This document shows positions 1 through 64,000 of a stretch of DNA of 64,000 nucleotides, in pieces. Made by a program: the position numbers and the translations under genes. Position 1 is the stretch's first letter, and every line of letters starts with the position of its first letter. This stretch comes from Pseudomonas brassicacearum. Lineage in GTDB: Bacteria; Pseudomonadota; Gammaproteobacteria; Pseudomonadales; Pseudomonadaceae. The DNA is taken from the NCBI RefSeq assembly GCF_003732225.1, contig NZ_MOBJ01000003.1:429167-493166 (forward strand). The letters are read 5' to 3'. Below the pieces are notes generated by a model. That model did not search any database. It was not told the origin of the DNA and worked only from the letters and a program-made list of their open reading frames with translations.

Positions 1-1271
1 GGGTCGTCTTCAACGGCATCCGGGTGACGGATGTCGATGACGATCTGACCGGCCAGCGCTTCGCTGACTTCTTCAATCTGCAAGTCCTGGCCCAATTCAT
101 CGATTACGCGATCGATCGGCACCAGTTTGGCGTTCTCGAGCGCACGCTCAAGTACTGCCATATCGAATTCTTTCTCTTCATGCTCCACGCGCGGACGCTT
201 GGCGTGGGTCTTGGGGTTCACCGAAATGACCCCGCAGTACTCTGGCATGTGCTTGGCGAAGTCGGCGGTGCCGATTTCGTTGGCCAGGTCGATGATGTCC
301 TGCTTGTGACTGGCGATCAGCGGGCGCAATACCAGCTTGTCGGTCACGCAGTCGATCACGGACAGGTTCGGCAGCGTCTGGCTGGAAACCTGGGAAATCG
401 CTTCGCCGGTGACCAGCGCCTCGATGTCCAGTCGATCAGCGATTCGGGACGCAGCGCGCAACATCATACGCTTCAATACTACGCCCATATGACTGTTATC
501 GACTTTGCCGAGAATTTCTCCCAGCACTTCCTCAAACGGCACACTGACAAATAACACGCGCTGGGAGCTGCCGTACTTCTTCCAGATGAAGTGCGCGACT
601 TCCATCACGCCCAATTCGTGGGCACGCCCGCCGAGGTTGAAGAAGCAGAAATGGCTCATCAGCCCGCGGCGCATGATCTGGTAAGCCGCGACGGTGGAAT
701 CGAAACCGCCGGACATCAGCACCAGGGTCTGTTCCAGTGCGCCCAGCGGGTAACCGCCGATGCTGTTGTGCTGGCTGTGGATTACAAACAACCGTTTGTC
801 GCGAATTTCGATGCGAACTTCGATTTCTGGCTCTCTAAGCGAAATCCCGGCGGCGCCGCACTGACGACGCAGCTGGCTGCCGACGTATTTCTCGACGTCC
901 ATCGAGCTGAATTCGTGTTTGCCGGCACGTTTGCAGCGCACCGAAAAAATCTTCCCGGCCAGCGACTCACCGAAGTGCTGCCTGCACTTGGCGACGATGT
1001 CGTCGAAGTCGCCCAACGGGTACTCGTCGACTTGCAGGAAATGCGCGATGCCCGGCATGCAGCTCAGGCGCTCGGTCATGTCCTTCAAGGCTTTGGGGTC
1101 ACTGACGTGCGTTTCCAGCTCGAGGTTGTCCCACACGCCGTTCACCACCACGGCCGGGTCCAGATCGCGGAGCACGGTACGGATGTTTTTGGCCAATTGA
1201 CGGATGAAACGCATCCGTACCGGGCGGCTCTTGATGGTGATCTCGGGGAAGACTTTTACGATTAGTTTCAT
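1..1271 (-). CDS. thiI: tRNA 4-thiouridine synthase / sulfurtransferase ThiI (3' end cut by window)
   Basis: ThiI adenylates U8 of tRNAs and transfers sulfur from a cysteine desulfurase to form 4-thiouridine; it can also feed sulfur to thiamine synthesis. The reverse strand starts [19 protein letters not shown] at 1271 and stays open to the window edge, about 423 codons. The order is an N-terminal ferredoxin-like/THUMP region, a PP-loop SGGFDST in the middle, and a C-terminal rhodanese domain whose IDIRHPDA segment is just reached before the edge; the rhodanese cysteine lies outside the window. It is divergent from glnA. Identification is firm; only the last part is missing. Confidence 0.96.
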
Positions 1272-1601
1272 GAAAACAGCGCGCGAGGGGCCAGCCGAAA
1301 AAGGGGGGCGCGGATTATAGCGGAAATTGCTCAAGGTTTAACCAGTTAATGTGCAGAAGGTTTTCGGTGCACCAAAACAGGTCATTTATGAAATTGAGCG
1401 CTACATTAAAGGGCGAGATTTTCCGCTTTAAAGTACTTTGCACCTTTATAAGCGTGATATTGGGGCAGAAAACCCAAGTCGGGGCACTGGCATGCAATTT
1501 GCTCCCTTGTGAGGCAGGTTGCCATGGCAGAGTATTCGCGCCGGCATCACCCACATTCTAAGGGCACTCCACTACCCGCCCGAAGCCACCCGGAGGACAC
1601 T
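1272..1601 (+). promoter_or_regulatory. thiI-glnA divergent control region
   Basis: This is a 330-bp gene-free stretch. Relative to its neighbours it is AT-rich. It holds a near-perfect sigma-54 promoter (1488-1503) and two NtrC-like half-dyads: TGCACCAAAACAGGTCA (1368-1384) and TGCACCTTTATAAGCGT (1439-1455), each matching the left arm TGCACC of the NtrC consensus and only partly the right arm. NtrC control of glnA from distal sites is established in enteric bacteria and pseudomonads; the exact sites here are inference. Confidence 0.6.
1488..1503 (+). promoter_or_regulatory. Sigma-54 (RpoN) promoter of glnA
   Basis: TGGCATGCAATTTGCT matches the -24/-12 consensus TGGCAYRNNNNTTGCW at every position. 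It lies about 100 bp before the glnA start, which fits nitrogen-limited expression by RpoN with phosphorylated NtrC. The sensor and regulator genes ntrBC lie 4 kb downstream. Confidence 0.9.
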
Positions 1602-3008
1602 ATGTCGAAGTCGGTTCAACTCATCAAAGATCATGACGTTAAATGGATTGATCTGCGCTTCACTGATACCAAAGGCACTCAGCACCACGTGACCATGCCG
1701 GCCCGTGATGCGCTGGATGAAGCCTTCTTCGAAGAAGGCAAAATGTTCGACGGCTCCTCCATCGCTGGCTGGAAGGGCATCGAAGCCTCCGACATGATCC
1801 TGATGCCGGACGACTCCACTGCCGTCCTCGACCCGTTCACCGAAGAGCCGACCCTGATCCTGGTTTGCGACGTGATCGAGCCTTCGACCATGCAAGGCTA
1901 TGACCGTGACCCACGTGCCATCGCCAAGCGCGCCGAGGAATACCTGAAGTCTACGGGTATCGGCGACACCGTTTTCGTCGGTCCAGAGCCTGAGTTCTTC
2001 ATCTTCGACGAAGTGAAGTTCAAGTCCGACATCTCCGGTTCGATGTTCAAAATCTACTCCGAACAAGGTTCGTGGATGTCCGACCAGGACGTGGAAGGCG
2101 GTAACAAGGGCCACCGTCCAGGCGTCAAAGGCGGCTACTTCCCGGTACCTCCGTTCGACCACGACCACGAAATCCGTACCTCCATGTGCAACGCCATGGA
2201 AGAAATGGGCCTGGTCATCGAAGTTCACCACCACGAAGTGGCGACTGCTGGTCAGAACGAAATCGGCGTCAAGTTCAACACCCTGGTCGCCAAGGCTGAC
2301 GAAGTTCAGACCCTGAAGTACTGCGTACACAACGTGGCTGACGCTTACGGCCGCACCGCGACCTTCATGCCTAAGCCACTGTACGGCGACAACGGTTCGG
2401 GTATGCACGTTCACCTGTCCATCGCCAAAGATGGCAAGAACACCTTCGCTGGCGAAGGTTATGCCGGCCTGTCCGACACCGCCCTGTACTTCATCGGCGG
2501 CATCATCAAGCACGGTAAGGCCCTGAACGGCTTCACCAACCCGTCGACCAACTCCTACAAGCGTCTGGTCCCAGGTTTCGAAGCTCCGGTAATGCTGGCC
2601 TACTCGGCTCGCAACCGTTCCGCTTCGATCCGTATTCCTTACGTGTCGAGCCCACGCGCTCGCCGTATCGAAGCACGCTTCCCGGATCCGGCAGCCAACC
2701 CGTACCTGGGCTTCGCTGCACTGTTGATGGCTGGCCTGGACGGCATCCAGAACAAGATCCACCCTGGCGATGCAGCTGACAAAAACCTGTACGACCTGCC
2801 GCCTGAAGAGGCGAAAGAGATCCCACAAGTTTGCGGCAGCCTGAAAGAAGCCCTGGAAGAGCTGGACAAAGGTCGTGCGTTCCTGACCAAAGGCGGCGTT
2901 TTCAGCGACGACTTCATCGACGCTTACATCGCTCTGAAAAGCGAAGAAGAAATCAAAGTACGTACCTTCGTACACCCACTGGAATACGAGCTGTACTACA
3001 GCTGCTGA
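1602..3008 (+). CDS. glnA: Glutamine synthetase type I
   Basis: Catalyses ATP-dependent glutamate + ammonia to glutamine, the main ammonia assimilation step, as a cytoplasmic dodecamer. The 468-residue length is typical of GSI. The start [15 protein letters not shown] is chosen because GGAGGA lies directly upstream (1592-1597); upstream in-frame starts lack this and the family begins here. The adenylylation tyrosine is Y397 in NLYDLPPEE, so activity should be controlled by the GlnE adenylyltransferase. Active-site segments GPEPEFF and the latch region NRSASIRIP are visible. Transcription is probably from the sigma-54 promoter and ends at a strong hairpin. Confidence 0.98.
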
Positions 3009-3038
3009 TCCAGTAGCGCTCGCGCAAGCGGCGTGACT

Positions 3039-3070
3039 AAAAAGGCCTCCTTCGCAAGGAGGCCTTTTTT
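3039..3070 (+). terminator. Rho-independent terminator of glnA
   Basis: A perfect stem (AAAAAGGCCTCCTT with AAGGAGGCCTTTTT) around a CGC loop, ending in six T. It lies about 30 bp after the glnA stop codon. Confidence 0.93.
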
Positions 3071-3195
3071 ATGGAAATGTCCTACGACACGTACGACCTG
3101 TTCTTCGGACAATCAGCGTCGCATCCGGCATCCATTACGCGCCACCGTACTTAGTCTGACGGTTCCATCACACCGTACAGTCAAAGGGCGAAACC

Positions 3196-3624
3196 ATGCC
3201 AATACACCCACTGAAAACCTCGTTCGTTATCCTCGCCTGCCTGGTGATAGCGGGCTGTAGCACCACCAGCACGAAACCCGCGATCGAAAAGGAAATCCTG
3301 CTGCAAAGCAGCTCCTCCTGGGACGGCTCCCCTTACACCGCTTACCCCAGCGGCAGCCCGGAACTAACCCTGCTCAAGCTCAAAATTCCTGCCAATACCG
3401 AACTCGAATGGCACACCCACCCCATTCCCAACGCAGCTTACATTCTGGCGGGCGAACTGACCGTCGAAGCCAAAGCCAGCGGCCAGACTCAATTACTCAA
3501 ACAAGGGCAAACACTCGCGGAGATGGTCGGCATCGTTCATCGCGGTAAAACCGGCGACAGACCGGTAGAACTGATCGTGTTCTATGCAGGCAGCCAAGGA
3601 GTTCCCCTGTCAGAGAAACCTTGA
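3196..3624 (+). CDS. Cupin-domain lipoprotein
   Basis: A 142-residue protein with a signal peptide ending in the lipobox VIAGC (Cys near residue 17), so it is probably membrane-anchored on the periplasmic side. The rest is a small double-stranded beta-helix cupin: the first cupin motif is visible as LEWHTHPIPNAAYILAGELTVE, with the two histidines expected to bind metal, and a later IVHRGK supplies the second motif. Substrate cannot be told from the sequence. It stands alone between the glnA terminator and a chorismate mutase gene, and is preceded by an AAGGGCG ribosome site. Confidence 0.8.
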   Translation: MPIHPLKTSFVILACLVIAGCSTTSTKPAIEKEILLQSSSSWDGSPYTAYPSGSPELTLLKLKIPANTELEWHTHPIPNAAYILAGELTVEAKASGQTQLLKQGQTLAEMVGIVHRGKTGDRPVELIVFYAGSQGVPLSEKP

Positions 3625-3749
3625 GACTTCAGTCGCGGCACCATTTTCGGTCAATCCATCAGGATTTTTATCGATGAAGACGTGTCCGACAACGTACGCT
3701 TGCCGCATCATGCGTCTCTACCCACATTGAATTGAAGTCGAGACAATCC

Positions 3750-4319
3750 ATGTTCCTACGCTTGCACGTGTGCCTTGCACTGCTGACCGCCCTGTTTGCC
3801 AACATCGCCTGCGCCGCCACCCCGCCCCCTGCCCCGGCACCCGCGGCTCTCGCCCCGCTGCTCAGCACCATCCAGGAGCGCCTGGCGCTTGCCGACAAGG
3901 TCGCACTGAGCAAGTGGGACAGCGGCAAGCCTGTCGAGGATCGCCAGCGGGAACGCGACGTCATTGCCGGAGCCATCGCCGAGGCGCCCTACTACAAATT
4001 GAGCAATGAAACCGTCGAGCAGTTCTTCTCGGCGCAGATCGAAGCCAACAAACTGGTGCAGTACGCACACCTGTCCGACTGGCACGCACAAGGCAAAGCT
4101 CCCAACGACCCTCGCCCTGACCTCGATGGCCTGATCCGCCCGCAACTCGACCTGTTACAAAAACGCCTGCTGCAACAACTGGCCGATTTCACCCCGTATC
4201 GTAAAGACCCACACTGCCCGTTATGGCTGGCCAAGGCCAATAAAACCGCGGGCCAAGTGCCGCTGCGTGAGCTTGCGCTGATACGCGCCACCGCAGAGTT
4301 GTGCAGCGCCCATCCGTAG
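3750..4319 (+). CDS. Periplasmic chorismate mutase, AroQ-gamma class
   Basis: Secreted AroQ-type enzymes convert chorismate to prephenate in the periplasm; their physiological role is unsettled. The 189-residue protein has a signal peptide (LALLTALFANIACAATPP) and then a helical AroQ domain: LADKVALSKWDSGKPVEDRQRE holds the conserved Lys and Arg/Glu residues, and DPRPDLDGLIRPQLDLL and the cysteine pair near the C-terminus fit the gamma class. The start at 3750 gives a normal signal peptide; a TTG 18 bp earlier is less likely. The stop codon lies inside a REP element. Confidence 0.82.
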   Translation: MFLRLHVCLALLTALFANIACAATPPPAPAPAALAPLLSTIQERLALADKVALSKWDSGKPVEDRQRERDVIAGAIAEAPYYKLSNETVEQFFSAQIEANKLVQYAHLSDWHAQGKAPNDPRPDLDGLIRPQLDLLQKRLLQQLADFTPYRKDPHCPLWLAKANKTAGQVPLRELALIRATAELCSAHP

Positions 4320-4396
4320 GAGCTGGCGAAGCCTGCGATCTTTGCGGTTTTATCGCCTCTGAAGATCAAAAGATCGCAGCCTGCGGCAGCTCCTAC
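4316..4396. repeat. REP palindrome, GTAGGAGCTG type
   Basis: The inverted arms GTAGGAGCTG...GCGATC and GATCGCAG...CAGCTCCTAC enclose a short spacer. This form is a common extragenic palindrome of fluorescent pseudomonads. It overlaps the stop codon of the chorismate mutase gene, so it may also stabilise that mRNA 3' end. Confidence 0.8.
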
Positions 4397-4499
4397 GCGA
4401 GATTGATCGCTCTTTCGTGTCAGGGTGTTAGTGAATTGGGCCAACACGTAACCCTGACCTATGCTGCAACCCAACGTTTTCGTTTATTGGTCGTTTTTT

Positions 4500-5006
4500 A
4501 TGGGTCGTGGTTTTCTATTCATCTTGCTGCTGATCGCCCTGCCCGCCACCGCGCAGATCTACCGGTACACCGACGCCAGCGGCAATACCGCCTACAGCAA
4601 TCAGCCGCCCGATGGCGTGAAGAGCCAGGCCGTCGAGTTGCCGCCACTCAACAGTGTCGAACGCCAACCACCGATAGCCCCCGAACAACCGTCCCAACGC
4701 GCTGACAAAAACGCTGTCTATTCAGTGCTGGAGCTGACCGGCCTGCCCAGCGATGAAGCCCTGCGCGCCAACAACGGCACCTTCACCGTTGGCGTACAGA
4801 TTCAGCCACGCCTGCAAGGGCCGCATCTGTTTCGATTGCTGCTGGACGGTCAACCGTATGGCCAGCCGAGCAACGTTCCGCGCCTGCAACTGGTGAACAT
4901 CGATCGCGGCGAACACAACCTCGCGGTGCAGGTGCTCGCCGGAGAAAGCCTCGTGCAACAGAGCCCGACCATCACCTTCACCGTGCAGCGGGTACACACC
5001 CCGTGA
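4500..5006 (+). CDS. DUF4124-domain envelope protein
   Basis: A 168-residue protein with a signal peptide (MGRGFLFILLLIALPATAQ) followed at once by the DUF4124 motif IYRYTDASGNTAYSNQPP. The C-terminal half resembles an Ig-like or beta-sandwich segment. Members are secreted or periplasmic proteins of unknown role. The start at 4500 is preferred to an upstream ATG at 4461 because it leaves a clean signal peptide. It overlaps the next DUF4124 gene, a paralog, suggesting one transcript and perhaps partner proteins. Confidence 0.75.
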   Translation: MGRGFLFILLLIALPATAQIYRYTDASGNTAYSNQPPDGVKSQAVELPPLNSVERQPPIAPEQPSQRADKNAVYSVLELTGLPSDEALRANNGTFTVGVQIQPRLQGPHLFRLLLDGQPYGQPSNVPRLQLVNIDRGEHNLAVQVLAGESLVQQSPTITFTVQRVHTP

Positions 5007-5629
5007 GGTGCTGGATGATCGCCACCTGCCTGTGGCTGATCGCCCCGCCGGCGCTGGCCGAGGTCTATACCTACGTCGACGCCCAAGGCAATCGGGTGTT
5101 CACCGATCAGCCACGCCCCGGCAACGCCAAGCGAGTAATACTGGCACCGGGTAATCGCATGTCCGCCAATCCCACCGGCGCCACATCGCCAGCGGCTACA
5201 AAGAAACCCGAGGAAAAACCACTGTTTCACTACGACATGCTTCGCGTACTCGTACCGGAGCCGGACGCTTCGGTGCGCAGCAGCGCGGGCGAGGTGATCG
5301 TCAGTGTCACCAACGAACCCACCCTGCAACACGGTCATCGCTATCGGCTGTTACTGGACGGCCAACCGACCGCCGATCCTGGCCCCAGCCCGGTGTTCGC
5401 ACTGAGCAACATTGATCGCGGTACGCATCACCTCGCGGTGGAAATCCTCGACGAACACGGGCGGATTCTCGAACGCACGGCGAATCAGCCATTCCACATG
5501 CTGCGCATCTCTCTGGCGCAGAAGCGTCAGGTCAAACCCTGCACCCCCACCGATTACGGTCAGCGCCCGGAATGCCCACTCGCAGACAAGCCTGAAGAAG
5601 AAAAAGTCGGGATTTTTTCTTTCTTCTAA
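5003..5629 (+). CDS. DUF4124-domain envelope protein, paralog
   Basis: A 208-residue protein with signal peptide and DUF4124 core (EVYTYVDAQGNRVFTDQP). It shares the pattern of the preceding gene, including a later HRYRLLLDGQP segment near-identical to HLFRLLLDGQP there, so the pair arose by tandem duplication. The likely GTG start overlaps the upstream stop in GTGA, implying translational coupling; an ATG at 5015 is possible. Function unknown. Confidence 0.75.
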   Translation: MRCWMIATCLWLIAPPALAEVYTYVDAQGNRVFTDQPRPGNAKRVILAPGNRMSANPTGATSPAATKKPEEKPLFHYDMLRVLVPEPDASVRSSAGEVIVSVTNEPTLQHGHRYRLLLDGQPTADPGPSPVFALSNIDRGTHHLAVEILDEHGRILERTANQPFHMLRISLAQKRQVKPCTPTDYGQRPECPLADKPEEEKVGIFSFF

Positions 5630-5859
5630 ACGTCGTTCAGGTTTGCGCACTATATTGGTGCAATGAACTGCACCGTACCCATATTCCAACCCATTTTGGT
5701 TCGAAAGTACCCGCAAACGCTGGCAGAACGCCGCGCAAACGAGCGTCAAACGCCTGTTTCAGGGCCTGAACGCTTCTTTTCGGAGCCTTGGTTTGGTTTT
5801 TGCATTTTCCTTGCATCAGCGCCTTCTTCTCGCGCGCGCCTGCTCCAAAAGAGGTCCTA
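5630..5859 (+). promoter_or_regulatory. ntrBC upstream control region
   Basis: A 230-bp leader. CGCACTATATTGGTGCA (5646-5662) matches 14 of 17 positions of the enteric glnA NtrC site TGCACTAAAATGGTGCA, a strong operator candidate. TTGCATTTTCCTTGCA (5800-5815) resembles a -24/-12 sigma-54 element with one deviation at -24. Together they suggest autoregulation of ntrBC by NtrC; the operator is well supported, the promoter less so. Confidence 0.6.
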
Positions 5860-6945
5860 ATGACCATCAGCGACGCACTGCACCGCTTGTTACTCGACAA
5901 CCTGACCACCGCCACCATTCTGCTCGACGCCGAACTGCGCCTTGAGTACATGAATCCCGCGGCTGAAATGCTCCTGGCCATCAGCGGCCAGCGCAGCCAT
6001 GGGCAATTCATCAGCGAGCTGTTCACCGAATCGACCGAAGCCCTGAACTCCTTGCGCCAGGCGGTCGAACAAGCGCACCCGTTCACCAAGCGCGAAGCGA
6101 TGCTCACCGCCCTGACCGGTCAAACCCTGACCGTCGACTACGCGGTGACGCCGATCCTCAGCAATGGCGACACGCTGCTGCTGCTCGAAGTGCACCCACG
6201 CGACCGCTTGTTGCGCATCACCAAAGAAGAAGCGCAGCTCTCCAAACAGGAAACCAGCAAGATGCTGGTGCGCGGCCTCGCTCACGAGATCAAGAACCCG
6301 CTCGGCGGGATTCGCGGCGCCGCTCAGTTGCTGGCCCGCGAGCTGCCGGAAGAAAGCCTCAAGGACTACACCAACGTCATCATCGAGGAAGCCGATCGCC
6401 TGCGTAACCTGGTCGATCGCATGCTCGGCTCAAACAAACTGCCATCGCTTGCCCTGTGCAACGTCCACGAAGTGCTGGAGCGCGTCTGTCATCTGGTGGA
6501 AGCCGAAAGCCAGGGCTGCATCACTTTGGTGCGCGACTACGACCCGAGCATTCCCGATGTATTGATCGACCGCGAACAAATGATTCAGGCCGTCCTGAAC
6601 ATCGTGCGCAACGCGATGCAGGCCATCAGCAGCCAGAACGAGCTGCGCCTGGGCCGCATTACCTTGCGTTCGCGCGCCATGCGCCAGTTCACCATCGGCC
6701 ACGTGCGTCATCGCCTGGTGACCAAGCTCGAAATCATCGACAACGGCCCGGGGATTCCTGCGGACCTGCAAGAAACCATCTTCTTTCCCATGGTCAGCGG
6801 CCGCCCGGACGGTACCGGGCTCGGCCTGGCCATTACCCAGAACATCATCAGCCAGCACCAGGGCCTGATCGAATGTGACAGCCATCCAGGCCACACCACG
6901 TTCTCGATCTTTCTGCCACTGGAACAAGGAGCCACATCGACATGA
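5860..6945 (+). CDS. ntrB: Nitrogen regulation sensor histidine kinase NtrB
   Basis: NtrB (GlnL) phosphorylates or dephosphorylates NtrC according to PII signalling of the nitrogen state. The 361-residue cytoplasmic protein has an N-terminal PAS domain, a HisKA domain with phospho-acceptor H142 in GLAHEIKNPLGG, and an ATPase domain with N box (NAMQA), DNGPGIP and GTGLGLAI. The start is ATGACCATC with GAGG upstream; a longer frame reaches back to 5788 but lacks family similarity. It overlaps ntrC by ATGA. Confidence 0.96.
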   Translation: MTISDALHRLLLDNLTTATILLDAELRLEYMNPAAEMLLAISGQRSHGQFISELFTESTEALNSLRQAVEQAHPFTKREAMLTALTGQTLTVDYAVTPILSNGDTLLLLEVHPRDRLLRITKEEAQLSKQETSKMLVRGLAHEIKNPLGGIRGAAQLLARELPEESLKDYTNVIIEEADRLRNLVDRMLGSNKLPSLALCNVHEVLERVCHLVEAESQGCITLVRDYDPSIPDVLIDREQMIQAVLNIVRNAMQAISSQNELRLGRITLRSRAMRQFTIGHVRHRLVTKLEIIDNGPGIPADLQETIFFPMVSGRPDGTGLGLAITQNIISQHQGLIECDSHPGHTTFSIFLPLEQGATST

Positions 6946-8378
6946 GCCGTAGTGAAACCGTGTGGATCGTCGATGACGACCGTTCTATCCGTTGGGTCCT
7001 GGAAAAAGCCTTGCAACAGGAAGGCATGACCACGCAAAGCTTCGACAGCGCCGATGGCGTGATGAGCCGCCTGGCGCGCCAGCAGCCGGACGTGATCATC
7101 TCCGACATCCGCATGCCCGGCGCCAGCGGTCTGGACCTGCTGGCACGGATTCGCGAACAACACCCTCGGCTACCCGTGATCATCATGACCGCGCACTCCG
7201 ACCTGGACAGCGCTGTCGCGTCCTATCAGGGCGGCGCTTTCGAGTACCTGCCCAAGCCGTTCGACGTCGATGAAGCGGTGTCGCTGGTCAAGCGCGCCAA
7301 CCAGCACGCCCAGGAACAGCAAGGTCTGGAGGTTGTACCCACCCTGACCCGCACCCCGGAAATCATCGGTGAAGCGCCGGCGATGCAGGAAGTGTTTCGC
7401 GCCATCGGGCGTTTGAGCCACTCAAACATCACCGTGCTGATCAACGGCGAATCGGGGACCGGTAAAGAGCTGGTGGCCCACGCCCTGCACCGTCACAGCC
7501 CGCGAGCGGCCTCGCCGTTCATCGCGTTGAACATGGCGGCGATCCCCAAGGACCTGATGGAGTCCGAACTGTTCGGCCACGAGAAAGGCGCGTTCACTGG
7601 CGCAGCCAACCTGCGGCGCGGGCGGTTTGAACAGGCGGATGGCGGCACGCTGTTCCTCGACGAAATCGGCGACATGCCGGCCGACACTCAGACTCGCTTG
7701 CTGCGGGTATTGGCCGATGGCGAGTTCTATCGCGTTGGCGGTCATGTGCCGGTCAAGGTTGACGTGCGCATCATCGCCGCGACTCACCAGAACCTGGAAA
7801 CCCTGGTGCACGCCGGGAAATTCCGTGAAGACCTGTTCCACCGTCTGAACGTGATCCGTATCCACATTCCGCGCCTGTCGGACCGTCGCGAAGACATTCC
7901 GACCCTGGCCAAGCACTTCCTCGCCCGCGCCGCGCAAGAACTGGCAGTGGAGCCGAAGCTGCTGAAAAGCGAAACCGAGGAATACCTGAAAAACCTGCCG
8001 TGGCCAGGCAACGTGCGTCAGCTGGAAAACACCTGCCGCTGGATCACGGTGATGGCTTCGGGTCGCGAAGTGCACATCAGCGACCTGCCGCCAGAGCTGC
8101 TGAGTTTGCCGCAGGACTCCGCACCGGTGACCAACTGGGAGCAAGCGCTGCGTCAGTGGGCCGATCAGGCGCTCGCACGCGGTCAGTCGAGCCTGCTCGA
8201 CAGCGCAGTGCCGAGCTTCGAGCGGATCATGATCGAAACCGCCCTCAAACACACCGCCGGCCGCCGCCGCGACGCTGCCGTGCTGCTGGGCTGGGGTCGC
8301 AACACCTTGACCCGCAAGATCAAGGAATTGGGGATGAAGGTCGATGGCGGGGATGATGATGAAGGGGATGAGGGTTAA
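6942..8378 (+). CDS. ntrC: Nitrogen regulation response regulator NtrC
   Basis: NtrC activates sigma-54 promoters under nitrogen limitation. Domains in order: receiver with acidic DDD (11-13) and phospho-acceptor D55 in [11 protein letters not shown]+ domain with Walker A GESGTGKE (169-176) and the sigma-54-contacting GAFTGA loop (216-221); C-terminal Fis-type helix-turn-helix ([20 protein letters not shown]). Length 478 is normal. The acidic tail [10 protein letters not shown] is unremarkable for the genus. Its targets here probably include glnA, its own operon and the sRNA at 8707. Confidence 0.97.
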
Positions 8379-8412
8379 TCAGCCTTTAGATCTTCACTGA
8401 TCTCCAGATCCA

Positions 8413-8504
8413 ATCGCGAGCAAGCTCGCTCCCACAGGATTCAATGGTGTTCACACAATAATGGAACACTGAAAATCCACTGTGGGAGCGAGCTTGCTCG
8501 CGAT
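8413..8504. repeat. REP doublet (GGGAGCGAGCTTGCTCGC type), outward orientation
   Basis: Two inverted copies of the GGGAGCGAGCTTGCTCGC palindrome, about 45 bp apart. The same element occurs at 12892, 23706 and 56896, but here the two arms face the other way (complement first). It lies just after ntrC. Confidence 0.88.
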
Positions 8505-8607
8505 GCTTTTAGGGGCTGCATGCACCGCCTCAATGCACCGTGAACCGCAATCGCGCATCCCACGGGAAACAAAACCCGGCCTCCAGCAACACAAAAACCC
8601 ATAGCAC

Positions 8608-8639
8608 AAAAAAGCCAAAGCCCCGAATCACGGGGCTTT
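8608..8639 (-). terminator. Terminator on the minus strand
   Basis: AAAGCCCCG and CGGGGCTTT pair around AATCA (8617-8639). A run of six A at 8608-8613 gives a U tract only for minus-strand transcripts; the plus strand has none. The nearest minus-strand gene ends at 8857, so its transcript would cross the sRNA locus before stopping here. Confidence 0.6.
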
Positions 8640-8680
8640 CAGCGCTGTACGCGGGCTATTTTTTGCAATTCTTCAAAACC

Positions 8681-8696
8681 TGGCACGCGCCCTGCA
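8681..8696 (+). promoter_or_regulatory. Sigma-54 promoter of the sRNA downstream of ntrC
   Basis: TGGCACGCGCCCTGCA matches the sigma-54 consensus except C for the first T of TTGC. A start about 12 bases after the -12 element falls near 8707. No ORF follows within 150 bp on this strand, which fits a noncoding transcript. Confidence 0.8.
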
Positions 8697-8706
8697 ATAG
8701 TCCAAT

Positions 8707-8860
8707 CAGTGATTCGATTCACTACCCGGTTTCGGGGACCTTGGTACAGGCAGGCCGGGGATTCCCCTCTTTACATCCGGGGTTCATCACGCAGACCGCG
8801 ACGAACCCCTTCCCGTTTTGGGGACCCTGGTACAGGCAGGCCGGGGATTCCCTCTTTTAT
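8707..8860 (+). ncRNA. nrsZ: NrsZ-like nitrogen-regulated small RNA
   Basis: The stretch has no credible ORF on the plus strand, is preceded by a sigma-54 promoter and lies directly after ntrC, the position of NrsZ in P. aeruginosa, where it is described as an RpoN/NtrBC-dependent, processed sRNA built of similar stem-loops. Here a 39-base unit occurs at 8734-8772 and 8820-8858, 86 bp apart, differing in few bases; each holds a CCTGGTACAGG-like hairpin and a GGGGATTCCC element. Between them GGGGTTC and GAACCCC form another stem. The T run at 8855-8858 probably ends the RNA. Ends are estimates; identity rests on synteny and repeat architecture. Confidence 0.72.
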
Positions 8861-9297
8861 TGCTCCTGGAGATGGATCTCCAACCGCCAGCGGTCATTGA
8901 CCTCGCTACCGGCCCATTCACCCTTCAGGGGACGGGCCGCCACCAGCGTCAGCAACAAGCCTTTATCACTCACACGCACCCGCCAGTTCACGTCCTTGTC
9001 GTTGAGCTTCAACTGGCCGTTCTGCGCCTTGCCTTCAGCCTCGAACAGCAACGCGACACTGCCGTCGATGAATTCGCCGTGGGTCTTCGGTTCGTTGTTG
9101 AACCACACCACCAAACCATCCGGTTCGACCTCGACCTGTTGCAACTCGGTGGGGTCGGGCGCGGTCAGACGACCGATCATCATCCCGACCATGACACCGA
9201 CGATCGCCAATGAGGCCATCACCCGAGGGAATAGCTTCGGTCGCGGGTCCACTTCAGGCGTAGAATGCCGCCCATCTTTACCTTCGGAGCCGTGCAT
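8857..9297 (-). CDS. Conserved hypothetical membrane-anchored protein
   Basis: A 146-residue protein. After a charged N-terminus comes one membrane segment (ASLAIVGVMVGMMIG, about 28-42), then a soluble beta-rich domain likely in the periplasm. It occupies the position of an uncharacterised gene between ntrC and trmL in PAO1 (from memory). The first ATG overlaps the trmL start on the other strand; AAGGA lies about 11 bases upstream, but M27 (9219) directly before the membrane segment is an alternative start. The stop codon overlaps the T run of the convergent sRNA. Function unknown. Confidence 0.65.
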   Translation of the reverse strand: MHGSEGKDGRHSTPEVDPRPKLFPRVMASLAIVGVMVGMMIGRLTAPDPTELQQVEVEPDGLVVWFNNEPKTHGEFIDGSVALLFEAEGKAQNGQLKLNDKDVNWRVRVSDKGLLLTLVAARPLKGEWAGSEVNDRWRLEIHLQEQ

Positions 9298-9751
9298 GTT
9301 TCACGTCATCCTTTTTCAACCAGAAATTCCGCCGAATACCGGCAACGTTATCAGGCTGTGCGCCAACAGTGGCTGCCACCTGCATTTGATCGAGCCGCTG
9401 GGTTTCGAGATGGACGACAAGCGCCTGCGCCGGGCGGGCCTCGACTATCATGAGTATGCCACCCTGCAGCGCCATGCAGACCTTGCCAGCTGTCTGGAAA
9501 GCCTTGGCCATCCACGCTTGTTCGCCTTCACCACCAAGGGCTCGCGGCCGTTCCACGACGCCAGCTTCGCTGAGGGTGATGCCTTCCTGTTCGGCCCGGA
9601 AAGCCGTGGCCTGCCCGCCGAGGTGCTGGACGCACTGCCTGCCGAACAACGACTGCGCCTGCCGATGCGCGAAGGCTGCCGCAGCCTGAACCTGTCCAAC
9701 ACCGTGGCGGTGGCCGTGTACGAAGGCTGGCGCCAGCTCGGCTTTAAATAA
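9296..9751 (+). CDS. trmL: tRNA (cytidine/uridine-34-2'-O)-methyltransferase TrmL
   Basis: TrmL methylates the ribose of the wobble nucleotide of tRNA-Leu isoacceptors using SAM. The 151-residue SPOUT protein shows all three motifs: PEIPPNTGNVIRLCAN, FGPESRGLP and LRLPMREGCRSLNLSNTVAV, which form the trefoil-knot SAM site. GGAG lies 7 bases before the ATG; the same frame is open far upstream but through the sRNA locus. It is divergent from the neighbouring membrane protein with overlapping start codons. Confidence 0.95.
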   Translation: MFHVILFQPEIPPNTGNVIRLCANSGCHLHLIEPLGFEMDDKRLRRAGLDYHEYATLQRHADLASCLESLGHPRLFAFTTKGSRPFHDASFAEGDAFLFGPESRGLPAEVLDALPAEQRLRLPMREGCRSLNLSNTVAVAVYEGWRQLGFK

Positions 9752-9763
9752 CACCCTCGATCT

Positions 9764-9909
9764 GTAGCAGCTGCCGAGCCCGCGAGGCTGCGTTCGAGGA
9801 CGCAGTCCTCGCAATTCCTGAGTGCGGGGCACACCTGAAAGATCGCGCACGCTGGCCTCTACGACGGCTACGCCGCCGAACGCAGCCTCGCGAGCTCGGC
9901 AGCTGCTAC
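9764..9909. repeat. REP doublet (GTAGCAGCTGCCGAGC type)
   Basis: The arms GTAGCAGCTGCCGAGC and GCTCGGCAGCTGCTAC with GAGGCTGCGTTCG/CGAACGCAGCCTC extensions lie about 80 bp apart. This is a third REP sequence class in the window. It fills the space between the convergent trmL and secB genes. Confidence 0.8.
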
Positions 9910-9928
9910 GGAACGACTCGACAACCAT

Positions 9929-9957
9929 AAAAAAAGCGCCTGTTACGGCGCTTTTTT
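9929..9957. terminator. Bidirectional terminator between trmL and secB
   Basis: AAAAAAGCGCC and GGCGCTTTTTT pair around TGTTAC, with A and T runs on both sides, serving both convergent genes. Confidence 0.92.
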
Positions 9958-9975
9958 CGTTGCTGCATCGAACGC

Positions 9976-10458
9976 TTACTGAACGGTCTGTACGCCGTCT
10001 TGCTGCATGCGTTGCAGTTCTTGCGCGTACAGGGCGTCGAAGTTCACCGGTGCCAGCATCAGCGCCGGGAACGAACCACGGGTCACCAGGCTGTCCAGGG
10101 CTTCGCGAGCGTACGGGAACAGGATGTTCGGGCAGAAAGCACCGAGGGTGTGGCTCATCGAGGCTTCGTCGAGGTTCTTGATCAGGAAGATACCGGCCTG
10201 CTGAACTTCAGCGATGAACGCCACTTCGTCGCCGTTCTTCACGGTAACCGACAGGGTCAGTACGACTTCGTGGAAGTCAGCTTCCAGCGCTTTCTGACGG
10301 GTGTTCAGATCCAGACCAACGCTCGGCTCCCACTGCTGGCGGAAGATCGCCGGGCTTTTCGGGGCTTCGAAGGACAGGTCACGCACGTAAATGCGCTGCA
10401 AGGAGAATTGCGGTGCAGTTTCTTCTTCGTTCGCAGCAGTGTTCTGTTCGTCAGTCAT
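9976..10458 (-). CDS. secB: Protein-export chaperone SecB
   Basis: Cytosolic tetrameric chaperone that keeps preproteins unfolded and hands them to SecA. The 160-residue sequence has the family core ([61 protein letters not shown]). An acidic N-terminus is typical. First of the secB-grxC-rhodanese set, transcribed last in that minus-strand order, as in other pseudomonads and enterics. Confidence 0.98.
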
Positions 10459-10514
10459 CTCAGATCCTTTCTGATCTTGGGGTCTTGTAGGGTTTGCTGA
10501 TCTTAAGGGTTTAG

Positions 10515-10769
10515 TCAGGCCGTGAGCAGCGCGTCGAGCTTGCCGGCGCGGTCCAGGGCAAACAAATCATCACAACCACCGACGTAGGTGCTGCCGATCC
10601 AGATCTGCGGCACGGACGTACGCCCGGCCTTCTGGGCCATTTCGGCACGCACCTGCGGTTTGCCATCGACCTTGATCTCTTCGAAGGCTACGCCCTTGTT
10701 CTCGAGCAGGTACTTGGCTCGCGAGCAGTAGGGGCAGTAATCGCTGGAGTAGACGACGACGTTTTTCAT
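10515..10769 (-). CDS. grxC: Glutaredoxin 3
   Basis: GSH-dependent thiol-disulfide oxidoreductase of 84 residues. Redox motif C12-P-Y-C15 near the N-terminus; TSVPQIWI contains the cis-proline and GGCDDL the glutathione-binding loop. It starts one base after the rhodanese stop codon, so the two are cotranscribed. Confidence 0.96.
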
Positions 10770-10770
10770 A

Positions 10771-11184
10771 TCACTTCACCAGCGGCAAATTGTCGGCTTT
10801 CCAGCTGGAGATCCCGCCGGACAGCTTGGCTGCAGTAAAGCCGGACTTCAACAGCTCGCGAGCGTGGGTGCCGGAGTGCTGGCCCAGGGCGTCGACCAGA
10901 ATGATGGTCTTGGCCTTGTGCTTTTCCAGTTCGCCAACGCGAGCGGTCAGTTTGTCCTGTGGAATGTTCAGCGCGCCAACGATGTGACCGGCGGCGAAAT
11001 CCTTGGTGGTACGGATATCGACCACAACGCCCTCGTCCTTGTTGACCAGCGCGGTCAGCTCGGCAGTGCTGAGGCTGCGGCCGCCGCGGCTCATCTCGCG
11101 GGCGATCAACAACGCCAGCAGTACGACGAAGATACCGACGAGCAGATAGTGGTTAGTGGCAAATTCAATCAGGTGAGCAACCAT
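10771..11184 (-). CDS. Membrane-anchored rhodanese-like protein without catalytic Cys (YibN type)
   Basis: A 137-residue protein with an N-terminal membrane helix (HYLLVGIFVVLLALLI) and a cytosolic rhodanese domain (VVVDIRTTKDFAAGHIVGALNIP). The active-site loop reads VDALGQHSGTHA; the cysteine of CRxGxRS-type rhodaneses is absent, so sulfur transfer by the usual route is unlikely. E. coli YibN occupies the same place beside grxC and secB and has been linked to the membrane and export machinery. The ATG at 11184 is preferred over a TTG at 11187; no good ribosome site precedes it. Confidence 0.85.
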   Translation of the reverse strand: MVAHLIEFATNHYLLVGIFVVLLALLIAREMSRGGRSLSTAELTALVNKDEGVVVDIRTTKDFAAGHIVGALNIPQDKLTARVGELEKHKAKTIILVDALGQHSGTHARELLKSGFTAAKLSGGISSWKADNLPLVK

Positions 11185-11335
11185 CAAGGAGGTTCCAGGG
11201 CGTTAAAATGTCGGCCAGTATACACAGCCACTATGGTGGGCCAAACCCCGTCCGGCGGTGACGCGGTCGGAACTTCGCTTTAAACTGCCACTCCCTTTTC
11301 CATCGCCTCTTTTAACTTAAGCCAGAGTGGAATCC

Positions 11336-12865
11336 ATGACTACCACGCCTAAACCTTTGGTCCTGATTATTCTCGACGGCTTCGGTCACAGTGAAAGCCA
11401 GGAATCCAACGCCGTGTTCGCGGCCAAAAAGCCGGTCCTCGACCGTTTGTACGCCACCGTACCGAACGGCCTGATCTCGGGCTCGGGCATGGACGTCGGC
11501 CTGCCGGACGGGCAAATGGGCAACTCGGAAGTCGGCCACATGAACCTCGGCGCAGGCCGCGTGGTGTATCAAGACTTCACCCGCGTGACCAAAGCGATCC
11601 GCGATGGCGAGTTCTTCGAGAACCCGACCATCTGCGCCGCGGTGGATAAAGCCGTTGCTGCCGGTAAAGCCGTGCACTTCATGGGCCTGCTGTCCGAAGG
11701 CGGCGTGCACAGCCACCAGGATCACCTGATCGCCATGGCCGAACTGGCCTTCAAGCGCGGCGCCGAGAAGATCTACCTGCACGCCTTCCTCGACGGCCGC
11801 GACACGCCGCCAAAAAGCGCACAGTCGTCGATCGAGCTGTTGGATGAAGCGTTCAAGACGCTGGGCAAAGGCCGGATTGCCAGCATCATTGGCCGCTACT
11901 TCGCCATGGACCGCGACAACCGCTGGGATCGCGTGTCCCAGGCCTACAACCTGATCGTCGACGGTAACGGCGAATTCAACGCCGCCACCGCCCAGCAAGG
12001 CCTGCAAGCGGCTTACGAGCGTGGCGAGAGCGACGAATTCGTCAAAGCCACCACCATTGGCGAGCCAGTCAAGGTCGAAGACGGCGACGCCGTGGTGTTC
12101 ATGAACTTCCGCGCCGACCGCGCCCGCGAGCTGACCCGGGTATTCGTCGAAGACGATTTCAAGGACTTCGAGCGCGCTCGCCAGCCGAAACTGGCCGGTT
12201 TTGTCATGCTGACCCAATACGCGGGCAGCATTCCTGCACCGTCGGCCTTTGCGCCGGGCAGCCTGGAAAACGTGCTGGGCGACTATTTGGCGAAAAACGG
12301 CAAAACCCAGCTGCGCATCGCCGAAACCGAAAAATACGCCCACGTGACCTTCTTCTTCTCGGGTGGTCGCGAAGAACCGTTCCCGGGCGAAGAGCGCATC
12401 CTGATCCCGTCGCCGAAAGTCGCGACCTATGACTTGCAGCCAGAAATGAGCGCACCGGAAGTCACCGACAAGATCGTCGACGCTATCGAAAACCAGCGCT
12501 ACGACGTGATCGTGGTCAACTACGCCAACGGCGACATGGTCGGCCACAGCGGCATATTCGAGGCAGCGGTGAAGGCCGTTGAGTGTCTGGACCTGTGTGT
12601 CGGCCGCATTGTCGACGCCCTGGAAAAAGTCGGTGGCGAAGCACTGATCACCGCCGACCACGGCAACGTCGAGCAAATGTCCGACGAATCCACCGGCCAG
12701 GCGCACACCGCCCACACCACTGAGCCGGTACCGTTCATCTACTTCGGCAAACGCGACCTCAAGGTCCGCGAAGGCGGCGTACTGGCAGACGTCGCACCGA
12801 CCATGCTCAAGTTGCTGGGGCTGGAAAAACCGGCGGAGATGACTGGCACGTCGATCCTGGTCTGA
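11336..12865 (+). CDS. gpmI: 2,3-bisphosphoglycerate-independent phosphoglycerate mutase
   Basis: Interconverts 3- and 2-phosphoglycerate in glycolysis using two manganese ions and a phosphoserine intermediate. The 509-residue protein shows [10 protein letters not shown] (metal Asp), [17 protein letters not shown] with the catalytic serine, [25 protein letters not shown] and the second metal site ITADHGNVE. The start [11 protein letters not shown] is the family start; a GTG 9 bp earlier is in frame. Confidence 0.97.
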
Positions 12866-12891
12866 TTACATCCCTCAAACACCACTAAACC

Positions 12892-12983
12892 CTGTGGGAG
12901 CGAGCTTGCTCGCGATAGCAATCTGACACCCAACATCAATGTTGAATGTTTAGACGCCATCGCGAGCAAGCTCGCTCCCACAG
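12892..12983. repeat. REP doublet (GGGAGCGAGCTTGCTCGC type)
   Basis: Inward-facing arms beginning TGTGGGAGCGAGC and ending GCTCGCTCCCACA, about 92 bp overall. The spacer shares CTGACNNNCAACA with the doublets at 23706 and 56896, so the whole doublet, not only the palindromes, is the mobile unit. Confidence 0.9.
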
Positions 12984-13130
12984 TGGTTTGTGGTGTTTTC
13001 AAGAAACAAAACCTGCCTTCAAATCCTCGCCCTCTACTCCAGTTATCAAGCAGCCAGAAATGGACGTTTTTTTTGCAACGCTTGGCGGGCATACTAGGCT
13101 GTCTTTTTTCCCCTGGTGTCGCCCGCCTCT

Positions 13131-14423
13131 ATGCTCCGCGCCCTGATTGCCCTTGCCCTGACCTGCCTGCTCCACCCGGCGTTTGCCGACGAGCGCGCGC
13201 AAACCCAACAACAGTTGGACGCCACACGTCAGGATATTGCCGAGCTGAAAAAGCTGCTGGGCAAGTTGCAGGAAGAAAAGTCCGGCGTGCAAAAGGAGCT
13301 CAAAGGCACCGAGACCGAGATGGGCAAGCTCGAGAAGCAGGTCGAGGCCCTGCAAAAAGAGCTGAAGAAAAGCGAATCCGAGATACAGCGACTCGATGGT
13401 GAGAAAAAAAAACTCCAGAGCGCGCGCATTGAACAGCAACGACTGATCGCCATTCAGGCCCGCGCGGCCTATCAGAACGGCCGTCAGGAGTACCTGAAGC
13501 TACTGCTCAACCAGCAGAACCCGGAAAAATTCGCCCGCACCCTCACCTATTACGACTACCTGAGCCAGGCACGCCTGGAGCAGCTGAAGAATTTCAACGA
13601 GACCCTGCGCCAACTGGCCAACGTCGAGCAGGACATTGCCCTGCAACAAGCCCAATTGCTGGTACAGAAAAGCAGCCTCGACAGTCAGCGCGACGAACTC
13701 GACAAAGTCCGCAAGGAGCGTCAGCAGGTCCTGGCCAAGCTCAACGACGACGTGAAAGTCCGCGACCAGAAGCTGCAAGCCCGCGAGCAGGATCAGGCCG
13801 ACCTGTCTAAAGTACTCAAAACCATCGAAGAAACCCTGGCCCGCCAGGCCCGTGAGGCGGAAGAAGCGCGACAAAAAGCGCTGATCGCCCAGCAGGAAGC
13901 CGAAAAAAAGCGTTTACGTGAGGCTCAGGCCCAGGCTGAAGCCACTGATGCCCCACGCAAACCCGCCAAGTCGACACCCGGCGCACTGGTTTCAAGCGCA
14001 GGCGAGTCCTTCGGCGGACCTTTTGCTTCAGCCCGCGGAAAACTTCCCTGGCCGGTTGATGGTCGATTGCTTGCGCGCTTTGGTGAAACCCGTGGTGACG
14101 ATGCCCGAACCAAGTGGGACGGCGTGATGATCAGTGCCTCCGCTGGCAGCCAGGTGCATGCTGTACACGGCGGTCGCGTGGTGTTCGCCGACTGGTTGCG
14201 CGGCGCCGGTTTGCTGGTGATTCTCGACCACGGCAATGGTTTTTTGAGTTTGTACGGCCACAACCAGACACTGCTTAAAGCAGCCGGTGACGTGGTCAAG
14301 GCCGGTGAGTCCATCTCCACTGTCGGTAACAGTGGTGGTCAGGACACACCTGCGCTGTATTTCGCTATTCGTCAGCAGGGTCACCCAAGTGACCCCGCAC
14401 AATGGTGCCGCGCGCAAGGATAG
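13131..14423 (+). CDS. Murein hydrolase activator EnvC-like (degenerate M23)
   Basis: EnvC-type proteins sit in the periplasm and activate amidases during cell separation. The 430-residue protein has a signal peptide (MLRALIALALTCLLHPAFA), a long coiled coil (about 25-270) and a C-terminal LytM/M23 fold. The zinc ligands are lost: TKWDGV stands where active enzymes have HxGxD, and LYFAIRQQG replaces the terminal HxH, matching activator rather than hydrolase. ATG at 13131 is preferred over GTG at 13116 for the cleaner signal peptide. It precedes ctpA, as in PAO1. Confidence 0.9.
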   Translation: MLRALIALALTCLLHPAFADERAQTQQQLDATRQDIAELKKLLGKLQEEKSGVQKELKGTETEMGKLEKQVEALQKELKKSESEIQRLDGEKKKLQSARIEQQRLIAIQARAAYQNGRQEYLKLLLNQQNPEKFARTLTYYDYLSQARLEQLKNFNETLRQLANVEQDIALQQAQLLVQKSSLDSQRDELDKVRKERQQVLAKLNDDVKVRDQKLQAREQDQADLSKVLKTIEETLARQAREAEEARQKALIAQQEAEKKRLREAQAQAEATDAPRKPAKSTPGALVSSAGESFGGPFASARGKLPWPVDGRLLARFGETRGDDARTKWDGVMISASAGSQVHAVHGGRVVFADWLRGAGLLVILDHGNGFLSLYGHNQTLLKAAGDVVKAGESISTVGNSGGQDTPALYFAIRQQGHPSDPAQWCRAQG

Positions 14424-14457
14424 GCGCTGAGTCACCTACATTAGGAGTTCGTTCGAC

Positions 14458-15765
14458 ATGCTGCATTTGTCCCGCCTCAATTCGCTGGCCCTGACGATCG
14501 CCCTGGTGATCGGCGCGCCGCTGGCGTTTGCCGCTGAAACGGCCCCGTTGGCCCCGGCCGCGACCACCAAGGCGCCATTGCCGCTGGAAGAGCTGCGCAC
14601 CTTTGCCGAGGTCATGGACCGGATCAAGGCTGCCTATGTCGAACCGGTAGACGACAAGACCCTGCTGGAAAATGCCATCAAGGGCATGCTCAGCAACCTC
14701 GACCCGCACTCCGCCTACCTGGGCCCGGAAGACTTTGCCGAGTTGCAGGAAAGCACCAGCGGCGAATTCGGCGGTCTGGGCATCGAAGTCGGCGCCGAAG
14801 ACGGCTTCATCAAAGTCGTTTCGCCGATCGATGACACGCCTGCCTCCAAGGCCGGCATCCAGGCTGGCGATTTCATCGTCAAGATCAACGGCCAGCCAAC
14901 CCGCGGTCAGAGCATGACCGAAGCCGTGGACAAGATGCGCGGCAAGATCGGCGAGAAGATCACCCTGACCCTGGTGCGCGACGGCGGTGCACCGTTCGAC
15001 GTGACGCTGGCCCGCGCGACCATCCAGGTCAAGAGCGTGAAGAGCCAGCTGCTGGATTCGGGCTACGCTTACATCCGCATCACCCAGTTCCAGGTCAAGA
15101 CCGGCGAAGAGGTCTCCAAGGCCCTGGCCAAGTTGCGCAAGGACAACGGCAAGAAGCTCAGCGGCATCGTGCTCGATCTGCGTAACAACCCTGGCGGCGT
15201 GCTGCAAGCAGCAGTGGAAGTGGTCGACCACTTCATCACCAAAGGCCTGATCGTGTACACCAAGGGCCGCATCGCCAACTCCGAACTGCGCTTCTCCGCC
15301 ACCGGCAAGGACCAAAGCGAAGCAGTGCCGATGGTCGTGCTGATCAACGGCGGTAGCGCCTCGGCTTCGGAAATTGTCGCCGGCGCCCTGCAGGATCAAA
15401 AACGTGCAGTCGTCATGGGCACCACCAGTTTCGGTAAAGGCTCGGTGCAAACCGTGCTGCCACTGAACAACGACCGTGCGCTGAAGATCACCACCGCGCT
15501 GTACTTCACGCCGAACGGGCGCTCGATCCAGGCCCAGGGCATCGTTCCGGACATTGAAGTGCGCAAGGCCAAGATCACCAACGAGCAGGACGGCGAATAC
15601 TTCAAGGAAGCCGACCTGCAAGGTCACCTGGGCAATGGCAACGGCGGCGCCGACAAGCCAACCAAGTCCGGCAGCAAAGCCAAACCGATGCCACAGGACG
15701 ACGATTACCAGCTGGCCCAGGCCCTGAGCCTGCTCAAAGGCCTGAGCATCACCCGCGGCCACTGA
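14458..15765 (+). CDS. ctpA: C-terminal processing protease CtpA (S41)
   Basis: Periplasmic PDZ protease; in P. aeruginosa CtpA with its partner LbcA degrades peptidoglycan cross-link hydrolases. The 435-residue protein has a signal peptide, a PDZ domain (about 90-175, GGLGIEVGAEDGFIKVV) and the protease domain with GGSASASE (299-306) carrying the serine and K327 in FGKGSVQ. A low-complexity Gly/Lys-rich linker near 395-415 precedes the tail. TAGGAG lies upstream of the start. It lies between envC-like and deacetylase genes. Confidence 0.94.
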   Translation: MLHLSRLNSLALTIALVIGAPLAFAAETAPLAPAATTKAPLPLEELRTFAEVMDRIKAAYVEPVDDKTLLENAIKGMLSNLDPHSAYLGPEDFAELQESTSGEFGGLGIEVGAEDGFIKVVSPIDDTPASKAGIQAGDFIVKINGQPTRGQSMTEAVDKMRGKIGEKITLTLVRDGGAPFDVTLARATIQVKSVKSQLLDSGYAYIRITQFQVKTGEEVSKALAKLRKDNGKKLSGIVLDLRNNPGGVLQAAVEVVDHFITKGLIVYTKGRIANSELRFSATGKDQSEAVPMVVLINGGSASASEIVAGALQDQKRAVVMGTTSFGKGSVQTVLPLNNDRALKITTALYFTPNGRSIQAQGIVPDIEVRKAKITNEQDGEYFKEADLQGHLGNGNGGADKPTKSGSKAKPMPQDDDYQLAQALSLLKGLSITRGH

Positions 15766-15766
15766 G

Positions 15767-16555
15767 ATGCGTTTGCGGGTCATCCTCAGTCTGCTGTGCT
15801 GTCTGGCGGGCGCTGCCCACGCGGCGCCTGCCGAGACGGCGGCGCCACACAAGGCTTACCTGAGCCTGATCATCGATGACCTCGGGCAAAACCTGCCACG
15901 CGACCGCCGCGTGCTGGCGCTGCCCGGGCCGGTGACCACGGCGATCATGCCCGACACTCCCCACGCTGCCGAATTTGCCCGCGAAGCTCACCGCGCCGGC
16001 AAGATTGTCATGCTGCACATGCCCATGGACCCGGCCACCGGCCCGTTCGCCTGGCACCCCGAGCTTCCCATTGAAGAGCTGGAAAAACGCCTGAATGCGG
16101 CGTTCAACGCCGTGCCCTATACCAGTGGCATCAACAACCACATGGGCAGCCGCATGACCGCCCAGCAACCGGCAATGGCCTGGCTGATGGCCGAGCTGCA
16201 GCGCCGGCACAAGTTCTTTGTCGACAGCCGTACCAGCGCTCAGACAGTCGCCGCCGCCGAGGCGCAGAAGATTGGTCTGGCGAGCGTCTCGCGGGATGTG
16301 TTTCTCGATGATGAGCGCACCGAAGCCGCGATCTTCACTCAGCTACAGACCGCCCTCAGCCTGGCCCGCAAACAAGGCTCGGCGGTAATGATCGGCCACC
16401 CTTACCCGCAAACCCTGGCGGTGCTGGAGCGCGAGCTGCCCAAGCTCAAGGCTCAGGGCATTGAGTGGATCGACATCAAGTCGATGATCGGCCTGCGTGG
16501 CAATCGGGCCACTGCTGACCATGGAAAAGATGGCATTTATCGAAACTCACATTAA
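15767..16555 (+). CDS. Divergent polysaccharide deacetylase family protein (YibQ type)
   Basis: A 262-residue secreted protein: signal peptide (MRLRVILSLLCCLAGAAHAA) then a divergent polysaccharide deacetylase barrel (LSLIIDDLGQN with the Asp pair, INNHMGSRMT with His, FFVDSRTS, MIGHPYPQTL). Members probably act on cell-wall or surface glycans; the substrate is not established. The ATG is one base after the ctpA stop, so it is in the envC-ctpA operon. Confidence 0.88.
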   Translation: MRLRVILSLLCCLAGAAHAAPAETAAPHKAYLSLIIDDLGQNLPRDRRVLALPGPVTTAIMPDTPHAAEFAREAHRAGKIVMLHMPMDPATGPFAWHPELPIEELEKRLNAAFNAVPYTSGINNHMGSRMTAQQPAMAWLMAELQRRHKFFVDSRTSAQTVAAAEAQKIGLASVSRDVFLDDERTEAAIFTQLQTALSLARKQGSAVMIGHPYPQTLAVLERELPKLKAQGIEWIDIKSMIGLRGNRATADHGKDGIYRNSH

Positions 16556-16733
16556 CTGTTTACGCCCACTAACAATCCAAACAATTTAATAATCCATAAC
16601 AAGGCACCTCAACACTCAACTATCCACCGAAAACAAACCATTCACAATCAGACACACACAAACAACACCTTTCGCTATTAAACCGTACTAACCTCGCAAT
16701 AACAAACAGCAAACTCACAACCAAGGATCGGTT
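16556..16733 (+). other. AT-rich, G-poor intergenic leader
   Basis: 178 bp almost without G on the plus strand and rich in A and C, quite unlike the flanking core genes. No terminator-like hairpin was found. AAGGATCGG just before 16734 is the ribosome site of the next gene. Confidence 0.55.
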
Positions 16734-18248
16734 ATGACCTATATTCCACCCATTGTAAAAGCCTGCACCTTGGCAACACTGGTGTTGTCTCAAGTGGCTT
16801 GCGCAGACAAGTACACCGACGCACCTGAAAGCATCTTGTTAAATAACGCAGACAGCAAATACGACCACTGGAACGGTGTTGGAAAAATATTCCACAACGA
16901 AGAAATACCATTCTGCACAGCCACTCTACTCGACACGCGTGATACAGAAAATGGCGCAACGGGTCCTGCTTACGTACTCACCGCCGGGCATTGCGTTTTG
17001 AAAATGCACGGTGCGAAAAGCGACGTACCCTTTGAGCAAAGCATTAAATTCAATTATTTTACCGACACGTCGGACTCCTCAAAGTTCTACAGCATCCATA
17101 AAGCAAACTGGACCAGCATGGCCAGCACCGACGTGGCTATTCTGGAGTTAACCGATTCACTGGAAACGCTGATAAATGACGGAATCAATCCGTTGCGGAT
17201 CGCTTCCGAGGCCCCATCGACACCCGGCAAGGTAAACATTGTCCACGCCCCCCAACGTGACAAGCTTCATCTTTCGAGTTGCACCCAGGAACCAGCGGAC
17301 GTTCCTGTAATTAAACTTTCCGTTTTTATGGATTATTTGAAGCAGGATTGCAAGGGTATTGGGCCAGGCTCTTCCGGGGCTCCCAGCCTTGATGCGACCA
17401 CTGGAGAAATCATTGGCGTGCTGAGCGGCACCACCCAGGGCTTCTCAGCAGATGACTTGTGTTTTTGGTTCGGTCTTTGCCTGGATAACAAGACACAATC
17501 TTTCTTACCTGACGAAGCCGTCCAGAGCCCTGTTGTCAATTATTTCTCGGCATGCTTTTCAAATGGGTACTTCAATACCGGCACGAGCACTTGCACGTTA
17601 AAACCAAATTTTGACTTCACGTCTGAAACACGCATCGACATGAACAAATCTTCACTGAAAACCGTTCTAAAACCCGGCCCACACGAAACACCACCCGCGT
17701 GGGATATCAAGTTTTCGATGAGCACCCCGTTCTATCGCTTTAAAACTGTACGCGATGCCAAAGCCTGTTATTTGCCCGACCATTACAGCGGCACGCTTAG
17801 CACTAAAGATGCGGTAATAAATGCACCTATCGGTAACGAGGCGGGTTTATACTTCCTCTGCTTACTGGGTGTTGAGTCCGCCGAGCAAAGACCCAGTGTC
17901 GGTTTAATCAGAAACACCCAAATAATTCCAGCACGAATTGCAGCTCCCAACTTCATCAAACCACCCGATCCGACGCCTATTATTAATCTTAGTGAAAACA
18001 ACGAAAAATACGCACTCATCCAATGGCGCGCCAAAGAAATGCTCAATATGTGGACCTGGGCTTATATTGGCGCCGTAGGCACCACCGATTGCGACACCAT
18101 TCCGCGCAAGGACTACTTCCGAGTTGGTGACGCAATGTATATTCAAAAGGACAAACTACCTCTCATGCTTTGCAGTTACACAGAGGATCGGGAATTTGAT
18201 ACTTCCGACGTACACACGTTCGTTGTAACCCTCCCGGCCGGTGCTTAG
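16734..18248 (+). CDS. Secreted trypsin-like serine protease (low GC)
   Basis: A 504-residue protein with a signal peptide ending near VACADKY. The S1 triad is visible: H86 in LTAGHCV, D133 in STDVAIL and S214 in GPGSSGAP. After the protease domain (about 45-245) comes a C-terminal part of some 230 residues of unknown fold, with WDIKFSMSTPFYRFKTV shared with the next gene. Codons are noticeably more AT-rich than in the neighbours, suggesting acquisition. Substrate unknown; probably exported. Confidence 0.82.
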   Translation: MTYIPPIVKACTLATLVLSQVACADKYTDAPESILLNNADSKYDHWNGVGKIFHNEEIPFCTATLLDTRDTENGATGPAYVLTAGHCVLKMHGAKSDVPFEQSIKFNYFTDTSDSSKFYSIHKANWTSMASTDVAILELTDSLETLINDGINPLRIASEAPSTPGKVNIVHAPQRDKLHLSSCTQEPADVPVIKLSVFMDYLKQDCKGIGPGSSGAPSLDATTGEIIGVLSGTTQGFSADDLCFWFGLCLDNKTQSFLPDEAVQSPVVNYFSACFSNGYFNTGTSTCTLKPNFDFTSETRIDMNKSSLKTVLKPGPHETPPAWDIKFSMSTPFYRFKTVRDAKACYLPDHYSGTLSTKDAVINAPIGNEAGLYFLCLLGVESAEQRPSVGLIRNTQIIPARIAAPNFIKPPDPTPIINLSENNEKYALIQWRAKEMLNMWTWAYIGAVGTTDCDTIPRKDYFRVGDAMYIQKDKLPLMLCSYTEDREFDTSDVHTFVVTLPAGA

Positions 18249-18385
18249 AGATAGCGCGATCTGAAGCGTGGTCACCCTCTCATTCGCCACGTCTTTGTTT
18301 CGCGTCGATAACTATTTATGCCTCTTGGCGTACAGCGCCGTGCAACGATAGCGCTCACCCTGAATTTCATCACCAAGGAATGGCC

Positions 18386-19621
18386 ATGAAATACCTCAGC
18401 TTCTTTTGCTTCGCCGGCCTGAGTTTGCTGGCTGTTTCCGCAGTGCAGGCCCGCGATTTGGGGGAAGGCGCTGTCAACGACTCACCGTCAAGGGCATTGA
18501 AAAACAACGAACATTTTTATGAAATCTGGAGCGGCGTGGGACAACTCAGCCTCCAATCGGGCGAGACTTGCAGCGCCGTTCTACTGGATACGCGAAACAG
18601 GCAAGGTCGAGCCATCGGCCCTGCTTACCTGCTCACCAGCGGTCATTGCGTGTTCTTTGAGTACGGTTCGGCACGGACCAATCTTCCTTTGCAAGCCAGC
18701 GTCACCTTCCACTACTTTCATGACATGCCACAGCGTAAGCGCCAATACGCCATCCGAACTGCCCGATGGAGCAGTCTGGTCGGGACCGATCTTGCAGTAC
18801 TGGAAGTCGAGGCGACATTGGCGTCGCTGATACAGGCCGGGGTCAACCCGCTCAAGCTGGCGCCCCATCAAACCTACGAGAGTCATGATGTGCTTAACGT
18901 TGGCGCGCCGGGCGGCTTTACCGAACACGGGCTTCGATTGAGTGCCTGCGCCGAACAAACCGCCGGAACGTTCATCGATCACCCCGGGGTGTTCCCTTTG
19001 GCCATGAAAAACAGCTGCGATCTTCACGCGGGCAGCTCCGGTAGCCCGATGCTGAACCGTCGCACCAATGAAATCACCGGCATCGTCAGTAAAGTCATGG
19101 GCTCGCGCAATACACCAGCGCCGCCTGGCTGCGAGCACTCGACGTCCTGCACAGCTGCCCGTTTCAACTACAGCTACTCTGCCAACTTTCTACACAACTG
19201 CTTTATTGACGGTGTCTTCACCAGCGATGGGGCGAACTGTTCGTTGGAGCCAGTCGAGCTGACTGTCACGGAGCCCTGGAAGCTCAAGTCATACGTACAT
19301 AGAACGCAAAACGCGGATGGGCAGATCGTATTACCTACATGGGACTTCAGGTTCTCCGTCGAGGCGCCCTTCTATCGCTACAAAACGGTCCAAAACGCCA
19401 GGGACTGCAAAGCTTCCGACAATTACAGCGCCGCCATCAGCGCTGAAGATGCTTACATCAATAATGAAATCGGGCCACAAAGCGGCGCGCATGCACTCTG
19501 TATTATCGGCGTCGCCTCAGGGGAACAGCAGCTGACAAGGGCGACGTTGAATAACGTGTTTACAAGTGCCGTGTACTTGAGCGCGACGCCGGCCGCTCCG
19601 TCTCAGGTTGTATCGAAGTGA
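18386..19621 (+). CDS. Secreted trypsin-like serine protease, paralog
   Basis: A 411-residue paralog of the preceding protease: signal peptide ending VSAVQARD, triad H87 (LTSGHCV), D135 (GTDLAVLE) and S218 (HAGSSGSP), then a C-terminal region with WDFRFSVEAPFYRYKTVQ. It lacks about 90 C-terminal residues of its neighbour. Its base composition is closer to the chromosome. ATG at 18386 is preferred to 18380 because AAGGA would sit too close to the earlier one. It converges with the solute-binding gene, 3 bp between stops. Confidence 0.82.
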   Translation: MKYLSFFCFAGLSLLAVSAVQARDLGEGAVNDSPSRALKNNEHFYEIWSGVGQLSLQSGETCSAVLLDTRNRQGRAIGPAYLLTSGHCVFFEYGSARTNLPLQASVTFHYFHDMPQRKRQYAIRTARWSSLVGTDLAVLEVEATLASLIQAGVNPLKLAPHQTYESHDVLNVGAPGGFTEHGLRLSACAEQTAGTFIDHPGVFPLAMKNSCDLHAGSSGSPMLNRRTNEITGIVSKVMGSRNTPAPPGCEHSTSCTAARFNYSYSANFLHNCFIDGVFTSDGANCSLEPVELTVTEPWKLKSYVHRTQNADGQIVLPTWDFRFSVEAPFYRYKTVQNARDCKASDNYSAAISAEDAYINNEIGPQSGAHALCIIGVASGEQQLTRATLNNVFTSAVYLSATPAAPSQVVSK

Positions 19622-19624
19622 TGG

Positions 19625-20380
19625 TTACAGATACTTCGCCATGATGTCGTCCACCACGCCTTCCTTGCGAAGCTGATCCAGCGCGGCTTGCAGCTTGGAC
19701 ACAACGACATCCGGCACGTCCTTGTTCAACGCCAGGTATAACTCGGCGCTGTTGAAGCGCAGCACAGTCTTGAGCCCGCTCACGCCGTCCTGGCGCGCCA
19801 GATAGCGGCCTGCCGGGTCACCCGTGGCCCAAAGGTCGATCTGGCCATTGACCAGTTTCTTCGCGTTGTCCTGATCGCGCAGCACCACGATGGGCTTGAG
19901 CCCCTGCTTGGCCAATGTCTCGGCAATCGCATCACCTTTGTAGGCGCCGATCTTGTATTTGCGCGCCTGCTGCAACGACTCCAGGGTGATCTTGCTGTCA
20001 GCCTTGGCCAGCATGATCCAGTCATCCGGGCCAATGGGGCCGACCCATTTGAAGAGCTTTTCGCGGTCCGGCAGGCGCGCCATGACGAACACGCCGTAAC
20101 CGGGGTTTTCCAGGGCGAGCTTGTAGATTCGCTCCCAAGGGAAACGTAGCGTCAGGCTGTAGGTGATTTGGGCACGCTTGAACATCTCGCGGACGATGTC
20201 CACGGCGATGCCATTGATATTGTCTTCCTGAGCGAAATTCTTGCCGTTTTTCGCCATGTTGTACGGCGGGAAGTTTTCCGTCAGCAACACCAGATCGGTG
20301 TCGGTTTTTTCTGCAGCACGCGCAGCGCCAGCCAGTAATAACGAGGCGCTGGCGAGTACCAGAAGAAGACGTTTGAACAT
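19625..20380 (-). CDS. Periplasmic amino-acid-type solute-binding protein
   Basis: A 251-residue SBP_bac_3 family protein with signal peptide (MFKRLLLVLASASLLLAGAARAA) and core LLTENFPPYNMAKNG, IAVDIVREMFKRAQI and VNGQIDLWATGDPAGRYLAR. No permease or ATPase genes adjoin it, so it may serve a transporter elsewhere or act as a sensor. It lies downstream of hisF, as in PAO1. Confidence 0.85.
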   Translation of the reverse strand: MFKRLLLVLASASLLLAGAARAAEKTDTDLVLLTENFPPYNMAKNGKNFAQEDNINGIAVDIVREMFKRAQITYSLTLRFPWERIYKLALENPGYGVFVMARLPDREKLFKWVGPIGPDDWIMLAKADSKITLESLQQARKYKIGAYKGDAIAETLAKQGLKPIVVLRDQDNAKKLVNGQIDLWATGDPAGRYLARQDGVSGLKTVLRFNSAELYLALNKDVPDVVVSKLQAALDQLRKEGVVDDIMAKYL

Positions 20381-20446
20381 GACGGTTTACCGGAATCCAT
20401 GGCGTGCCCAAGCTTGCCCTGAGCCCGCCATGCTGTCCACTGGCCT

Positions 20447-21217
20447 TTAGCGAACGCAGATACCGCGTTGCGCCATGTAGGCCTTGGCTTCCGGCACAGT
20501 GTATTCACCGAAGTGGAAAATACTCGCCGCCAGCACCGCGCTGGCGTGACCTTCGAGGATGCCGTCAGCCAGATGCTGCAAATTGCCAACACCACCAGAG
20601 GCGATCACCGGAATCCCCAATGCATCGCTAATGGCCCGGGTGACACCCAGGTCGAAGCCGTTTTTCATGCCGTCCTGGTCCATGCTGGTCAGCAGGATTT
20701 CGCCGGCCCCCAGACCTTCCATCTTCTTCGCCCACTCCACCGCATCCAGCCCGGTAGGTTTGCGACCGCCGTGGGTGAAGATCTCCCAACGCGGGGTTTC
20801 GCCCGGCAGTGAAACCTTCTTGGCATCGATGGCGACAACGATGCATTGCGAGCCGAAATGCTGCGCCGCTTCGCCGACAAACTCTGGATTGAACACCGCC
20901 GCGGTGTTGATCGAGACCTTGTCCGCACCGGCATTGAGCAGGTTGCGGATATCTTGCACGGTACGCACGCCACCGCCGACGGTCAGCGGGATGAACACCT
21001 GGCTGGCCATGCGCTCGACGGTATGCAGCGTGGTATCGCGGCCATCGACGCTGGCAGTGATGTCGAGAAAGGTAATCTCGTCGGCACCTTGCTCGTCGTA
21101 AAGACGGGCGATTTCCACCGGGTCGCCGGCGTCACGGATGTTCTCGAACTTCACGCCCTTGACGACCCGGCCGTTATCCACGTCCAGGCAAGGAATGATG
21201 CGTTTGGCCAGCGCCAT
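20447..21217 (-). CDS. hisF: Imidazole glycerol phosphate synthase, cyclase subunit
   Basis: Forms imidazole glycerol phosphate and AICAR from PRFAR and the ammonia delivered by HisH. The 256-residue beta/alpha barrel shows the catalytic aspartates in [15 protein letters not shown] and [14 protein letters not shown] and the phosphate loops GGGVRT and [10 protein letters not shown]. It follows hisA by 9 bp. Confidence 0.97.
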
Positions 21218-21226
21218 GGTGAGTCC

Positions 21227-21964
21227 TCAGCCTTTGTACGAATCGCAGAAAGCTTGCGCTTCAGCGACGTCGAGGGTGCCTTCGTAAATCGCCCGGCCGG
21301 TGATGGCGCCGATGATGCCTGGCGCCTTGGCGTCGAGCAGCGACTTGATGTCACCGAGGTTGTGAATACCGCCGGAGGCAATCACCGGAATCCGCGTGGC
21401 AGCCGCCAATGCTGCGGTGTACGACACGTTGCAGCCCTGCATCATGCCGTCTTTGGCGATGTCGGTATAAACGATCGCAGATACGCCGTCGGCTTCAAAC
21501 TGCTTGGCCAGATCGATGACCTGCACAGTGCTGATTTCCGCCCAGCCGTCGGTGGCGACAAAACCGTCTTTGGCGTCCAGACCGACGATCACTTTGCCCG
21601 GGAAGGCGCGGCAAGCCTCGGCTACGAACGCCGGATCCTTGACCGCTTTGGTGCCGATGATCACGTAGCTCACGCCCGCTTTCACGTAGTGTTCAATGGT
21701 TTCCAGAGAACGGATACCGCCACCGATCTGAATCGGCAGGTTCGGGTAACGCTTGGCGATCGCAGTGACCACTTCGCCGTTGACTGGCTGGCCTTCGAAG
21801 GCGCCGTTCAGGTCGACCAGATGCAGACGACGGCAACCGCCCTCCACCCACTTGGCAGCCATGCTCACCGGGTCATCGGAGAACACTGTGGAATCTTCCA
21901 TGCGGCCCTGGCGCAGACGAACGCAGGCACCGTCTTTAAGATCGATAGCGGGAATAATCAGCAT
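21227..21964 (-). CDS. hisA: ProFAR isomerase HisA
   Basis: Isomerises ProFAR to PRFAR in histidine synthesis. The 245-residue barrel shows [15 protein letters not shown] with the catalytic Asp, [18 protein letters not shown] and [14 protein letters not shown]. The start MLIIPAIDL at 21964 is preferred since GAAGG lies about 8 bases before it; an upstream in-frame start at 21979 lacks support. Confidence 0.97.
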
Positions 21965-22005
21965 CTGGCAAACCTTCAAATTCGAATGTTAGCTTGGCTC
22001 GGAAA

Positions 22006-22260
22006 TCAGTTTTTCTCGAGCGCCCACAAGTCGCTTTCGATGCTTTCGAACCTCTCTTTGAGGTGTGTCTGCACATCGAAAATCGCCCTGTTGTAATAGT
22101 GCGGAGCAATTTCGCGGGTAAACAGCTCAAGAATTTCAGCCGCCTCGAACGAGCCCAGGTCGAGTTCGAAGCGATCTTCCATGAAGCGCTTGATCTTGCT
22201 GTTGGCCTCGTTCTCTTGCTCGGGTGTGAGCGTCAAGATTGGCGGCTTCTTCTTGGCCAT
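22006..22260 (-). CDS. DUF2164 family protein
   Basis: An 84-residue acidic protein starting [15 protein letters not shown], with the DUF2164 core GSFEAAEILELFTREIAPHYYNRAI. It overlaps the hisH stop by one base (TAATG), so it is cotranslated inside the his operon. It is conserved at this spot in pseudomonads; role unknown. Confidence 0.85.
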   Translation of the reverse strand: MAKKKPPILTLTPEQENEANSKIKRFMEDRFELDLGSFEAAEILELFTREIAPHYYNRAIFDVQTHLKERFESIESDLWALEKN

Positions 22261-22898
22261 TACCAGCGACCGTCCCACGCAGCGAAGTTCTGCAGTAATT
22301 GCAGGCCATGGGTATGGCTCTTCTCCGGGTGGAACTGCACGGCAAAACGCGAGCCTTCGGCCAGCGCTGCGGCGAAGTCGACGCCGTAGTGACCGCTGCC
22401 CACCACCTGCCGCGGGTTACCGGCGGCGATGTAGTAGCTGTGCACGAAGTAGAAACGCGCCAGGTCCGGAATGTTGTGCCACAGCGGGTGATCCACTGTT
22501 TGCCTCACTTCGTTCCAGCCCATGTGCGGGACTTTCAGGTGTTCGCCGTCCTCAACCAGACCTTTGCCGAAGAACTTCACCTGACCTGGGAACAGGCCGA
22601 TGCAGTCGACGCCGTCATTCTCTTCACTGCGATCGAGCAAGGCTTGCATGCCCACGCAGATGCCAAGGAACGGACGGTCCTGGCTGACTTCACGCACCAG
22701 CGAGTCGAAACCGAGGCGACGGATCTCCGCCATGCAATCGCGAATCGCGCCCACACCGGGAAAAACCACCCGGTCGGCTTCGCGAATCACGTTGGCATCG
22801 CTGGTGATCAGCACCTTGCCGGCACCGACGTGCTCGAGGGCCTTGGCCACCGAGTGCAGGTTGCCCATGCCGTAATCGATAACCGCGACCGTCTGCAT
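22260..22898 (-). CDS. hisH: Imidazole glycerol phosphate synthase, glutaminase subunit
   Basis: Class I glutamine amidotransferase of 212 residues supplying ammonia to HisF. The nucleophile Cys sits in [15 protein letters not shown]; the His-Glu pair is in VQFHPEKS. The core [18 protein letters not shown] is typical. It shares one base with the hisB stop. Confidence 0.97.
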
Positions 22899-23491
22899 TA
22901 CAGAACGCCCTTGGTCGAAGGCATTTGCCCGGCCATGCGCTCATCCAGCTCGACAGCCATGCGCAAGGCGCGACCGAAAGCCTTGAACACCGTTTCGATC
23001 TGGTGGTGGGTGTTGTGCCCACGCAGATTGTCGATGTGCAAGCTGACGTTGGCGTGGTTGACGAAGCCCTGGAAGAACTCCTGGAACAGGTCGACATCGA
23101 AGCCGCCGACGGTCGCGCGGGTATACGGCACGTGCATCTGCAGGCCTGGGCGGCCGGAGAAGTCGATCACCACGCGCGACAGCGCTTCATCGAGCGGCAC
23201 ATAGGCGTGGCCGTAACGACGGATGCCTTTTTTGTCGCCGATAGCTTTGGTGAAGGCTTGACCCAGCGTAATACCGACGTCTTCCACCGTGTGGTGGTCG
23301 TCGATATGCAGGTCACCCTTGCACTCGATATCCAGGTCGATCAGCCCGTGACGGGCGATCTGGTCCAGCATGTGCTCAAGGAAGGGAACACCGATATTGA
23401 ATCGGGCCTTTCCGGTGCCATCCAGGTTGATCGAGGCTTTGATCTGGGTTTCCAGAGTGTCGCGCTCGACAGACGCCTTACGTTCGGCCAT
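22898..23491 (-). CDS. hisB: Imidazoleglycerol-phosphate dehydratase
   Basis: Dehydrates imidazole glycerol phosphate using manganese. The 197-residue monofunctional form (no HAD phosphatase) shows [12 protein letters not shown], the metal motif [11 protein letters not shown] and the second histidine cluster [12 protein letters not shown] at 23491 has GGAG upstream; a GTG 3 bp earlier is less likely. First gene of the his operon here. Confidence 0.97.
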
Positions 23492-23810
23492 CACCAGCTC
23501 CGCAAAATCATTGGGCGAAAAAGGCAGCCATTATAGGGGCGCGGACGCCAAACAGAAACACGCGAAGTGATATCCCTGACGGGCTGAACCCAATGCCGCC
23601 GGGGGTATACATGTCAGTACAAGCCAACATTCGTTGCGAATACATGGCTTGTGATCGAAACAGAATCTGCGCCGAACACAAAAAACTGTGTCCATGAGGA
23701 TCAAATGTGGGAGCGAGCTTGCTCGCGATAGCGGCCTGACAGTCAACACATGCATCGACTGTGATGGCCTCATCGCGAGCAAGCTCGCTCCCACAGGGGT
23801 ATTGCGTTTA
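23492..23810. other. hisB upstream region with REP element
   Basis: A 319-bp stretch without a gene. The hisB promoter should lie in its first 100 bp, but I see no clear -35/-10 pair. The rest holds a REP doublet at 23706-23795. Confidence 0.5.
23706..23795. repeat. REP doublet (GGGAGCGAGCTTGCTCGC type)
   Basis: Inward-facing arms as at 12892 and 56896; the spacer keeps the CTGACNGTCAACA segment. It separates hisB (divergent) from the end of the OFA transporter gene. Confidence 0.9.
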
Positions 23811-25472
23811 TTAGTGGAAGAGGACGGCTGTCTTCTGCAGCGTCACCCAAACGCCCCACGCCAGCGGAATACCCACCACCAGCCATGCAGCAACGGCCAA
23901 TGGCACGCTACCCGAGGAAGCTTTCCACTCCAGCACGGTGGTGCTGTTCGCGCCTTTGTCGTGACCCAGCGCCTGTTCGGCGGCCAGTTCGGCATCGGTC
24001 ATGAAGTACTTGTCCGCCACCGGACGCACCAGCAGGTTGCAGAGGAAACCCAGCACCAGCAGGCCCGCGAGGATGTACAGCGTGATGTCGTATGCCGCAG
24101 CACGCTCGACACCAATGCTCAACTGATACTCACGCAAGTAGTTCACCAACACCGGACCGAGCACACCCGCAGCCGCCCAAGCCGTCAGCAGACGACCGTG
24201 GATCGCGCCGACCATTTGCGTGCCGAACAGGTCCGCCAGATACGCCGGCACCGTCGCAAAACCACCACCGTACATCGACAGGATGATGCAGAACGCCGCC
24301 ACGAACAGGGCGATGTTGCCCAGATGGCCGAGGTTCGGAATCAACGCGTACAGGGCAAAACCCAGGGCGAAGAACACGAAGTAGGTATTTTTACGCCCCA
24401 GATAGTCGGAGAACGACGCCCAGAAAAACCGGCCACCGATGTTGAACAGGCTCAGCAAACCGGTGAAACCGGCAGCGATTGCGGCAATCGACGCCAATTG
24501 CGTAGCGTCCAGTTGACCGAAGGTCAGGTCATTACCGAGCAATTTACCGGCGAACACTTCCTGCAACAGCGGCGACGCCATGCCGAGGATGCCGATACCC
24601 GCCGATACGTTCAGGCACAGCACCAGCCACACCAGACGGAATTGCGGGGTTTTCCACGCGACGTTAACGTGCACGTGACGGTGAGTGATCATCGCGTTCG
24701 CAGCTTTTTTCGCCGGGGCGGTCCAGCCTTCAGGCTTCCAGCCAGTCGGCGGAACGCGGTACGACAGCGCACCACCGATCATGAACACGAAGTAGATCGC
24801 CGCCATCACCAGGAAGCTCTGCCACACGCCCACGCCGGTCGGCGAAGCGAAATGGCCCATCAATGCAGCGGCCAGCGGAGCACCGACCATCGCACCACCA
24901 CCGAAGCCCATGATCGCCATGCCGGTCGCCATACCGCGCTTGTCCGGGAACCACTTGATCAGGGTCGATACCGGCGAGATATAACCCAGCCCCAGGCCAA
25001 TCCCCCCGATGACACCGGAACCGATCCACATCAGCCAGATCTGGTGGGTATAAATCCCCAACGCGGAAATCAGCAGACCGCCGCACCAGCACAGCGCCGA
25101 GACGACACCGGCCTTGCGAGGACCTGCGTGTTCCAGCCAGCCGCCCCAGATCGCTGCCGAGCAGCCGAGGAAGATAAAGAACAGGGTGTAAATCCAGCCG
25201 AGCATGGAGATCGGCCAGTCACACTGGGACGAGAAAATCTGTGCGATGAAGCTCATGTCCGCCCCGCAAGCCACCGGCGCGGTCACACCCAGGGCTTTGG
25301 ACAGCGGCAACCAAAACACCGAAAAACCGTAGGCCATGCCGATGCAGAGGTGGATGGCCAACGCGGCCGGTGGAACCAGCCAGCGGTTGAAACCTGGCTT
25401 GGCGATGATCCGCTCCTTGGACAGGAACGCTGACTGGGCGGGAATAATGCCCGCCTCGGTACTCGTGCTCAT
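23811..25472 (-). CDS. OFA-family major facilitator (oxalate/formate antiporter-like)
   Basis: A 553-residue inner-membrane protein with about 12 to 14 hydrophobic segments. The OFA signature region is visible as LGLGYISPVSTLIKWFPDKRGMATG and the second-half counterpart GGRFFWASFSDYLGRKNTYF. OFA members exchange small carboxylates; the substrate cannot be assigned. The start MSTSTEAGI at 25472 has GGGGGA upstream. Its neighbours do not suggest a pathway. Confidence 0.85.
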   Translation of the reverse strand: MSTSTEAGIIPAQSAFLSKERIIAKPGFNRWLVPPAALAIHLCIGMAYGFSVFWLPLSKALGVTAPVACGADMSFIAQIFSSQCDWPISMLGWIYTLFFIFLGCSAAIWGGWLEHAGPRKAGVVSALCWCGGLLISALGIYTHQIWLMWIGSGVIGGIGLGLGYISPVSTLIKWFPDKRGMATGMAIMGFGGGAMVGAPLAAALMGHFASPTGVGVWQSFLVMAAIYFVFMIGGALSYRVPPTGWKPEGWTAPAKKAANAMITHRHVHVNVAWKTPQFRLVWLVLCLNVSAGIGILGMASPLLQEVFAGKLLGNDLTFGQLDATQLASIAAIAAGFTGLLSLFNIGGRFFWASFSDYLGRKNTYFVFFALGFALYALIPNLGHLGNIALFVAAFCIILSMYGGGFATVPAYLADLFGTQMVGAIHGRLLTAWAAAGVLGPVLVNYLREYQLSIGVERAAAYDITLYILAGLLVLGFLCNLLVRPVADKYFMTDAELAAEQALGHDKGANSTTVLEWKASSGSVPLAVAAWLVVGIPLAWGVWVTLQKTAVLFH

Positions 25473-25731
25473 TTGTGTTTCCCCCAATTATTAGTATGGT
25501 TCGCCAGACACTCGTCACCCTCGGTCTTGTTGCACGCAGGCATGACCGTTTTATTGAGTAGAGCTCCGTTCGGACGCGACAACAGGTCGCAGAAGGACCG
25601 ACGAACGGGCAAAGATTACCATTTGCACGTGACAGAAAAACCAAACTGATATCACCTTTTATGTGACATCTGTTCCGATCACGCACTAAAAAACCGTTTC
25701 ACCCGTTGGCGGGTAATTCACAGGAAACCTT

Positions 25732-26130
25732 ATGCCCATTGTTGTCGAGTCGCTGAACGAACCCAGCTATCAGGATCAGCAGGATCTGCAGAAGATCTAC
25801 CACGACGCCCCGCATTGGCTGCTTGCTCCCTTCAGCGATGAGCTGCAACTGATTGAAAACAGCCTGCGCGACGGCTCGCTGATCGCCGGACGCTTCAATG
25901 ACCGACTGCTTGGCGCGGCACGCCTGCACCGGCAGCAGGACATCTGGCAGCTGTCCCATTTGTGCGTGCGAAAAATCACCCGCCGCCGTGGTGTCGCTGA
26001 GCGACTGGTCAGCGAAGCGCAAAAAATGGCTGAACTCGCAGGAGCACAGTTGCACCTGCTGGCCCCGGCCGGGCACCTCGAAGCCCAGGCACTGGCTGCC
26101 AAGCTCAAACTGCCGCTGGAGCTGCTCTAG
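25732..26130 (+). CDS. panM: Aspartate 1-decarboxylase maturation factor PanM (GNAT fold)
   Basis: A 132-residue GNAT-fold protein. The acetyl-CoA loop region LCVRKITRRRGVAERLV and the N-terminal MPIVVESL fit PanM/PanZ, which in enteric bacteria triggers self-cleavage of PanD for beta-alanine and CoA synthesis. It is short for a catalytic acetyltransferase. The ribosome site is CAGGAAA. The assignment to PanM rather than a generic GNAT is by family resemblance. Confidence 0.75.
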   Translation: MPIVVESLNEPSYQDQQDLQKIYHDAPHWLLAPFSDELQLIENSLRDGSLIAGRFNDRLLGAARLHRQQDIWQLSHLCVRKITRRRGVAERLVSEAQKMAELAGAQLHLLAPAGHLEAQALAAKLKLPLELL

Positions 26131-26213
26131 AGCGATCACTGACCAGTCGTCAGTTTCGGGAGGCTATACTCCCGGGCTAAATTTTGAATTCGACTAACTA
26201 CAAGGACTCGCCC

Positions 26214-28445
26214 ATGAAAGCGTTCGGCAAAATCCTGGGTCTGGTACTTCTCGGGCTGTTGCTGATCATTGTGGCGCTGGGCTTTGCCCTTACCCACCTC
26301 TTCGATCCCAACGACTACAAAGACGAGATTCGCCAAATTGCCCGCGACAAGGCCCACATTGAGCTGACGCTCAACGGCGATATCGGTTGGAGCCTGTTCC
26401 CTTGGCTCGGCCTTGAACTGCACGAAGCCAGCGTTGCAACCCTGGCCAATCCGACCCAGCCGTTTGCCGACCTGCAAATGCTTGGCCTGTCCGTGCGGGT
26501 GCTGCCGTTGCTGCGCCGTGAAGTGCAGATGAGCGATGTCCGCGTCGAAGGCTTGAACCTGCGCCTGAACCGCGACAAGGATGGCCACGGTAATTGGGAA
26601 GACATCGGCAAGGTCCCGCCCGTCGCCGCCAAGGCTGATGCGCCGGCGACCAGCCGCGCCAGCGAACCGACTGCCGAAACTCCCGCCACCCCGGAAAAAC
26701 CGGCCCAACCGATTCGTCTCGACATCGACAGCCTGACCGTGAACAACGCTCGGGTTGAATACAACGATGAGCGGACCGGCAAGCAGTACAGCGCCGAAAG
26801 CATCCAGCTGAGTACCGGCCCGGTGCACGACGCGACCAACATTCAGGTCAAGCTGACTGCGTTCCTGGCCAGCAACCAGCCGGACGTGCGAGTGCGCACC
26901 GAGCTCAACGGCGAGCTGCGTTTCGAACGCGCCCTGCAGCGCTACACATTCGAAGACATGAAGCTTTCCGGCGAAATATCCGGTGAACCGCTGCAAGGCA
27001 AGATCGTCACTTTTGCCGCTCAAGGCCAACTGCTGCTGGATAAAGCGGCGAATGTCGCCGAATGGACCGGCATCAAGATCTCCGCCAACCAGCTGCGCGC
27101 CCTGGGCGAGCTGAAGGTCAACAACCTGGATAAAACCCCGCAGATCAGCGGCGGTGTGTCGATTGCCCAGTTCGACCTGGCGAAGTTTGTCGACAGCATC
27201 GGCCAGAAACTCCCGGCCATGGCCGAGGGCAGCCTGAGCAAAGTCGAACTGGTCAGCCGTCTGACAGGCACCCCGACCAGCGTGGCGCTGGACGATATCA
27301 ACCTGAAAGTCGACGACAGCAGCTTCAGCGGGCGCATTGCCGTCGAGGATTTCGCCAAACAATCACTGCGCGTGCAGCTCAAGGGCGACACCTTCGACGC
27401 TGATCGCTACCTGCCGCCCACATCCGCCGAAGCCAACAGCGCCGCGGTGGCCCGCCAGTCGGAAGTCAAAAGCACCGAGGCCGACGCGCTGGCCGGCGTC
27501 GGTAGCACACCGTTGCCGAACGCCCCCACCAAAGGCGCCTGGAGCAGCGACAAACTGATTCCGGCAGAACGCTTGAGCAAACTGGATCTGGGCGCCGACC
27601 TGACCTTCGGCCAACTGACCCTCGACAAACTGCCGATCCAGAACGCCGCGCTGAAAGCCACCGGTCAGGGCGGCCTGCTGACCCTGGAAAACCTGCGTGG
27701 CGATCTCTACAACGGCAACTTCGACGCCAAGGGCACGCTCGATGTTCGTCAGCCCGTACCGCTGCTGAGCCTGCAAACGCAGATCAGCAAAGTCCCGGTG
27801 GAAAAGATTCTCGAAAGCCAGGGAAAAACCCCGCCGGTCAAAGGCCTGATCACGCTCAACAGCAACCTGACCGCCAGCGGCAACAGCCAGAAAACGCTGA
27901 TCGACAGCCTCAACGGCACGACCAGTTTCGCGATCAATAATGGCGTGCTGCTCAACGCCAACCTTGAGCAACAACTGTGCAAAGGCATCGCCACGCTGAA
28001 CCACAAAACCCTCAGCAGCGAACCGCGCGGCAAGGACACCCCCTTCCAGGAGTTCAAGGGCAACCTGACGTTCCGTAATGGCGTGGCCAGCAATCCGGAC
28101 CTGAAAGTGCGCATCCCGGGCATGATGGTCAACGGTAACGGCGACGTCGACCTGCGCGTGCTGGGCATGGATTACCGCGTTGGCATCATCGTCGAAGGTG
28201 ACAAGAGCGACATGCCGGACCCGGCCTGCCAGGTCAACGAGCGCTATGCCGGTATCGAGTGGCCATTGCGCTGCCGTGGGCCGCTGGAACTCGGTGCCAA
28301 GGCTTGCCGCCTGGACAACGAACGTCTCGGGCAGATGGCGAGCAAACTGGCAGGCGACAAGCTTGGTGACAAACTCGAAGAAAAGCTCGGCGACAAAGTC
28401 AGTCCAGAACTGAAAAACGCCCTCAAGGGGCTGTTCAAACGATGA
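26214..28445 (+). CDS. AsmA family envelope protein
   Basis: A 743-residue protein anchored by one N-terminal helix ([24 protein letters not shown]) with a large periplasmic part. The AsmA N-terminal core [39 protein letters not shown] and the C-terminal AsmA_2 region ([19 protein letters not shown]) are evident. AsmA-like proteins are thought to move phospholipids to the outer membrane. A Pro/Ala-rich linker lies near 135-165. AAGGA precedes ATG at 26214. It overlaps mutY by ATGA. Confidence 0.92.
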
Positions 28446-29509
28446 AAGCCGAGCAATTTTCAACCGCGGTGCTGGATTGGTACGACCGCCACGGACGCCA
28501 CGACCTGCCTTGGCAACAGGGCATCACCCCGTATCGGGTGTGGGTCTCGGAAATCATGTTGCAGCAGACCCAGGTCAGCACCGTGCTGAACTACTTCGAC
28601 CGGTTCATGGCCTCGTTGCCAACGGTCGAAGCCCTGGCTGCGGCGCCGGAAGATGAAGTGCTGCACCTGTGGACCGGGCTGGGTTACTACACCCGCGCGC
28701 GCAATCTGCAAAAGACCGCGAAGATTGTCGTCGCCGAGTACGGCGGCGAGTTTCCACGGGATGTGGAAAAGCTCACCGACTTGCCAGGCATCGGCCTGTC
28801 CACCGCGGGCGCGATTGCCAGCCTCAGCATGGGCCTGCGCGCGCCGATCCTCGATGGCAACGTCAAACGGGTACTGGCACGCTTCACAGCGCAAGAGGGC
28901 TACCCCGGCGAACCCAAAGTTGCCAAACAGCTGTGGGCCAACGCTGAGCGCTTCACGCCTTACGATCGGGTCAACGCCTACACCCAGGCGATGATGGACC
29001 TGGGCGCTACGCTCTGCACCCGCAGCAAGCCGAGTTGCCTGCTGTGTCCGCTGGAAAAGGGCTGCGAAGCGCACATGCTCGGTCTGGAGACGCGCTACCC
29101 GATCCCCAAACCGCGCAAAACCGTGCCACAGAAGCGTACGTTGATGCCGCTGCTCGCCAACCGCGACGGCGCCATTCTGCTTTACCGCCGGCCTTCCACG
29201 GGCTTGTGGGGCGGTTTGTGGAGCCTGCCGGAACTCGATGACCTTGGCGACCTGGAACATCTGGCACTGCAACACTCGCTGGAGCTGGGCAAGCACATTG
29301 AGCTGCCGAGCCTGGTGCACACCTTCAGCCATTTCCAACTGGCTATCGAACCCTGGTTGGTTCAGGTCCAGGAGGCTGGCCATCACGTGGCCGAGGCCGA
29401 CTGGCTCTGGTATAACCTCGCCACCCCGCCGCGCCTGGGCCTTGCCGCCCCGGTGAAAAAACTGCTGAAGCGCGCGGCCGACGTATTGAACGCAGGAGAG
29501 TCGTCATGA
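28442..29509 (+). CDS. mutY: Adenine DNA glycosylase MutY
   Basis: Removes adenine mispaired with 8-oxoguanine. The 355-residue protein has the helix-hairpin-helix region ([18 protein letters not shown], with the catalytic Asp following in [10 protein letters not shown]), the [4Fe-4S] cluster motif [17 protein letters not shown] and a C-terminal NUDIX-like 8-oxoG recognition domain. It overlaps both neighbours by four bases, so asmA, mutY and yggX form one coupled unit. Confidence 0.97.
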
Positions 29510-29778
29510 CCCGCACCATCATGTGCCGCAAGTACAAAGAACAATTGCCAGGCCTGGAGCGCGCTCCATTCCCGGGCGCCAAAGGTCAGGACATTTTTGA
29601 CCACGTCTCGGCCAAGGCCTGGGCCGACTGGCAAAAACACCAGACCCTGCTGATCAACGAAAAACGCCTGAACATGATGAACGCCGAAGACCGCAAATAT
29701 CTTCAGGGCGAGATGGACAAGTACTTCTCCGGCGAGGAATACGCCAAGGCCGAAGGCTACGTTCCGCCTGCCGAGTAA
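29506..29778 (+). CDS. yggX: Fe(II)-trafficking / oxidative damage protection protein YggX
   Basis: A 90-residue protein matching Ygg[25 protein letters not shown] at the start with the conserved cysteine, and [19 protein letters not shown] at the end. It protects Fe-S proteins, which suits its coupling to the Fe-S enzyme MutY. Confidence 0.96.
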
Positions 29779-29842
29779 TCCCGTAAAAACGGGGGTTGGA
29801 TCGTAAGCGACGGTAATAATTAAATATTTTTTGAAAACTTGC

Positions 29843-29871
29843 TTGACGCCCCCCTGAAAAACCCGTTTAAT
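29843..29871 (+). promoter_or_regulatory. Sigma-70 promoter of tRNA-Phe
   Basis: TTGACG (29843-29848) and TTTAAT (29866-29871) with a 17-bp spacer, followed by a GC-rich discriminator typical of stringently controlled tRNA promoters. Confidence 0.8.
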
Positions 29872-29881
29872 GCGCCCCGTT

Positions 29882-29957
29882 GCCCAGATAGCTCAGTCGG
29901 TAGAGCAGGGGATTGAAAATCCCCGTGTCGGCGGTTCGATTCCGTCTCTGGGCACCA
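29882..29957 (+). tRNA. tRNA-Phe (GAA)
   Basis: A complete 76-nt cloverleaf: GCCCAGA acceptor arm, D arm GCTCAGTCGGTAGAGC, anticodon GAA (29915-29917), GTTCGATTC T loop and encoded CCA. It is followed by a strong terminator. Its last bases and terminator are duplicated 2,503 bp away. Confidence 0.97.
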
Positions 29958-30010
29958 AATACCGAAAACCCTGAATCGCAAGATTCAGGGTTTTTTTATG
30001 CCTGCGATTT
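29944..30010. repeat. Direct repeat, left copy (tRNA-Phe attachment-like site)
   Basis: 67 bp from the tRNA-Phe 3' end through its terminator, matching 32447-32513 at 64 of 67 positions by eye alignment. tRNA 3' ends are common integration sites, and such a duplication is the usual trace of a past insertion. The right copy carries only the tRNA end, so the left is the functional tRNA. Confidence 0.88.
29965..29997 (+). terminator. Terminator of tRNA-Phe
   Basis: AAAACCCTGAATC and GATTCAGGGTTTT pair around GCAA, followed by further T. The same hairpin is repeated at 32468-32500. Confidence 0.92.
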
Positions 30011-30219
30011 GGCGAGGAACTATTCCCGTCACCATCGAGGTGCCTTTCCCCCCTCTCGCTACGCCAGCAAGCGCCTGGTAATCAGATGTCCCTGGCGCCT
30101 GACAGAACCGTCCGCATGCTTTAGCGGAAATGGATGACATACGCTAATTATTTCATTGGGCAGAATTGGAAGACGAGCTACCGCATCACCGGGAGCAGAT
30201 ACACAACAGGATGTAGACA
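30011..30219. other. Gene-free stretch inside the tRNA-Phe element
   Basis: About 210 bp with no convincing gene, possibly holding the promoter of the oxygenase gene and decayed sequence. A weak AGGAT ribosome site lies just before 30220. Confidence 0.4.
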
Positions 30220-31299
30220 ATGGCGGACGCCGTTAAACAAGACATCGAAGCCGCCGAGCTTTTTACTGAACAAGAAGTCAGAACCTTCCGCTTTGATGCT
30301 CGACAGTCAACATTGCTTCACACGTTCACCGAAGAACTGGCCGCCATCGGCGGGCCGCAGGCACCAGGAGCCAAGTCCAGGGCCTCTCTGGCAGCCGCCG
30401 AATTGAAGTTCTCGTTTTCGAAAGACCAATGCGAACTGCTGGGTGCCTACTCCAATGGCCTTGTTTCCCTGTTGATCTTTGAAGGGCTGCAAAAAATCAC
30501 CGATATCAGCCCTCCCAATGAACTACCAGACCTGACATCCCTGGAAAATCGATACGAAGTCCTTTGCCTGGCCGCCCGAAATCAGATCTTGTTGGAACTG
30601 GTAGATAACAATGCCTTTGCCTATGACATGGACAACGAAGGAAAACTGGTTCGATTGGTGACCAACTTCAAGGGTGGCGGACTTACCAAAATCAATGCCG
30701 AGCCGCCAGTCAAAGAACTGAGCTCCCATTCCGGCCTCGCGCTCGGCCCGCATACCGAGGCGCCTTACTGGTGCGCAGTGAACGCGAAAGACGGGCACTC
30801 GCCCTCCCCTTCGTCGCTCATACTTTCCGCCCTGTGGAACCCGAGCCTGGAACCCACACGGGTCATTCCACTGCCTCCCATACTCGAAAAAATTGGCGTC
30901 ACCAACTGCCTCGCACTGACCACGGGCAACTTCCAGTTCACTCGTAGTGACTCCTTTGTCAGTGGCAAAGGTGAAGATGGCCGCAACGTTTCGATTCTGG
31001 AATTCGACGACAAGGTCGGGTTCGCAGCCCGCTTCAATTCGTATCGTTTTTCGGTCAATGACAACACCTCGACCTTTGTCAAAACGGCTTACGCCGCCCT
31101 TTGCCAAGGTGTGGGCAAAGCAACTCCGGCTGAATACACGCTGACCCAGGAGTCGGCCATGGCCATCAATAACATCCGAGCTCTGCACTGTCGCGATGTC
31201 ATCAAAGACAACAGACGGGTTTTGGTTCGTCTTTTCGGACTTTCAAAATTTTCTTCCCCCATCGTTATTTCAGAGGACCCGTTACTGCTGCGGGGCTGA
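30220..31299 (+). CDS. Clavaminate synthase-like Fe(II)/2-oxoglutarate oxygenase
   Basis: A 359-residue protein with the features of the TauD/clavaminate synthase-like superfamily: the HxE metal pair H178/E180 in GPHTEAPYW and the distal motif NNIRALHCRDVIKDNRRVLVRLFG, giving the third metal ligand H323 and a likely 2-oxoglutarate-binding arginine R337. Such enzymes hydroxylate or desaturate amino acids or related small molecules; the substrate is unknown. It is followed by a TSUP transporter and is bracketed by tRNA-Phe direct repeats, so it is probably acquired cargo. Assignment to the superfamily is fairly firm. Confidence 0.72.
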   Translation: MADAVKQDIEAAELFTEQEVRTFRFDARQSTLLHTFTEELAAIGGPQAPGAKSRASLAAAELKFSFSKDQCELLGAYSNGLVSLLIFEGLQKITDISPPNELPDLTSLENRYEVLCLAARNQILLELVDNNAFAYDMDNEGKLVRLVTNFKGGGLTKINAEPPVKELSSHSGLALGPHTEAPYWCAVNAKDGHSPSPSSLILSALWNPSLEPTRVIPLPPILEKIGVTNCLALTTGNFQFTRSDSFVSGKGEDGRNVSILEFDDKVGFAARFNSYRFSVNDNTSTFVKTAYAALCQGVGKATPAEYTLTQESAMAINNIRALHCRDVIKDNRRVLVRLFGLSKFSSPIVISEDPLLLRG

Positions 31300-31372
31300 T
31301 TCTTCAAGTGTTCAGGCTGATGAACGACCCGTCATGTGATGACTGGGCAATATCTATAAAAGAGAGAATGTA

Positions 31373-32164
31373 ATGTCTTGGGATGTCATTGGCATGTTGG
31401 CGCTCGTCGCTTTTTGCGCCGGTTTTTTTGATGCGATTGCCGGTGGCGGCGGTTTGATCACCTTGCCTGCATTGTTTCTGGCCGGTGTAGATCCGATCAG
31501 CGCCATTGCAACGAACAAGTTCCAGGCCGCTTCGGCAACTATTTCAGCAACCGTAACTTTTGCTCGCAAGGGCATGATCGAGTGGCGCGAAGGCCGCTTC
31601 CTGGTTGTCTGCGGATTTATTGGCGGTGCCAGTGGTGCCTTGCTGGTCAGTTCTATTGATAAGCACTATCTGGAAGTATGTGTGCCCATCATGCTGATTC
31701 TGGTGGCCGTCTATTTTGCCTTCTCTCCCAAACTGGCCAATGAAGACCGGCGCAAGAGAATCGGCATTCTGCTTTTCTCGTTTACCGTAGCGCCGATCCT
31801 GGGCTTTTACGACGGCATATTCGGCCCCGGCGTAGGTTCATTCTTTATTGTCGGGTTTGTCCTTCTCTGCGGCCTGGGCATGATGCGGGCCATGAGTTTC
31901 ACCAAACTTGCCAATGCCTCATGCAACCTGGGTTCGCTGTCGGTTTTTATCACCAAAGGGGTAATTATCTGGCCGATTGCCATAGCCATGGCTTTGGCGG
32001 CCTTCATCGGTGCGCAGCTTGGCGCACGGGCCGCAGTGCGAGTCGGTCCACGGTTGATAAAACCTATGTTGATCGTGGTGTGCTGCGCGTTAGCCATCAA
32101 GCTTCTGAGCGTGGAAAGTAACCCTTTGCGTGTTGCCGTCATTCACTCATTGGCTTCGCTATGA
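31373..32164 (+). CDS. TSUP/TauE-SafE family transporter
   Basis: A 263-residue inner-membrane protein with about 8 hydrophobic segments and the twin family motifs: GFFDAIAGGGGLITLPALFLAGVDP in the first half and YDGIFGPGVGSFFIVGFV in the second. TSUP members usually export or import small organic anions or sulfur compounds. Pairing with the upstream oxygenase suggests export or uptake of its product or substrate; this is inference. Confidence 0.85.
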   Translation: MSWDVIGMLALVAFCAGFFDAIAGGGGLITLPALFLAGVDPISAIATNKFQAASATISATVTFARKGMIEWREGRFLVVCGFIGGASGALLVSSIDKHYLEVCVPIMLILVAVYFAFSPKLANEDRRKRIGILLFSFTVAPILGFYDGIFGPGVGSFFIVGFVLLCGLGMMRAMSFTKLANASCNLGSLSVFITKGVIIWPIAIAMALAAFIGAQLGARAAVRVGPRLIKPMLIVVCCALAIKLLSVESNPLRVAVIHSLASL

Positions 32165-32217
32165 TCAATCTGTCGGCGTTGACCGGCGAATCTTGACTTC
32201 AGTCGCGACTGCAGCAG

Positions 32218-32415
32218 TTCGATGAGACGTCGATTGGCCCTGCACATTACTTTTCAGAAACCTTCGAGGGTTATCAACTTGAAGGTCGCGGTCTGTCGAT
32301 CACCGCAAGCAAGCCAACGCCCCCCACAGGTACTGGCCATTCATGGCGCTCGCTCAGAACCCCATAACTTTCTCGACTCGTCATCGCTGGCCTTTCTGCG
32401 CAAGTTTAAAGCCGC
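32218..32415 (+). pseudogene. Frameshifted alpha/beta-hydrolase fragment
   Basis: In one frame 32218-32350 reads FDETSIGPAHYFSETFEGY..., and near 32320-32340 the similarity moves to a second frame giving QVLAIHGARSEPHNF, which looks like the first strands and oxyanion loop (xHGxR) of an alpha/beta hydrolase. It then stops well short of a nucleophile elbow. I read it as a decayed remnant at the right end of the tRNA-Phe element. Confidence 0.4.
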
Positions 32416-32446
32416 ATCCCGCCGGAGTCAGGATAGTGCGGCGCGA

Positions 32447-32513
32447 GTCTCTGGGAACCCAATACCGAAAACCCTGAATCGCAAGATTCAGGGTTTTTTT
32501 ATGCCCGCGATTT
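32447..32513. repeat. Direct repeat, right copy (tRNA-Phe attachment-like site)
   Basis: Right boundary of the element: GTCTCTGGG and the downstream terminator of tRNA-Phe repeated, with mismatches at the tenth and fourteenth base and one near the end. The hairpin at 32468-32500 may now serve as terminator for the minus-strand gene at 32541. Confidence 0.88.
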
Positions 32514-32540
32514 GATGACGCCGCGCAAAAGCCGTCATCC

Positions 32541-32996
32541 CTAACTATTACTATTGCTCTTCCAGTGGAAGACCAGATTGCGTGCGGCACCTTTGCCGAC
32601 TTCAGCGGTATCACGCAGCACTTCACCATTACGCGTCGCGACTACGGTGTACTTGCCAGCGGGTAGCTGAACGTAAACCAGAGGACCCGCCTGGGTCAGG
32701 GTCAGCACGGTTTGCCCCTGGGCTTTCTGAATGACCACATCTACGTCGGGAACATATTTATTCTCCGTCCCGGTGGAGAAGGTCATGTGCAGGTTGTAGC
32801 CCTTGGTTTGCTGAATGGCCTTTGACTCATCCTCGCCGATACCGCCAGACAGGTAGTTGATCCCGTTTTGCTGTTGCTCCTGGACTTGTACGGCTGAACT
32901 GTCGATCGGCTCAGCGCTGGCGGCCCGCGACATGGCTGGAAACACCAGTAAGCCGACAGCGGCGAGGGGCAGTATGAATGAATGGACGTACCTCAT
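32541..32996 (-). CDS. Secreted carboxypeptidase-regulatory-like (beta-sandwich) protein
   Basis: A 151-residue protein with a signal peptide (ILPLAAVGLLVFPAMSRAASA) and a small domain ending GPLVYVQLPAGKYTVVATRNGEVLRDTAEVGKGAARNLVFHW, which has the pattern of carboxypeptidase-regulatory or DUF-type beta sandwiches. No catalytic residues. Likely periplasmic; function unknown. Confidence 0.65.
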   Translation of the reverse strand: MRYVHSFILPLAAVGLLVFPAMSRAASAEPIDSSAVQVQEQQQNGINYLSGGIGEDESKAIQQTKGYNLHMTFSTGTENKYVPDVDVVIQKAQGQTVLTLTQAGPLVYVQLPAGKYTVVATRNGEVLRDTAEVGKGAARNLVFHWKSNSNS

Positions 32997-33247
32997 GATG
33001 ACGACTCCCGGGTTCCACAGAACCCTATCCGTTACACCATTTTTGATTGCTGACCGAGGATCAGGGTTTTAGATCGATTCGGACTTGAGTCCAGTACGAA
33101 ACGGACCAAGCATTCAGTACACCCGAATCAGATCCTCCGGTACGTGACGCACTGCTTCGCGTCACGCGCGACTACGGGCTCCAAACCGTTGCACAACGCC
33201 AGCGTTGAAGTTCATTCTTGGGCTCGCCATCGCCAGGGCTCAGACCC

Positions 33248-34213
33248 ATGCATCTACAAAGCGTACCCTCCACATTCAGGCCAGAATCGCCAGCCACACA
33301 AACGCAAAGCGTGCCCTTCAAGGAACCTGCCGCCGACGGCTTTATCCTTGGCGGCTTCACCTGGCGACACGCCCTCGCGGACGCGATGCGACCGGTAGTC
33401 ATCATCAACGCCGCCACCTCAGTCCGCTGCCGACACTACTCGCGCTTCGCCGATTACCTGTTCGCCAATGGCTTCGACGTCATCACCTATGACTACCGCG
33501 GCATCGGCGAGTCTCGGCCAACATCGCCCAAAGGGTTTCAGGCTTCATGGTCCGACTGGGGCGTGCTGGATTTCGAAGCCATACTCAAACGCGCTCAGCG
33601 GGAGTTTCCCGGCCAACCCATTGACGTGGTCGGCCACAGCTTCGGCGGCTGTGCGGCGGGGTTGGGCGCTTCAGGGCACGTGATCCGGCGCCTGGTGACC
33701 GTCGGCGCGCAGTTCGCCTACTGGCGCGACTATGCGCCTGCCCATCGCTGGCGGATGTTCGGCAAGTGGCACCTGCTGATGCCGTTGATGACGCTGGTGT
33801 GCGGCTACTTCCCCGGCAAACGCCTCGGCTGGCTGGAAGACACGCCCGCCGGTGTGGTTCGCGACTGGAGCACGCCCACCGCCCGCTATGAGAAACGTCC
33901 CAGCGGTCGCGCCATCCACGCCAGAAACGGCCGTCTGCCCTTTGCCAGCGTCACCGCACAAACCCTGGCTATCAGCCTCAGCGATGATCCCTACGGCACA
34001 ATTGCAGCCATCGAACGCCTGCTCGGCTACTTCACCGGCAGTACAAACACCCACCTACGAATCACCCCGCAAGACATCGGCGAAGAAGAAGTCGGACATT
34101 TCGCCTTTTTTCGCAGCCCATACCAAGCCACACTATGGCCCATTGCATTGTCATGGCTGCAAAACGGCGAGCTGACACCCGACACCCCCGGGCGGCGAGT
34201 GCCACGCAGCTGA
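33248..34213 (+). CDS. Alpha/beta-fold hydrolase
   Basis: A 321-residue hydrolase: GNAATSVR-like start of the fold (VVIINAATSVRCRHYSRFADYLFANGFDVITYDYRGIGES), the nucleophile elbow GHSFGG and a late histidine in EEEVGHFAFF; the acid is probably the Asp in ISLSDDPYG. Similar proteins are common, uncharacterised esterases or acyltransferases. The start is uncertain: 33248 has only a weak CAGGGC upstream; an in-frame alternative is at 33218. The C-terminal arm is rich in Arg and Pro. Confidence 0.75.
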   Translation: MHLQSVPSTFRPESPATQTQSVPFKEPAADGFILGGFTWRHALADAMRPVVIINAATSVRCRHYSRFADYLFANGFDVITYDYRGIGESRPTSPKGFQASWSDWGVLDFEAILKRAQREFPGQPIDVVGHSFGGCAAGLGASGHVIRRLVTVGAQFAYWRDYAPAHRWRMFGKWHLLMPLMTLVCGYFPGKRLGWLEDTPAGVVRDWSTPTARYEKRPSGRAIHARNGRLPFASVTAQTLAISLSDDPYGTIAAIERLLGYFTGSTNTHLRITPQDIGEEEVGHFAFFRSPYQATLWPIALSWLQNGELTPDTPGRRVPRS

Positions 34214-34250
34214 GTGGCCTACCCTCTCAACGAAATACGGAACGACGCCC

Positions 34251-34667
34251 ATGGCATCCGCGAACAAACAGCACAAACGCGCTACCCGCGCCAAAGCGAA
34301 AGCCAAGCAGAACCGCACTCAACGGGCCGCCGCGCCGGTCGAGCTGGACCCGAACGACGATCGCATCGACTTCGAATCGGTGGACCTGACCGAACTGTTC
34401 AAAAAAATGATCGACGCCGAAAAGACCAGTCAGCAAGCGATGTGCACGGCCTTCCTGGAAGACCCGCTGTTGGAGCTGGTGTACGAACAGGAAGGCGAAG
34501 AAGGCGCGATGGACTTCATCCTCGCCGCGCTGATCGAGTATCGCCAATGGTCCACCGAGGCGGACGAAGCTGGCGCCCTGGCGTGGATCGAATCGTCAGC
34601 CTTCCAGGCTGACTACGTGGCGGCGTCCGACGCCATCGCAGCCCAAACCCAACAGAAACCGAACTGA
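34251..34667 (+). CDS. Hypothetical protein with Lys/Arg-rich N-terminus
   Basis: A 138-residue protein, MASANKQHKRATRAKAKAKQNRTQ at the start and an acidic helical remainder. The basic start could bind nucleic acid or be a weak targeting stretch. It is a tandem paralog of the next gene, 6 bp away. Such pairs occur in other pseudomonads; function unknown. Confidence 0.7.
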   Translation: MASANKQHKRATRAKAKAKQNRTQRAAAPVELDPNDDRIDFESVDLTELFKKMIDAEKTSQQAMCTAFLEDPLLELVYEQEGEEGAMDFILAALIEYRQWSTEADEAGALAWIESSAFQADYVAASDAIAAQTQQKPN

Positions 34668-34673
34668 GTTCCC

Positions 34674-35126
34674 ATGGCATCCCTGAACAAGCAACAGAAA
34701 CGCGCCAAACGCGCCAAGATCAAAGCCAGGCAAATCAATATTCACGGCAGAAAACCCGCCGCACTGGACGATGACCTGGGCGAAATCGGCGAGCCGATCC
34801 CGGAATACACCCTGGCGATGTTCAGCAAAATGCGTGATGCGCAGGCCATCAGCCGCAACGACATGCTGCTGACCCTGCTGTCCAACCTCAGCGAGATCAT
34901 CAACGATCATCCAGAGCTGCTGGACATGGAAAACGCCGAGAACGAAGCCATGGCCGCCACTCACCTGGCTGCCGACATGCTGATTGACTACCGCATGTGG
35001 ACCGACGGCGTAGACCGTGAGACCGCGCAACTCTGGCTCACCGAGCCGCAGTTCATCACCGACTTCGGGATTGCGCTGGACAGCTATCGCGAGTCGCTGG
35101 AAGTGCCTGAGGCAAAAGCCGAATAA
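34674..35126 (+). CDS. Hypothetical protein, paralog of the preceding gene
   Basis: A 150-residue protein starting MASLNKQQKRAKRAKIKARQ, then acidic helices with LIDYRMWTDGVDRETAQLWLTEPQF matching LIEYRQWSTEADEAGALAWIESSAF in its neighbour. The pair is probably cotranscribed and ends at the terminator at 35153. Confidence 0.7.
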   Translation: MASLNKQQKRAKRAKIKARQINIHGRKPAALDDDLGEIGEPIPEYTLAMFSKMRDAQAISRNDMLLTLLSNLSEIINDHPELLDMENAENEAMAATHLAADMLIDYRMWTDGVDRETAQLWLTEPQFITDFGIALDSYRESLEVPEAKAE

Positions 35127-35142
35127 CACATCCCTAAAGTCT

Positions 35143-35187
35143 GCAAAAACAAAAACGGCCGCATGTCATCCCTGACAGCGGCCGTTT
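35143..35187. repeat. 45-bp direct repeat, left copy, containing a terminator
   Basis: Identical over 45 bases to 35966-36010. It holds AAACGGCCGC and GCGGCCGTTT arms with an inner TGTCA/TGACA pair and acts as the terminator of the paralog pair. The two copies bracket vapBC. Confidence 0.92.
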
Positions 35188-35193
35188 CTTTTT
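35153..35193 (+). terminator. Terminator of the paralog pair
   Basis: Hairpin AAACGGCCGC ... GCGGCCGTTT followed by CTTTTT. Confidence 0.88.
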
Positions 35194-35254
35194 AAAGATC
35201 ATCACCCTGTCGAAGCGCTGGCGCTACCCTTCATCAGTCTCAGCGTATATCCCA

Positions 35255-35282
35255 TTGACATATCCCTACCACAACCTATTCT
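35255..35282 (+). promoter_or_regulatory. Sigma-70 promoter of vapBC
   Basis: TTGACA (35255-35260) and TATTCT (35277-35282) with a 16-bp spacer, about 38 bp before vapB. VapB-VapC complexes usually repress such promoters; no clear operator palindrome was seen. Confidence 0.65.
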
Positions 35283-35319
35283 TTGGGCTCTAAGCGCAGC
35301 AAAAGCGGAGGACACCCCA

Positions 35320-35550
35320 ATGGAACAGACCACCCTTTTCATGAGCAATCGCAGCCAGGCCGTCCGCTTGCCCAAAGCAGTGGCAATGCCTGAAGACGTG
35401 AAACGCGTCAATGTTGTAGCCATTGGTCGCGCTCGTATCATCACTCCGGCAGATGAAGCCTGGGATAGCTGGTTCGATGGCGATAACGTCACTGCCGATT
35501 TTATGGCCGACCGTGAGCAACCGGCCGATCAGGAGCGCGAGTCGTTCTGA
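35320..35550 (+). CDS. vapB: Antitoxin VapB
   Basis: A 76-residue AbrB/SpoVT-type antitoxin: MEQTTLFMSNRSQAVRLPKAVAMP is the swapped-hairpin DNA-binding part, and the acidic C-terminus (DEAWDSWFDG) should wrap VapC. Its stop overlaps the vapC start by one base (TGATG), the standard coupled arrangement. Confidence 0.9.
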   Translation: MEQTTLFMSNRSQAVRLPKAVAMPEDVKRVNVVAIGRARIITPADEAWDSWFDGDNVTADFMADREQPADQERESF

Positions 35551-35957
35551 TGATCAAATACATGCTCGATACCAACATTTGCATTTTTACCATCAAGAAC
35601 AAACCACAGGTCGTGCGCGACGCTTTCAATCGCCATCACGGCCAGCTGTGTATCAGCGCAGTCACGTTGATGGAATTGATTTACGGTGCTGAAAAATCTG
35701 CGGCACCGGAAAAGAACCTGGCCGTGATCGAAGGTTTTGCAGCTCGTCTTGAGGTCTTGCCCTTCGATTACGAAGCGGCTGCCCACACCGGAATGATTCG
35801 CTCGGAACTTGCAAAAGCCGGCACACCGATAGGCCCTTACGACCACATGATTGCGGGTCACGCGCGCTCACAAGGGTTCATTGTGGTGACAAATAATCTT
35901 CGGGAATTCGAGCGTGTTCCTGGGTTACGCGTAGAGGATTGGGTACACCTCGATTGA
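35550..35957 (+). CDS. vapC: Ribonuclease toxin VapC (PIN domain)
   Basis: A 135-residue PIN-domain endoribonuclease. The acidic site is visible as D7 (MLDTNIC), E42 (LMELIYG) and D98 (GPYDHMIAG), with VVTNNLREFERV as the last motif; Asn stands at the fourth acidic position, as in several VapC proteins. VapC toxins cleave specific tRNAs or rRNA. It is followed at once by the duplicated 45-bp terminator. Confidence 0.92.
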   Translation: MIKYMLDTNICIFTIKNKPQVVRDAFNRHHGQLCISAVTLMELIYGAEKSAAPEKNLAVIEGFAARLEVLPFDYEAAAHTGMIRSELAKAGTPIGPYDHMIAGHARSQGFIVVTNNLREFERVPGLRVEDWVHLD

Positions 35958-35965
35958 ACTCGGCA

Positions 35966-36010
35966 GCAAAAACAAAAACGGCCGCATGTCATCCCTGACA
36001 GCGGCCGTTT
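35966..36010. repeat. 45-bp direct repeat, right copy, containing a terminator
   Basis: Perfect copy of 35143-35187, now between the convergent vapC and gabP genes, where its hairpin (arms AAACGGCCGC and GCGGCCGTTT) can terminate both. Spacing 823 bp. Confidence 0.92.
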
Positions 36011-36028
36011 TGCATTACGCGGGGCGAA

Positions 36029-37420
36029 TCAGCTCAACACTACCGCGCCACGTTGTTCCAGTTTGCGACGGCGAGCCACAAACAAACCGGCAGCCACCAC
36101 CAAAAGGCTCAACAGCCCCGTGGCAAGGATTTCCACACGATGGGCATCCTGAAACAGCATGATGGTCAGGGCCGCCACGATGAATACGATCACCGCGTAG
36201 GTCAGGCCCGGGAACAGCCACATGCTGAAGGCGATTTTTTCGCCGCGTGCCATGCGCTGTTTGCGCATGCGCAGTTGCGAAATCGCGATCACCAGGTACA
36301 CCAACAGCGCGATAGCGCCGGAGCTGGCCAGCAGGAAATCGAACACCGCAGCCGGGGCCACGTAGTTGGCGAACACTGCCAGGAAAGCTGCGGCGGTGGA
36401 CAGGATTACTGCCCAGTACGGCGTGCCAGCGCTGTTGGTGCGCTGGGAAACGGCCGGTGCATCGCCGCGCTTGCCCAGGGAGAACATCATGCGGGATGCG
36501 GTGTACAACGCCGAGTTCAGGCAGCTGGTCACCGCAACCAGCACCACGATGTCGACGATCAGCTTGGCATTCGGGATGCCCATGCGCTCAAGCACGGTCT
36601 GATAGGAACCGACGCTGGCCAGAACCGGGTCGTTCCATGGCACCAGGGCCACAACGATGAAGATCGATACGAGGTAGAACAAGCCAATCCGCCAGATCAC
36701 CGAATTGGTGGCCTTGGAGATTTGCTGGCCAGGGTTCTTCGACTCCGCGGCCGCGATGGTCACGATCTCAGTGCCCATGAAGGAAAACATGGTGGTCAGG
36801 ATGGCGCCCAGTACGGCGCCCATGCCATTTGGCAGGAAGCCCTGGGTGTCGAACAGGTGCGAAACGCCGCTGACCTGGCTGCTTGGCAGGTAGCCGAAGA
36901 TCGCCATGACACCGAGGACAATGAAACCGATGATCGCCAGGACTTTGATCAGAGCGAACCAGAATTCGAACTCGCCGTAGTTTTTCACGCTGAACAGGTT
37001 GGTCACTGTCAGCAGCAAAGTGATGATCAGGGTAAATGCCCAGATGGCCACGTTAGGGAACCAGGCATGCAGGATAGTCGCGGCGGCGTTGGCCTCCAGC
37101 GGGATTACCAGAACCCAGAACCACCAATAGAGCCAGCCGATGGTGAAACCGGCCCAGTGACCGATGGCGCGATCGGCGTAGGTCGAGAAAGAGCCCGTGT
37201 CCGGAGAAGCAACGGCCATTTCGCCAAGCATGCGCATGACCAGCACTACCAGCATACCGGCGGCAGCGTAGGCCAACAGCACGGCCGGGCCTGCGGCAGC
37301 GATGGCGTGACCCGAGCCAACGAACAGGCCGGCGCCGATAACACCGGCAATCGACAACATGGTCACATGGCGCGGTTTGAGCCCCTGTTCGAGGCCATTA
37401 GAGCTTTGGGTACTGCTCAT
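36029..37420 (-). CDS. gabP: APC-family amino acid permease, GABA permease type
   Basis: A 463-residue inner-membrane proton symporter with 12 hydrophobic segments. The amino acid-polyamine signature is clear: GLKPRHVTMLSIAGVIGAGLFVGSG at the start and EIVTIAAAESKNPGQQISKATNSV. Best match by eye is GabP (gamma-aminobutyrate uptake), though other neutral amino acid permeases are close. The start MSSTQSSNG at 37420 is the family start; the frame is open 93 bp further. It faces the duplicated terminator. Confidence 0.8.
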   Translation of the reverse strand: MSSTQSSNGLEQGLKPRHVTMLSIAGVIGAGLFVGSGHAIAAAGPAVLLAYAAAGMLVVLVMRMLGEMAVASPDTGSFSTYADRAIGHWAGFTIGWLYWWFWVLVIPLEANAAATILHAWFPNVAIWAFTLIITLLLTVTNLFSVKNYGEFEFWFALIKVLAIIGFIVLGVMAIFGYLPSSQVSGVSHLFDTQGFLPNGMGAVLGAILTTMFSFMGTEIVTIAAAESKNPGQQISKATNSVIWRIGLFYLVSIFIVVALVPWNDPVLASVGSYQTVLERMGIPNAKLIVDIVVLVAVTSCLNSALYTASRMMFSLGKRGDAPAVSQRTNSAGTPYWAVILSTAAAFLAVFANYVAPAAVFDFLLASSGAIALLVYLVIAISQLRMRKQRMARGEKIAFSMWLFPGLTYAVIVFIVAALTIMLFQDAHRVEILATGLLSLLVVAAGLFVARRRKLEQRGAVVLS

Positions 37421-37975
37421 TGAAACTACCTTTGTAAGGAAAAGCGATTGCGTCCATCCCGCCTGGCGTCCTTCTCGTAAAAAGAAGCCAACGGGGCGTT
37501 CTGGATTCTGCACGCAATAATTGCGCCAAAATGTTTCAAACCCTTCTACCCCGGCGATCTCGCCTTGACCGGACAGTCATCGCAAGTCATTGAAATTAAT
37601 GGCACTTCGCCAGAACGTTACCCTGCCACCCACTTCACAAACGAATTCACGCACCAGAAACACACCGAAAAAACGGCTCGCGCACAATAAAAGTGCAGAT
37701 CGGGAACGTTTGTCCGGTTAGCGCTTCCAACACCCGGCCAAAGCTGGCACCATCGCGCCTTTTTTTACGCGACACCCGCGCAGACATGGCTTCAAACGGG
37801 GGATTGGTGGTTGATGGCGCAACAGTCTGCTGCGCTGATGCAACAACCGGTCACACACTGCCCGTCCAAGCCCCGCGGGGCTGTTGGTCGCCATTCGAAC
37901 GCTATGCTAGCGTGGCGCCTCGCCAGGAACGCCGACCAACAGCACAAGCACAACAGAACACAATGAGGACCGCAC
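37421..37975. other. Divergent control region, gabP / ABC transporter
   Basis: A 555-bp gene-free stretch between divergent transport genes. I see a TATGCT -10 candidate at 37903 without a matching -35, and no sigma-54 element, REP or terminator. GAGG before 37976 is the ribosome site of the ABC gene. Anything more is not visible by eye. Confidence 0.4.
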
Positions 37976-38749
37976 ATGGCTGAGGCCACGCCCGCGCTTG
38001 AAATCCGCAACTTGCACAAACGCTACGGCCAGTTGGAGGTGCTCAAAGGCATCTCGCTGACCGCCCGCGACGGCGATGTGATCTCGATCCTGGGCTCCTC
38101 CGGTTCCGGCAAGTCGACTTTTCTTCGTTGCATCAATCTGTTGGAAAACCCGAATCAGGGCCAGATCCTGGTGGCCGGTGAAGAGCTCAAACTCAAGCCT
38201 GCGAAAAACGGCGAACTGGTCGCCGCCGACGGCAAGCAGATCAATCGCCTGCGCAGCGAAATCGGTTTTGTATTTCAAAACTTTAACCTGTGGCCGCACA
38301 TGAGCGTGCTCGACAACATCATCGAAGCCCCTCGCCGCGTGCTCGGGCAAAGCAAGCGCGATGCCATCGAAGTGGCGGAAGCCTTGCTGGCCAAGGTCGG
38401 CATCGCCGACAAGCGCCACGCCTACCCGGCAGAACTTTCCGGCGGTCAGCAACAGCGCGCCGCCATCGCCCGCACTCTGGCGATGCAACCCAAAGTCATT
38501 CTGTTTGATGAGCCGACTTCCGCGCTTGACCCGGAAATGGTTCAGGAAGTACTAAACGTGATCCGCGCCTTGGCCGAAGAAGGCCGCACCATGCTGCTGG
38601 TCACCCACGAAATGGGCTTTGCCCGTCAGGTGTCCAGCGAAGTGGTGTTCCTTCACCAGGGCCTGGTGGAAGAGCAAGGATCGCCCCAGCAGGTGTTCGA
38701 AAACCCGCTTTCGGCGCGCTGCAAACAATTCATGTCCAGCAACCGCTAA
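37976..38749 (+). CDS. Polar amino acid ABC transporter, ATP-binding protein (HisP type)
   Basis: A 257-residue ATPase with Walker A GSSGSGKST, Q-loop FVFQNFNLWPHM, signature LSGGQQQRAAIARTLA, Walker B VILFDEPTSALDPE and H-loop LLVTHEMGFA. The HisP/ArtP subfamily handles basic or polar amino acids. First of a four-gene operon (ATPase, binding protein, two permeases). Confidence 0.92.
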   Translation: MAEATPALEIRNLHKRYGQLEVLKGISLTARDGDVISILGSSGSGKSTFLRCINLLENPNQGQILVAGEELKLKPAKNGELVAADGKQINRLRSEIGFVFQNFNLWPHMSVLDNIIEAPRRVLGQSKRDAIEVAEALLAKVGIADKRHAYPAELSGGQQQRAAIARTLAMQPKVILFDEPTSALDPEMVQEVLNVIRALAEEGRTMLLVTHEMGFARQVSSEVVFLHQGLVEEQGSPQQVFENPLSARCKQFMSSNR

Positions 38750-38762
38750 TGGAGCTACCCAC

Positions 38763-39518
38763 ATGCAGACTTACACAAAATTCCTCCTGGCCGTGGCCAC
38801 CACACTGGTGTTTTCGGCCAACGCGATGGCCGACGAAAAACTGAAAATGGGCATCGAAGCGGCTTACCCGCCGTTCAACAACAAAGATGCCAGCGGTCAG
38901 GTGGTCGGCTTCGACAAAGACATTGGCGACGCCCTGTGCGCCAAGATGAAAGTCGAGTGCGAAGTCGTCACCTCTGACTGGGACGGCATCATCCCGGCAC
39001 TGAACGCCAAGAAATTCGACTTCCTGGTCTCCTCGCTGTCGATCACCGAGGAGCGCAAGCAAGCCGTTGATTTCACCGACCCGTACTACTCGAACAAGCT
39101 GCAGTTCATCGCGCCGAAAAACGTCGACCTGAAAACCGACAAGGCCTCGCTCAAAGGCAAGATCATCGGCACCCAGCGCGCCACTCTGGCCGGCACCTGG
39201 CTTGAGGATAACTATGGCGACGACGTCACCATCAAACTCTATGACACTCAGGAAAACGCCTACCTGGACCTGACCTCCGGTCGTGTCGATGCGATCCTCG
39301 CTGACAAGTACGCCAACTACGACTGGCTGAAAAGCGACGCTGGCAAAAACTACGAGTTCAAAGGCGAACCGGTTGTATCCAGCGACAAAATCGGCATTGC
39401 CGTGCGCAAGGGTCAGGACGAACTGCGTAACAAGCTGAATGCCGCGCTGAAAGAAATCGTCTCTGACGGCACCTACAAAAAGATCAACGACAAGTACTTC
39501 CCGTTCAGCATCTATTGA
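38763..39518 (+). CDS. Polar amino acid ABC transporter, substrate-binding protein (HisJ/ArgT type)
   Basis: A 251-residue periplasmic protein with signal peptide (FLLAVATTLVFSANAMA) and core MGIEAAYPPFNNKDASGQVVGFDKDIGDALC. The SDWDGIIPALNAKKFDFLVSSLSITEERKQAVDFTDPYY segment is typical of Lys/Arg/Orn/His binders. The start has GGAG upstream. Substrate is likely a basic amino acid. Confidence 0.92.
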   Translation: MQTYTKFLLAVATTLVFSANAMADEKLKMGIEAAYPPFNNKDASGQVVGFDKDIGDALCAKMKVECEVVTSDWDGIIPALNAKKFDFLVSSLSITEERKQAVDFTDPYYSNKLQFIAPKNVDLKTDKASLKGKIIGTQRATLAGTWLEDNYGDDVTIKLYDTQENAYLDLTSGRVDAILADKYANYDWLKSDAGKNYEFKGEPVVSSDKIGIAVRKGQDELRNKLNAALKEIVSDGTYKKINDKYFPFSIY

Positions 39519-39595
39519 TTCTGACTGGCCTGACCGGTGCTGCCTGAAGCGGTGCCGGTCGTCAGCAATGCCTGCGGCAACTTGAATAGAAATTC

Positions 39596-40291
39596 ATGAT
39601 TATCGATCTTTACGGATTCGGCCCGGCGCTCGCCGCTGGCGCGCTGATGACCGTTAAACTGGCGCTCACGGCACTGTGCCTGGGGCTGGTGCTCGGTCTG
39701 CTCGGCGCCTTGGCCAAGACTTCCCCGTACAAGCCGCTGCAATGGCTTGGCGGCACTTACTCGACACTGGTTCGTGGTATCCCGGAATTGCTCTGGGTGC
39801 TGTTGATCTACTTCGGCACGGTCAACCTGATGCGTGCCTTGGGCGAGTTTTTCGGCAATCCCGACCTCGCGCTCAATGCCTTCGCCGCCGGGGTGATCGC
39901 CTTGGGCCTGTGCTTCGGCGCCTATGCCACGGAGGTTTTTCGTGGCGCGATCCTGGCGATTCCCAAAGGCCACCGTGAAGCCGGCGTAGCCTTGGGCATG
40001 TCGAAATTCCGGATCTTCACCAAGCTGATCATGCCGCAGATGTGGCGCATCGCCCTGCCAGGGCTGGGCAACCTGTTCATGATCCTGATGAAGGACACCG
40101 CGCTGGTGTCGGTAATCGGCCTGGAAGAAATCATGCGTCACGCGCAGAACGGCGTGACCATGAGCAAGCAGCCGTTCACCTTCTACATGGTCGCCGCCTT
40201 CATGTACCTGGGCCTGACGATTCTGGCCATGACCGGCATGCACCTGCTGGAAAAACGCGCCGCTCGCGGCTTCGCGAGGAGCACGCAATGA
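39596..40291 (+). CDS. Polar amino acid ABC transporter permease (HisQ type)
   Basis: A 231-residue permease with about 5 membrane helices and the HisMQ family loop EVFRGAILAIPKGHREAGVALGMS contacting the ATPase. It overlaps the next permease by ATGA, so the pair forms the heterodimeric channel. Confidence 0.92.
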   Translation: MIIDLYGFGPALAAGALMTVKLALTALCLGLVLGLLGALAKTSPYKPLQWLGGTYSTLVRGIPELLWVLLIYFGTVNLMRALGEFFGNPDLALNAFAAGVIALGLCFGAYATEVFRGAILAIPKGHREAGVALGMSKFRIFTKLIMPQMWRIALPGLGNLFMILMKDTALVSVIGLEEIMRHAQNGVTMSKQPFTFYMVAAFMYLGLTILAMTGMHLLEKRAARGFARSTQ

Positions 40292-40977
40292 ACTGGGAAG
40301 TCATCATCAAATGGCTGCCGAAATTGGCTCAGGGCGCGACCCTGACCCTTGAGTTGGTGGCGATCGCCGTCGTCCTCGGTTTACTGCTGGCGATTCCGCT
40401 GGGCATCGCCCGCTCGTCGCGTCTGTGGTACGTGCGCGCACTGCCTTACGCGTACATTTTCTTCTTCCGTGGCACGCCGTTGCTGGTGCAACTGTTCCTG
40501 GTCTACTACGGTCTGGCGCAGTTCGATGCCGTCCGCGCGAGCGCGATGTGGCCGTACCTGCGCGATCCGTTCTGGTGCGCCACCGCCACCATGACCCTGC
40601 ACACCGCCGCCTACATCGCCGAGATCCTGCGTGGAGCGATCCAGGCCATCCCGAAAGGCGAGATCGAAGCCGCACGGGCGTTGGGCATGTCGCGCCCCAC
40701 TGCGCTGTTCTACATCATCCTTCCGCGTGCCGCGCGCATCGGCCTGCCGGCCTACAGCAACGAAGTGATCCTGATGCTCAAGGCCAGCGCCCTGGCCAGC
40801 ACCGTGACCTTGCTCGAACTGACCGGCATGGCCCGCACCATCATTGCCCGGACCTACCTGCCGGTGGAGATCTTCTTCGCGGCCGGCATGTTCTACCTAT
40901 TGATGGCCTACATCCTGGTGCGCGGCTTCAAGTTGCTGGAGCGCTGGTTGCGCGTCGATGCCTGCCAGGGACGTTGA
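40288..40977 (+). CDS. Polar amino acid ABC transporter permease (HisM type)
   Basis: A 229-residue permease; coupling loop EILRGAIQAIPKGEIEAARALGMS. The frame is open upstream but the start MNWEVIIKWLPKLAQG coincides with the ATGA overlap with the preceding stop. The 3' end overlaps the methyltransferase gene by about 20 bp. Confidence 0.92.
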   Translation: MNWEVIIKWLPKLAQGATLTLELVAIAVVLGLLLAIPLGIARSSRLWYVRALPYAYIFFFRGTPLLVQLFLVYYGLAQFDAVRASAMWPYLRDPFWCATATMTLHTAAYIAEILRGAIQAIPKGEIEAARALGMSRPTALFYIILPRAARIGLPAYSNEVILMLKASALASTVTLLELTGMARTIIARTYLPVEIFFAAGMFYLLMAYILVRGFKLLERWLRVDACQGR

Positions 40978-42187
40978 TCGGCCAGTGCTGACGGGCGAGC
41001 AACTGCTCGTCCGCTTCAACGCGCTAGACGGGTTTCTGACTGAACACCAGGCGCTCTGGCGACCGCGGCCGTTTACCCATCGGCAACTGCCGTGGGAAGC
41101 GGAATATCCAGAGCTGGCGGATTGGCTACGCCAGGGTTCACTGGAAGACGCGGAAAACAGCCACAACCATCCCGAACAGCTTCTGGCACCCGCGCCTTTT
41201 CCAGGACTGGCAGCGCAGGCCATCACCCTCGGCGCTGTAGGCGAGCTTCCGGCTCATATGACGGAGCCTTCGACCCGACGGCTGAACGTCGACGTGCCGG
41301 GCCGCAAATGGCAGCAGATCGAAGCCTTCGCCGGTTGCCTGCAATTTGCCGCAAAGCCCCGGCACTGGCTGGACTGGTGCTCGGGTAAAGGTCACCTGGG
41401 ACGACGCCTGCTGCAAGCCGACCAACAACTGACCTGTCTGGAGTACGACCCGGCGCTGATCGCCAGCGGTCAGGCGCTGAGTCAACACCATCACCTCATG
41501 GTCAATCACTTCCAGCAGGATGTGATGGCAAGCGATGCGGCTGCTCACCTGAGCGCCGAACACACCCCGGTCGCCCTGCACGCCTGCGGCGATTTGCATG
41601 TACGGCTGATGCAACTGGCCAGCGCGGCCGGCTGCAAACAATTGGCCGTTGCACCCTGCTGTTATAACCGCATCAGCGCCCGCCAGTACCAACCGCTGTC
41701 CGACGCGGCTAAAGGCTCCAACCTACAACTTTCCCTCGACGATCTGGCCCTGCCGCTGAGCGAAACCGTCACCGCCGGTGCCCGCGTCCGACGTCAACGC
41801 GACATGTCCATGGCCCGCCGCCTGGCCTTCGACCTGCTGCAACGGCAACTGCGCGGCTGTGACGACTACCTGCCAACACCATCGCTGCCCAGCGCCTGGC
41901 TGGATAAACCCTTCGCCGATTACTGCCGCGACCTGGCCACGCTGAAAGACTTATCCACAGTCCCGGCGCAGGATTGGACGGCGCTGGAAGCCGCTGGCTG
42001 GGAACGCCTGGCGCAGGTGCGCAATCTTGAGCTGCTACGCGGCCTGTTCCGGCGCCCGCTGGAACTGTGGCTGGTACTCGACCGTGCGCTGTTTCTCGAA
42101 GAACAGGGTTATTCGGTTCGCTTGGGATTATTCTGCGAAACCCCACTGACACCGCGCAATTTGATGCTGCTCGCCGAGCGTCGATGA
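40958..42187 (+). CDS. SAM-dependent methyltransferase domain protein
   Basis: A 409-residue protein with the SAM-binding motif I DWCSGKGHLGRRLL and later LEYDPALI and VALHACGDLH, followed by a C-terminal helical region. The Cys pair in VAPCCYNRI is conserved in METTL25-like proteins, a family of rRNA/tRNA or unknown substrates. The ATG at 40958 overlaps the hisM-type gene; a GTG at 40985 is a plausible alternative. Role unproven. Confidence 0.75.
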   Translation: MPARDVDRPVLTGEQLLVRFNALDGFLTEHQALWRPRPFTHRQLPWEAEYPELADWLRQGSLEDAENSHNHPEQLLAPAPFPGLAAQAITLGAVGELPAHMTEPSTRRLNVDVPGRKWQQIEAFAGCLQFAAKPRHWLDWCSGKGHLGRRLLQADQQLTCLEYDPALIASGQALSQHHHLMVNHFQQDVMASDAAAHLSAEHTPVALHACGDLHVRLMQLASAAGCKQLAVAPCCYNRISARQYQPLSDAAKGSNLQLSLDDLALPLSETVTAGARVRRQRDMSMARRLAFDLLQRQLRGCDDYLPTPSLPSAWLDKPFADYCRDLATLKDLSTVPAQDWTALEAAGWERLAQVRNLELLRGLFRRPLELWLVLDRALFLEEQGYSVRLGLFCETPLTPRNLMLLAERR

Positions 42188-42497
42188 CCCCTCCATTTCG
42201 ATCAACAGCCTGTGGATAAGTCTGTTGATGAAACTTGCCGAAAGCCTTTGGATCCATGGCTTTTAGGCCATAAAAGCGGCTGGTCATTTTTTGTTCATAT
42301 TAAAAAACAGGCGAAAAAACAGCCAGTTGCGATTTATTGAGAACTGCTCCACAAAATAAGCCGTAAACGCAGCGAAGCCACCTCCCGTTGTGCATAAGCA
42401 TTAAGCCGAATGGTCATAACCAACCTCCGTAGCTTGAACTATGGTTGCCAGGCGTCAGAAATCTCTGGCACTCAGGACAGCAAGGAGCTGGTACACA
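42188..42497. other. Gene-free stretch
   Basis: 310 bp. One perfect DnaA-box-like TTATCCACA (complement at 42211-42219) appears, but isolated. The 3' part carries AAGGAG before 42498. No other structure seen. Confidence 0.4.
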
Positions 42498-43739
42498 ATG
42501 ACCACATTGAACAGTGCACAGGAAGCAGTCGATACCGTCGCCAACCAGGCCATTCTCGCGGCCATTCAAAAAACTTTCGCCGTCGGCGGGGCGATCATCA
42601 ACAACGCCACCGGCGAAGTCATCGCAGCCCTTCATAACAACGTGTTAATGCCTTTTCCGGGGAAAGGCACCACCTACTTCCTACCTCACGACCCGACCGC
42701 CCATGGCGAGCGGCAATTGGTGGACTGGTACTACGAAAAAGCCGCATCGCTGAAGCTTCCGCCGCCCGACAAATTGACCATCGTGACCACACTGGACCCA
42801 TGCGCCATGTGCGCCGGCGCTCTGCTCACGGCCGGATTCAACGTCGCCGTAAGCGCGATCGATGACTACGCGGGGGTCAACTACAACAGCCAGTTCACCT
42901 TCCCGTCGTTGCCACCGCAGATTCGTCAACAAGCGCAAAAAACCTGGGCCTATTACGCGGTCGCCGCTCCTGTCAGCCGTGCCTATCAAGGCTCGATGAG
43001 CCTGGTGTTTGGCGGCCAGACCATCGACTCGGCGGCGTACTACCTCACCAGCTCGATCTTCTCCGCCAGCGTCGACACTGTGCGCAAAGCAAGTAACAAC
43101 AGCGGTCTTGAGCCTTCCAAGCTGAAAAACCCGGCCACGCTGCCGGCGAACAGTCCGGTACGCCAAGCGTTGACCAAGTTGAGTCCATTCGCCTTGACGG
43201 TCACTTCCAGCAACCCGCGTGACCCTGGTGCGGAACTGGCGCCGCCTCTGCTGAAAACCGCCCAGCAAGCCAATGTGTTCAATTCTGTGGCCTTGCTTGA
43301 TCCCTTCGGCAACCTGCTGGTGTGCCTGGGTGGCGTGGAAAACCAGTCGCCGATTCGCACGGCATTCATGGAGACCACCCGCAGCTATGCAGTCATGCGC
43401 TGGACCCTGATGAACGACCCGGACCCGGCGGTACGCGCCCAGGCCGAGCAGTACCTGACGCACCCGAAATACGGCACCTTCGTGTTCCTCTACGCACCGG
43501 ACCCACTCACACCCCAAGCGGTGATGACCTTCGGCGCGTACGGTTCGACCATGGAAGGCCCGGTGCCGCAAAGCTACCCGTCGAACCTGCAATACGTGCT
43601 GTTGCCAGGAAACACCACGGCCCAGGCGCTGTCGCAACTGGCCCAGAACCTGCCGCCGTTCTATACCCAGAGCGTGCAGGTGGCGCCCGCCCAAGTCCTG
43701 AGCCAGGCCTTGATCAGCGCTGTCAAAAACGGCGTGTAA
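42498..43739 (+). CDS. Zinc-dependent nucleoside/nucleobase deaminase-like protein
   Basis: A 413-residue protein with the deaminase zinc site HGE (H69, E71 in DPTAHGERQLVDW) and PCAMC (C102, C105). The fold of the first 180 residues fits the cytidine/guanine deaminase superfamily; the remaining 230 residues, with no second zinc motif, may be a degenerate second deaminase or dimerisation domain. Family enzymes deaminate bases or act in secondary metabolism; substrate unknown. AAGGAG lies 10 bases before the start. Confidence 0.7.
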   Translation: MTTLNSAQEAVDTVANQAILAAIQKTFAVGGAIINNATGEVIAALHNNVLMPFPGKGTTYFLPHDPTAHGERQLVDWYYEKAASLKLPPPDKLTIVTTLDPCAMCAGALLTAGFNVAVSAIDDYAGVNYNSQFTFPSLPPQIRQQAQKTWAYYAVAAPVSRAYQGSMSLVFGGQTIDSAAYYLTSSIFSASVDTVRKASNNSGLEPSKLKNPATLPANSPVRQALTKLSPFALTVTSSNPRDPGAELAPPLLKTAQQANVFNSVALLDPFGNLLVCLGGVENQSPIRTAFMETTRSYAVMRWTLMNDPDPAVRAQAEQYLTHPKYGTFVFLYAPDPLTPQAVMTFGAYGSTMEGPVPQSYPSNLQYVLLPGNTTAQALSQLAQNLPPFYTQSVQVAPAQVLSQALISAVKNGV

Positions 43740-43764
43740 CCGACTGACGCCATCCACAAGACCA

Positions 43765-43786
43765 GCCCGCCGAACCATCGGCGGGC
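43765..43786 (+). terminator. Possible terminator of the deaminase gene
   Basis: GCCCGCCGA and TCGGCGGGC pair around ACCA, but no T run follows. Confidence 0.45.
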
Positions 43787-43967
43787 CTGCCGTGAAAACG
43801 TCACGATTGGAACCCTGTCATTCGTCAACAAAAGCCTCCCTGCGGGCGACACGTTTTACACCGAACGACAACCGTGGACTGATCAAGACCAGCCCTGAAG
43901 CGCTCAAGCGCACGCAAGGGCGAGAACCTTGCCAAAGGCATACTGAAAAATAGTCAGTAATCAGGGG

Positions 43968-43995
43968 TTTACAGAACCCTGCCAATCGCTATAAT
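43968..43995 (+). promoter_or_regulatory. Sigma-70 promoter of tRNA-Thr
   Basis: TTTACA (43968-43973) and TATAAT (43990-43995), 16-bp spacer, about 14 bp before the mature tRNA end. Confidence 0.8.
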
Positions 43996-44008
43996 CGTCG
44001 CCCAACAC

Positions 44009-44130
<122 letters not shown>

Positions 44131-44167
44131 CCAAACGTACAATTAGACGTACAAAAGGAAGAAAGTA

Positions 44168-44449
44168 ATGGATTACCTTGTAGGTATGAAAGCCTGCATC
44201 AACGTCATTGGTCTTTGTCTGAATATGGGCGGCGTCATCATGCTGTTCTTCTGGTCTTTGCCTCAGCCATCTCCGGATGCGAACACTGGGCGCATTCTCG
44301 AAGACGGTACCAATATGGAAGATGGTAGAACTGCTGGGGAGCATCGAGCAGAGGCAGCCCGCAAGAAACTAAAGTCCAAAGTCATCGCCTATGCTGCCTT
44401 GACCCTTCTGCTTGCCGGGTTCGGCTGCCAGCTATTTGCCGCCGTTTAG
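44168..44449 (+). CDS. Small two-helix membrane protein
   Basis: A 93-residue protein with two hydrophobic segments (INVIGLCLNMGGVIMLFFW and VIAYAALTLLLAGFGCQLF) separated by a charged, Glu/Arg-rich loop, so a hairpin in the inner membrane. AAGGAAG lies just before the ATG. It is the first gene inside the tRNA-Thr element; function unknown. Confidence 0.7.
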   Translation: MDYLVGMKACINVIGLCLNMGGVIMLFFWSLPQPSPDANTGRILEDGTNMEDGRTAGEHRAEAARKKLKSKVIAYAALTLLLAGFGCQLFAAV

Positions 44450-44564
44450 ATTGCCTGCAAGAACCAACTGCCGCCTCCGGTATCCGCCCCTACCCAATCC
44501 TCTGCTGGCACCCAGCCAGCAGCAACTACGCCGCCGGCGCCCACCCTATTCCGTTTTTTCTACA
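44450..44564. other. Gene-free stretch before the integrase relic
   Basis: About 115 bp, without a feature I can support; probably eroded integrase sequence. Confidence 0.35.
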
Positions 44565-45003
44565 TGGATTACCGACGAGAACGAACTGGTCAAGGGCGTA
44601 CTAACCAACCGCCGCAAGGAAAGCCGGGACAACATCGTTCGTTGGACAGCGCGCCTTCGCGCAGCATGGGACGCGGCCAAAGCTGTCAGGTCGGAAACCT
44701 GAGCGAAAACGGGTTCCGGTTCCGATCCGCGCAGATCAACGTTTTCTGATCGTATCGTCCACCGGCAAACAGCTGTCGAAGTCCGGACTGGATACCGCGT
44801 TCCAACGCCTAATCGTCCAAGCCATCGAGAAGGGAGTGCTCACCGAAGAGCAGCGCTTTGGCATGCACGATTTCAAGCGGAAGGGGATCACCGACACCGT
44901 CGGCACCCGGGCGGACAAGCAACAAGCATCGGGTCACAAAGATGAATCGATGATGGATGTTTACGACTTGAGTGTGCCGACAGTTAACCCATCGGCAGAT
45001 TGA
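44565..45003 (+). pseudogene. Tyrosine recombinase (integrase) relic, frameshifted
   Basis: 44565-44700 reads DENELVKGVLTNRRKESRD and RWTARLRAAWDAAKAV, a phage integrase catalytic-domain core, and ends in a stop. From about 44698 the adjacent frame reads ERKRVPVPIRADQRFLIVSS then FGMHDFKRKGITDTVGTR and SGHKDESMMDVYD, carrying the HxxR-like, GHK and catalytic Tyr boxes to a stop at 45001. The N-terminal half is missing. This is the expected remnant of the enzyme that inserted the element at tRNA-Thr. Confidence 0.82.
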
Positions 45004-45831
45004 TCAATCAGGAACGCCAGGCTCGTCGGTATCATCTGGCGGATTGACGTATTCAGGCGCAGGTTCCGCTGCATCAGCAGGATCTGGCTGCCGCCACCAC
45101 ACTGGAACGTTTGCTACCGGCTCTCTGGTCACATTGCTAATCATCCTGACGATATCGTACGACCTGACACCGTCCACATGCTCGCTCAAACTCGCTGCGG
45201 TCGTGGCCCACATCGGGTCAAGGACAAAATCAATACCGTTCGTTCTCGCAAGCTTCGCAGCTGGCACAAAATCAGAGTCACCGGCGATCAGAACGATCAC
45301 ATCTGCCAGCTTATTCAAAGCCAAAGTGGTGATGTCCATGCCAAGCTTTATATCAACCGCCTTCTGATCAATGTCGTAGTGAAAATCGGCATTGGTGAGG
45401 TCCGCCCAATTTTTCTGGCCTTTCAGTAGGTCATCAAGCGAATGGTCATTGAGACGCCATCGGCCGCTTTTCGACAACTCGCCAAGCCGCAACGCAGTTT
45501 TTCGGCTTTTTTTGAGCCTATCGTGGAGTTCGCCCCTTACTTTATACGGCGGGTGTTCTTTGAAATTGATGTTGCCTGGGGTTCTGTGCCCTTCGGGGGT
45601 GATAGGGTAGCGAACCTGCTTGTCGTTGGGAGGACAGTCGTAGTAGTAAACGCGGTATAGCTCTCGCGGTAGCGTCCGACGCTCTTCGATGTGCGATTTC
45701 ACGAGCACGTGGACGATAGTGCTGAGCTGTTCTGAGTTGAGAAGGAAGCCTGGTCGAAAGTATTTTCGGGCAAAAAATCGTACACGCTCGAAGAAAAATC
45801 CACCATCGACCAGTACGGCTGTCCTTTTCAT
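45004..45831 (-). CDS. NYN (LabA/PIN-like nuclease) domain protein
   Basis: A 275-residue protein. The acidic metal site is visible: D9 (LVDGGFFF), D160 and D166 (QKAVDIKLGMDI) and D185/D187 (IAGDSDFV). NYN domains are presumed RNases related to PIN; some serve in phage defence or RNA processing. The start is MKRTAVLVDG with AAGGA upstream; the frame is open to 46005 but without similarity. It lies convergently against the integrase relic with adjoining stops and is the main intact cargo of the element. Confidence 0.78.
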   Translation of the reverse strand: MKRTAVLVDGGFFFERVRFFARKYFRPGFLLNSEQLSTIVHVLVKSHIEERRTLPRELYRVYYYDCPPNDKQVRYPITPEGHRTPGNINFKEHPPYKVRGELHDRLKKSRKTALRLGELSKSGRWRLNDHSLDDLLKGQKNWADLTNADFHYDIDQKAVDIKLGMDITTLALNKLADVIVLIAGDSDFVPAAKLARTNGIDFVLDPMWATTAASLSEHVDGVRSYDIVRMISNVTREPVANVPVWWRQPDPADAAEPAPEYVNPPDDTDEPGVPD

Positions 45832-46174
45832 ATCCAATTCCTTCAGGCAAAAAAAAGTCCAGGACCGCCGGGCAGGTTCTAAACATTGCCTGCGAGCTGT
45901 ACTGGACTGTTGATCAATTTTGATCAAGGCTGTCACTGGTGTCAACTCAATTGTCAGGTCAAAAGTTAATTCGAATGTCAGGTTGTCGGCTAGCCTGATG
46001 ATCAATCAGGTACTCGGGCAAATTATCCACAGATCAAAGGTAGAGAGCGCTGGACAAAACACCAGTTTTTTCCGCGTACATTAACCCGGCAGGAATCCGC
46101 AAAATCAGGGCAAAAGCCACATAACAAGCGTACAAAATAAGCTCTAGACGTTATGACTTCACTGACTAAGGCGC
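45832..46174. other. Leader of the NYN gene to the right direct repeat
   Basis: 343 bp. It includes the promoter side of the NYN gene, a GATCAATTTTGATC palindrome near 45913 and repeated TGTCAGG/TTGTCAGGT motifs; TTATCCACA at 46023. No gene seen. Confidence 0.4.
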
Positions 46175-46269
46175 CTGACTTGTAATCAGTAGGTCCCGGG
46201 GTCGACTCCTGGTGCCGGCACCATACAAAACGAAGCCCTCGCAGCAATGCGAGGGCTTTGTTGTTTCTG
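46175..46269. repeat. Direct repeat, right copy, with 3' fragment of tRNA-Thr
   Basis: 94 of 95 bases identical to 44036-44130. The first ~49 bases are the 3' half of tRNA-Thr without a 5' half, so it cannot form a functional tRNA. Confidence 0.93.
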
Positions 46270-46294
46270 GGGTTTGGAAAACCCGCGCTCCCGC

Positions 46295-46618
46295 CTAGGG
46301 CCCTTTGCCGAGAAAAGGCGCGGTTTCCACCTCCAGCATCAGCAGCACCATTTCCGTCAACTCGGCGTCGGACTTCTGTCCCCCATAGAGGTCGTGGAGT
46401 GCTTTGGCGAAGGGAATACGCAGGTCCTGGTTTTCTTCGCGGGCGGTATCGCTGTATTGCATGAGTTCGCTGATGGCTCGCAGTACAGCCGCTTGCCACC
46501 GAGCGGTGGTCCTGGGACCATCGCCGGTGATTGCAATCAATTTATCCTTCGTCAGCTGGCGAAGGGCTTGTTCCCGCAACGGCTTAAGCGGCTTTGGGTT
46601 GCGAGTGATCTTTGACAT
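46295..46618 (-). CDS. Hypothetical protein
   Basis: A 107-residue protein beginning MSKITRNPKPLKPLREQALRQ, largely helical and charged; no motif recognised. It overlaps the upstream AhpD-like gene by 35 bp, so it is likely cotranslated. Found in the stretch bounded by the second and third terminator copies. Confidence 0.6.
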   Translation of the reverse strand: MSKITRNPKPLKPLREQALRQLTKDKLIAITGDGPRTTARWQAAVLRAISELMQYSDTAREENQDLRIPFAKALHDLYGGQKSDAELTEMVLLMLEVETAPFLGKGP

Positions 46619-46982
46619 ACCGGATGATACTCAGCGTTTCCTGCCGGAACTGCTCGTAGTCGATCTGCTGGGCGTTAATAAAGGTGCTGCCCATCATGGT
46701 CAGCGATCCCATAAAGCTGGCTTCTGAAATTTCCTCGTCGCTCGCGCCAAACAAGCGCGCGGCTTCGGTATGGAACAGGGCGCAATACTTACAACGGGTC
46801 GCGCCAGACACTGCCAGACCTATTAACTCCTTGTACTTATTAGGAATCTTGGTATCCGCCAGCCAGAAGTCCCGGGCCACGGCCCAGAATCCGCTCGCTC
46901 CACCTTCCGGCATCTGCTTAATCCACTCCGGTACCTGACCCAGGGTCTGTTCAATTTCCCGATAGGTATCACGAATGGCCAT
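46584..46982 (-). CDS. Carboxymuconolactone decarboxylase / AhpD-like protein
   Basis: A 132-residue all-alpha protein with the redox motif CKYCALFH (C64, C67, H71) of AhpD-like alkylhydroperoxidases. AAGGAGG lies directly before the chosen start at 46982; the frame is open upstream but the family begins here. It may protect against peroxide or act on a small lactone; substrate unknown. Confidence 0.82.
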   Translation of the reverse strand: MAIRDTYREIEQTLGQVPEWIKQMPEGGASGFWAVARDFWLADTKIPNKYKELIGLAVSGATRCKYCALFHTEAARLFGASDEEISEASFMGSLTMMGSTFINAQQIDYEQFRQETLSIIRYVKDHSQPKAA

Positions 46983-47176
46983 TTGGCACCTCCTTACCTC
47001 TCTGGAGACATCTGCTTCAGAGGTACAACTTAGTTTAGTTCGCTGGCAGCCATGCCAGAGCCGGCAGCAGGACGACGCCAGCAATGAATTCTTAAATATC
47101 GTAGAAACAACAGGATGGATTTAGACTTTTTTGGCGCAATGACGAACCACTCAGTCCCTGGAGTTATCAAACTTGA

Positions 47177-47221
47177 CCCTCGCAAAAGTGCGAGGGCTTG
47201 GTTGTTTCCGAGGTGTGGAAA
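47177..47221. repeat. Third, degraded copy of the tRNA-Thr terminator segment
   Basis: 45 bp matching 46236-46280 at 38 positions in an ungapped eye alignment, 941 bp apart: CCCTCGC, TGCGAGGGCTT, GTTGTTTC, GGT-TGGAAA all conserved. It extends past the two-copy repeat into TTTGGAAA, so the segment between is likely a second, older insertion or duplication. Confidence 0.6.
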
Positions 47222-47229
47222 AGCAGGTC

Positions 47230-47940
47230 TTAGTGACCGGCGCTCTGACCGCCATCGACGTGCAGGATCTCGCCGGTGACGAATCCGGCCGAGTCCAGAT
47301 ACACAACGGCCTGGGCGATGTCGCTGATCTCCCCCATGTGCCCGACCGGGTGCAAATTGCCCAGCGCTTCATGGGTTTCTTCGCCGTGCATCGGCGTTTT
47401 GATGATGCCGGGGCTGACCGCGTTCACACGGATGCCACGCTTGGCATATTCGATGGCCAGGGATTTGGTCGCCGCGTTCAGGCCCCCTTTGGTCAACGAC
47501 GCCAGTACCGAAGGCACGCCGTCGATCGCGTGGTCCGTCAGGCTGGTGGTGATGCTGACGACGTGGCCGCTGCCTTGTTTTTCCATCTCGGCGATGGCGA
47601 GTTGGGTGATGTAGAAGAAACCATTCAGGTTCACCGACAGCACAGCGGCGTAGTCCTCGTGGGTATAGGCGATGAACGGCTTGGCGACGAAGATCCCGGC
47701 GTTGTTGACCAGCGTGTCGATACGGCCAAAACGTGCGATCGCTTCACGAATCACGCGCTCGGCGATCGCCGGGTCGCCGATGTCACCCGCCACGGTGAGG
47801 ATGTCCGGGTCGGTGGACGGTTTGATCGAACGCGAGGTGGCAACCACCCGGTAATCGAGATCACGGAAAGCCTTGACCATACCCGCGCCAAGACCTTGGG
47901 ATGCGCCAGTAATAACGATGACTTTTTTCGAATTGCTCAT
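47230..47940 (-). CDS. Short-chain dehydrogenase/reductase with Ala for catalytic Tyr
   Basis: A 236-residue SDR: the cofactor motif TGASQGLG (11-18), NNAG and SVNLNG. In the active site S133 and K151 (ASLTKGG) are present, but the catalytic Tyr of YxxxK is A147. If the frame is right, it should be weakly active or use another proton donor. It is last in the operon with a DsbA-like oxidoreductase and a tautomerase. Function unknown. Confidence 0.85.
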   Translation of the reverse strand: MSNSKKVIVITGASQGLGAGMVKAFRDLDYRVVATSRSIKPSTDPDILTVAGDIGDPAIAERVIREAIARFGRIDTLVNNAGIFVAKPFIAYTHEDYAAVLSVNLNGFFYITQLAIAEMEKQGSGHVVSITTSLTDHAIDGVPSVLASLTKGGLNAATKSLAIEYAKRGIRVNAVSPGIIKTPMHGEETHEALGNLHPVGHMGEISDIAQAVVYLDSAGFVTGEILHVDGGQSAGH

Positions 47941-47981
47941 GATGAACCTCTACAAAATAGTGGGGTTTGAAACGTGATCAA

Positions 47982-48638
47982 TCAGGCTTCGGCGGGTGCC
48001 CGCGCCATTTGCCTCAGCATGTCTTCGTAGTACTCGACCGATTGCGAACCGGACACCAGGTGACGGCCGTTGAGGACCATGGCCGGTACCGAATTGATGC
48101 CGTGCTCGCGGTAAAACGCTTCGAGCTCACGGACCTCCTTGGCAAACGCTCCAGACGCCAACACCTCACGCGCACGCGCGGTATCCAACCCCGCTTCAGC
48201 GGCCAGACGTACCAGCGTTTCCCGATCGCTCGGGTTCTGGCCTTCACTGAAAAAAGCGCGCAGCAAGCCTTTCTTCAGTTCGATCTGCCGCCCTTCCTGT
48301 AACGCCCAGAACAACAGACGATGCGCATCAAAGGTGTTGTAGAAGTGGCTGCGTTTTTCCAGATCGAACCGCAACCCGATGGCCTGACCACGGTCCATCA
48401 GCATCTCTTTACCGGCGGCGACTTCCTCGGCGCTGCGTCCGTATTTACGCATCATGTGCTGGACCGCGTTCTCACCTTCGGCCGGCATGTCCGGGTTCAA
48501 CTCGAAGGGCTTGAAAGTCAGCTCGACCGAAACTTCACCGGCCAGATTCTCGATGGCCTGCTCCAGTGCCGTCGCGCCCAAAGCGCACCACGGGCACACC
48601 ACATCAGAGACGAAATCAATGGTGACGGACTGAGTCAT
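47982..48638 (-). CDS. DsbA-family oxidoreductase, FrnE type
   Basis: A 218-residue thioredoxin-fold protein without a signal peptide, redox motif C15-P-W-C18 (SDVVCPWC), and VPAMVLNGRHLVSG with the cis-Pro loop. FrnE-like proteins are cytosolic disulfide oxidoreductases or isomerases. It overlaps the tautomerase by four bases. Confidence 0.92.
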   Translation of the reverse strand: MTQSVTIDFVSDVVCPWCALGATALEQAIENLAGEVSVELTFKPFELNPDMPAEGENAVQHMMRKYGRSAEEVAAGKEMLMDRGQAIGLRFDLEKRSHFYNTFDAHRLLFWALQEGRQIELKKGLLRAFFSEGQNPSDRETLVRLAAEAGLDTARAREVLASGAFAKEVRELEAFYREHGINSVPAMVLNGRHLVSGSQSVEYYEDMLRQMARAPAEA

Positions 48639-48850
48639 GACTGCCCCTGCGCCAGTTGTTTTCGGTATTGGGTGGTGGTGATCCCGGCATAGCCCCAGTT
48701 ATCGGTGTCGACTTCTTCGATCACGATGTGGGTCAGGTCCGGGCGTTTGTTGAGAACCCGCTCCAGGGTTTCAGTGATTTCGGCGATCACCTGAGCTTTC
48801 TGCTCTGAGGTAACGCCATCGCGGGTGATGCGTACGCTGACGAAAGGCAT
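48635..48850 (-). CDS. 4-oxalocrotonate tautomerase family protein
   Basis: A 71-residue member of the tautomerase superfamily; after removal of Met the N-terminal Pro (MPFVSVRI) is the catalytic base. Usual substrates are 2-hydroxymuconate-like or unknown. It heads the three-gene operon, overlapping the DsbA-like gene by four bases. The upstream stretch 48851-49124 holds no gene. Confidence 0.85.
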   Translation of the reverse strand: MPFVSVRITRDGVTSEQKAQVIAEITETLERVLNKRPDLTHIVIEEVDTDNWGYAGITTTQYRKQLAQGQS

Positions 48851-49073
48851 GACAACTCTCCAGTGACCTGCCCTTCGGGATGATGGGTAGGTGGTGGAGA
48901 TGAATGTATGGCGTTACTTGGGAGGGATAAAGATGGGTGCGAGAACTTCATTAGTGACGCTGTGTAATGAGTAAGGGCAAGACATTGATATGCCTAAACC
49001 AGCTCTCCCTCCTGAAAAATCTTGGAGGAACGCTGATTTCTGAGCCCTCAGACCAGGTCCCAGTCTTTATGCT

Positions 49074-49113
49074 AAATTATGGCTGGCCAATAATTATGGC
49101 ATATCCATAAAAA
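49074..49113. repeat. Imperfect 40-bp direct repeat, left copy
   Basis: Matches 50589-50628 at about 33 of 40 positions, both AT-rich with a central GGCCAANAATTAT core. It lies just before the AAA ATPase gene and probably overlaps its promoter. Confidence 0.75.
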
Positions 49114-49124
49114 GAGGTAATTGC

Positions 49125-50282
49125 ATGAGCAGCATTTTCCAGCGCCCTGAACTGGCTGAAGAGATGGCGAACCAGCTCCTCAATCCGGGTGTTCTCGATG
49201 AAGGTCTGCGCTCAGGTCTGTTTCTGTCCGGCCTGCGCAGGACAGGTAAAACGACATTCTTGAGAAACGACCTCATCCCTGCCCTGGAAGAAGCCGGTGC
49301 TCTGGTCATTTACGTCGACCTATGGAGCGATACGCTGGCCAATCCTGCGACGCTTTTGCACAACGCTATCCGTAAACGCCTGGAGGAGCTCCAGACGCCA
49401 GGCTCCACGCTGCTCGAAATACTCAAGCGCGTTAGCGGTGCTGATATAGGCGCAGCAGGATTCAAGTTCAGTTTCAAACTCGACAGCATTGGCAACGCAG
49501 GTGGACCGACACTGGCGCAGGCTTTGACGGAAGTCGTGGATCAAGCAAAAACCAATTTGGTGCTGATCATCGACGAAGTACAACACGCCATTTCCTCCGA
49601 CGACGGTAATCAACTGCTCCTGGCACTCAAAGCAGCTCGTGACGCGATCAACCCTCGCCCGAATACGCCGGGTTACTTCCTGTTCATCGGAACGGGATCG
49701 CACAGGGCACAAGTCAGCGAACTGACGGCAAAGCGAAATCAGGCATTTTCCGGGGCCACATCGACGGCGTATCCGGTGCTGAAAGGTGATTACGTTGAAT
49801 ACCTGCTCAACCGGCTCGTCATGACAGTGAAAAAGGAGAAATTACCGTCCCTCGACGTCGCGGTCGAAGCGTTCAACATTTTGGGAAATCGACCTGAGGA
49901 AATGCTCAAGGCGCTGCGACAGCTCATGCAGCAAGATGGGGATCCCGACCTTTTCCTGCCGGTTATTGCCAGTACGTTGCGCTCGGCGGCGGCGAGTATT
50001 GAGCTTGAGAAAGTTGAGCTGTTGGGCAGCCTGGCCCAAGCAATTTTCAACAAAATTGCATCCACGCAGGGCGATGCACGGGGCATTTTCTCCACCGATG
50101 CTGCGGCTGAGTATTCGAAGACAGTGGGTCGAGAGGTGCGTGTTGAGGAGATTCAGCCCGTTGTGATTGCGCTGGTTGCGGAGAACATCATCATGCGGCG
50201 CGGGCATGGGATCTATGCGATCACGGATCAGTTTGTTCAGGAGATCTGGCTGGAAGAACGGGCGTTGATTGAGGCTAGTTAG
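49125..50282 (+). CDS. AAA ATPase with C-terminal winged helix (Orc/STAND-like), lone
   Basis: A 385-residue ATPase: Walker A GLRRTGKTT (36-44), Walker B NLVLIIDEVQ with D150/E151, and a C-terminal winged-helix-like part (VALVAENIIMRRGHGIYAITDQFV). Such archaeal-type AAA_16 proteins occur as lone switches in mobile or defence contexts. AAGAGG precedes the ATG. It is bracketed by imperfect 40-bp repeats and followed by a convergent antitoxin-like gene. No target or effector domain is visible. Confidence 0.75.
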   Translation: MSSIFQRPELAEEMANQLLNPGVLDEGLRSGLFLSGLRRTGKTTFLRNDLIPALEEAGALVIYVDLWSDTLANPATLLHNAIRKRLEELQTPGSTLLEILKRVSGADIGAAGFKFSFKLDSIGNAGGPTLAQALTEVVDQAKTNLVLIIDEVQHAISSDDGNQLLLALKAARDAINPRPNTPGYFLFIGTGSHRAQVSELTAKRNQAFSGATSTAYPVLKGDYVEYLLNRLVMTVKKEKLPSLDVAVEAFNILGNRPEEMLKALRQLMQQDGDPDLFLPVIASTLRSAAASIELEKVELLGSLAQAIFNKIASTQGDARGIFSTDAAAEYSKTVGREVRVEEIQPVVIALVAENIIMRRGHGIYAITDQFVQEIWLEERALIEAS

Positions 50283-50328
50283 AGACCTAGCAGGGGGTAT
50301 TGATAAGAAACGTGGTCTGTCCCCAGAT

Positions 50329-50529
50329 TTACTCTCCACTCGTTGACGCGTCGCTGTTATTTGATTGCTGCGACGCGTTTTTATGATGTGCCGTGGATGA
50401 CGACACGTTCGCGTCGAAGTCAATATCTGCTAACGGTGTCACCTCTGCCATACGAAGGGCGCGCTCGATATTCATTTCACGCACAGAATCCAGCAGATCC
50501 ATCTGAAACTGATTCAGCTCATCACCCAT
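50329..50529 (-). CDS. Small antitoxin-like protein, truncated HTH
   Basis: A 66-residue protein; MGDELNQFQMDLLDSVREMNIERALRMAEV resembles the N-terminal signature of XRE/HigA-like antitoxins and YiaG-type regulators (LLxSVREM), but the helix-turn-helix is replaced by a Ser/Asn/His-rich tail, so it may be truncated. AAGGAG and AGGA precede the start. TATAAT on the minus strand at 50596-50591 lies inside the right 40-bp repeat and is its probable -10 box. Confidence 0.55.
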   Translation of the reverse strand: MGDELNQFQMDLLDSVREMNIERALRMAEVTPLADIDFDANVSSSTAHHKNASQQSNNSDASTSGE

Positions 50530-50588
50530 TTCCTATGTCTCCTTCATCCGCTCTGACAAAGCGCCGACCGGCTTTTTCGAAATTATGA

Positions 50589-50628
50589 AAATTATAGCCG
50601 GCCAACAATTATTGCCCATTCATAAAAA
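50589..50628. repeat. Imperfect 40-bp direct repeat, right copy
   Basis: Right partner of 49074-49113. It contains the probable -10 box of the antitoxin-like gene on the minus strand. Confidence 0.75.
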
Positions 50629-50759
50629 CCACTAAAACTCCCCAGCTACGGCCAGCACTTCGCCACGCTTGCAGACTATCAGCCCGCACGCTAGGCTCCC
50701 GTCATCGCTGCAAATTCAGCGAACGGGTTTGGCGACCCGATTTACAATAGGCGCACAGG

Positions 50760-50940
50760 CGCCACCATTACGATTGCTGGCGTTTTTTTTCGCTCGTACT
50801 TTCTGTTATGGCGGCTGTGCGCGGGAGACCTTCGGGTCTGCCGGGTTCCTATTGTCCCGGTTCGCCAACCTGCGTACAGCTGCCACCCATAATCGTTTGG
50901 CGACGGTTCGTGGCAGTTCCTCAACAATAGGAGCTAGACC
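50760..50940 (+). promoter_or_regulatory. Structured leader of the DUF3077 transcript
   Basis: CGCCA and TGGCG pair across 13 bases and are followed by T8 (50783-50790), an attenuator-like element. Downstream AGACC/GGGTCT forms a tight hairpin near 50830, and CTGCCAC (near 50880) pairs with GTGGCAG (near 50912). Similar leaders before DUF3077 genes are, from memory, repeated in Pseudomonas genomes. Function unknown. Confidence 0.5.
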
Positions 50941-51027
50941 ATGTACAAGATCAGTCCGTCCAAATTCTGCGCCAGGCGACCTTCAAGGTCCCATTTTGCC
51001 TCCCCTCGTCGCGGAGGTGCCCAATGA
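50941..51027 (+). CDS. 28-residue leader peptide upstream of the DUF3077 gene
   Basis: ATG to TGA encodes MYKISPSKFCARR... ending RRGGAQ, Arg/Ser-rich. AGGAG lies 10 bases before the start. Its stop overlaps the next start in ATGA, the arrangement of translational coupling. The size is below usual gene calling limits. Confidence 0.6.
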   Translation: MYKISPSKFCARRPSRSHFASPRRGGAQ

Positions 51028-51305
51028 CTAACCCCCAAGACCTGAAAACCATCGGCCTCACGCCCTTCTCCATCCATTCCGACCAAGCTCTATTTCGCGT
51101 CAGCAGTGGCGTCCCGATCCTCGAAGCCCTGTCCCACGTTTCCGACTTGCTCCACCTTTCCAAACTGTTGGCCGAAGATGCGGCGATGGAGCGCGGTAAA
51201 GACCGCTATGCCTGGGCGTCGCACTATTTGCAGGAGATGAGTAAGGCGGTGATCGATGACGTGGTGAAGGTGCTTGGCGCGCCGGGTAACAACCGCAGCC
51301 AGTAA
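51024..51305 (+). CDS. DUF3077 family protein
   Basis: A 93-residue Pseudomonas-type protein: LFRVSSGVPILEALSHVSDLLHLSKLLAEDAAMERGKDRYAWASHYLQEMSKAVIDDV. Helical; no catalytic motif. Many genomes carry several paralogs; role unknown. Translation is probably coupled to the leader peptide. Confidence 0.8.
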   Translation: MTNPQDLKTIGLTPFSIHSDQALFRVSSGVPILEALSHVSDLLHLSKLLAEDAAMERGKDRYAWASHYLQEMSKAVIDDVVKVLGAPGNNRSQ

Positions 51306-51338
51306 CGTCGTGACCTGAATCTGATCCGCATGCAAGAA

Positions 51339-51363
51339 AAAGCCCCAAATCAGTCGGGGCTTT
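51339..51363. terminator. Terminator between DUF3077 and oprD-like genes
   Basis: AAAGCCCC and GGGGCTTT pair around a 9-base loop, with A and T runs on either side; serves both convergent genes. Confidence 0.8.
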
Positions 51364-51405
51364 CTCATTTCGGCCTTACATCAGGCCTGAATCACACAAC
51401 CATCA

Positions 51406-52692
51406 TCAGAAGATATTGATCGGGTAATCCACAAACACACGTACTTCGTTGCCGCTGACGTTGTAGTCGCTGGATTTCTGCGACACGCGCAGGACCGAAC
51501 TGCGTACTTTTACGCTCAGGTCTTTGGCCGGGCCACTTTGGACCACGTACTTGAACTGGTTGAAGATTTCGCGCTCGGTACCGCCGGTGCTGGTGGCGGT
51601 GGTGATGTTGTCGCCACGCACATAAGCCACGTTGTAGGTCAGGCCTGGAACGCCGAAGGCGCCGAAATCGAGGCCGTAGCCCAGCTGCCAGCTGCGTTCG
51701 TCTTCGGCGTTGAAGTCGGACCAGTAGGAGTTGGCGAGGTAGATGGTGTTGCCACCGTCACCGACACGACCCTGTTCTTTCTGATAGCCGCCGTACGGGT
51801 AGCCGAGGTTGCTGTCACCGGTGCTGCGCTGGTGCGCAAGGGTGAACGAGTGCGGGCCAGTGACATAGGTCGCTGCCAGGCTCCAGATTTTGTTGTCCTG
51901 GCCTTCGGTGTCATGTTCCAGAGCGTAAGACTTGTCCAGCTTGGTCTGGTAGCCGTTGAAGTCCAGGGTCAGGGACTGATCGGTGGTCAGCGGGAACACG
52001 TAGTTCAGGTTCACGTACTGTTTCTTCAGAACGTCTTCAACGTTGGACGCGTAGAACGCACCTTTGAACTGTTCGGTGAACTGGTAGCTACCGCCCAAGA
52101 CGTTGATCGACTTCAGGCCACCGCTGTCACGACCTTCGGCGCTCTTGCGCGATTCGGCGGTGAAACGGCCAGCGTTCAGCTCCAGGCCTTTGATCTCCTT
52201 GGAGGTGATCAAGGTGCCGGTGTAGCTTTCAGGTAGCAGACGGGCGTTGTCGTAGTTCAGTACCGGCAGTGCCGGCATCTGGTCACCGTAGGTCAGCACG
52301 GTGTTGGACAGACGGAATTTTACCGCCGCGCCAGCCTTGGACAGGTCATCGGCGGCTTCGCCGCTGTCGCCTTGCTTGAAGAAGTCGATACCACCGGCGC
52401 CGCTACGGCCCTTGCCGCCATCGAGACGCAGGGCGTACAGACCGAAGGCATCAACGCCGACACCCACGGTGCCTTGGGTGAAACCCGAGGAGAAGGTGCC
52501 GATGGCAGCCTGGCCCCACTCGGCCTTGTCTGGGTTACCGTCCTTGTAATCGCGATTGATGTAGGCGTTGCGCAACAGCACTTTCAGGCTGCTGTCTTCA
52601 ACAAAACCTTTGGACTCAGCTTGGTCATTTGCCATGGCTTGAGTCGCGCTAAAAATCCCCAGAGCGATCAGACCGATCCGCTTGTTCAACAT
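51406..52692 (-). CDS. OprD-family outer membrane porin
   Basis: A 428-residue protein with signal peptide (MLNKRIGLIALGIFSATQAMA) and the OprD pattern of an 18-strand barrel: DSSLKVLLRNAYINRDYKDG, WGQAAIGTFSSGFTQGTVGVGVDAFGLYALRLDGG, and the C-terminal VFVDYPINIF ending in Phe. OprD members admit basic amino acids or small carboxylates. The start at 52692 has AAGGA upstream. Nearest subgroup cannot be told by eye. Confidence 0.92.
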   Translation of the reverse strand: MLNKRIGLIALGIFSATQAMANDQAESKGFVEDSSLKVLLRNAYINRDYKDGNPDKAEWGQAAIGTFSSGFTQGTVGVGVDAFGLYALRLDGGKGRSGAGGIDFFKQGDSGEAADDLSKAGAAVKFRLSNTVLTYGDQMPALPVLNYDNARLLPESYTGTLITSKEIKGLELNAGRFTAESRKSAEGRDSGGLKSINVLGGSYQFTEQFKGAFYASNVEDVLKKQYVNLNYVFPLTTDQSLTLDFNGYQTKLDKSYALEHDTEGQDNKIWSLAATYVTGPHSFTLAHQRSTGDSNLGYPYGGYQKEQGRVGDGGNTIYLANSYWSDFNAEDERSWQLGYGLDFGAFGVPGLTYNVAYVRGDNITTATSTGGTEREIFNQFKYVVQSGPAKDLSVKVRSSVLRVSQKSSDYNVSGNEVRVFVDYPINIF

Positions 52693-52776
52693 GTTATTTT
52701 CCTTATTACGGGTTGATACGCGCTGTGACCGGTGGCTGAAATGGCTGCTATGGCGCTCTTTTTTCATTCCAAAACA

Positions 52777-52820
52777 AAAGGCCCGCCCACGCAAAAGCGA
52801 GGCAGGCCCTTATTATTTTT
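52777..52820. terminator. Hairpin upstream of oprD-like gene
   Basis: AAAGGCCCGCC pairs with GGC-AGGCCCTT across about 15 bases, with A/T runs. It most likely terminates the minus-strand gene at 52929 before the porin promoter. Confidence 0.65.
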
Positions 52821-52928
52821 TGGAGTCGTGGCGGTTGGCCACAGGCGTGGGCGGGAATCCTAGCCGCGCCCCTAAGCATGTGTCAATTTCGTGAATCGTC
52901 TGTGATTAGGCGAAAATCGTCTAAGAAC

Positions 52929-53324
52929 TTACTGATCAGCGATCGCCAATTGCACGGTGTGGCTGTCTACAAACTGCTCGAAATGGGTGACTTTTCCATT
53001 CGCCAGAGTCCACAAATGCGCGACTCGAGCGTTCATCGGACGGCCCGTGGCCTTGTAGATTCCACTGTAGTTTCCGTAGGCAAACACCTTGTCATCCTGC
53101 GCGACATAGCTCTCGACCTTGAACTGAAAATTTTCCCATTCAGTGCCCAGACGCTTGAAGACATTCTCGACGATGGCGTCGAAGCCAACGTAGGTTCCAG
53201 CGTAGGGAAACCCCGCGGCTTCGGTCCACTGTGCATCGGCAGTCAACGCCGCAGCAGTGTTGCGTGCGTTTTCCTGGGAGTTGGCACCTTCGTAGGTGCT
53301 TTTGATCAAGCTCAGGTTATCCAT
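52929..53324 (-). CDS. SnoaL-like / NTF2-fold protein
   Basis: A 131-residue cone-shaped NTF2-like protein (MDNLSLIKSTYEGANSQ, WTEAAGFPYAGTYVGFDAIVENVFKRL, VAHLWTLANGKVTHFEQFVDS). Such domains are small isomerases or ligand binders; no function can be assigned. GGAG lies before the start. It follows the DsbA-like gene by 25 bp and is likely cotranscribed. Confidence 0.82.
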   Translation of the reverse strand: MDNLSLIKSTYEGANSQENARNTAAALTADAQWTEAAGFPYAGTYVGFDAIVENVFKRLGTEWENFQFKVESYVAQDDKVFAYGNYSGIYKATGRPMNARVAHLWTLANGKVTHFEQFVDSHTVQLAIADQ

Positions 53325-53349
53325 GGGTCGCTCCGCGTAAGGTATGAAA

Positions 53350-54045
53350 TCAGTGAGCACAACCGTCCAGGCCACAAGCCTGAACCGGGGAAGCGGAATC
53401 GCTCGGCTGAGTGACGACCGATTGGCTCAACCAGGCAGCAAAAGCTTCAGGCTTACCGAGCCATGGGCCGATGTCGACCAGGGTAAATTGACCGTCCTGT
53501 TCCAGCGCCAGTGTCGGAAAACCCTGGCCACCGACCTCTGCCAACAATGCGCGGCTTTGCTTGATGTGATCTTGGGTTTCGTTCGCCAGTGCGTCCTTGA
53601 ACTCGCGCTTGAAGGACTCTGCTTCCAGGCCAATCGACACGGCGAGTTCCAGCAACACCGCTTCATCGGCAATCCGCCGACCTTCCGCGTAGTGCGCGCT
53701 CTGCAAACGCCCCAGCAGTTCCAACCCACGTCCGGCGAGTTGCTCAGCAGCCAGCACGGCAGCAATCGGTGGTGCCGAATCGAACACCGCAGTGTGATCA
53801 CGCAGCAAGCCTTCGAAATACGCCTCACCAAACGACTGCCCGGTGTACTCGGCGATGCGTCGGTCGTGAGGCATCACGTAATCGCGCAGTTGAGGCGAAA
53901 CCGTCTGTCGGTTAGCACCGGTCATCATGCCGCCGCCGTGGGCGACCACCGGCAAAACGGCCTGTGCCGCTTGCACCAAAGGCTTGGCACCGTAGCACCA
54001 GCCGCACAGTGGATCGTAGATGTAATGAAGGATCGTGGTAGACAT
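53350..54045 (-). CDS. DsbA-family thioredoxin-fold protein
   Basis: A 231-residue protein without a signal peptide: redox motif CGWC (C14, C17 in YDPLCGWCYG), cis-Pro loop GGQGFPTLAL, and a Cys-containing tail ACGLDGCAH. It belongs to the cytosolic DsbA-like group; partner unknown. ATG at 54045 fits the family start; the frame is open 15 bp more. Confidence 0.88.
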   Translation of the reverse strand: MSTTILHYIYDPLCGWCYGAKPLVQAAQAVLPVVAHGGGMMTGANRQTVSPQLRDYVMPHDRRIAEYTGQSFGEAYFEGLLRDHTAVFDSAPPIAAVLAAEQLAGRGLELLGRLQSAHYAEGRRIADEAVLLELAVSIGLEAESFKREFKDALANETQDHIKQSRALLAEVGGQGFPTLALEQDGQFTLVDIGPWLGKPEAFAAWLSQSVVTQPSDSASPVQACGLDGCAH

Positions 54046-54208
54046 GGAAAGCTCCAGCAAAGTCGTAGGAATTCGATGCCGGCAGACTATTCCTCTGTCG
54101 ATGAACGAAAAACGCCGGATTGACTTTTAGTCTGTTTCGCAGATCGGTCGAATGGTCTGTTTGGGCCACAGCAGGCTGGACCAAACCTGAACCCGCTTTT
54201 TTAAGGGC

Positions 54209-54240
54209 AAAAAAAAGCGCTGCCATCCGGGCAGCGCTTT
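54209..54240 (-). terminator. Terminator of the 66-residue gene
   Basis: AAAGCGCTGCC and GGGCAGCGCTTT pair around ATCC; an A run on the plus strand gives U8 for minus transcripts. Confidence 0.85.
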
Positions 54241-54256
54241 ACCAATCCTTTGCTTT

Positions 54257-54457
54257 CTATCCTTCAATCACAGCCCACAAGGCTTCAAGCTCTGCCTCAC
54301 TGAACAAACCAGCGGGATAACGCTCGATCATCATCCTGCGCGGGTCAGGTTCTCTGACCTGTCGCGTTCCGTTGGATTTCAACCATTGCGCCAGCACCTG
54401 AAGCGATTCGCCATTCATTGCCAAGGGATGCGATGTCCGCTCGCTGACCATATTCAT
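54257..54457 (-). CDS. Hypothetical protein
   Basis: A 66-residue protein, MNMVSERTSHPLAMNGESLQ at the start, followed by RRMMIERYPAGLFSEAELEALW, probably helical. No motif recognised. It has its own terminator, supporting a real gene. Function unknown. Confidence 0.6.
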   Translation of the reverse strand: MNMVSERTSHPLAMNGESLQVLAQWLKSNGTRQVREPDPRRMMIERYPAGLFSEAELEALWAVIEG

Positions 54458-54600
54458 TTCCGGCGCTCTCTCCTGGTTTGTGAGCGGCTAACTTATCCAA
54501 GGTTTATGACAGAACAACGCAGTTCTACATTCCCGAGAATTACTCTCAGACAGATACAAGAGCTATGCCAATGTGCCAGCCAGACCGACGCGCGGACATA

Positions 54601-54632
54601 AAAAAACCCGCAGTCCATAAGGGCTGCGGGTT
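54601..54632 (-). terminator. Terminator of aguBA
   Basis: ACCCGCAG and CTGCGGGT pair around a 10-base loop; a run of A on the plus strand (54600-54605) gives U for the minus strand. Confidence 0.8.
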
Positions 54633-54703
54633 AGATAGGGGTCACTCGATTAAACCGGGTATAGCTCCCATCAATCCAGTGCCGCCGGTTGTTACAACTT
54701 CAC

Positions 54704-55810
54704 TCAACCTTTGTGCGGTGCTGGCTGCTGTTGGGTAAGGCAATGGATATTACCGCCGCCCAGTAACAGTTCACGCCCCGGCACCATTACCACTTCGTGC
54801 TGCGGGAACAGGTTTTGAAGGATTTCCTTGGCTTGCGCGTCCAGCGGATCGTCAAAACTCGGCGCAATGATGCCGCCGTTGACGATCAGGAAGTTCACGT
54901 AGGAACCGGCCAGGCGCACTGAAGGGTTACGTTCCTGAGTGCCGTCTACCGGGTCGACACCTGCGCATTCTTCCTCGGTCGCGTAAAGCGGCCCCGGAAT
55001 CGGCATTTTGTGCACCGTAAATGGGCGGCCCTTGGCGTCATTGCTGCTTTGCAGCACCTTCATCGCGGCCTGGCAACGCGGGTAGTTCGGATCCTGCGGA
55101 TCATCGGTCCAGGCCAACAGCACTTCACCGGGACGCACGTAGCAGCAGAAGTTATCCACATGACCGTCGGTCTCGTCGTTGAACAGACCGTCCGGCAGCC
55201 AGATGATTTTATCCACAGCCAGCTGTGCGCTGAGCACCGCTTCGATGTCGGCACGGTTCATGTGCGGATTGCGATTGCGGTTCAACAGGCACTCTTCGGT
55301 AGTGATCAGCGTGCCCTCGCCATCGACGTGAATCGAACCGCCTTCGAGCACAAAGCCCTCGGTGCGGTAACGCGGGCTGCGCTCGATCTCAAGGATCTTT
55401 CCAGCCACTTGCGAATCACGATTCCACGGCGAATACAGACCGCCATCGAAGCCGCCCCAGGCGTTGAAGTCCCAGTCGACACCACGGACTTCGCCGCTGT
55501 TGTTGATGACAAATGTCGGGCCGGTATCACGGACCCAGGCGTCGTCGCTGGACATCTCGACGAGGCGAATATTCGGCACGTCCAGACGCGCTCGGGCGTT
55601 TTCGTACTGGGCCGCCGATACGGCAACAGTCACCGGTTCAAAACGCGCGATGGCTTTGGCCACCGCAACGTGAGCGGCCTGCGCTGGCTTGCCACCCAGG
55701 CGCCAGTTGTCCGGGCGCTCCGGCCAGACCATCCAGGTCTGGGTCTGGGTCGCCCACTCGGCGGGCATGTAAAAACCGTCAGCGCGAGGCGTGCTGTGCA
55801 AAGTAGTCAT
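54704..55810 (-). CDS. aguA: Agmatine deiminase
   Basis: Converts agmatine to N-carbamoylputrescine. The 368-residue protein shows the family start [22 protein letters not shown], the guanidine site [34 protein letters not shown] and the catalytic C357 in GGGNIHCLT. It follows aguB by 5 bp. Together they make putrescine from agmatine. Confidence 0.97.
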
Positions 55811-55815
55811 AGCGA

Positions 55816-56694
55816 TCAGGACTCCAGGGAACCGTCGAGGGTTTTGATTGCGCCGTACAGGTTCGGGCGACGGTCACGGAACGAACCCCAGGCACTGCGG
55901 ACGCGCTCCAGTTCGTCGAGGTCGAAGCTCTGAACCAGTACGCCTTCTTCGGTTTCGTTGAGTTCCTGAACCTTTTCGCCAAACTGGTTGGCGATGAACG
56001 ACGAGCCGTAGAAGGTGATGTCGTAGCCGTCCTGTTCTTCATTGCCGATGCGGTTGCTGGCGATCAGCGGCATCAGGTTGGCGCCGGCATGGCCTTGCTG
56101 AACGCGCTGCCAGTGATCGCGGGACGAAATGGTCTTGTCGTGCGGTTCGCTGCCGATCGCGGTTGGGTAGAACAGGATTTCCGCGCCTTGCAACGCCATG
56201 CTGCGGGCGCACTCCGGGAACCACTGATCCCAGCAGATGCCCACGCCGATTTTCGCGTAACGGGTATTCCAGACTTTGAAGCCGGTATCGCCCGGGTTGA
56301 AGTAGTACTTTTCATGGTAGCCAGGACCGTCCGGGATGTGGCTTTTACGATAAATCCCGAGGTTGCTGCCATCGGCATCGATGATTGCGATGCTGTTGAA
56401 ACGTGCGCGACCTGCCAGTTCGAAGAAGCTGATCGGCAGTACGACTTGCAGTTCCTTGGCGACTTTCTGGAAATGCTTGATGGCCACGTTTTCGGAGGCG
56501 GTGGTGGCCAGCTGCAGGTAGTCCGGGTTCGGCTTCTGGCAGAAGTACGGGGTCTCGAACAATTCCTGAATCAGGATGATCTGTGCGCCTTTGGCTGCAG
56601 CCTCACGGACCAGCTTTTCTGCGGTCTCGATGTTGGCTTCAAGGTCCCAGGAACAGGCCATCTGGGTAGCGGCGACAGTAACGATACGGCTCAT
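55816..56694 (-). CDS. aguB: N-carbamoylputrescine amidohydrolase
   Basis: Nitrilase-superfamily enzyme hydrolysing N-carbamoylputrescine to putrescine, ammonia and CO2. The 292-residue protein has the Glu-Lys-Cys triad: Glu in [11 protein letters not shown], Lys in [12 protein letters not shown] and Cys in [11 protein letters not shown]. First gene of the aguBA unit; in P. aeruginosa it is agmatine-inducible through AguR, whose gene is not here. Confidence 0.97.
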
Positions 56695-56895
56695 GAATCA
56701 TCTCCCGGGCGGGTTCAGAGGGTCGATTGTGGCATCGGCCGATGACAGAAATGGGAACGGACAGGCGCGGTGATCTGCGCCGTGGCGTTAGGCGACTTTA
56801 TAACCGATAAAAATCGGCTTTTAAAGCTATAAAACATCAACCCATCGAAAATACTTCAGTTAAACCCGATATCAATCGAATTTAAACGCAATCCC

Positions 56896-56985
56896 TGTGG
56901 GAGCGAGCTTGCTCGCGATGGCGGTCTGACGGTCAACATTAATGTTGGATGTACCAGCCTCATCGCGAGCAAGCTCGCTCCCACA
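56896..56985. repeat. REP doublet (GGGAGCGAGCTTGCTCGC type)
   Basis: Inward-facing arms as at 12892 and 23706; the spacer again carries CTGACGGTCAACA. It lies 13 bp before the stop of the fusion aminotransferase on the minus strand. Confidence 0.9.
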
Positions 56986-56998
56986 AGGGGGGATGTGT

Positions 56999-59911
56999 TT
57001 AGAGCCCTTCGTCCAGCACCCTCGACAGGGTATCGACAAAGAAATCCACGCTTTGTCGCGAGGTCACCATCGGCGGTTTGATCTTGAGGATGTTCAGGTA
57101 ATCGCCGGTCGGCTGCATGAAAATCCCCAACTCGCGCAGGCGGTCGCACAGTGCGGTGGTTTCTTCCGTGGCCGGTTCCAGGGTCTCGCGGTTGCGAATC
57201 AGCTCAACGCCCAGATAAAAGCCGGAGCCATGCACCGCGCCCACCAATGGATGGCAGTCGATCAACGCCTCAAGCCGCTCCTTGAAATACCCGCCAACGA
57301 CCTGGGCGTTTTCCCAAAGTTTCTCTTCCTTCATCACATCCAGCACCGCCATGCCAATGCGGCAACTGACCGGGCTGCCACCAGCCGACGAGAAGAAATA
57401 ACCTTCGGCCTCCAGCGCTTCGGCGATTTCGCGACGGGTAATGACCGCACCCAATGGCTGGCCGTTGCCCATGCCCTTGGCCATGGTGATGATGTCCGGC
57501 ACCACGCCTTGCTCTTCGAAGCCCCAGAAGAACTTGCCCATGCGGCCATAACCCACCTGCACTTCGTCGGCGATGCACACGCCACCCTGGGCGCGAACCA
57601 GCGCATACACCTGTTTCAGGTAACCCGGAGGCAGTGAGATCCCACCCGCGTTGCCGTACACCGGCTCGCAGATGAAACCCGCCAATTGCCGCTTCTGCTC
57701 GGCAATCTTCGCCAGGTTGTGTTCGACGCTGCGCACATAATCCGGTGCGCTGTCGAGGCCGCGGAACTCGCCACGATAAGTGTTCGGCGCGGTCACCGGA
57801 TGCACCCAGTCCGGACGACTGCTGAGGGCCTTGGGGTTATCTGCAATTGAAGTCGACACCGCGTCGGCCGCCACCGACCAACCGTGATACGCCTCAAGCA
57901 CGCTAAGCATGTCGCGACCACCGCTGTAGGCCCACGCCAGGCGAATCGCCAGGTCATTGGCCTCGGTGCCGCTATTGACCAGAAACACCCGATCCATCGA
58001 GTCCGGCGCCAGCGCCAGCAAGCGCTCGGAGAACTCGGCGATTGCCGCATAGTGGAAACGCGAGTTGGTGTTGAGCAACGACCACTGACGGCTGGCCTCG
58101 GCCGCCATGCGTGGATGACCGTGACCGAGCACCGCAACGTTGTTGAGCATGTCCAGGTAGGAACGCCCCTGCATGTCGATCAGGTAATTGCGCCAGCCAC
58201 GCTCGATGCGCGGCGGATCGACGTAATAGTGTTTTTGCGAGCGGGCAAAACTCGCATCGCGGCGTGCCAGCAAGGTGTGTGAATCGAGTTCAGCTTCAGC
58301 ATCGCAAGCCAGCCCCAACAACGCAGCCGGCGATGGGCACAACGCCTGCCAGGCAGATGCGCGCGATGGTGTGCAAAACAGTGGAGGATTCAGTTCCGCG
58401 CCACGGCTGAGTTGGACCCGCAACGCTCCACTGACTTCACCCAGCACCTGCCCTTTGAGCACGGCCGCACCTGCGTGTAGCGAGGGATGGACACCCCACA
58501 GGCGCACACTCAACTGTGCACTGTCCAGTTGCAAGCGGCCGTCAGCGGCCAGGTGCACGACGCCGGCAAACGGTGCCTCGACCGTAGTGCCCTGTGGCAC
58601 CCGCAAGTCGACGTGCAGCGGACAAGTGTCCGGCTCGACGGCACTGTCCGGACGCGTCCGCGATAAACGGTATTGCCCATAACGACTGGCTGCCAAACCA
58701 TGAGCTGCCGCCGCTTCGACCAACAGGCGTTGGTCGATACCTTCGTGCTCCCAGTTGCCCGCTTCGAAATGCGGACTCAGGACACCGAGGTCGATCAAGG
58801 CAAACTCGCGGCCCACCAGGCTCGGCAGCAATGGCGCAAAACCCTGGCTCACAATCGCCGGCAGCGACTGGCCGACCGCCACCAGAATGGCCGCCTCCAT
58901 CAACTCAAACGGTATCGAGGTCGCGACGCGGAAAATCTCCCACTCGTGGTTCAGATTGTCGCGGCTGTACTGATTCTGCGGATCGATGCTGACCTGTTGC
59001 TCACCGCTGAGCACCAGCACCGCCGCACGCGCGACGATCATCGGCCACAGCGCCTGCAACTCTTCGTGCTTCAGCGGATTGACCGCGTGGTAAGCCTGCA
59101 CCGCCGGCAGAATGCACAGCGGATCGCCATCGGCATGGTGCAGCAGCGCGGCGCAGGTCACCGACAGATCGGTAATGCGCCAGGTACGAATCAGATCGCC
59201 GAAATCGATAACGCCCTGCAACTGCCAGTGACGCTGCTGATCCCGTTGCCAGACCACGTTGTCATCGGTGATGTCCATGTGGATGGCTTGCACCGGCAAC
59301 TTCGCCACCAGTGGCTGCAAACGCCGTTCGGCCTGTTGCGCGGCCTCGGCGATCAACGCTCGCTGCCGCTCGTCGCTGATCACTGGCAACAGGTGGTTGA
59401 TCAACGCACTGGCGTGCCGGGCGTCCCACTGCAAGGTACGCTCAAGCCCCGGATGCTCGAACCCGGCCAGCGCCAGGTCCATTTCGCCACAGAGCTGGCC
59501 GAGGCCGACGACCAGTTCATGGCCAAGGTGTTTGAGGTGAGTCAGCGATTGACCTTCGATGTAGTCGAGCAAGCGCACATGCAGTGATTGACCGGCAAGT
59601 TCCAGGGTCAGCAGGTCTTCACCATTTTTCGCCGGGATCACCCGGGGCACCTGCAGCCCAGGCTGTGTGCCCAAATGCTTGAGCGCTGCGTGCTGGGCCT
59701 GCAACTCCAGGGCGGCGTAGTCACCACGGCAGATTTTGAGGACGAAACGGCCCTGGTCGCTGTCGAGCCGGTAGTTGAGATCCTGCTGGCTGCCCAACGA
59801 CTGCAGCGTCCCGCTCAGGCCGTAGTGCTCGCGCAACAGCTCCAGCGCTTGCTGCGCGGAGACTCGCGGGCTGGGCAAACTGGCGCGGTGAATCAACGTG
59901 GCGAGCAACAT
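56999..59911 (-). CDS. Three-domain fusion: APH-type kinase, barrel linker and class III aminotransferase
   Basis: A 970-residue protein. The first 350 residues are an aminoglycoside phosphotransferase/choline-kinase-like domain with HMDITDDN (H211, D213, N218) and DFGD (D236). About 420-510 resembles a lipoyl/M23-like beta barrel (VPQGTTVEAPFAGVVHLAADG). From about 560 is a class III PLP aminotransferase: HGHP, NSGTEANDLAIRLAW, ADEVQVGYGRMG and PLP lysine K812 in MAKGMGNGQP. The layout is reminiscent of phospho-amine lyases such as ethanolamine-phosphate phospholyase. It lies next to aguBA; reaction unknown. Confidence 0.82.
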   Translation of the reverse strand: MLLATLIHRASLPSPRVSAQQALELLREHYGLSGTLQSLGSQQDLNYRLDSDQGRFVLKICRGDYAALELQAQHAALKHLGTQPGLQVPRVIPAKNGEDLLTLELAGQSLHVRLLDYIEGQSLTHLKHLGHELVVGLGQLCGEMDLALAGFEHPGLERTLQWDARHASALINHLLPVISDERQRALIAEAAQQAERRLQPLVAKLPVQAIHMDITDDNVVWQRDQQRHWQLQGVIDFGDLIRTWRITDLSVTCAALLHHADGDPLCILPAVQAYHAVNPLKHEELQALWPMIVARAAVLVLSGEQQVSIDPQNQYSRDNLNHEWEIFRVATSIPFELMEAAILVAVGQSLPAIVSQGFAPLLPSLVGREFALIDLGVLSPHFEAGNWEHEGIDQRLLVEAAAAHGLAASRYGQYRLSRTRPDSAVEPDTCPLHVDLRVPQGTTVEAPFAGVVHLAADGRLQLDSAQLSVRLWGVHPSLHAGAAVLKGQVLGEVSGALRVQLSRGAELNPPLFCTPSRASAWQALCPSPAALLGLACDAEAELDSHTLLARRDASFARSQKHYYVDPPRIERGWRNYLIDMQGRSYLDMLNNVAVLGHGHPRMAAEASRQWSLLNTNSRFHYAAIAEFSERLLALAPDSMDRVFLVNSGTEANDLAIRLAWAYSGGRDMLSVLEAYHGWSVAADAVSTSIADNPKALSSRPDWVHPVTAPNTYRGEFRGLDSAPDYVRSVEHNLAKIAEQKRQLAGFICEPVYGNAGGISLPPGYLKQVYALVRAQGGVCIADEVQVGYGRMGKFFWGFEEQGVVPDIITMAKGMGNGQPLGAVITRREIAEALEAEGYFFSSAGGSPVSCRIGMAVLDVMKEEKLWENAQVVGGYFKERLEALIDCHPLVGAVHGSGFYLGVELIRNRETLEPATEETTALCDRLRELGIFMQPTGDYLNILKIKPPMVTSRQSVDFFVDTLSRVLDEGL

Positions 59912-60179
59912 ACAACGACCCCTGGAATTTTTATAAGGCGTCTATATCGCCACTGCTGACTGCGATACGCAACCCCCTTATACCGGTCAGTGATCGGTAA
60001 GGGTGGGGGCTTTCAAGCCACGCCATACAGCGGCGAACTTTCCCACGCTGTGTTACGAATCCGATCAACAAAACCCCACAAAAAACTAAATCCGACCGCC
60101 CCCCCCTTGTGCCGCCACCCCTCCTGCCGACAAGCTATGATCCATACGTTTATCGTTTGACGGAAAAGGGCAACTCCAC
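59912..60179. other. Divergent region, fusion aminotransferase / rml operon
   Basis: 268 bp with no gene. A poly-C tract lies near 60092-60118. I see no clear promoter; GGAAAAGGG just before 60180 is a weak ribosome site. Confidence 0.4.
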
Positions 60180-61262
60180 ATGCGCATCCTCATAACCGGC
60201 GGTGCCGGCTTCATCGGTTCGGCGCTGGTTCGCCACCTGATCCGCCATACGGCACATGAAGTGCTCAACCTGGACAAGCTGACCTATGCCGGCAACCTGG
60301 AGTCGCTGAGCAGTATCGCCACCGACACCCGTTACGAGTTTGTGCAAGCGGATATCGTCGACCAGGCCGCCGTCAGCGCGGTACTGGCGCGGTTCCAGCC
60401 GCACGCGATCATGCACCTGGCGGCCGAGTCCCATGTCGACCGTTCCATCGATGGCCCGTCAGACTTCATCCAGACCAACATAGTCGGCACCTACAGCCTG
60501 CTGGAGGCCACACGCGCCTACTGGCTGAACCTGGCCGAGCCAGAGAAAAGCGCCTTTCGCTTTCACCACATTTCCACTGACGAGGTGTATGGCGACCTGC
60601 ATGGCGCCGACGACCTGTTCACCGAAACCACACCCTATGCGCCGAGCTCACCGTACTCCGCCAGCAAGGCGGCGTCCGACCATCTGGTCCGCGCCTGGCA
60701 GCGCACCTACGGATTGCCGGTGCTGCTGACCAACTGCTCGAACAATTACGGGCCGTTCCATTTCCCCGAGAAGCTGATTCCGCTGGTGATCCTCAACGCC
60801 CTGGCCGGGAAACCGCTGCCGGTGTATGGCAACGGCCTGCAGGTGCGTGACTGGCTGTTCGTCGAGGACCATGCTCGCGCGCTGCTCAATGTGGTGACCA
60901 ACGGCGTAGTCGGTGAGACGTACAACATCGGCGGCCACAACGAACAGAAAAACATCGACGTGGTGCGCGGTATCTGCGACCTGCTGGAAGAGTTGACGCC
61001 GCAAAAACCTGAAGGCGTCGCGCACTTCGCCGACCTGATCACTTTCGTCAAAGACCGCCCCGGCCACGACCAGCGTTACGCCATCGACGCCAGTAAAATC
61101 GAACGCGAGCTAGGTTGGGTGCCCGAAGAAACTTTCGCCAGTGGTCTGCGTAAAACCGTGCAGTGGTACCTCGATAATCTAGACTGGTGCCAACGGGTCC
61201 AGAATGGCAGCTATCAAGGCCAGCGACTGGGCTTCACTGACTTCAAGGACTTGATCGCATGA
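60180..61262 (+). CDS. rmlB: dTDP-glucose 4,6-dehydratase
   Basis: Second step of dTDP-L-rhamnose synthesis. The 360-residue extended SDR shows the NAD motif [41 protein letters not shown] with the Asp-Glu pair and Y159xxxK163 in SPYSASKAA. It overlaps rmlA by four bases (ATGA). First gene of rmlBACD. Confidence 0.97.
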
Positions 61263-62131
61263 TAAAGGGAATTGTACTGGCCGGCGGCTCTGGTACCCGC
61301 CTGCACCCGATCACACTCGGGGTATCCAAACAACTGCTGCCGGTCTACGACAAACCGATGATCTATTACCCGATCTCGGTGCTGATGCTCGCAGGTATCA
61401 AAGACATCCTGTTGATCTCCACCCCCCAGGACCTGCCGCAATACCGCAATCTGTTGGGCGACGGCAGTCAGTTCGGGGTGAGTTTCAGCTATGCCGAGCA
61501 ACCGTCTCCGGATGGCCTGGCCCAGGCATTCCTGATTGGCGAGGAGTTCATCGGTGACGATTCGGTGTGCCTGATCCTTGGCGACAACATCTTCCATGGC
61601 CAGCATTTCGGTGAGCAACTGCACGCTGCCGCCCGCCGACCATCGGGTGCCACCGTTTTCGGCTATTGGGTCAAGGACCCGCAGCGGTTCGGGGTGATCG
61701 ACTTCGATGGCGAAGGACGTGCACTGTCGATCGAAGAAAAGCCGACAAAACCAAAGTCCAGCTATGCCGTCACCGGGCTCTATTTCTACGACAACGATGT
61801 CATCAAGATTGCCAAGGCCGTGAAACCTTCGGCCCGTGGCGAGCTGGAAATCACCGACGTCAACAACGCTTATCTGCAACGCGGCGACCTGCGAGTGGAG
61901 CGCTTCGGTCGAGGCTTTGCCTGGCTCGATACCGGCACCCATGACAGCCTGCTGGAAGCCTCGCAATACGTGCAGACCATCGAGCACCGCCAAGGCCTGA
62001 AAGTCGCCTGCCTCGAAGAAATCGCCTACCAGAACGGCTGGATCAGCCACGAGCATTTACTTGAACGGGCCCGGTACTTTGGCAAAACCGGCTATGGCCA
62101 ATATCTGTTTACCATTGCTGGAGAAGAGTAA
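61259..62131 (+). CDS. rmlA: Glucose-1-phosphate thymidylyltransferase
   Basis: First step: dTTP + glucose-1-phosphate to dTDP-glucose. The 290-residue protein has the nucleotidyltransferase signature [32 protein letters not shown] and LGDNIFHG. The stop overlaps the rmlC start (TAATG). Confidence 0.97.
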
Positions 62132-62679
62132 TGAAGGTGATCCACACCGACCTGCCCGGTGTTCTGATAATCGAGCCGAAGGTCTTTGGTGACGAGCGCG
62201 GTTTCTTTTATGAAAGCTTCAATGCGCGTGCGTTCGAGGAAGCGACCGGGCTCAGGCGCGAATTCGTTCAGGACAACCACTCCCGCTCACTGAAAGGTGT
62301 GCTGCGTGGCCTGCACTATCAACTGGAACACACCCAGGGAAAACTCGTGCGGGTCACCGCCGGCGAGGTACTCGATGTGGCGGTGGACATCCGTCGCAGC
62401 TCGCCGAGTTTCGGGCGGTGGGCCGGCGTGCGCTTGTCGGCTCAGAACAACTGTCAACTGTGGATTCCTGAAGGATTTGCCCACGGCTTTATGGTGCTGA
62501 GCGATTACGCCGAGTTTCTGTACAAAACAACCGATTACTACGTACCCAGCGCCGAACGCTGCATCAGATGGGATGACCCGACCTTGGCCATCGACTGGAA
62601 GCTCGACGGCCTGGTACCGCAACTGTCTGCGAAGGATCAAGTCGGAAAATCCCTGCAAGAGGCTGATCTGTTCCCATGA
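62131..62679 (+). CDS. rmlC: dTDP-4-dehydrorhamnose 3,5-epimerase
   Basis: Third step; cupin-type epimerase of 182 residues. Core VFGDERGFFYESFNARAF, DNHSRSLKGVLRGLHYQL with the catalytic His and WIPEGFAHGFMVLSDYAEFLYKTTDYY. It overlaps rmlD by four bases. Confidence 0.97.
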   Translation: MKVIHTDLPGVLIIEPKVFGDERGFFYESFNARAFEEATGLRREFVQDNHSRSLKGVLRGLHYQLEHTQGKLVRVTAGEVLDVAVDIRRSSPSFGRWAGVRLSAQNNCQLWIPEGFAHGFMVLSDYAEFLYKTTDYYVPSAERCIRWDDPTLAIDWKLDGLVPQLSAKDQVGKSLQEADLFP

Positions 62680-63557
62680 ACGCGACCCTGAAAATCCTTA
62701 TCAGCGGCCAGCATGGCCAGGTCTCCCGTGAGCTACAAAAACGCCTGGTCGATCTGGGTGAATTGATCGTGCTGGGGCGCGATCAGCTTGACCTGGCAAA
62801 TCCCGATCAAATTCGTCGACAGGTTCGTGCTGAGCGTCCAGATCTGATCATCAATGCCGCCGCACATACGGCTGTCGATCAAGCGGAAAGCGAACCCGAG
62901 CTGGCATTTGCGATCAACGCCACAGCTCCGGGAGTATTCGCCGAACAGGCTCTGGAGCTGGGCATTCCGCTGATCCATTACTCCACCGACTACGTGTTCG
63001 ACGGCAACAAGACCACGCCCTATACCGAAGCCGACGAACCCCACCCGCTGGGCGTCTACGGCGCCAGCAAACTGGCCGGCGAGCAGGCCATCCGCGCCGT
63101 CAACGGTCAGCACCTGATACTGCGCACCAGCTGGGTCTACTCGAACCACGGGCGCAACTTCCTGCTGACCATGCAACGGCTGCTGCAAGAGAAACCGCAC
63201 CTGCGCATCGTCGCCGACCAGATCGGCGCACCGACCTGGGCCGGCACCATCGCCACCAGCACGCGCGCCTTGATCGAGCGCTGGCAATCGGGGCAACCCG
63301 GTGCCTGGGGCACTTACCACCTGACCGCCCAAGGCGAAACGTCATGGTTCGGGTTCGCCCAAGCCATCGCCGAGCAATTGCAGGCTCAGCACAAAACCTG
63401 CGCCAGCCTGGAAGCGATTCCCAGCAGCGACTACCCGACGCCTGCCACTCGCCCGCTGAACTCGCGTCTGGATTGTGGTCTTCTGCAACAGCAATGGCAG
63501 GTCAGCCAACCCGACTGGCGCGATGCGTTGCGCGAGTGTCTTGCCGAACAAGGCTAG
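62676..63557 (+). CDS. rmlD: dTDP-4-dehydrorhamnose reductase
   Basis: Final step, giving dTDP-L-rhamnose for lipopolysaccharide core or O-antigen and rhamnolipids. The 293-residue SDR has SGQHGQVSRELQ, INAAAHTAVDQAE and YGASKLAGE with the YxxxK pair. It completes the set; the order B-A-C-D differs from the B-D-A-C order I recall for P. aeruginosa. Confidence 0.97.
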   Translation: MNATLKILISGQHGQVSRELQKRLVDLGELIVLGRDQLDLANPDQIRRQVRAERPDLIINAAAHTAVDQAESEPELAFAINATAPGVFAEQALELGIPLIHYSTDYVFDGNKTTPYTEADEPHPLGVYGASKLAGEQAIRAVNGQHLILRTSWVYSNHGRNFLLTMQRLLQEKPHLRIVADQIGAPTWAGTIATSTRALIERWQSGQPGAWGTYHLTAQGETSWFGFAQAIAEQLQAQHKTCASLEAIPSSDYPTPATRPLNSRLDCGLLQQQWQVSQPDWRDALRECLAEQG

Positions 63558-63593
63558 GCATAATGCGCCTGTACCTTCAGGCGCCCGATGCTT

Positions 63594-64000
63594 ATGACCC
63601 CAACACTCCCCCGCAGACCTCGCTGGCGCAGCCTGGGCCTGCTCGCCCTGTGCCTGGCGCCGTTGCTGTGGCCACTGCAGCACTTGGCCGAGCGGTATTA
63701 CCGCAGCGAGTTGGCCGGGCAAAATCGCCAGACGCTGGACCTCTACGTCGCCAACCTGCTGGGGACCCTGCACCGTTACGAGGTGCTGCCGCAAATCCTC
63801 GGTGATCTGCCGGCCCTGCGTGCCGTTCTCGCCGCGCCGCATCAACCGCTGACCACCGACAACGCCAACCGCCTGCTCAAGGACATCCGCGCCCAGACTG
63901 GCGCCGAAGTCATGTACCTGATGGACACCAGCGGCAAGACCCTGGCGGCTTCCAACTGGGACAAACACGACAGTTTTGTCGGACGTAACTTTGCCTTCCG
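63594..64000 (+). CDS. dctB: C4-dicarboxylate transport sensor histidine kinase DctB (N-terminal part)
   Basis: Only about 135 codons lie in the window. MTPTLPRRPRWRS, then a membrane helix (LGLLALCLAPLLWPLQHLAE) and a periplasmic sensor part with LLGTLHRYEVLPQILGDLP and TGAEVMYLMDTSGKTLAASNWD, the PAS-like dicarboxylate sensor of DctB. In PAO1 dctBD follows the rml genes, which supports the call. The frame runs off the end. ATG at 63594 begins 36 bp after rmlD. Confidence 0.85.
   Translation, partial: MTPTLPRRPRWRSLGLLALCLAPLLWPLQHLAERYYRSELAGQNRQTLDLYVANLLGTLHRYEVLPQILGDLPALRAVLAAPHQPLTTDNANRLLKDIRAQTGAEVMYLMDTSGKTLAASNWDKHDSFVGRNFAF

Follow-up and report, generated by a model that had tools for sequence, protein, structure and literature searches.

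How did a 2.5-kb interval in Pseudomonas brassicacearum come to lie between two copies of the end of a tRNA gene? The window analysed here, a stretch of 64,000 nucleotides, holds a single tRNA-Phe as called by ARAGORN. A first-pass annotation had noticed that the 3' end of this gene and its terminator recur 2,503 bp downstream, and had read the repeat as the trace of a site-specific integration that has since lost its integrase. We confirmed the repeat and followed the locus through relatives, which support that reading; the insertion looks old, and its integrase step has to be reconstructed.

The tRNA-Phe repeat and the genes between its copies

The direct repeat spans 68 nt with 65 identical (64 of 67 in the earlier count), and mismatches fall at tRNA nt 72 (C/A), at nt 76 (A/C) and once in the terminator flank (Table 1). 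The whole tRNA stands only at the left copy; the right copy holds the last 14 nt and the terminator, and so lacks the tRNA 5' part, as had been claimed. This match is far above chance: elsewhere in the window the left copy aligns without gaps at no more than 36/68 on the + strand and 34/68 on the - strand. On folding, the terminator gives -20.6 kcal/mol (+) and -18.5 kcal/mol (-) in both copies. A simple terminator scan (5 sites, 4.8 expected) missed both copies, which folding reveals; the likely reason is that the stem is lengthened into the T run by A-T pairs. The G+C content of the insert, 53.6% against 58.1% for the whole window, is only mildly unusual, as 7.5% of equal-size windows are as low. 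The right-flank protein gave no Pfam family above cut-off, and by its position the gene appears to end at the right-copy terminator.

Table 1. Features of the tRNA-Phe locus in the window
Feature	Coordinates	Strand	Basis
yggX (oxidative damage protection / Fe2+ trafficking), conserved left flank	29506..29778	+	NCBIfam PRK05408, Pfam Iron_traffic, same place in relatives
tRNA-Phe (gaa), target gene, presumably restored	29882..29957	+	ARAGORN
Left repeat copy: tRNA nt 63-76 and palindromic terminator; putative attL side	29944..30011	+	
Oxygenase, 359 aa, predicted Fe(II)/2-oxoglutarate amino-acid-hydroxylase fold (VioC/OrfP/CmnC-like)	30220..31299	+	predicted structure, motif, profile
TSUP (TauE/SafE) transporter, 263 aa	31373..32164	+	Pfam TauE E 2e-52
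Decayed alpha/beta hydrolase	32161..32446	+	N-terminal piece by tblastn, short later piece by eye
Right repeat copy: tRNA nt 63-76 (2 substitutions) and terminator; putative decayed attR and native terminator	32447..32514	+	
Conserved right-flank gene, 151 aa, convergent, no assigned function	32541..32996	-	right flank in relatives

Between the copies lie only an oxygenase, a transporter and a hydrolase remnant, the cargo that the first-pass annotation had named; ORFs and Pfam revealed no integration or transfer genes, and the absence of an integrase held in the interval ORFs, in Pfam and in tblastn searches with three integrases. The oxygenase residues H178, E180 and H323 are invariant across 32 homologues and match the HxD/E...H iron triad of Fe(II)/2-oxoglutarate (2OG) oxygenases; they would bind the metal. 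An AlphaFold2 model (pTM 0.81, mean pLDDT 73.9, below 50 at residues 150-173 and 182-195, around the first motif) has OrfP as its best Foldseek match (1.6e-15, TM about 0.6-0.7). With both this fold and the triad, the protein is by prediction an Fe(II)/2OG oxygenase of the clavaminate-synthase-like (VioC/AsnO) group. Profile comparison with solved structures gave weak matches to lysine 3-hydroxylase (0.012) and VioC (0.023), and phmmer with the oxygenase alone against the same structures gave one meaningless match. Pfam TauD (PF02668) matches 25 of the 32 homologues at E up to 1 (best 4.8e-8) and does not match the window protein.

The hydrolase start overlaps the transporter stop (ATGA). Its 54 N-terminal residues are 56% identical to an intact 293-aa relative (L033, 4099-4980), which Pfam assigns to Abhydrolase_6, and stops interrupt its frames. 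The cargo may hydroxylate a small molecule resembling an amino acid and transport either its substrate or its product. A plasmid or phage source was rejected: tblastn with the oxygenase found no match at E 1e-5 among 72,556 plasmid and 50,697 phage records. The operon, in which an uncharacterised VioC-like oxygenase and a TSUP transporter are often joined by a hydrolase, is conserved and merits biochemistry.

The locus in relatives

Scored as at least 75% identity over at least 230 residues, the oxygenase is present in 27 of 398 genomes from the genus, a count that includes the genome of the window (G419 has it truncated, and G016 was accepted with two pieces, 76 and 68% identical). In 25 of the 27 it is located at this tRNA-Phe, and the cargo is thus not fixed genus-wide. 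Five genomes of the 398 (G187, G268, G282, G279, G164) carry the oxygenase reduced to pieces at the locus: cassettes decay in place. The operon also occurs at other places in G018, G406 and L081, where tRNA-Phe is absent from the fetched stretch.

We compared the ends of the insert across 65 loci. These counts are not a random sample, since loci were gathered with cassette, tRNA and flank-gene queries. Identical rows were removed, and a locus entered the set only if its fetched stretch covered tRNA-Phe as well as a long flank-gene match, which omits, for example, G298, G419, L047, L048, L066, L067, L077, L078 and L154 (of which L154 has a right copy). Fourteen loci are tight empty sites, with tRNA-Phe, one terminator, the flank gene and no insert (for example L038/G058); none has a second copy, five being unscored because a copy would not fit in the gap. 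Second copies occur at 3 of 27 cassette-free loci (L093, L177, L194), each holding 1.3-4.4 kb of other DNA, so that all second copies in the set flank an insert. At the empty sites the expectation that relatives without the element have a single copy is borne out, and neither of the two refuting outcomes named in the first-pass annotation has overturned its reading.

Scoring the 1,200 bp that adjoin the flank gene, we detected a right copy at 15 of 37 cassette loci (14 of 36 if L123, a near-duplicate of L054, is dropped), ending 12-67 bp from the flank-gene match, approximately the position of the single terminator in empty sites. The other 22 loci include the nearest relative, L051, which has other sequence where the copy would be. 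The copies are graded: G046, with the same cassette, retains tRNA nt 36-76 and the terminator, L058 and L088 begin at nt 46, and across relatives the tRNA portion comes to about 41, 31, 14 or 0 nt. The change at nt 72 is apparently common to the window and G046, where a deletion makes the alignment ambiguous. The hydrolase is full-length or almost so at 10 of the 37 loci (L033, L043, L060, L063, L064, L070, L157, L158, L160, L162); all ten lack a right copy, and none of the 15 right-copy loci has such a hydrolase. An ancestor with both is therefore a reconstruction, the combination being seen at no locus. A native-like left terminator (46-54 of 54) was found at 34 of the 37 cassette loci; several other elements at tRNA-Phe have a different one (9-22; L049, L093, L177, L196), and L194 and L036 have a native-like terminator (52 and 54) ahead of an insert.

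Unrelated elements at the same tRNA leave copies of nt 31/32-76 (G037, G008, G015, G273, G298), and two of these five loci, G037 and G008, have an integrase beside the tRNA. Tyrosine integrases adjoin tRNA-Phe in G037, G008 and G002, and also in G419 and G247. Counted at any position in the genome, the 45-nt core has a second match, with one mismatch or none, in 24 of the 398 genomes. The cassette's own left copy is separated from tRNA-Phe by a 14.8-kb element with a P4-type integrase in G419, and by about 21.4 kb with two integrases in G298; this arrangement is tandem accretion, found in relatives and absent from the window. Within the 37 cassette intervals, tblastn with the three integrases found none between tRNA and flank gene, and when the right ends of L170, L176, L177, L188 and L189 were searched for remains of an integrase, Pfam gave no notable match.

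Over 35 loci, distances in oxygenase-transporter and in the host's mutY-yggX correlate (Mantel r 0.68, with 0 of 999 permutations as high); between the window and L051 they are 0.047 and 0.045. In the 595 pairs taken together, divergence of the cassette outpaces that of mutY-yggX, with a median ratio of 1.78 and values reaching 5, and exchange of some copies is therefore probable. On a mutY-yggX tree of 73 rows (86 before 13 duplicates were dropped; 35 intact, 7 remnant, 31 none), the intact cassette requires at least 21 changes against a shuffled mean of 24.6; intact cassettes are only weakly clustered, as 41 of 500 shuffles need as few. The loci used for the distances and for the tree were collected with the same kinds of query and are likewise not a random sample. 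Because of the correlated distances, the patchy presence and the 22 loci without a right copy, the insertion looks old, not fresh; a recent insertion is disfavoured by correlated divergence and decay.

Origin of the insert

We conclude that the 2.5-kb interval is probably the worn remnant of an old element integrated site-specifically in the 3' half of tRNA-Phe. An element with a tyrosine recombinase and a core reaching approximately from the anticodon loop to the tRNA end would have crossed over with tRNA-Phe; its incoming 3' half would have restored the tRNA on the left, bringing a terminator, and the displaced native 3' half with the native terminator would have become the right copy before the convergent flank gene. 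Loss of the integrase and of any transfer genes would have followed, leaving the oxygenase-transporter-hydrolase operon to be long inherited. Meanwhile the hydrolase would have decayed, as would the tRNA portion at the right end, and many lineages would have lost the cassette, some cleanly. That an integrase made the window insertion we infer by analogy with the other elements at tRNA-Phe, since none was found with the cassette and the intact-hydrolase loci lack a right copy. The right-copy loci probably descend from one insertion, and the empty sites would represent clean losses rather than sites that never had the cassette.

The left terminator would now serve tRNA-Phe and the right act as a two-way terminator between cassette and flank gene. 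We propose that the terminator halves have survived and stayed alike because each is still used, with selection presumably maintaining the right one. A bolder extension, which we find doubtful, would make tRNA-Phe of the P. fluorescens group a tandem-accretion site. The integrase-less operon would be an att-flanked passenger, repeatedly lost cleanly via the repeats and remobilisable by unrelated integrases landing in front (as in G419 and G298), and the shared two-way terminator would be the part of the att block maintained by selection.

A route without an integrase is, in our judgement, unlikely: the cassette would have entered downstream of the terminator by homologous or illegitimate recombination, duplicating the tRNA 3' end and terminator (for example by unequal crossing-over, or by a circle integrating through the terminator region). 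The native-like left terminators would suit it, as would the ten intact-hydrolase loci, where the cassette lies downstream of the terminator and a second copy is undetected, and L062, where a flank-gene fragment precedes the oxygenase and the region thus does duplicate. However, the longest right copy starts at nt 36, near the nt 31/32 of other elements (with an integrase in G037 and G008), and a random duplication has no reason to stop there; every second copy in the 65 loci flanks an insert. Less probable again is that the insert is a still mobile passenger, a functional CIME, excised or carried by integrases of neighbouring elements. The integrase-bearing DNA ahead of the cassette in G419 and G298, the patchy presence and the clean empty sites fit that idea, but the window's right copy keeps little tRNA and has two substitutions there, most cassette loci have no detectable right copy, the G419 oxygenase is itself truncated, and correlated divergence favours residence over frequent movement.

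Aberrant excision via a cryptic att site within the hydrolase was set aside as less likely. It would account for native-like terminators on both sides, but G046 keeps more tRNA and less hydrolase and the window the reverse, and from this complementary retention the simplest ancestor had both the longer tRNA copy and the hydrolase. No locus combines the two, which leaves this route some probability. Intrinsic terminators can recur within a genome, but the chance that the repeat is merely such a recurrence, or an assembly artefact, is negligible given that it includes tRNA nt 63-76, far exceeds its next best match, and has a second copy at the equivalent position in other assemblies, in 14 more of the 37 cassette rows (one a near-duplicate).

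Read as the remnant of an integrated element, the locus illustrates clearly how a tRNA island may erode, and the graded right copies, the empty sites and the integrase elements stacked ahead of the cassette allow the process to be followed through relatives. A possible reason also emerges why long terminator repeats are still present once the integrase is gone, namely that each copy may be required as a terminator. Such persistence bears on programs that identify islands, or date them, from direct repeats.

Comparison with known islands

Our literature search, which reached few subscription papers, gave no recognisable description of this P. fluorescens-group tRNA-Phe site. Islander collects tRNA-integrated genomic islands, and its definition requires an integrase gene (PMC4383910). 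Like those islands, the window has a whole tRNA on one side and, downstream on the other, a displaced 3' fragment oriented like the intact tDNA, and sister elements at this tRNA-Phe share an anticodon-arm core. Unlike them, it has no integrase gene between tDNA and fragment, and its right copy keeps only 14 nt of tRNA.

The GI-pheV islands of E. coli also target tRNA-Phe and have a tRNA 3' piece as an imperfect attR, but keep intP4 and span 9.7-110 kb (PMC11537424), in contrast to a 2.5-kb element without intP4, in another genus and with other cargo; the same paper links a missing attR to shorter, stabilised islands. PFGI-1 of P. fluorescens Pf-5, by name in the same species group, likewise includes the tRNA 3' end in its repeats (49 bp, of which 45 bp are tRNA), but is a 115-kb island with an integrase, at tRNA-Lys rather than tRNA-Phe (PMC2647930), and a search of that paper turned up no mention of tRNA-Phe.

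The element also resembles a cis-mobilizable element (CIME), which has lost its integration and transfer genes, keeps attL and attR, and onto which other elements accrete (PMC5704250). The window element has att-like ends on both sides and no detected integration or transfer genes, and integrase-bearing DNA has accreted ahead of the cassette in G419 and G298, accretion being described with CIMEs and not required of them. Its ends, unlike those of a CIME, are decayed, and any mobility, or descent from an ICE or IME, would be hypothetical. We suggest that it is most likely a decayed, CIME-like remnant at a tRNA hot spot, belonging to an ordinary and already known kind of genomic island.

Repeat and insert at tRNA-Phe

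The duplication that the first-pass annotation took as a trace of site-specific integration at tRNA-Phe, with the integrase gone, is borne out: the copies are identical at 65 of 68 positions and lie 2503 bp apart, and the tRNA portion of the right copy comprises the last 14 nucleotides only. Two of the three differences fall within those 14 nucleotides and one within the other 54; elsewhere in the 64 kb the best match to the left copy is 36/68. Most of the duplicated sequence is a palindromic terminator, GAAAACCCTGAATC-GCAA-GATTCAGGGTTTTTT, with a folding energy of -20.6 kcal/mol on the + strand and -18.5 kcal/mol on the - strand.

Features of the window around the repeat (window positions)
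Feature	Position	Remarks
Left flank		order mutY-yggX-tRNA-Phe
tRNA-Phe	29882-29957	sole tRNA-Phe of the window
Left copy	29944-30011	tRNA end and terminator
Oxygenase	30220-31299	359 aa, between the copies
TauE/SafE transporter	31373-32164	between the copies
Ruined hydrolase	32161-32446	between the copies; intact relative adjoins the transporter in relative locus L033
Right copy	32447-32514	
Flank gene	32541-32996 (-)	conserved, convergent
Alpha/beta hydrolase	33218-34213	intact
Two similar small proteins	34251-35126	neighbouring; 138 and 150 aa
MazE-like and PIN-domain proteins	35320-35954	MazE-like gene directly 5'

On the best supported reading the insert is a tRNA-Phe island that has decayed and has no integrase, a kind already known; site-specific integration is favored by 14 empty sites, by second copies occurring only beside inserts, and by copies of tRNA nt 31/32-76 left by other elements.

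The two similar small proteins start MAS.NKQ.KRA.RAK and have no Pfam family; resembling starts occur in an ORF of the L041 tRNA-Phe interval (1724-2203) and in the L052 DNA separating transporter from flank gene. The MazE-like protein (Pfam match below cut-off) and its PIN-domain neighbor look like a VapBC-type toxin-antitoxin pair.

Empty and filled sites

We compared 65 loci, each holding tRNA-Phe and a long flank-gene match. At 14, the flank-gene match starts 12-58 bp past the point 60 bp after the tRNA, leaving space for one terminator and none for an insert (in five the gap was too short for a second copy to be scored). The cassette, whole or in part, lies between tRNA and flank gene at 37 loci; a second copy scored above shuffled controls in 15 of these (the window counted; one a near-duplicate), and none was detected in 22. 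Among the 27 loci with neither cassette nor matched integrase, three have a second copy, each beside a different insert (L093/L176, 1.26 kb; L177, 4.4 kb; L194, 4.3 kb), as does L049, the sole cassette-free locus with an integrase in the comparison. Both copies without an insert were never found among the 65 loci (five gaps unscored), nor is the cargo fixed genus-wide: the oxygenase (at least 75% identity) occurs in 27 of 398 genus genomes, 25 of them at the tRNA-Phe site.

Unrelated elements at tRNA-Phe have copies beginning at nt 31 or 32 (genomes G037, G008, G015, G273, and G298), and a second type has copies of nt 52/53-76 (G419, G247, G123). Tyrosine integrases lie directly 3' of tRNA-Phe in G037, G008, and G002, and directly after it in G419 and G247 (71-72% identical to that of G002); G273 (L176), G015 (L050), and G123 (L177) gave no integrase match. 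By locus, the elements with the nt 52/53-76 displaced core are those of L177, L192, and L193 (L192 and L193 have the G002-type integrase), and those with the nt 31/32-76 core are in L047, L048, L176, and L150, where L047 and L048 carry integrases of a different type. The cassette's right copy begins at nt 36 in G046 (L044), abutting hydrolase remains, and at about nt 46 in L058 and L088. The 4.9-kb L050 insert (1501-6470; right copy nt 32-76), which encodes an AAA_21/DUF4435 ATPase, is possibly a defence island.

The terminator after the tRNA is unlike the native one in G273, G002, G123, and G300; G273, G002, and G123 have the native terminator in their right copy. The direction of insertion can be read from this: the left 3' half and terminator arrive with the element, which displaces the native end into the right copy. 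At 34 of the 37 cassette loci the left terminator is native-like, so the cassette's element either carried the sequence of a close host or underwent later homogenisation; a native-like left terminator ahead of an insert is seen in L194 and L036 as well.

Cargo, age, and decay

The oxygenase has no Pfam match of its own; 25 of 32 homologues match TauD. Its predicted model (pTM 0.81, pLDDT 73.9) matches OrfP, CmnC, NapI, VioC, KDO1, AsnO, and clavaminate synthase, with E-values as low as 1.6e-15 at 16-20% identity. H178, E180, and H323 are invariant among the homologues; neither the model matches nor these residues allow a substrate to be deduced. Because the transporter comes next in 11 of 11 distant homologues (45-60%) elsewhere in Pseudomonas, Paracidovorax, and Herbaspirillum, the pairing predates the island; a hydrolase was matched at 5 of these 11 loci, some of them short. 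An oxygenase-transporter pair also sits at a different chromosomal place in L081 (10001-11936; oxygenase 87%), with no tRNA found in that 21-kb locus.

The closest named relative of the 5.98-Mb host genome is Pseudomonas sp. H3(2019) (L051; mutY 99%, oxygenase 96%), and the other carriers bear names such as P. fluorescens, P. mandelii, P. jessenii, and P. koreensis; from these names we infer that the host belongs to the P. fluorescens group. Oxygenase-transporter distances correlate with mutY-yggX distances (r 0.68, 35 loci), at 0.047 and 0.045 between window and L051 and 0.096 and 0.097 between window and L044. Their ratio has a median of 1.78 over 595 pairs and goes up to 5 in L078 pairs, and L079 and L168 too have long branches, so exchange of some copies is probable. 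Cassette presence is patchy on the mutY-yggX tree.

The relatives give an unusually readable record of the decay of a tRNA-Phe island. The oxygenase is reduced to remains in G187, G268, G282, G279 (tRNA outside the fetched stretch), and G164, mostly with the transporter still present, and L051 has different sequence where the right copy would be. A change at tRNA nt 72 is apparently common to the right copies of window and G046, where an adjacent deletion makes the alignment ambiguous. The main result against the island reading concerns the hydrolase: all 10 cassette loci with a nearly full-length hydrolase lack a right copy, and all 15 right-copy loci lack a full-length hydrolase; since the two never co-occur, an ancestor with both is a reconstruction.

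Terminator persistence and accretion

The right terminator sits between cassette and convergent flank gene. In L057, L075, L083, L084, and L087 the right copy has lost its tRNA portion and kept the stem, with a paired change on both stem sides in L083 and L084. Selection may maintain this terminator; no right copy was detected in 22 of 37 cassette loci.

L062 (9439-9856) carries, ahead of the oxygenase, a second flank-gene copy in fragments and a terminator copy, so the terminator-flank-gene block was itself duplicated there. Large repeat proteins starting M(P/A)TLGEIRVN lie near tRNA-Phe or flank gene in L062, L083, L084, L172, and L187; that of L062 has GGAGNDTL-like repeats recalling RTX.

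Other DNA precedes the cassette in L062, L083, L084, and L087. tRNA-Phe and the cassette's left copy are separated by 14.8 kb in G419; the integrase of this stretch adjoins the tRNA, and the cassette's oxygenase is truncated. In G298 about 21.4 kb intervene; integrases were matched there at 6024740 and 6031679, neither of them immediately next to the tRNA, and the cassette's left copy is an exact nt 32-76 core plus terminator. G419 and G298 show the arrangement set out in PMC5704250 for cis-mobilizable elements (CIMEs) and accretion, and the cassette, with its worn ends, is a candidate member of that class.
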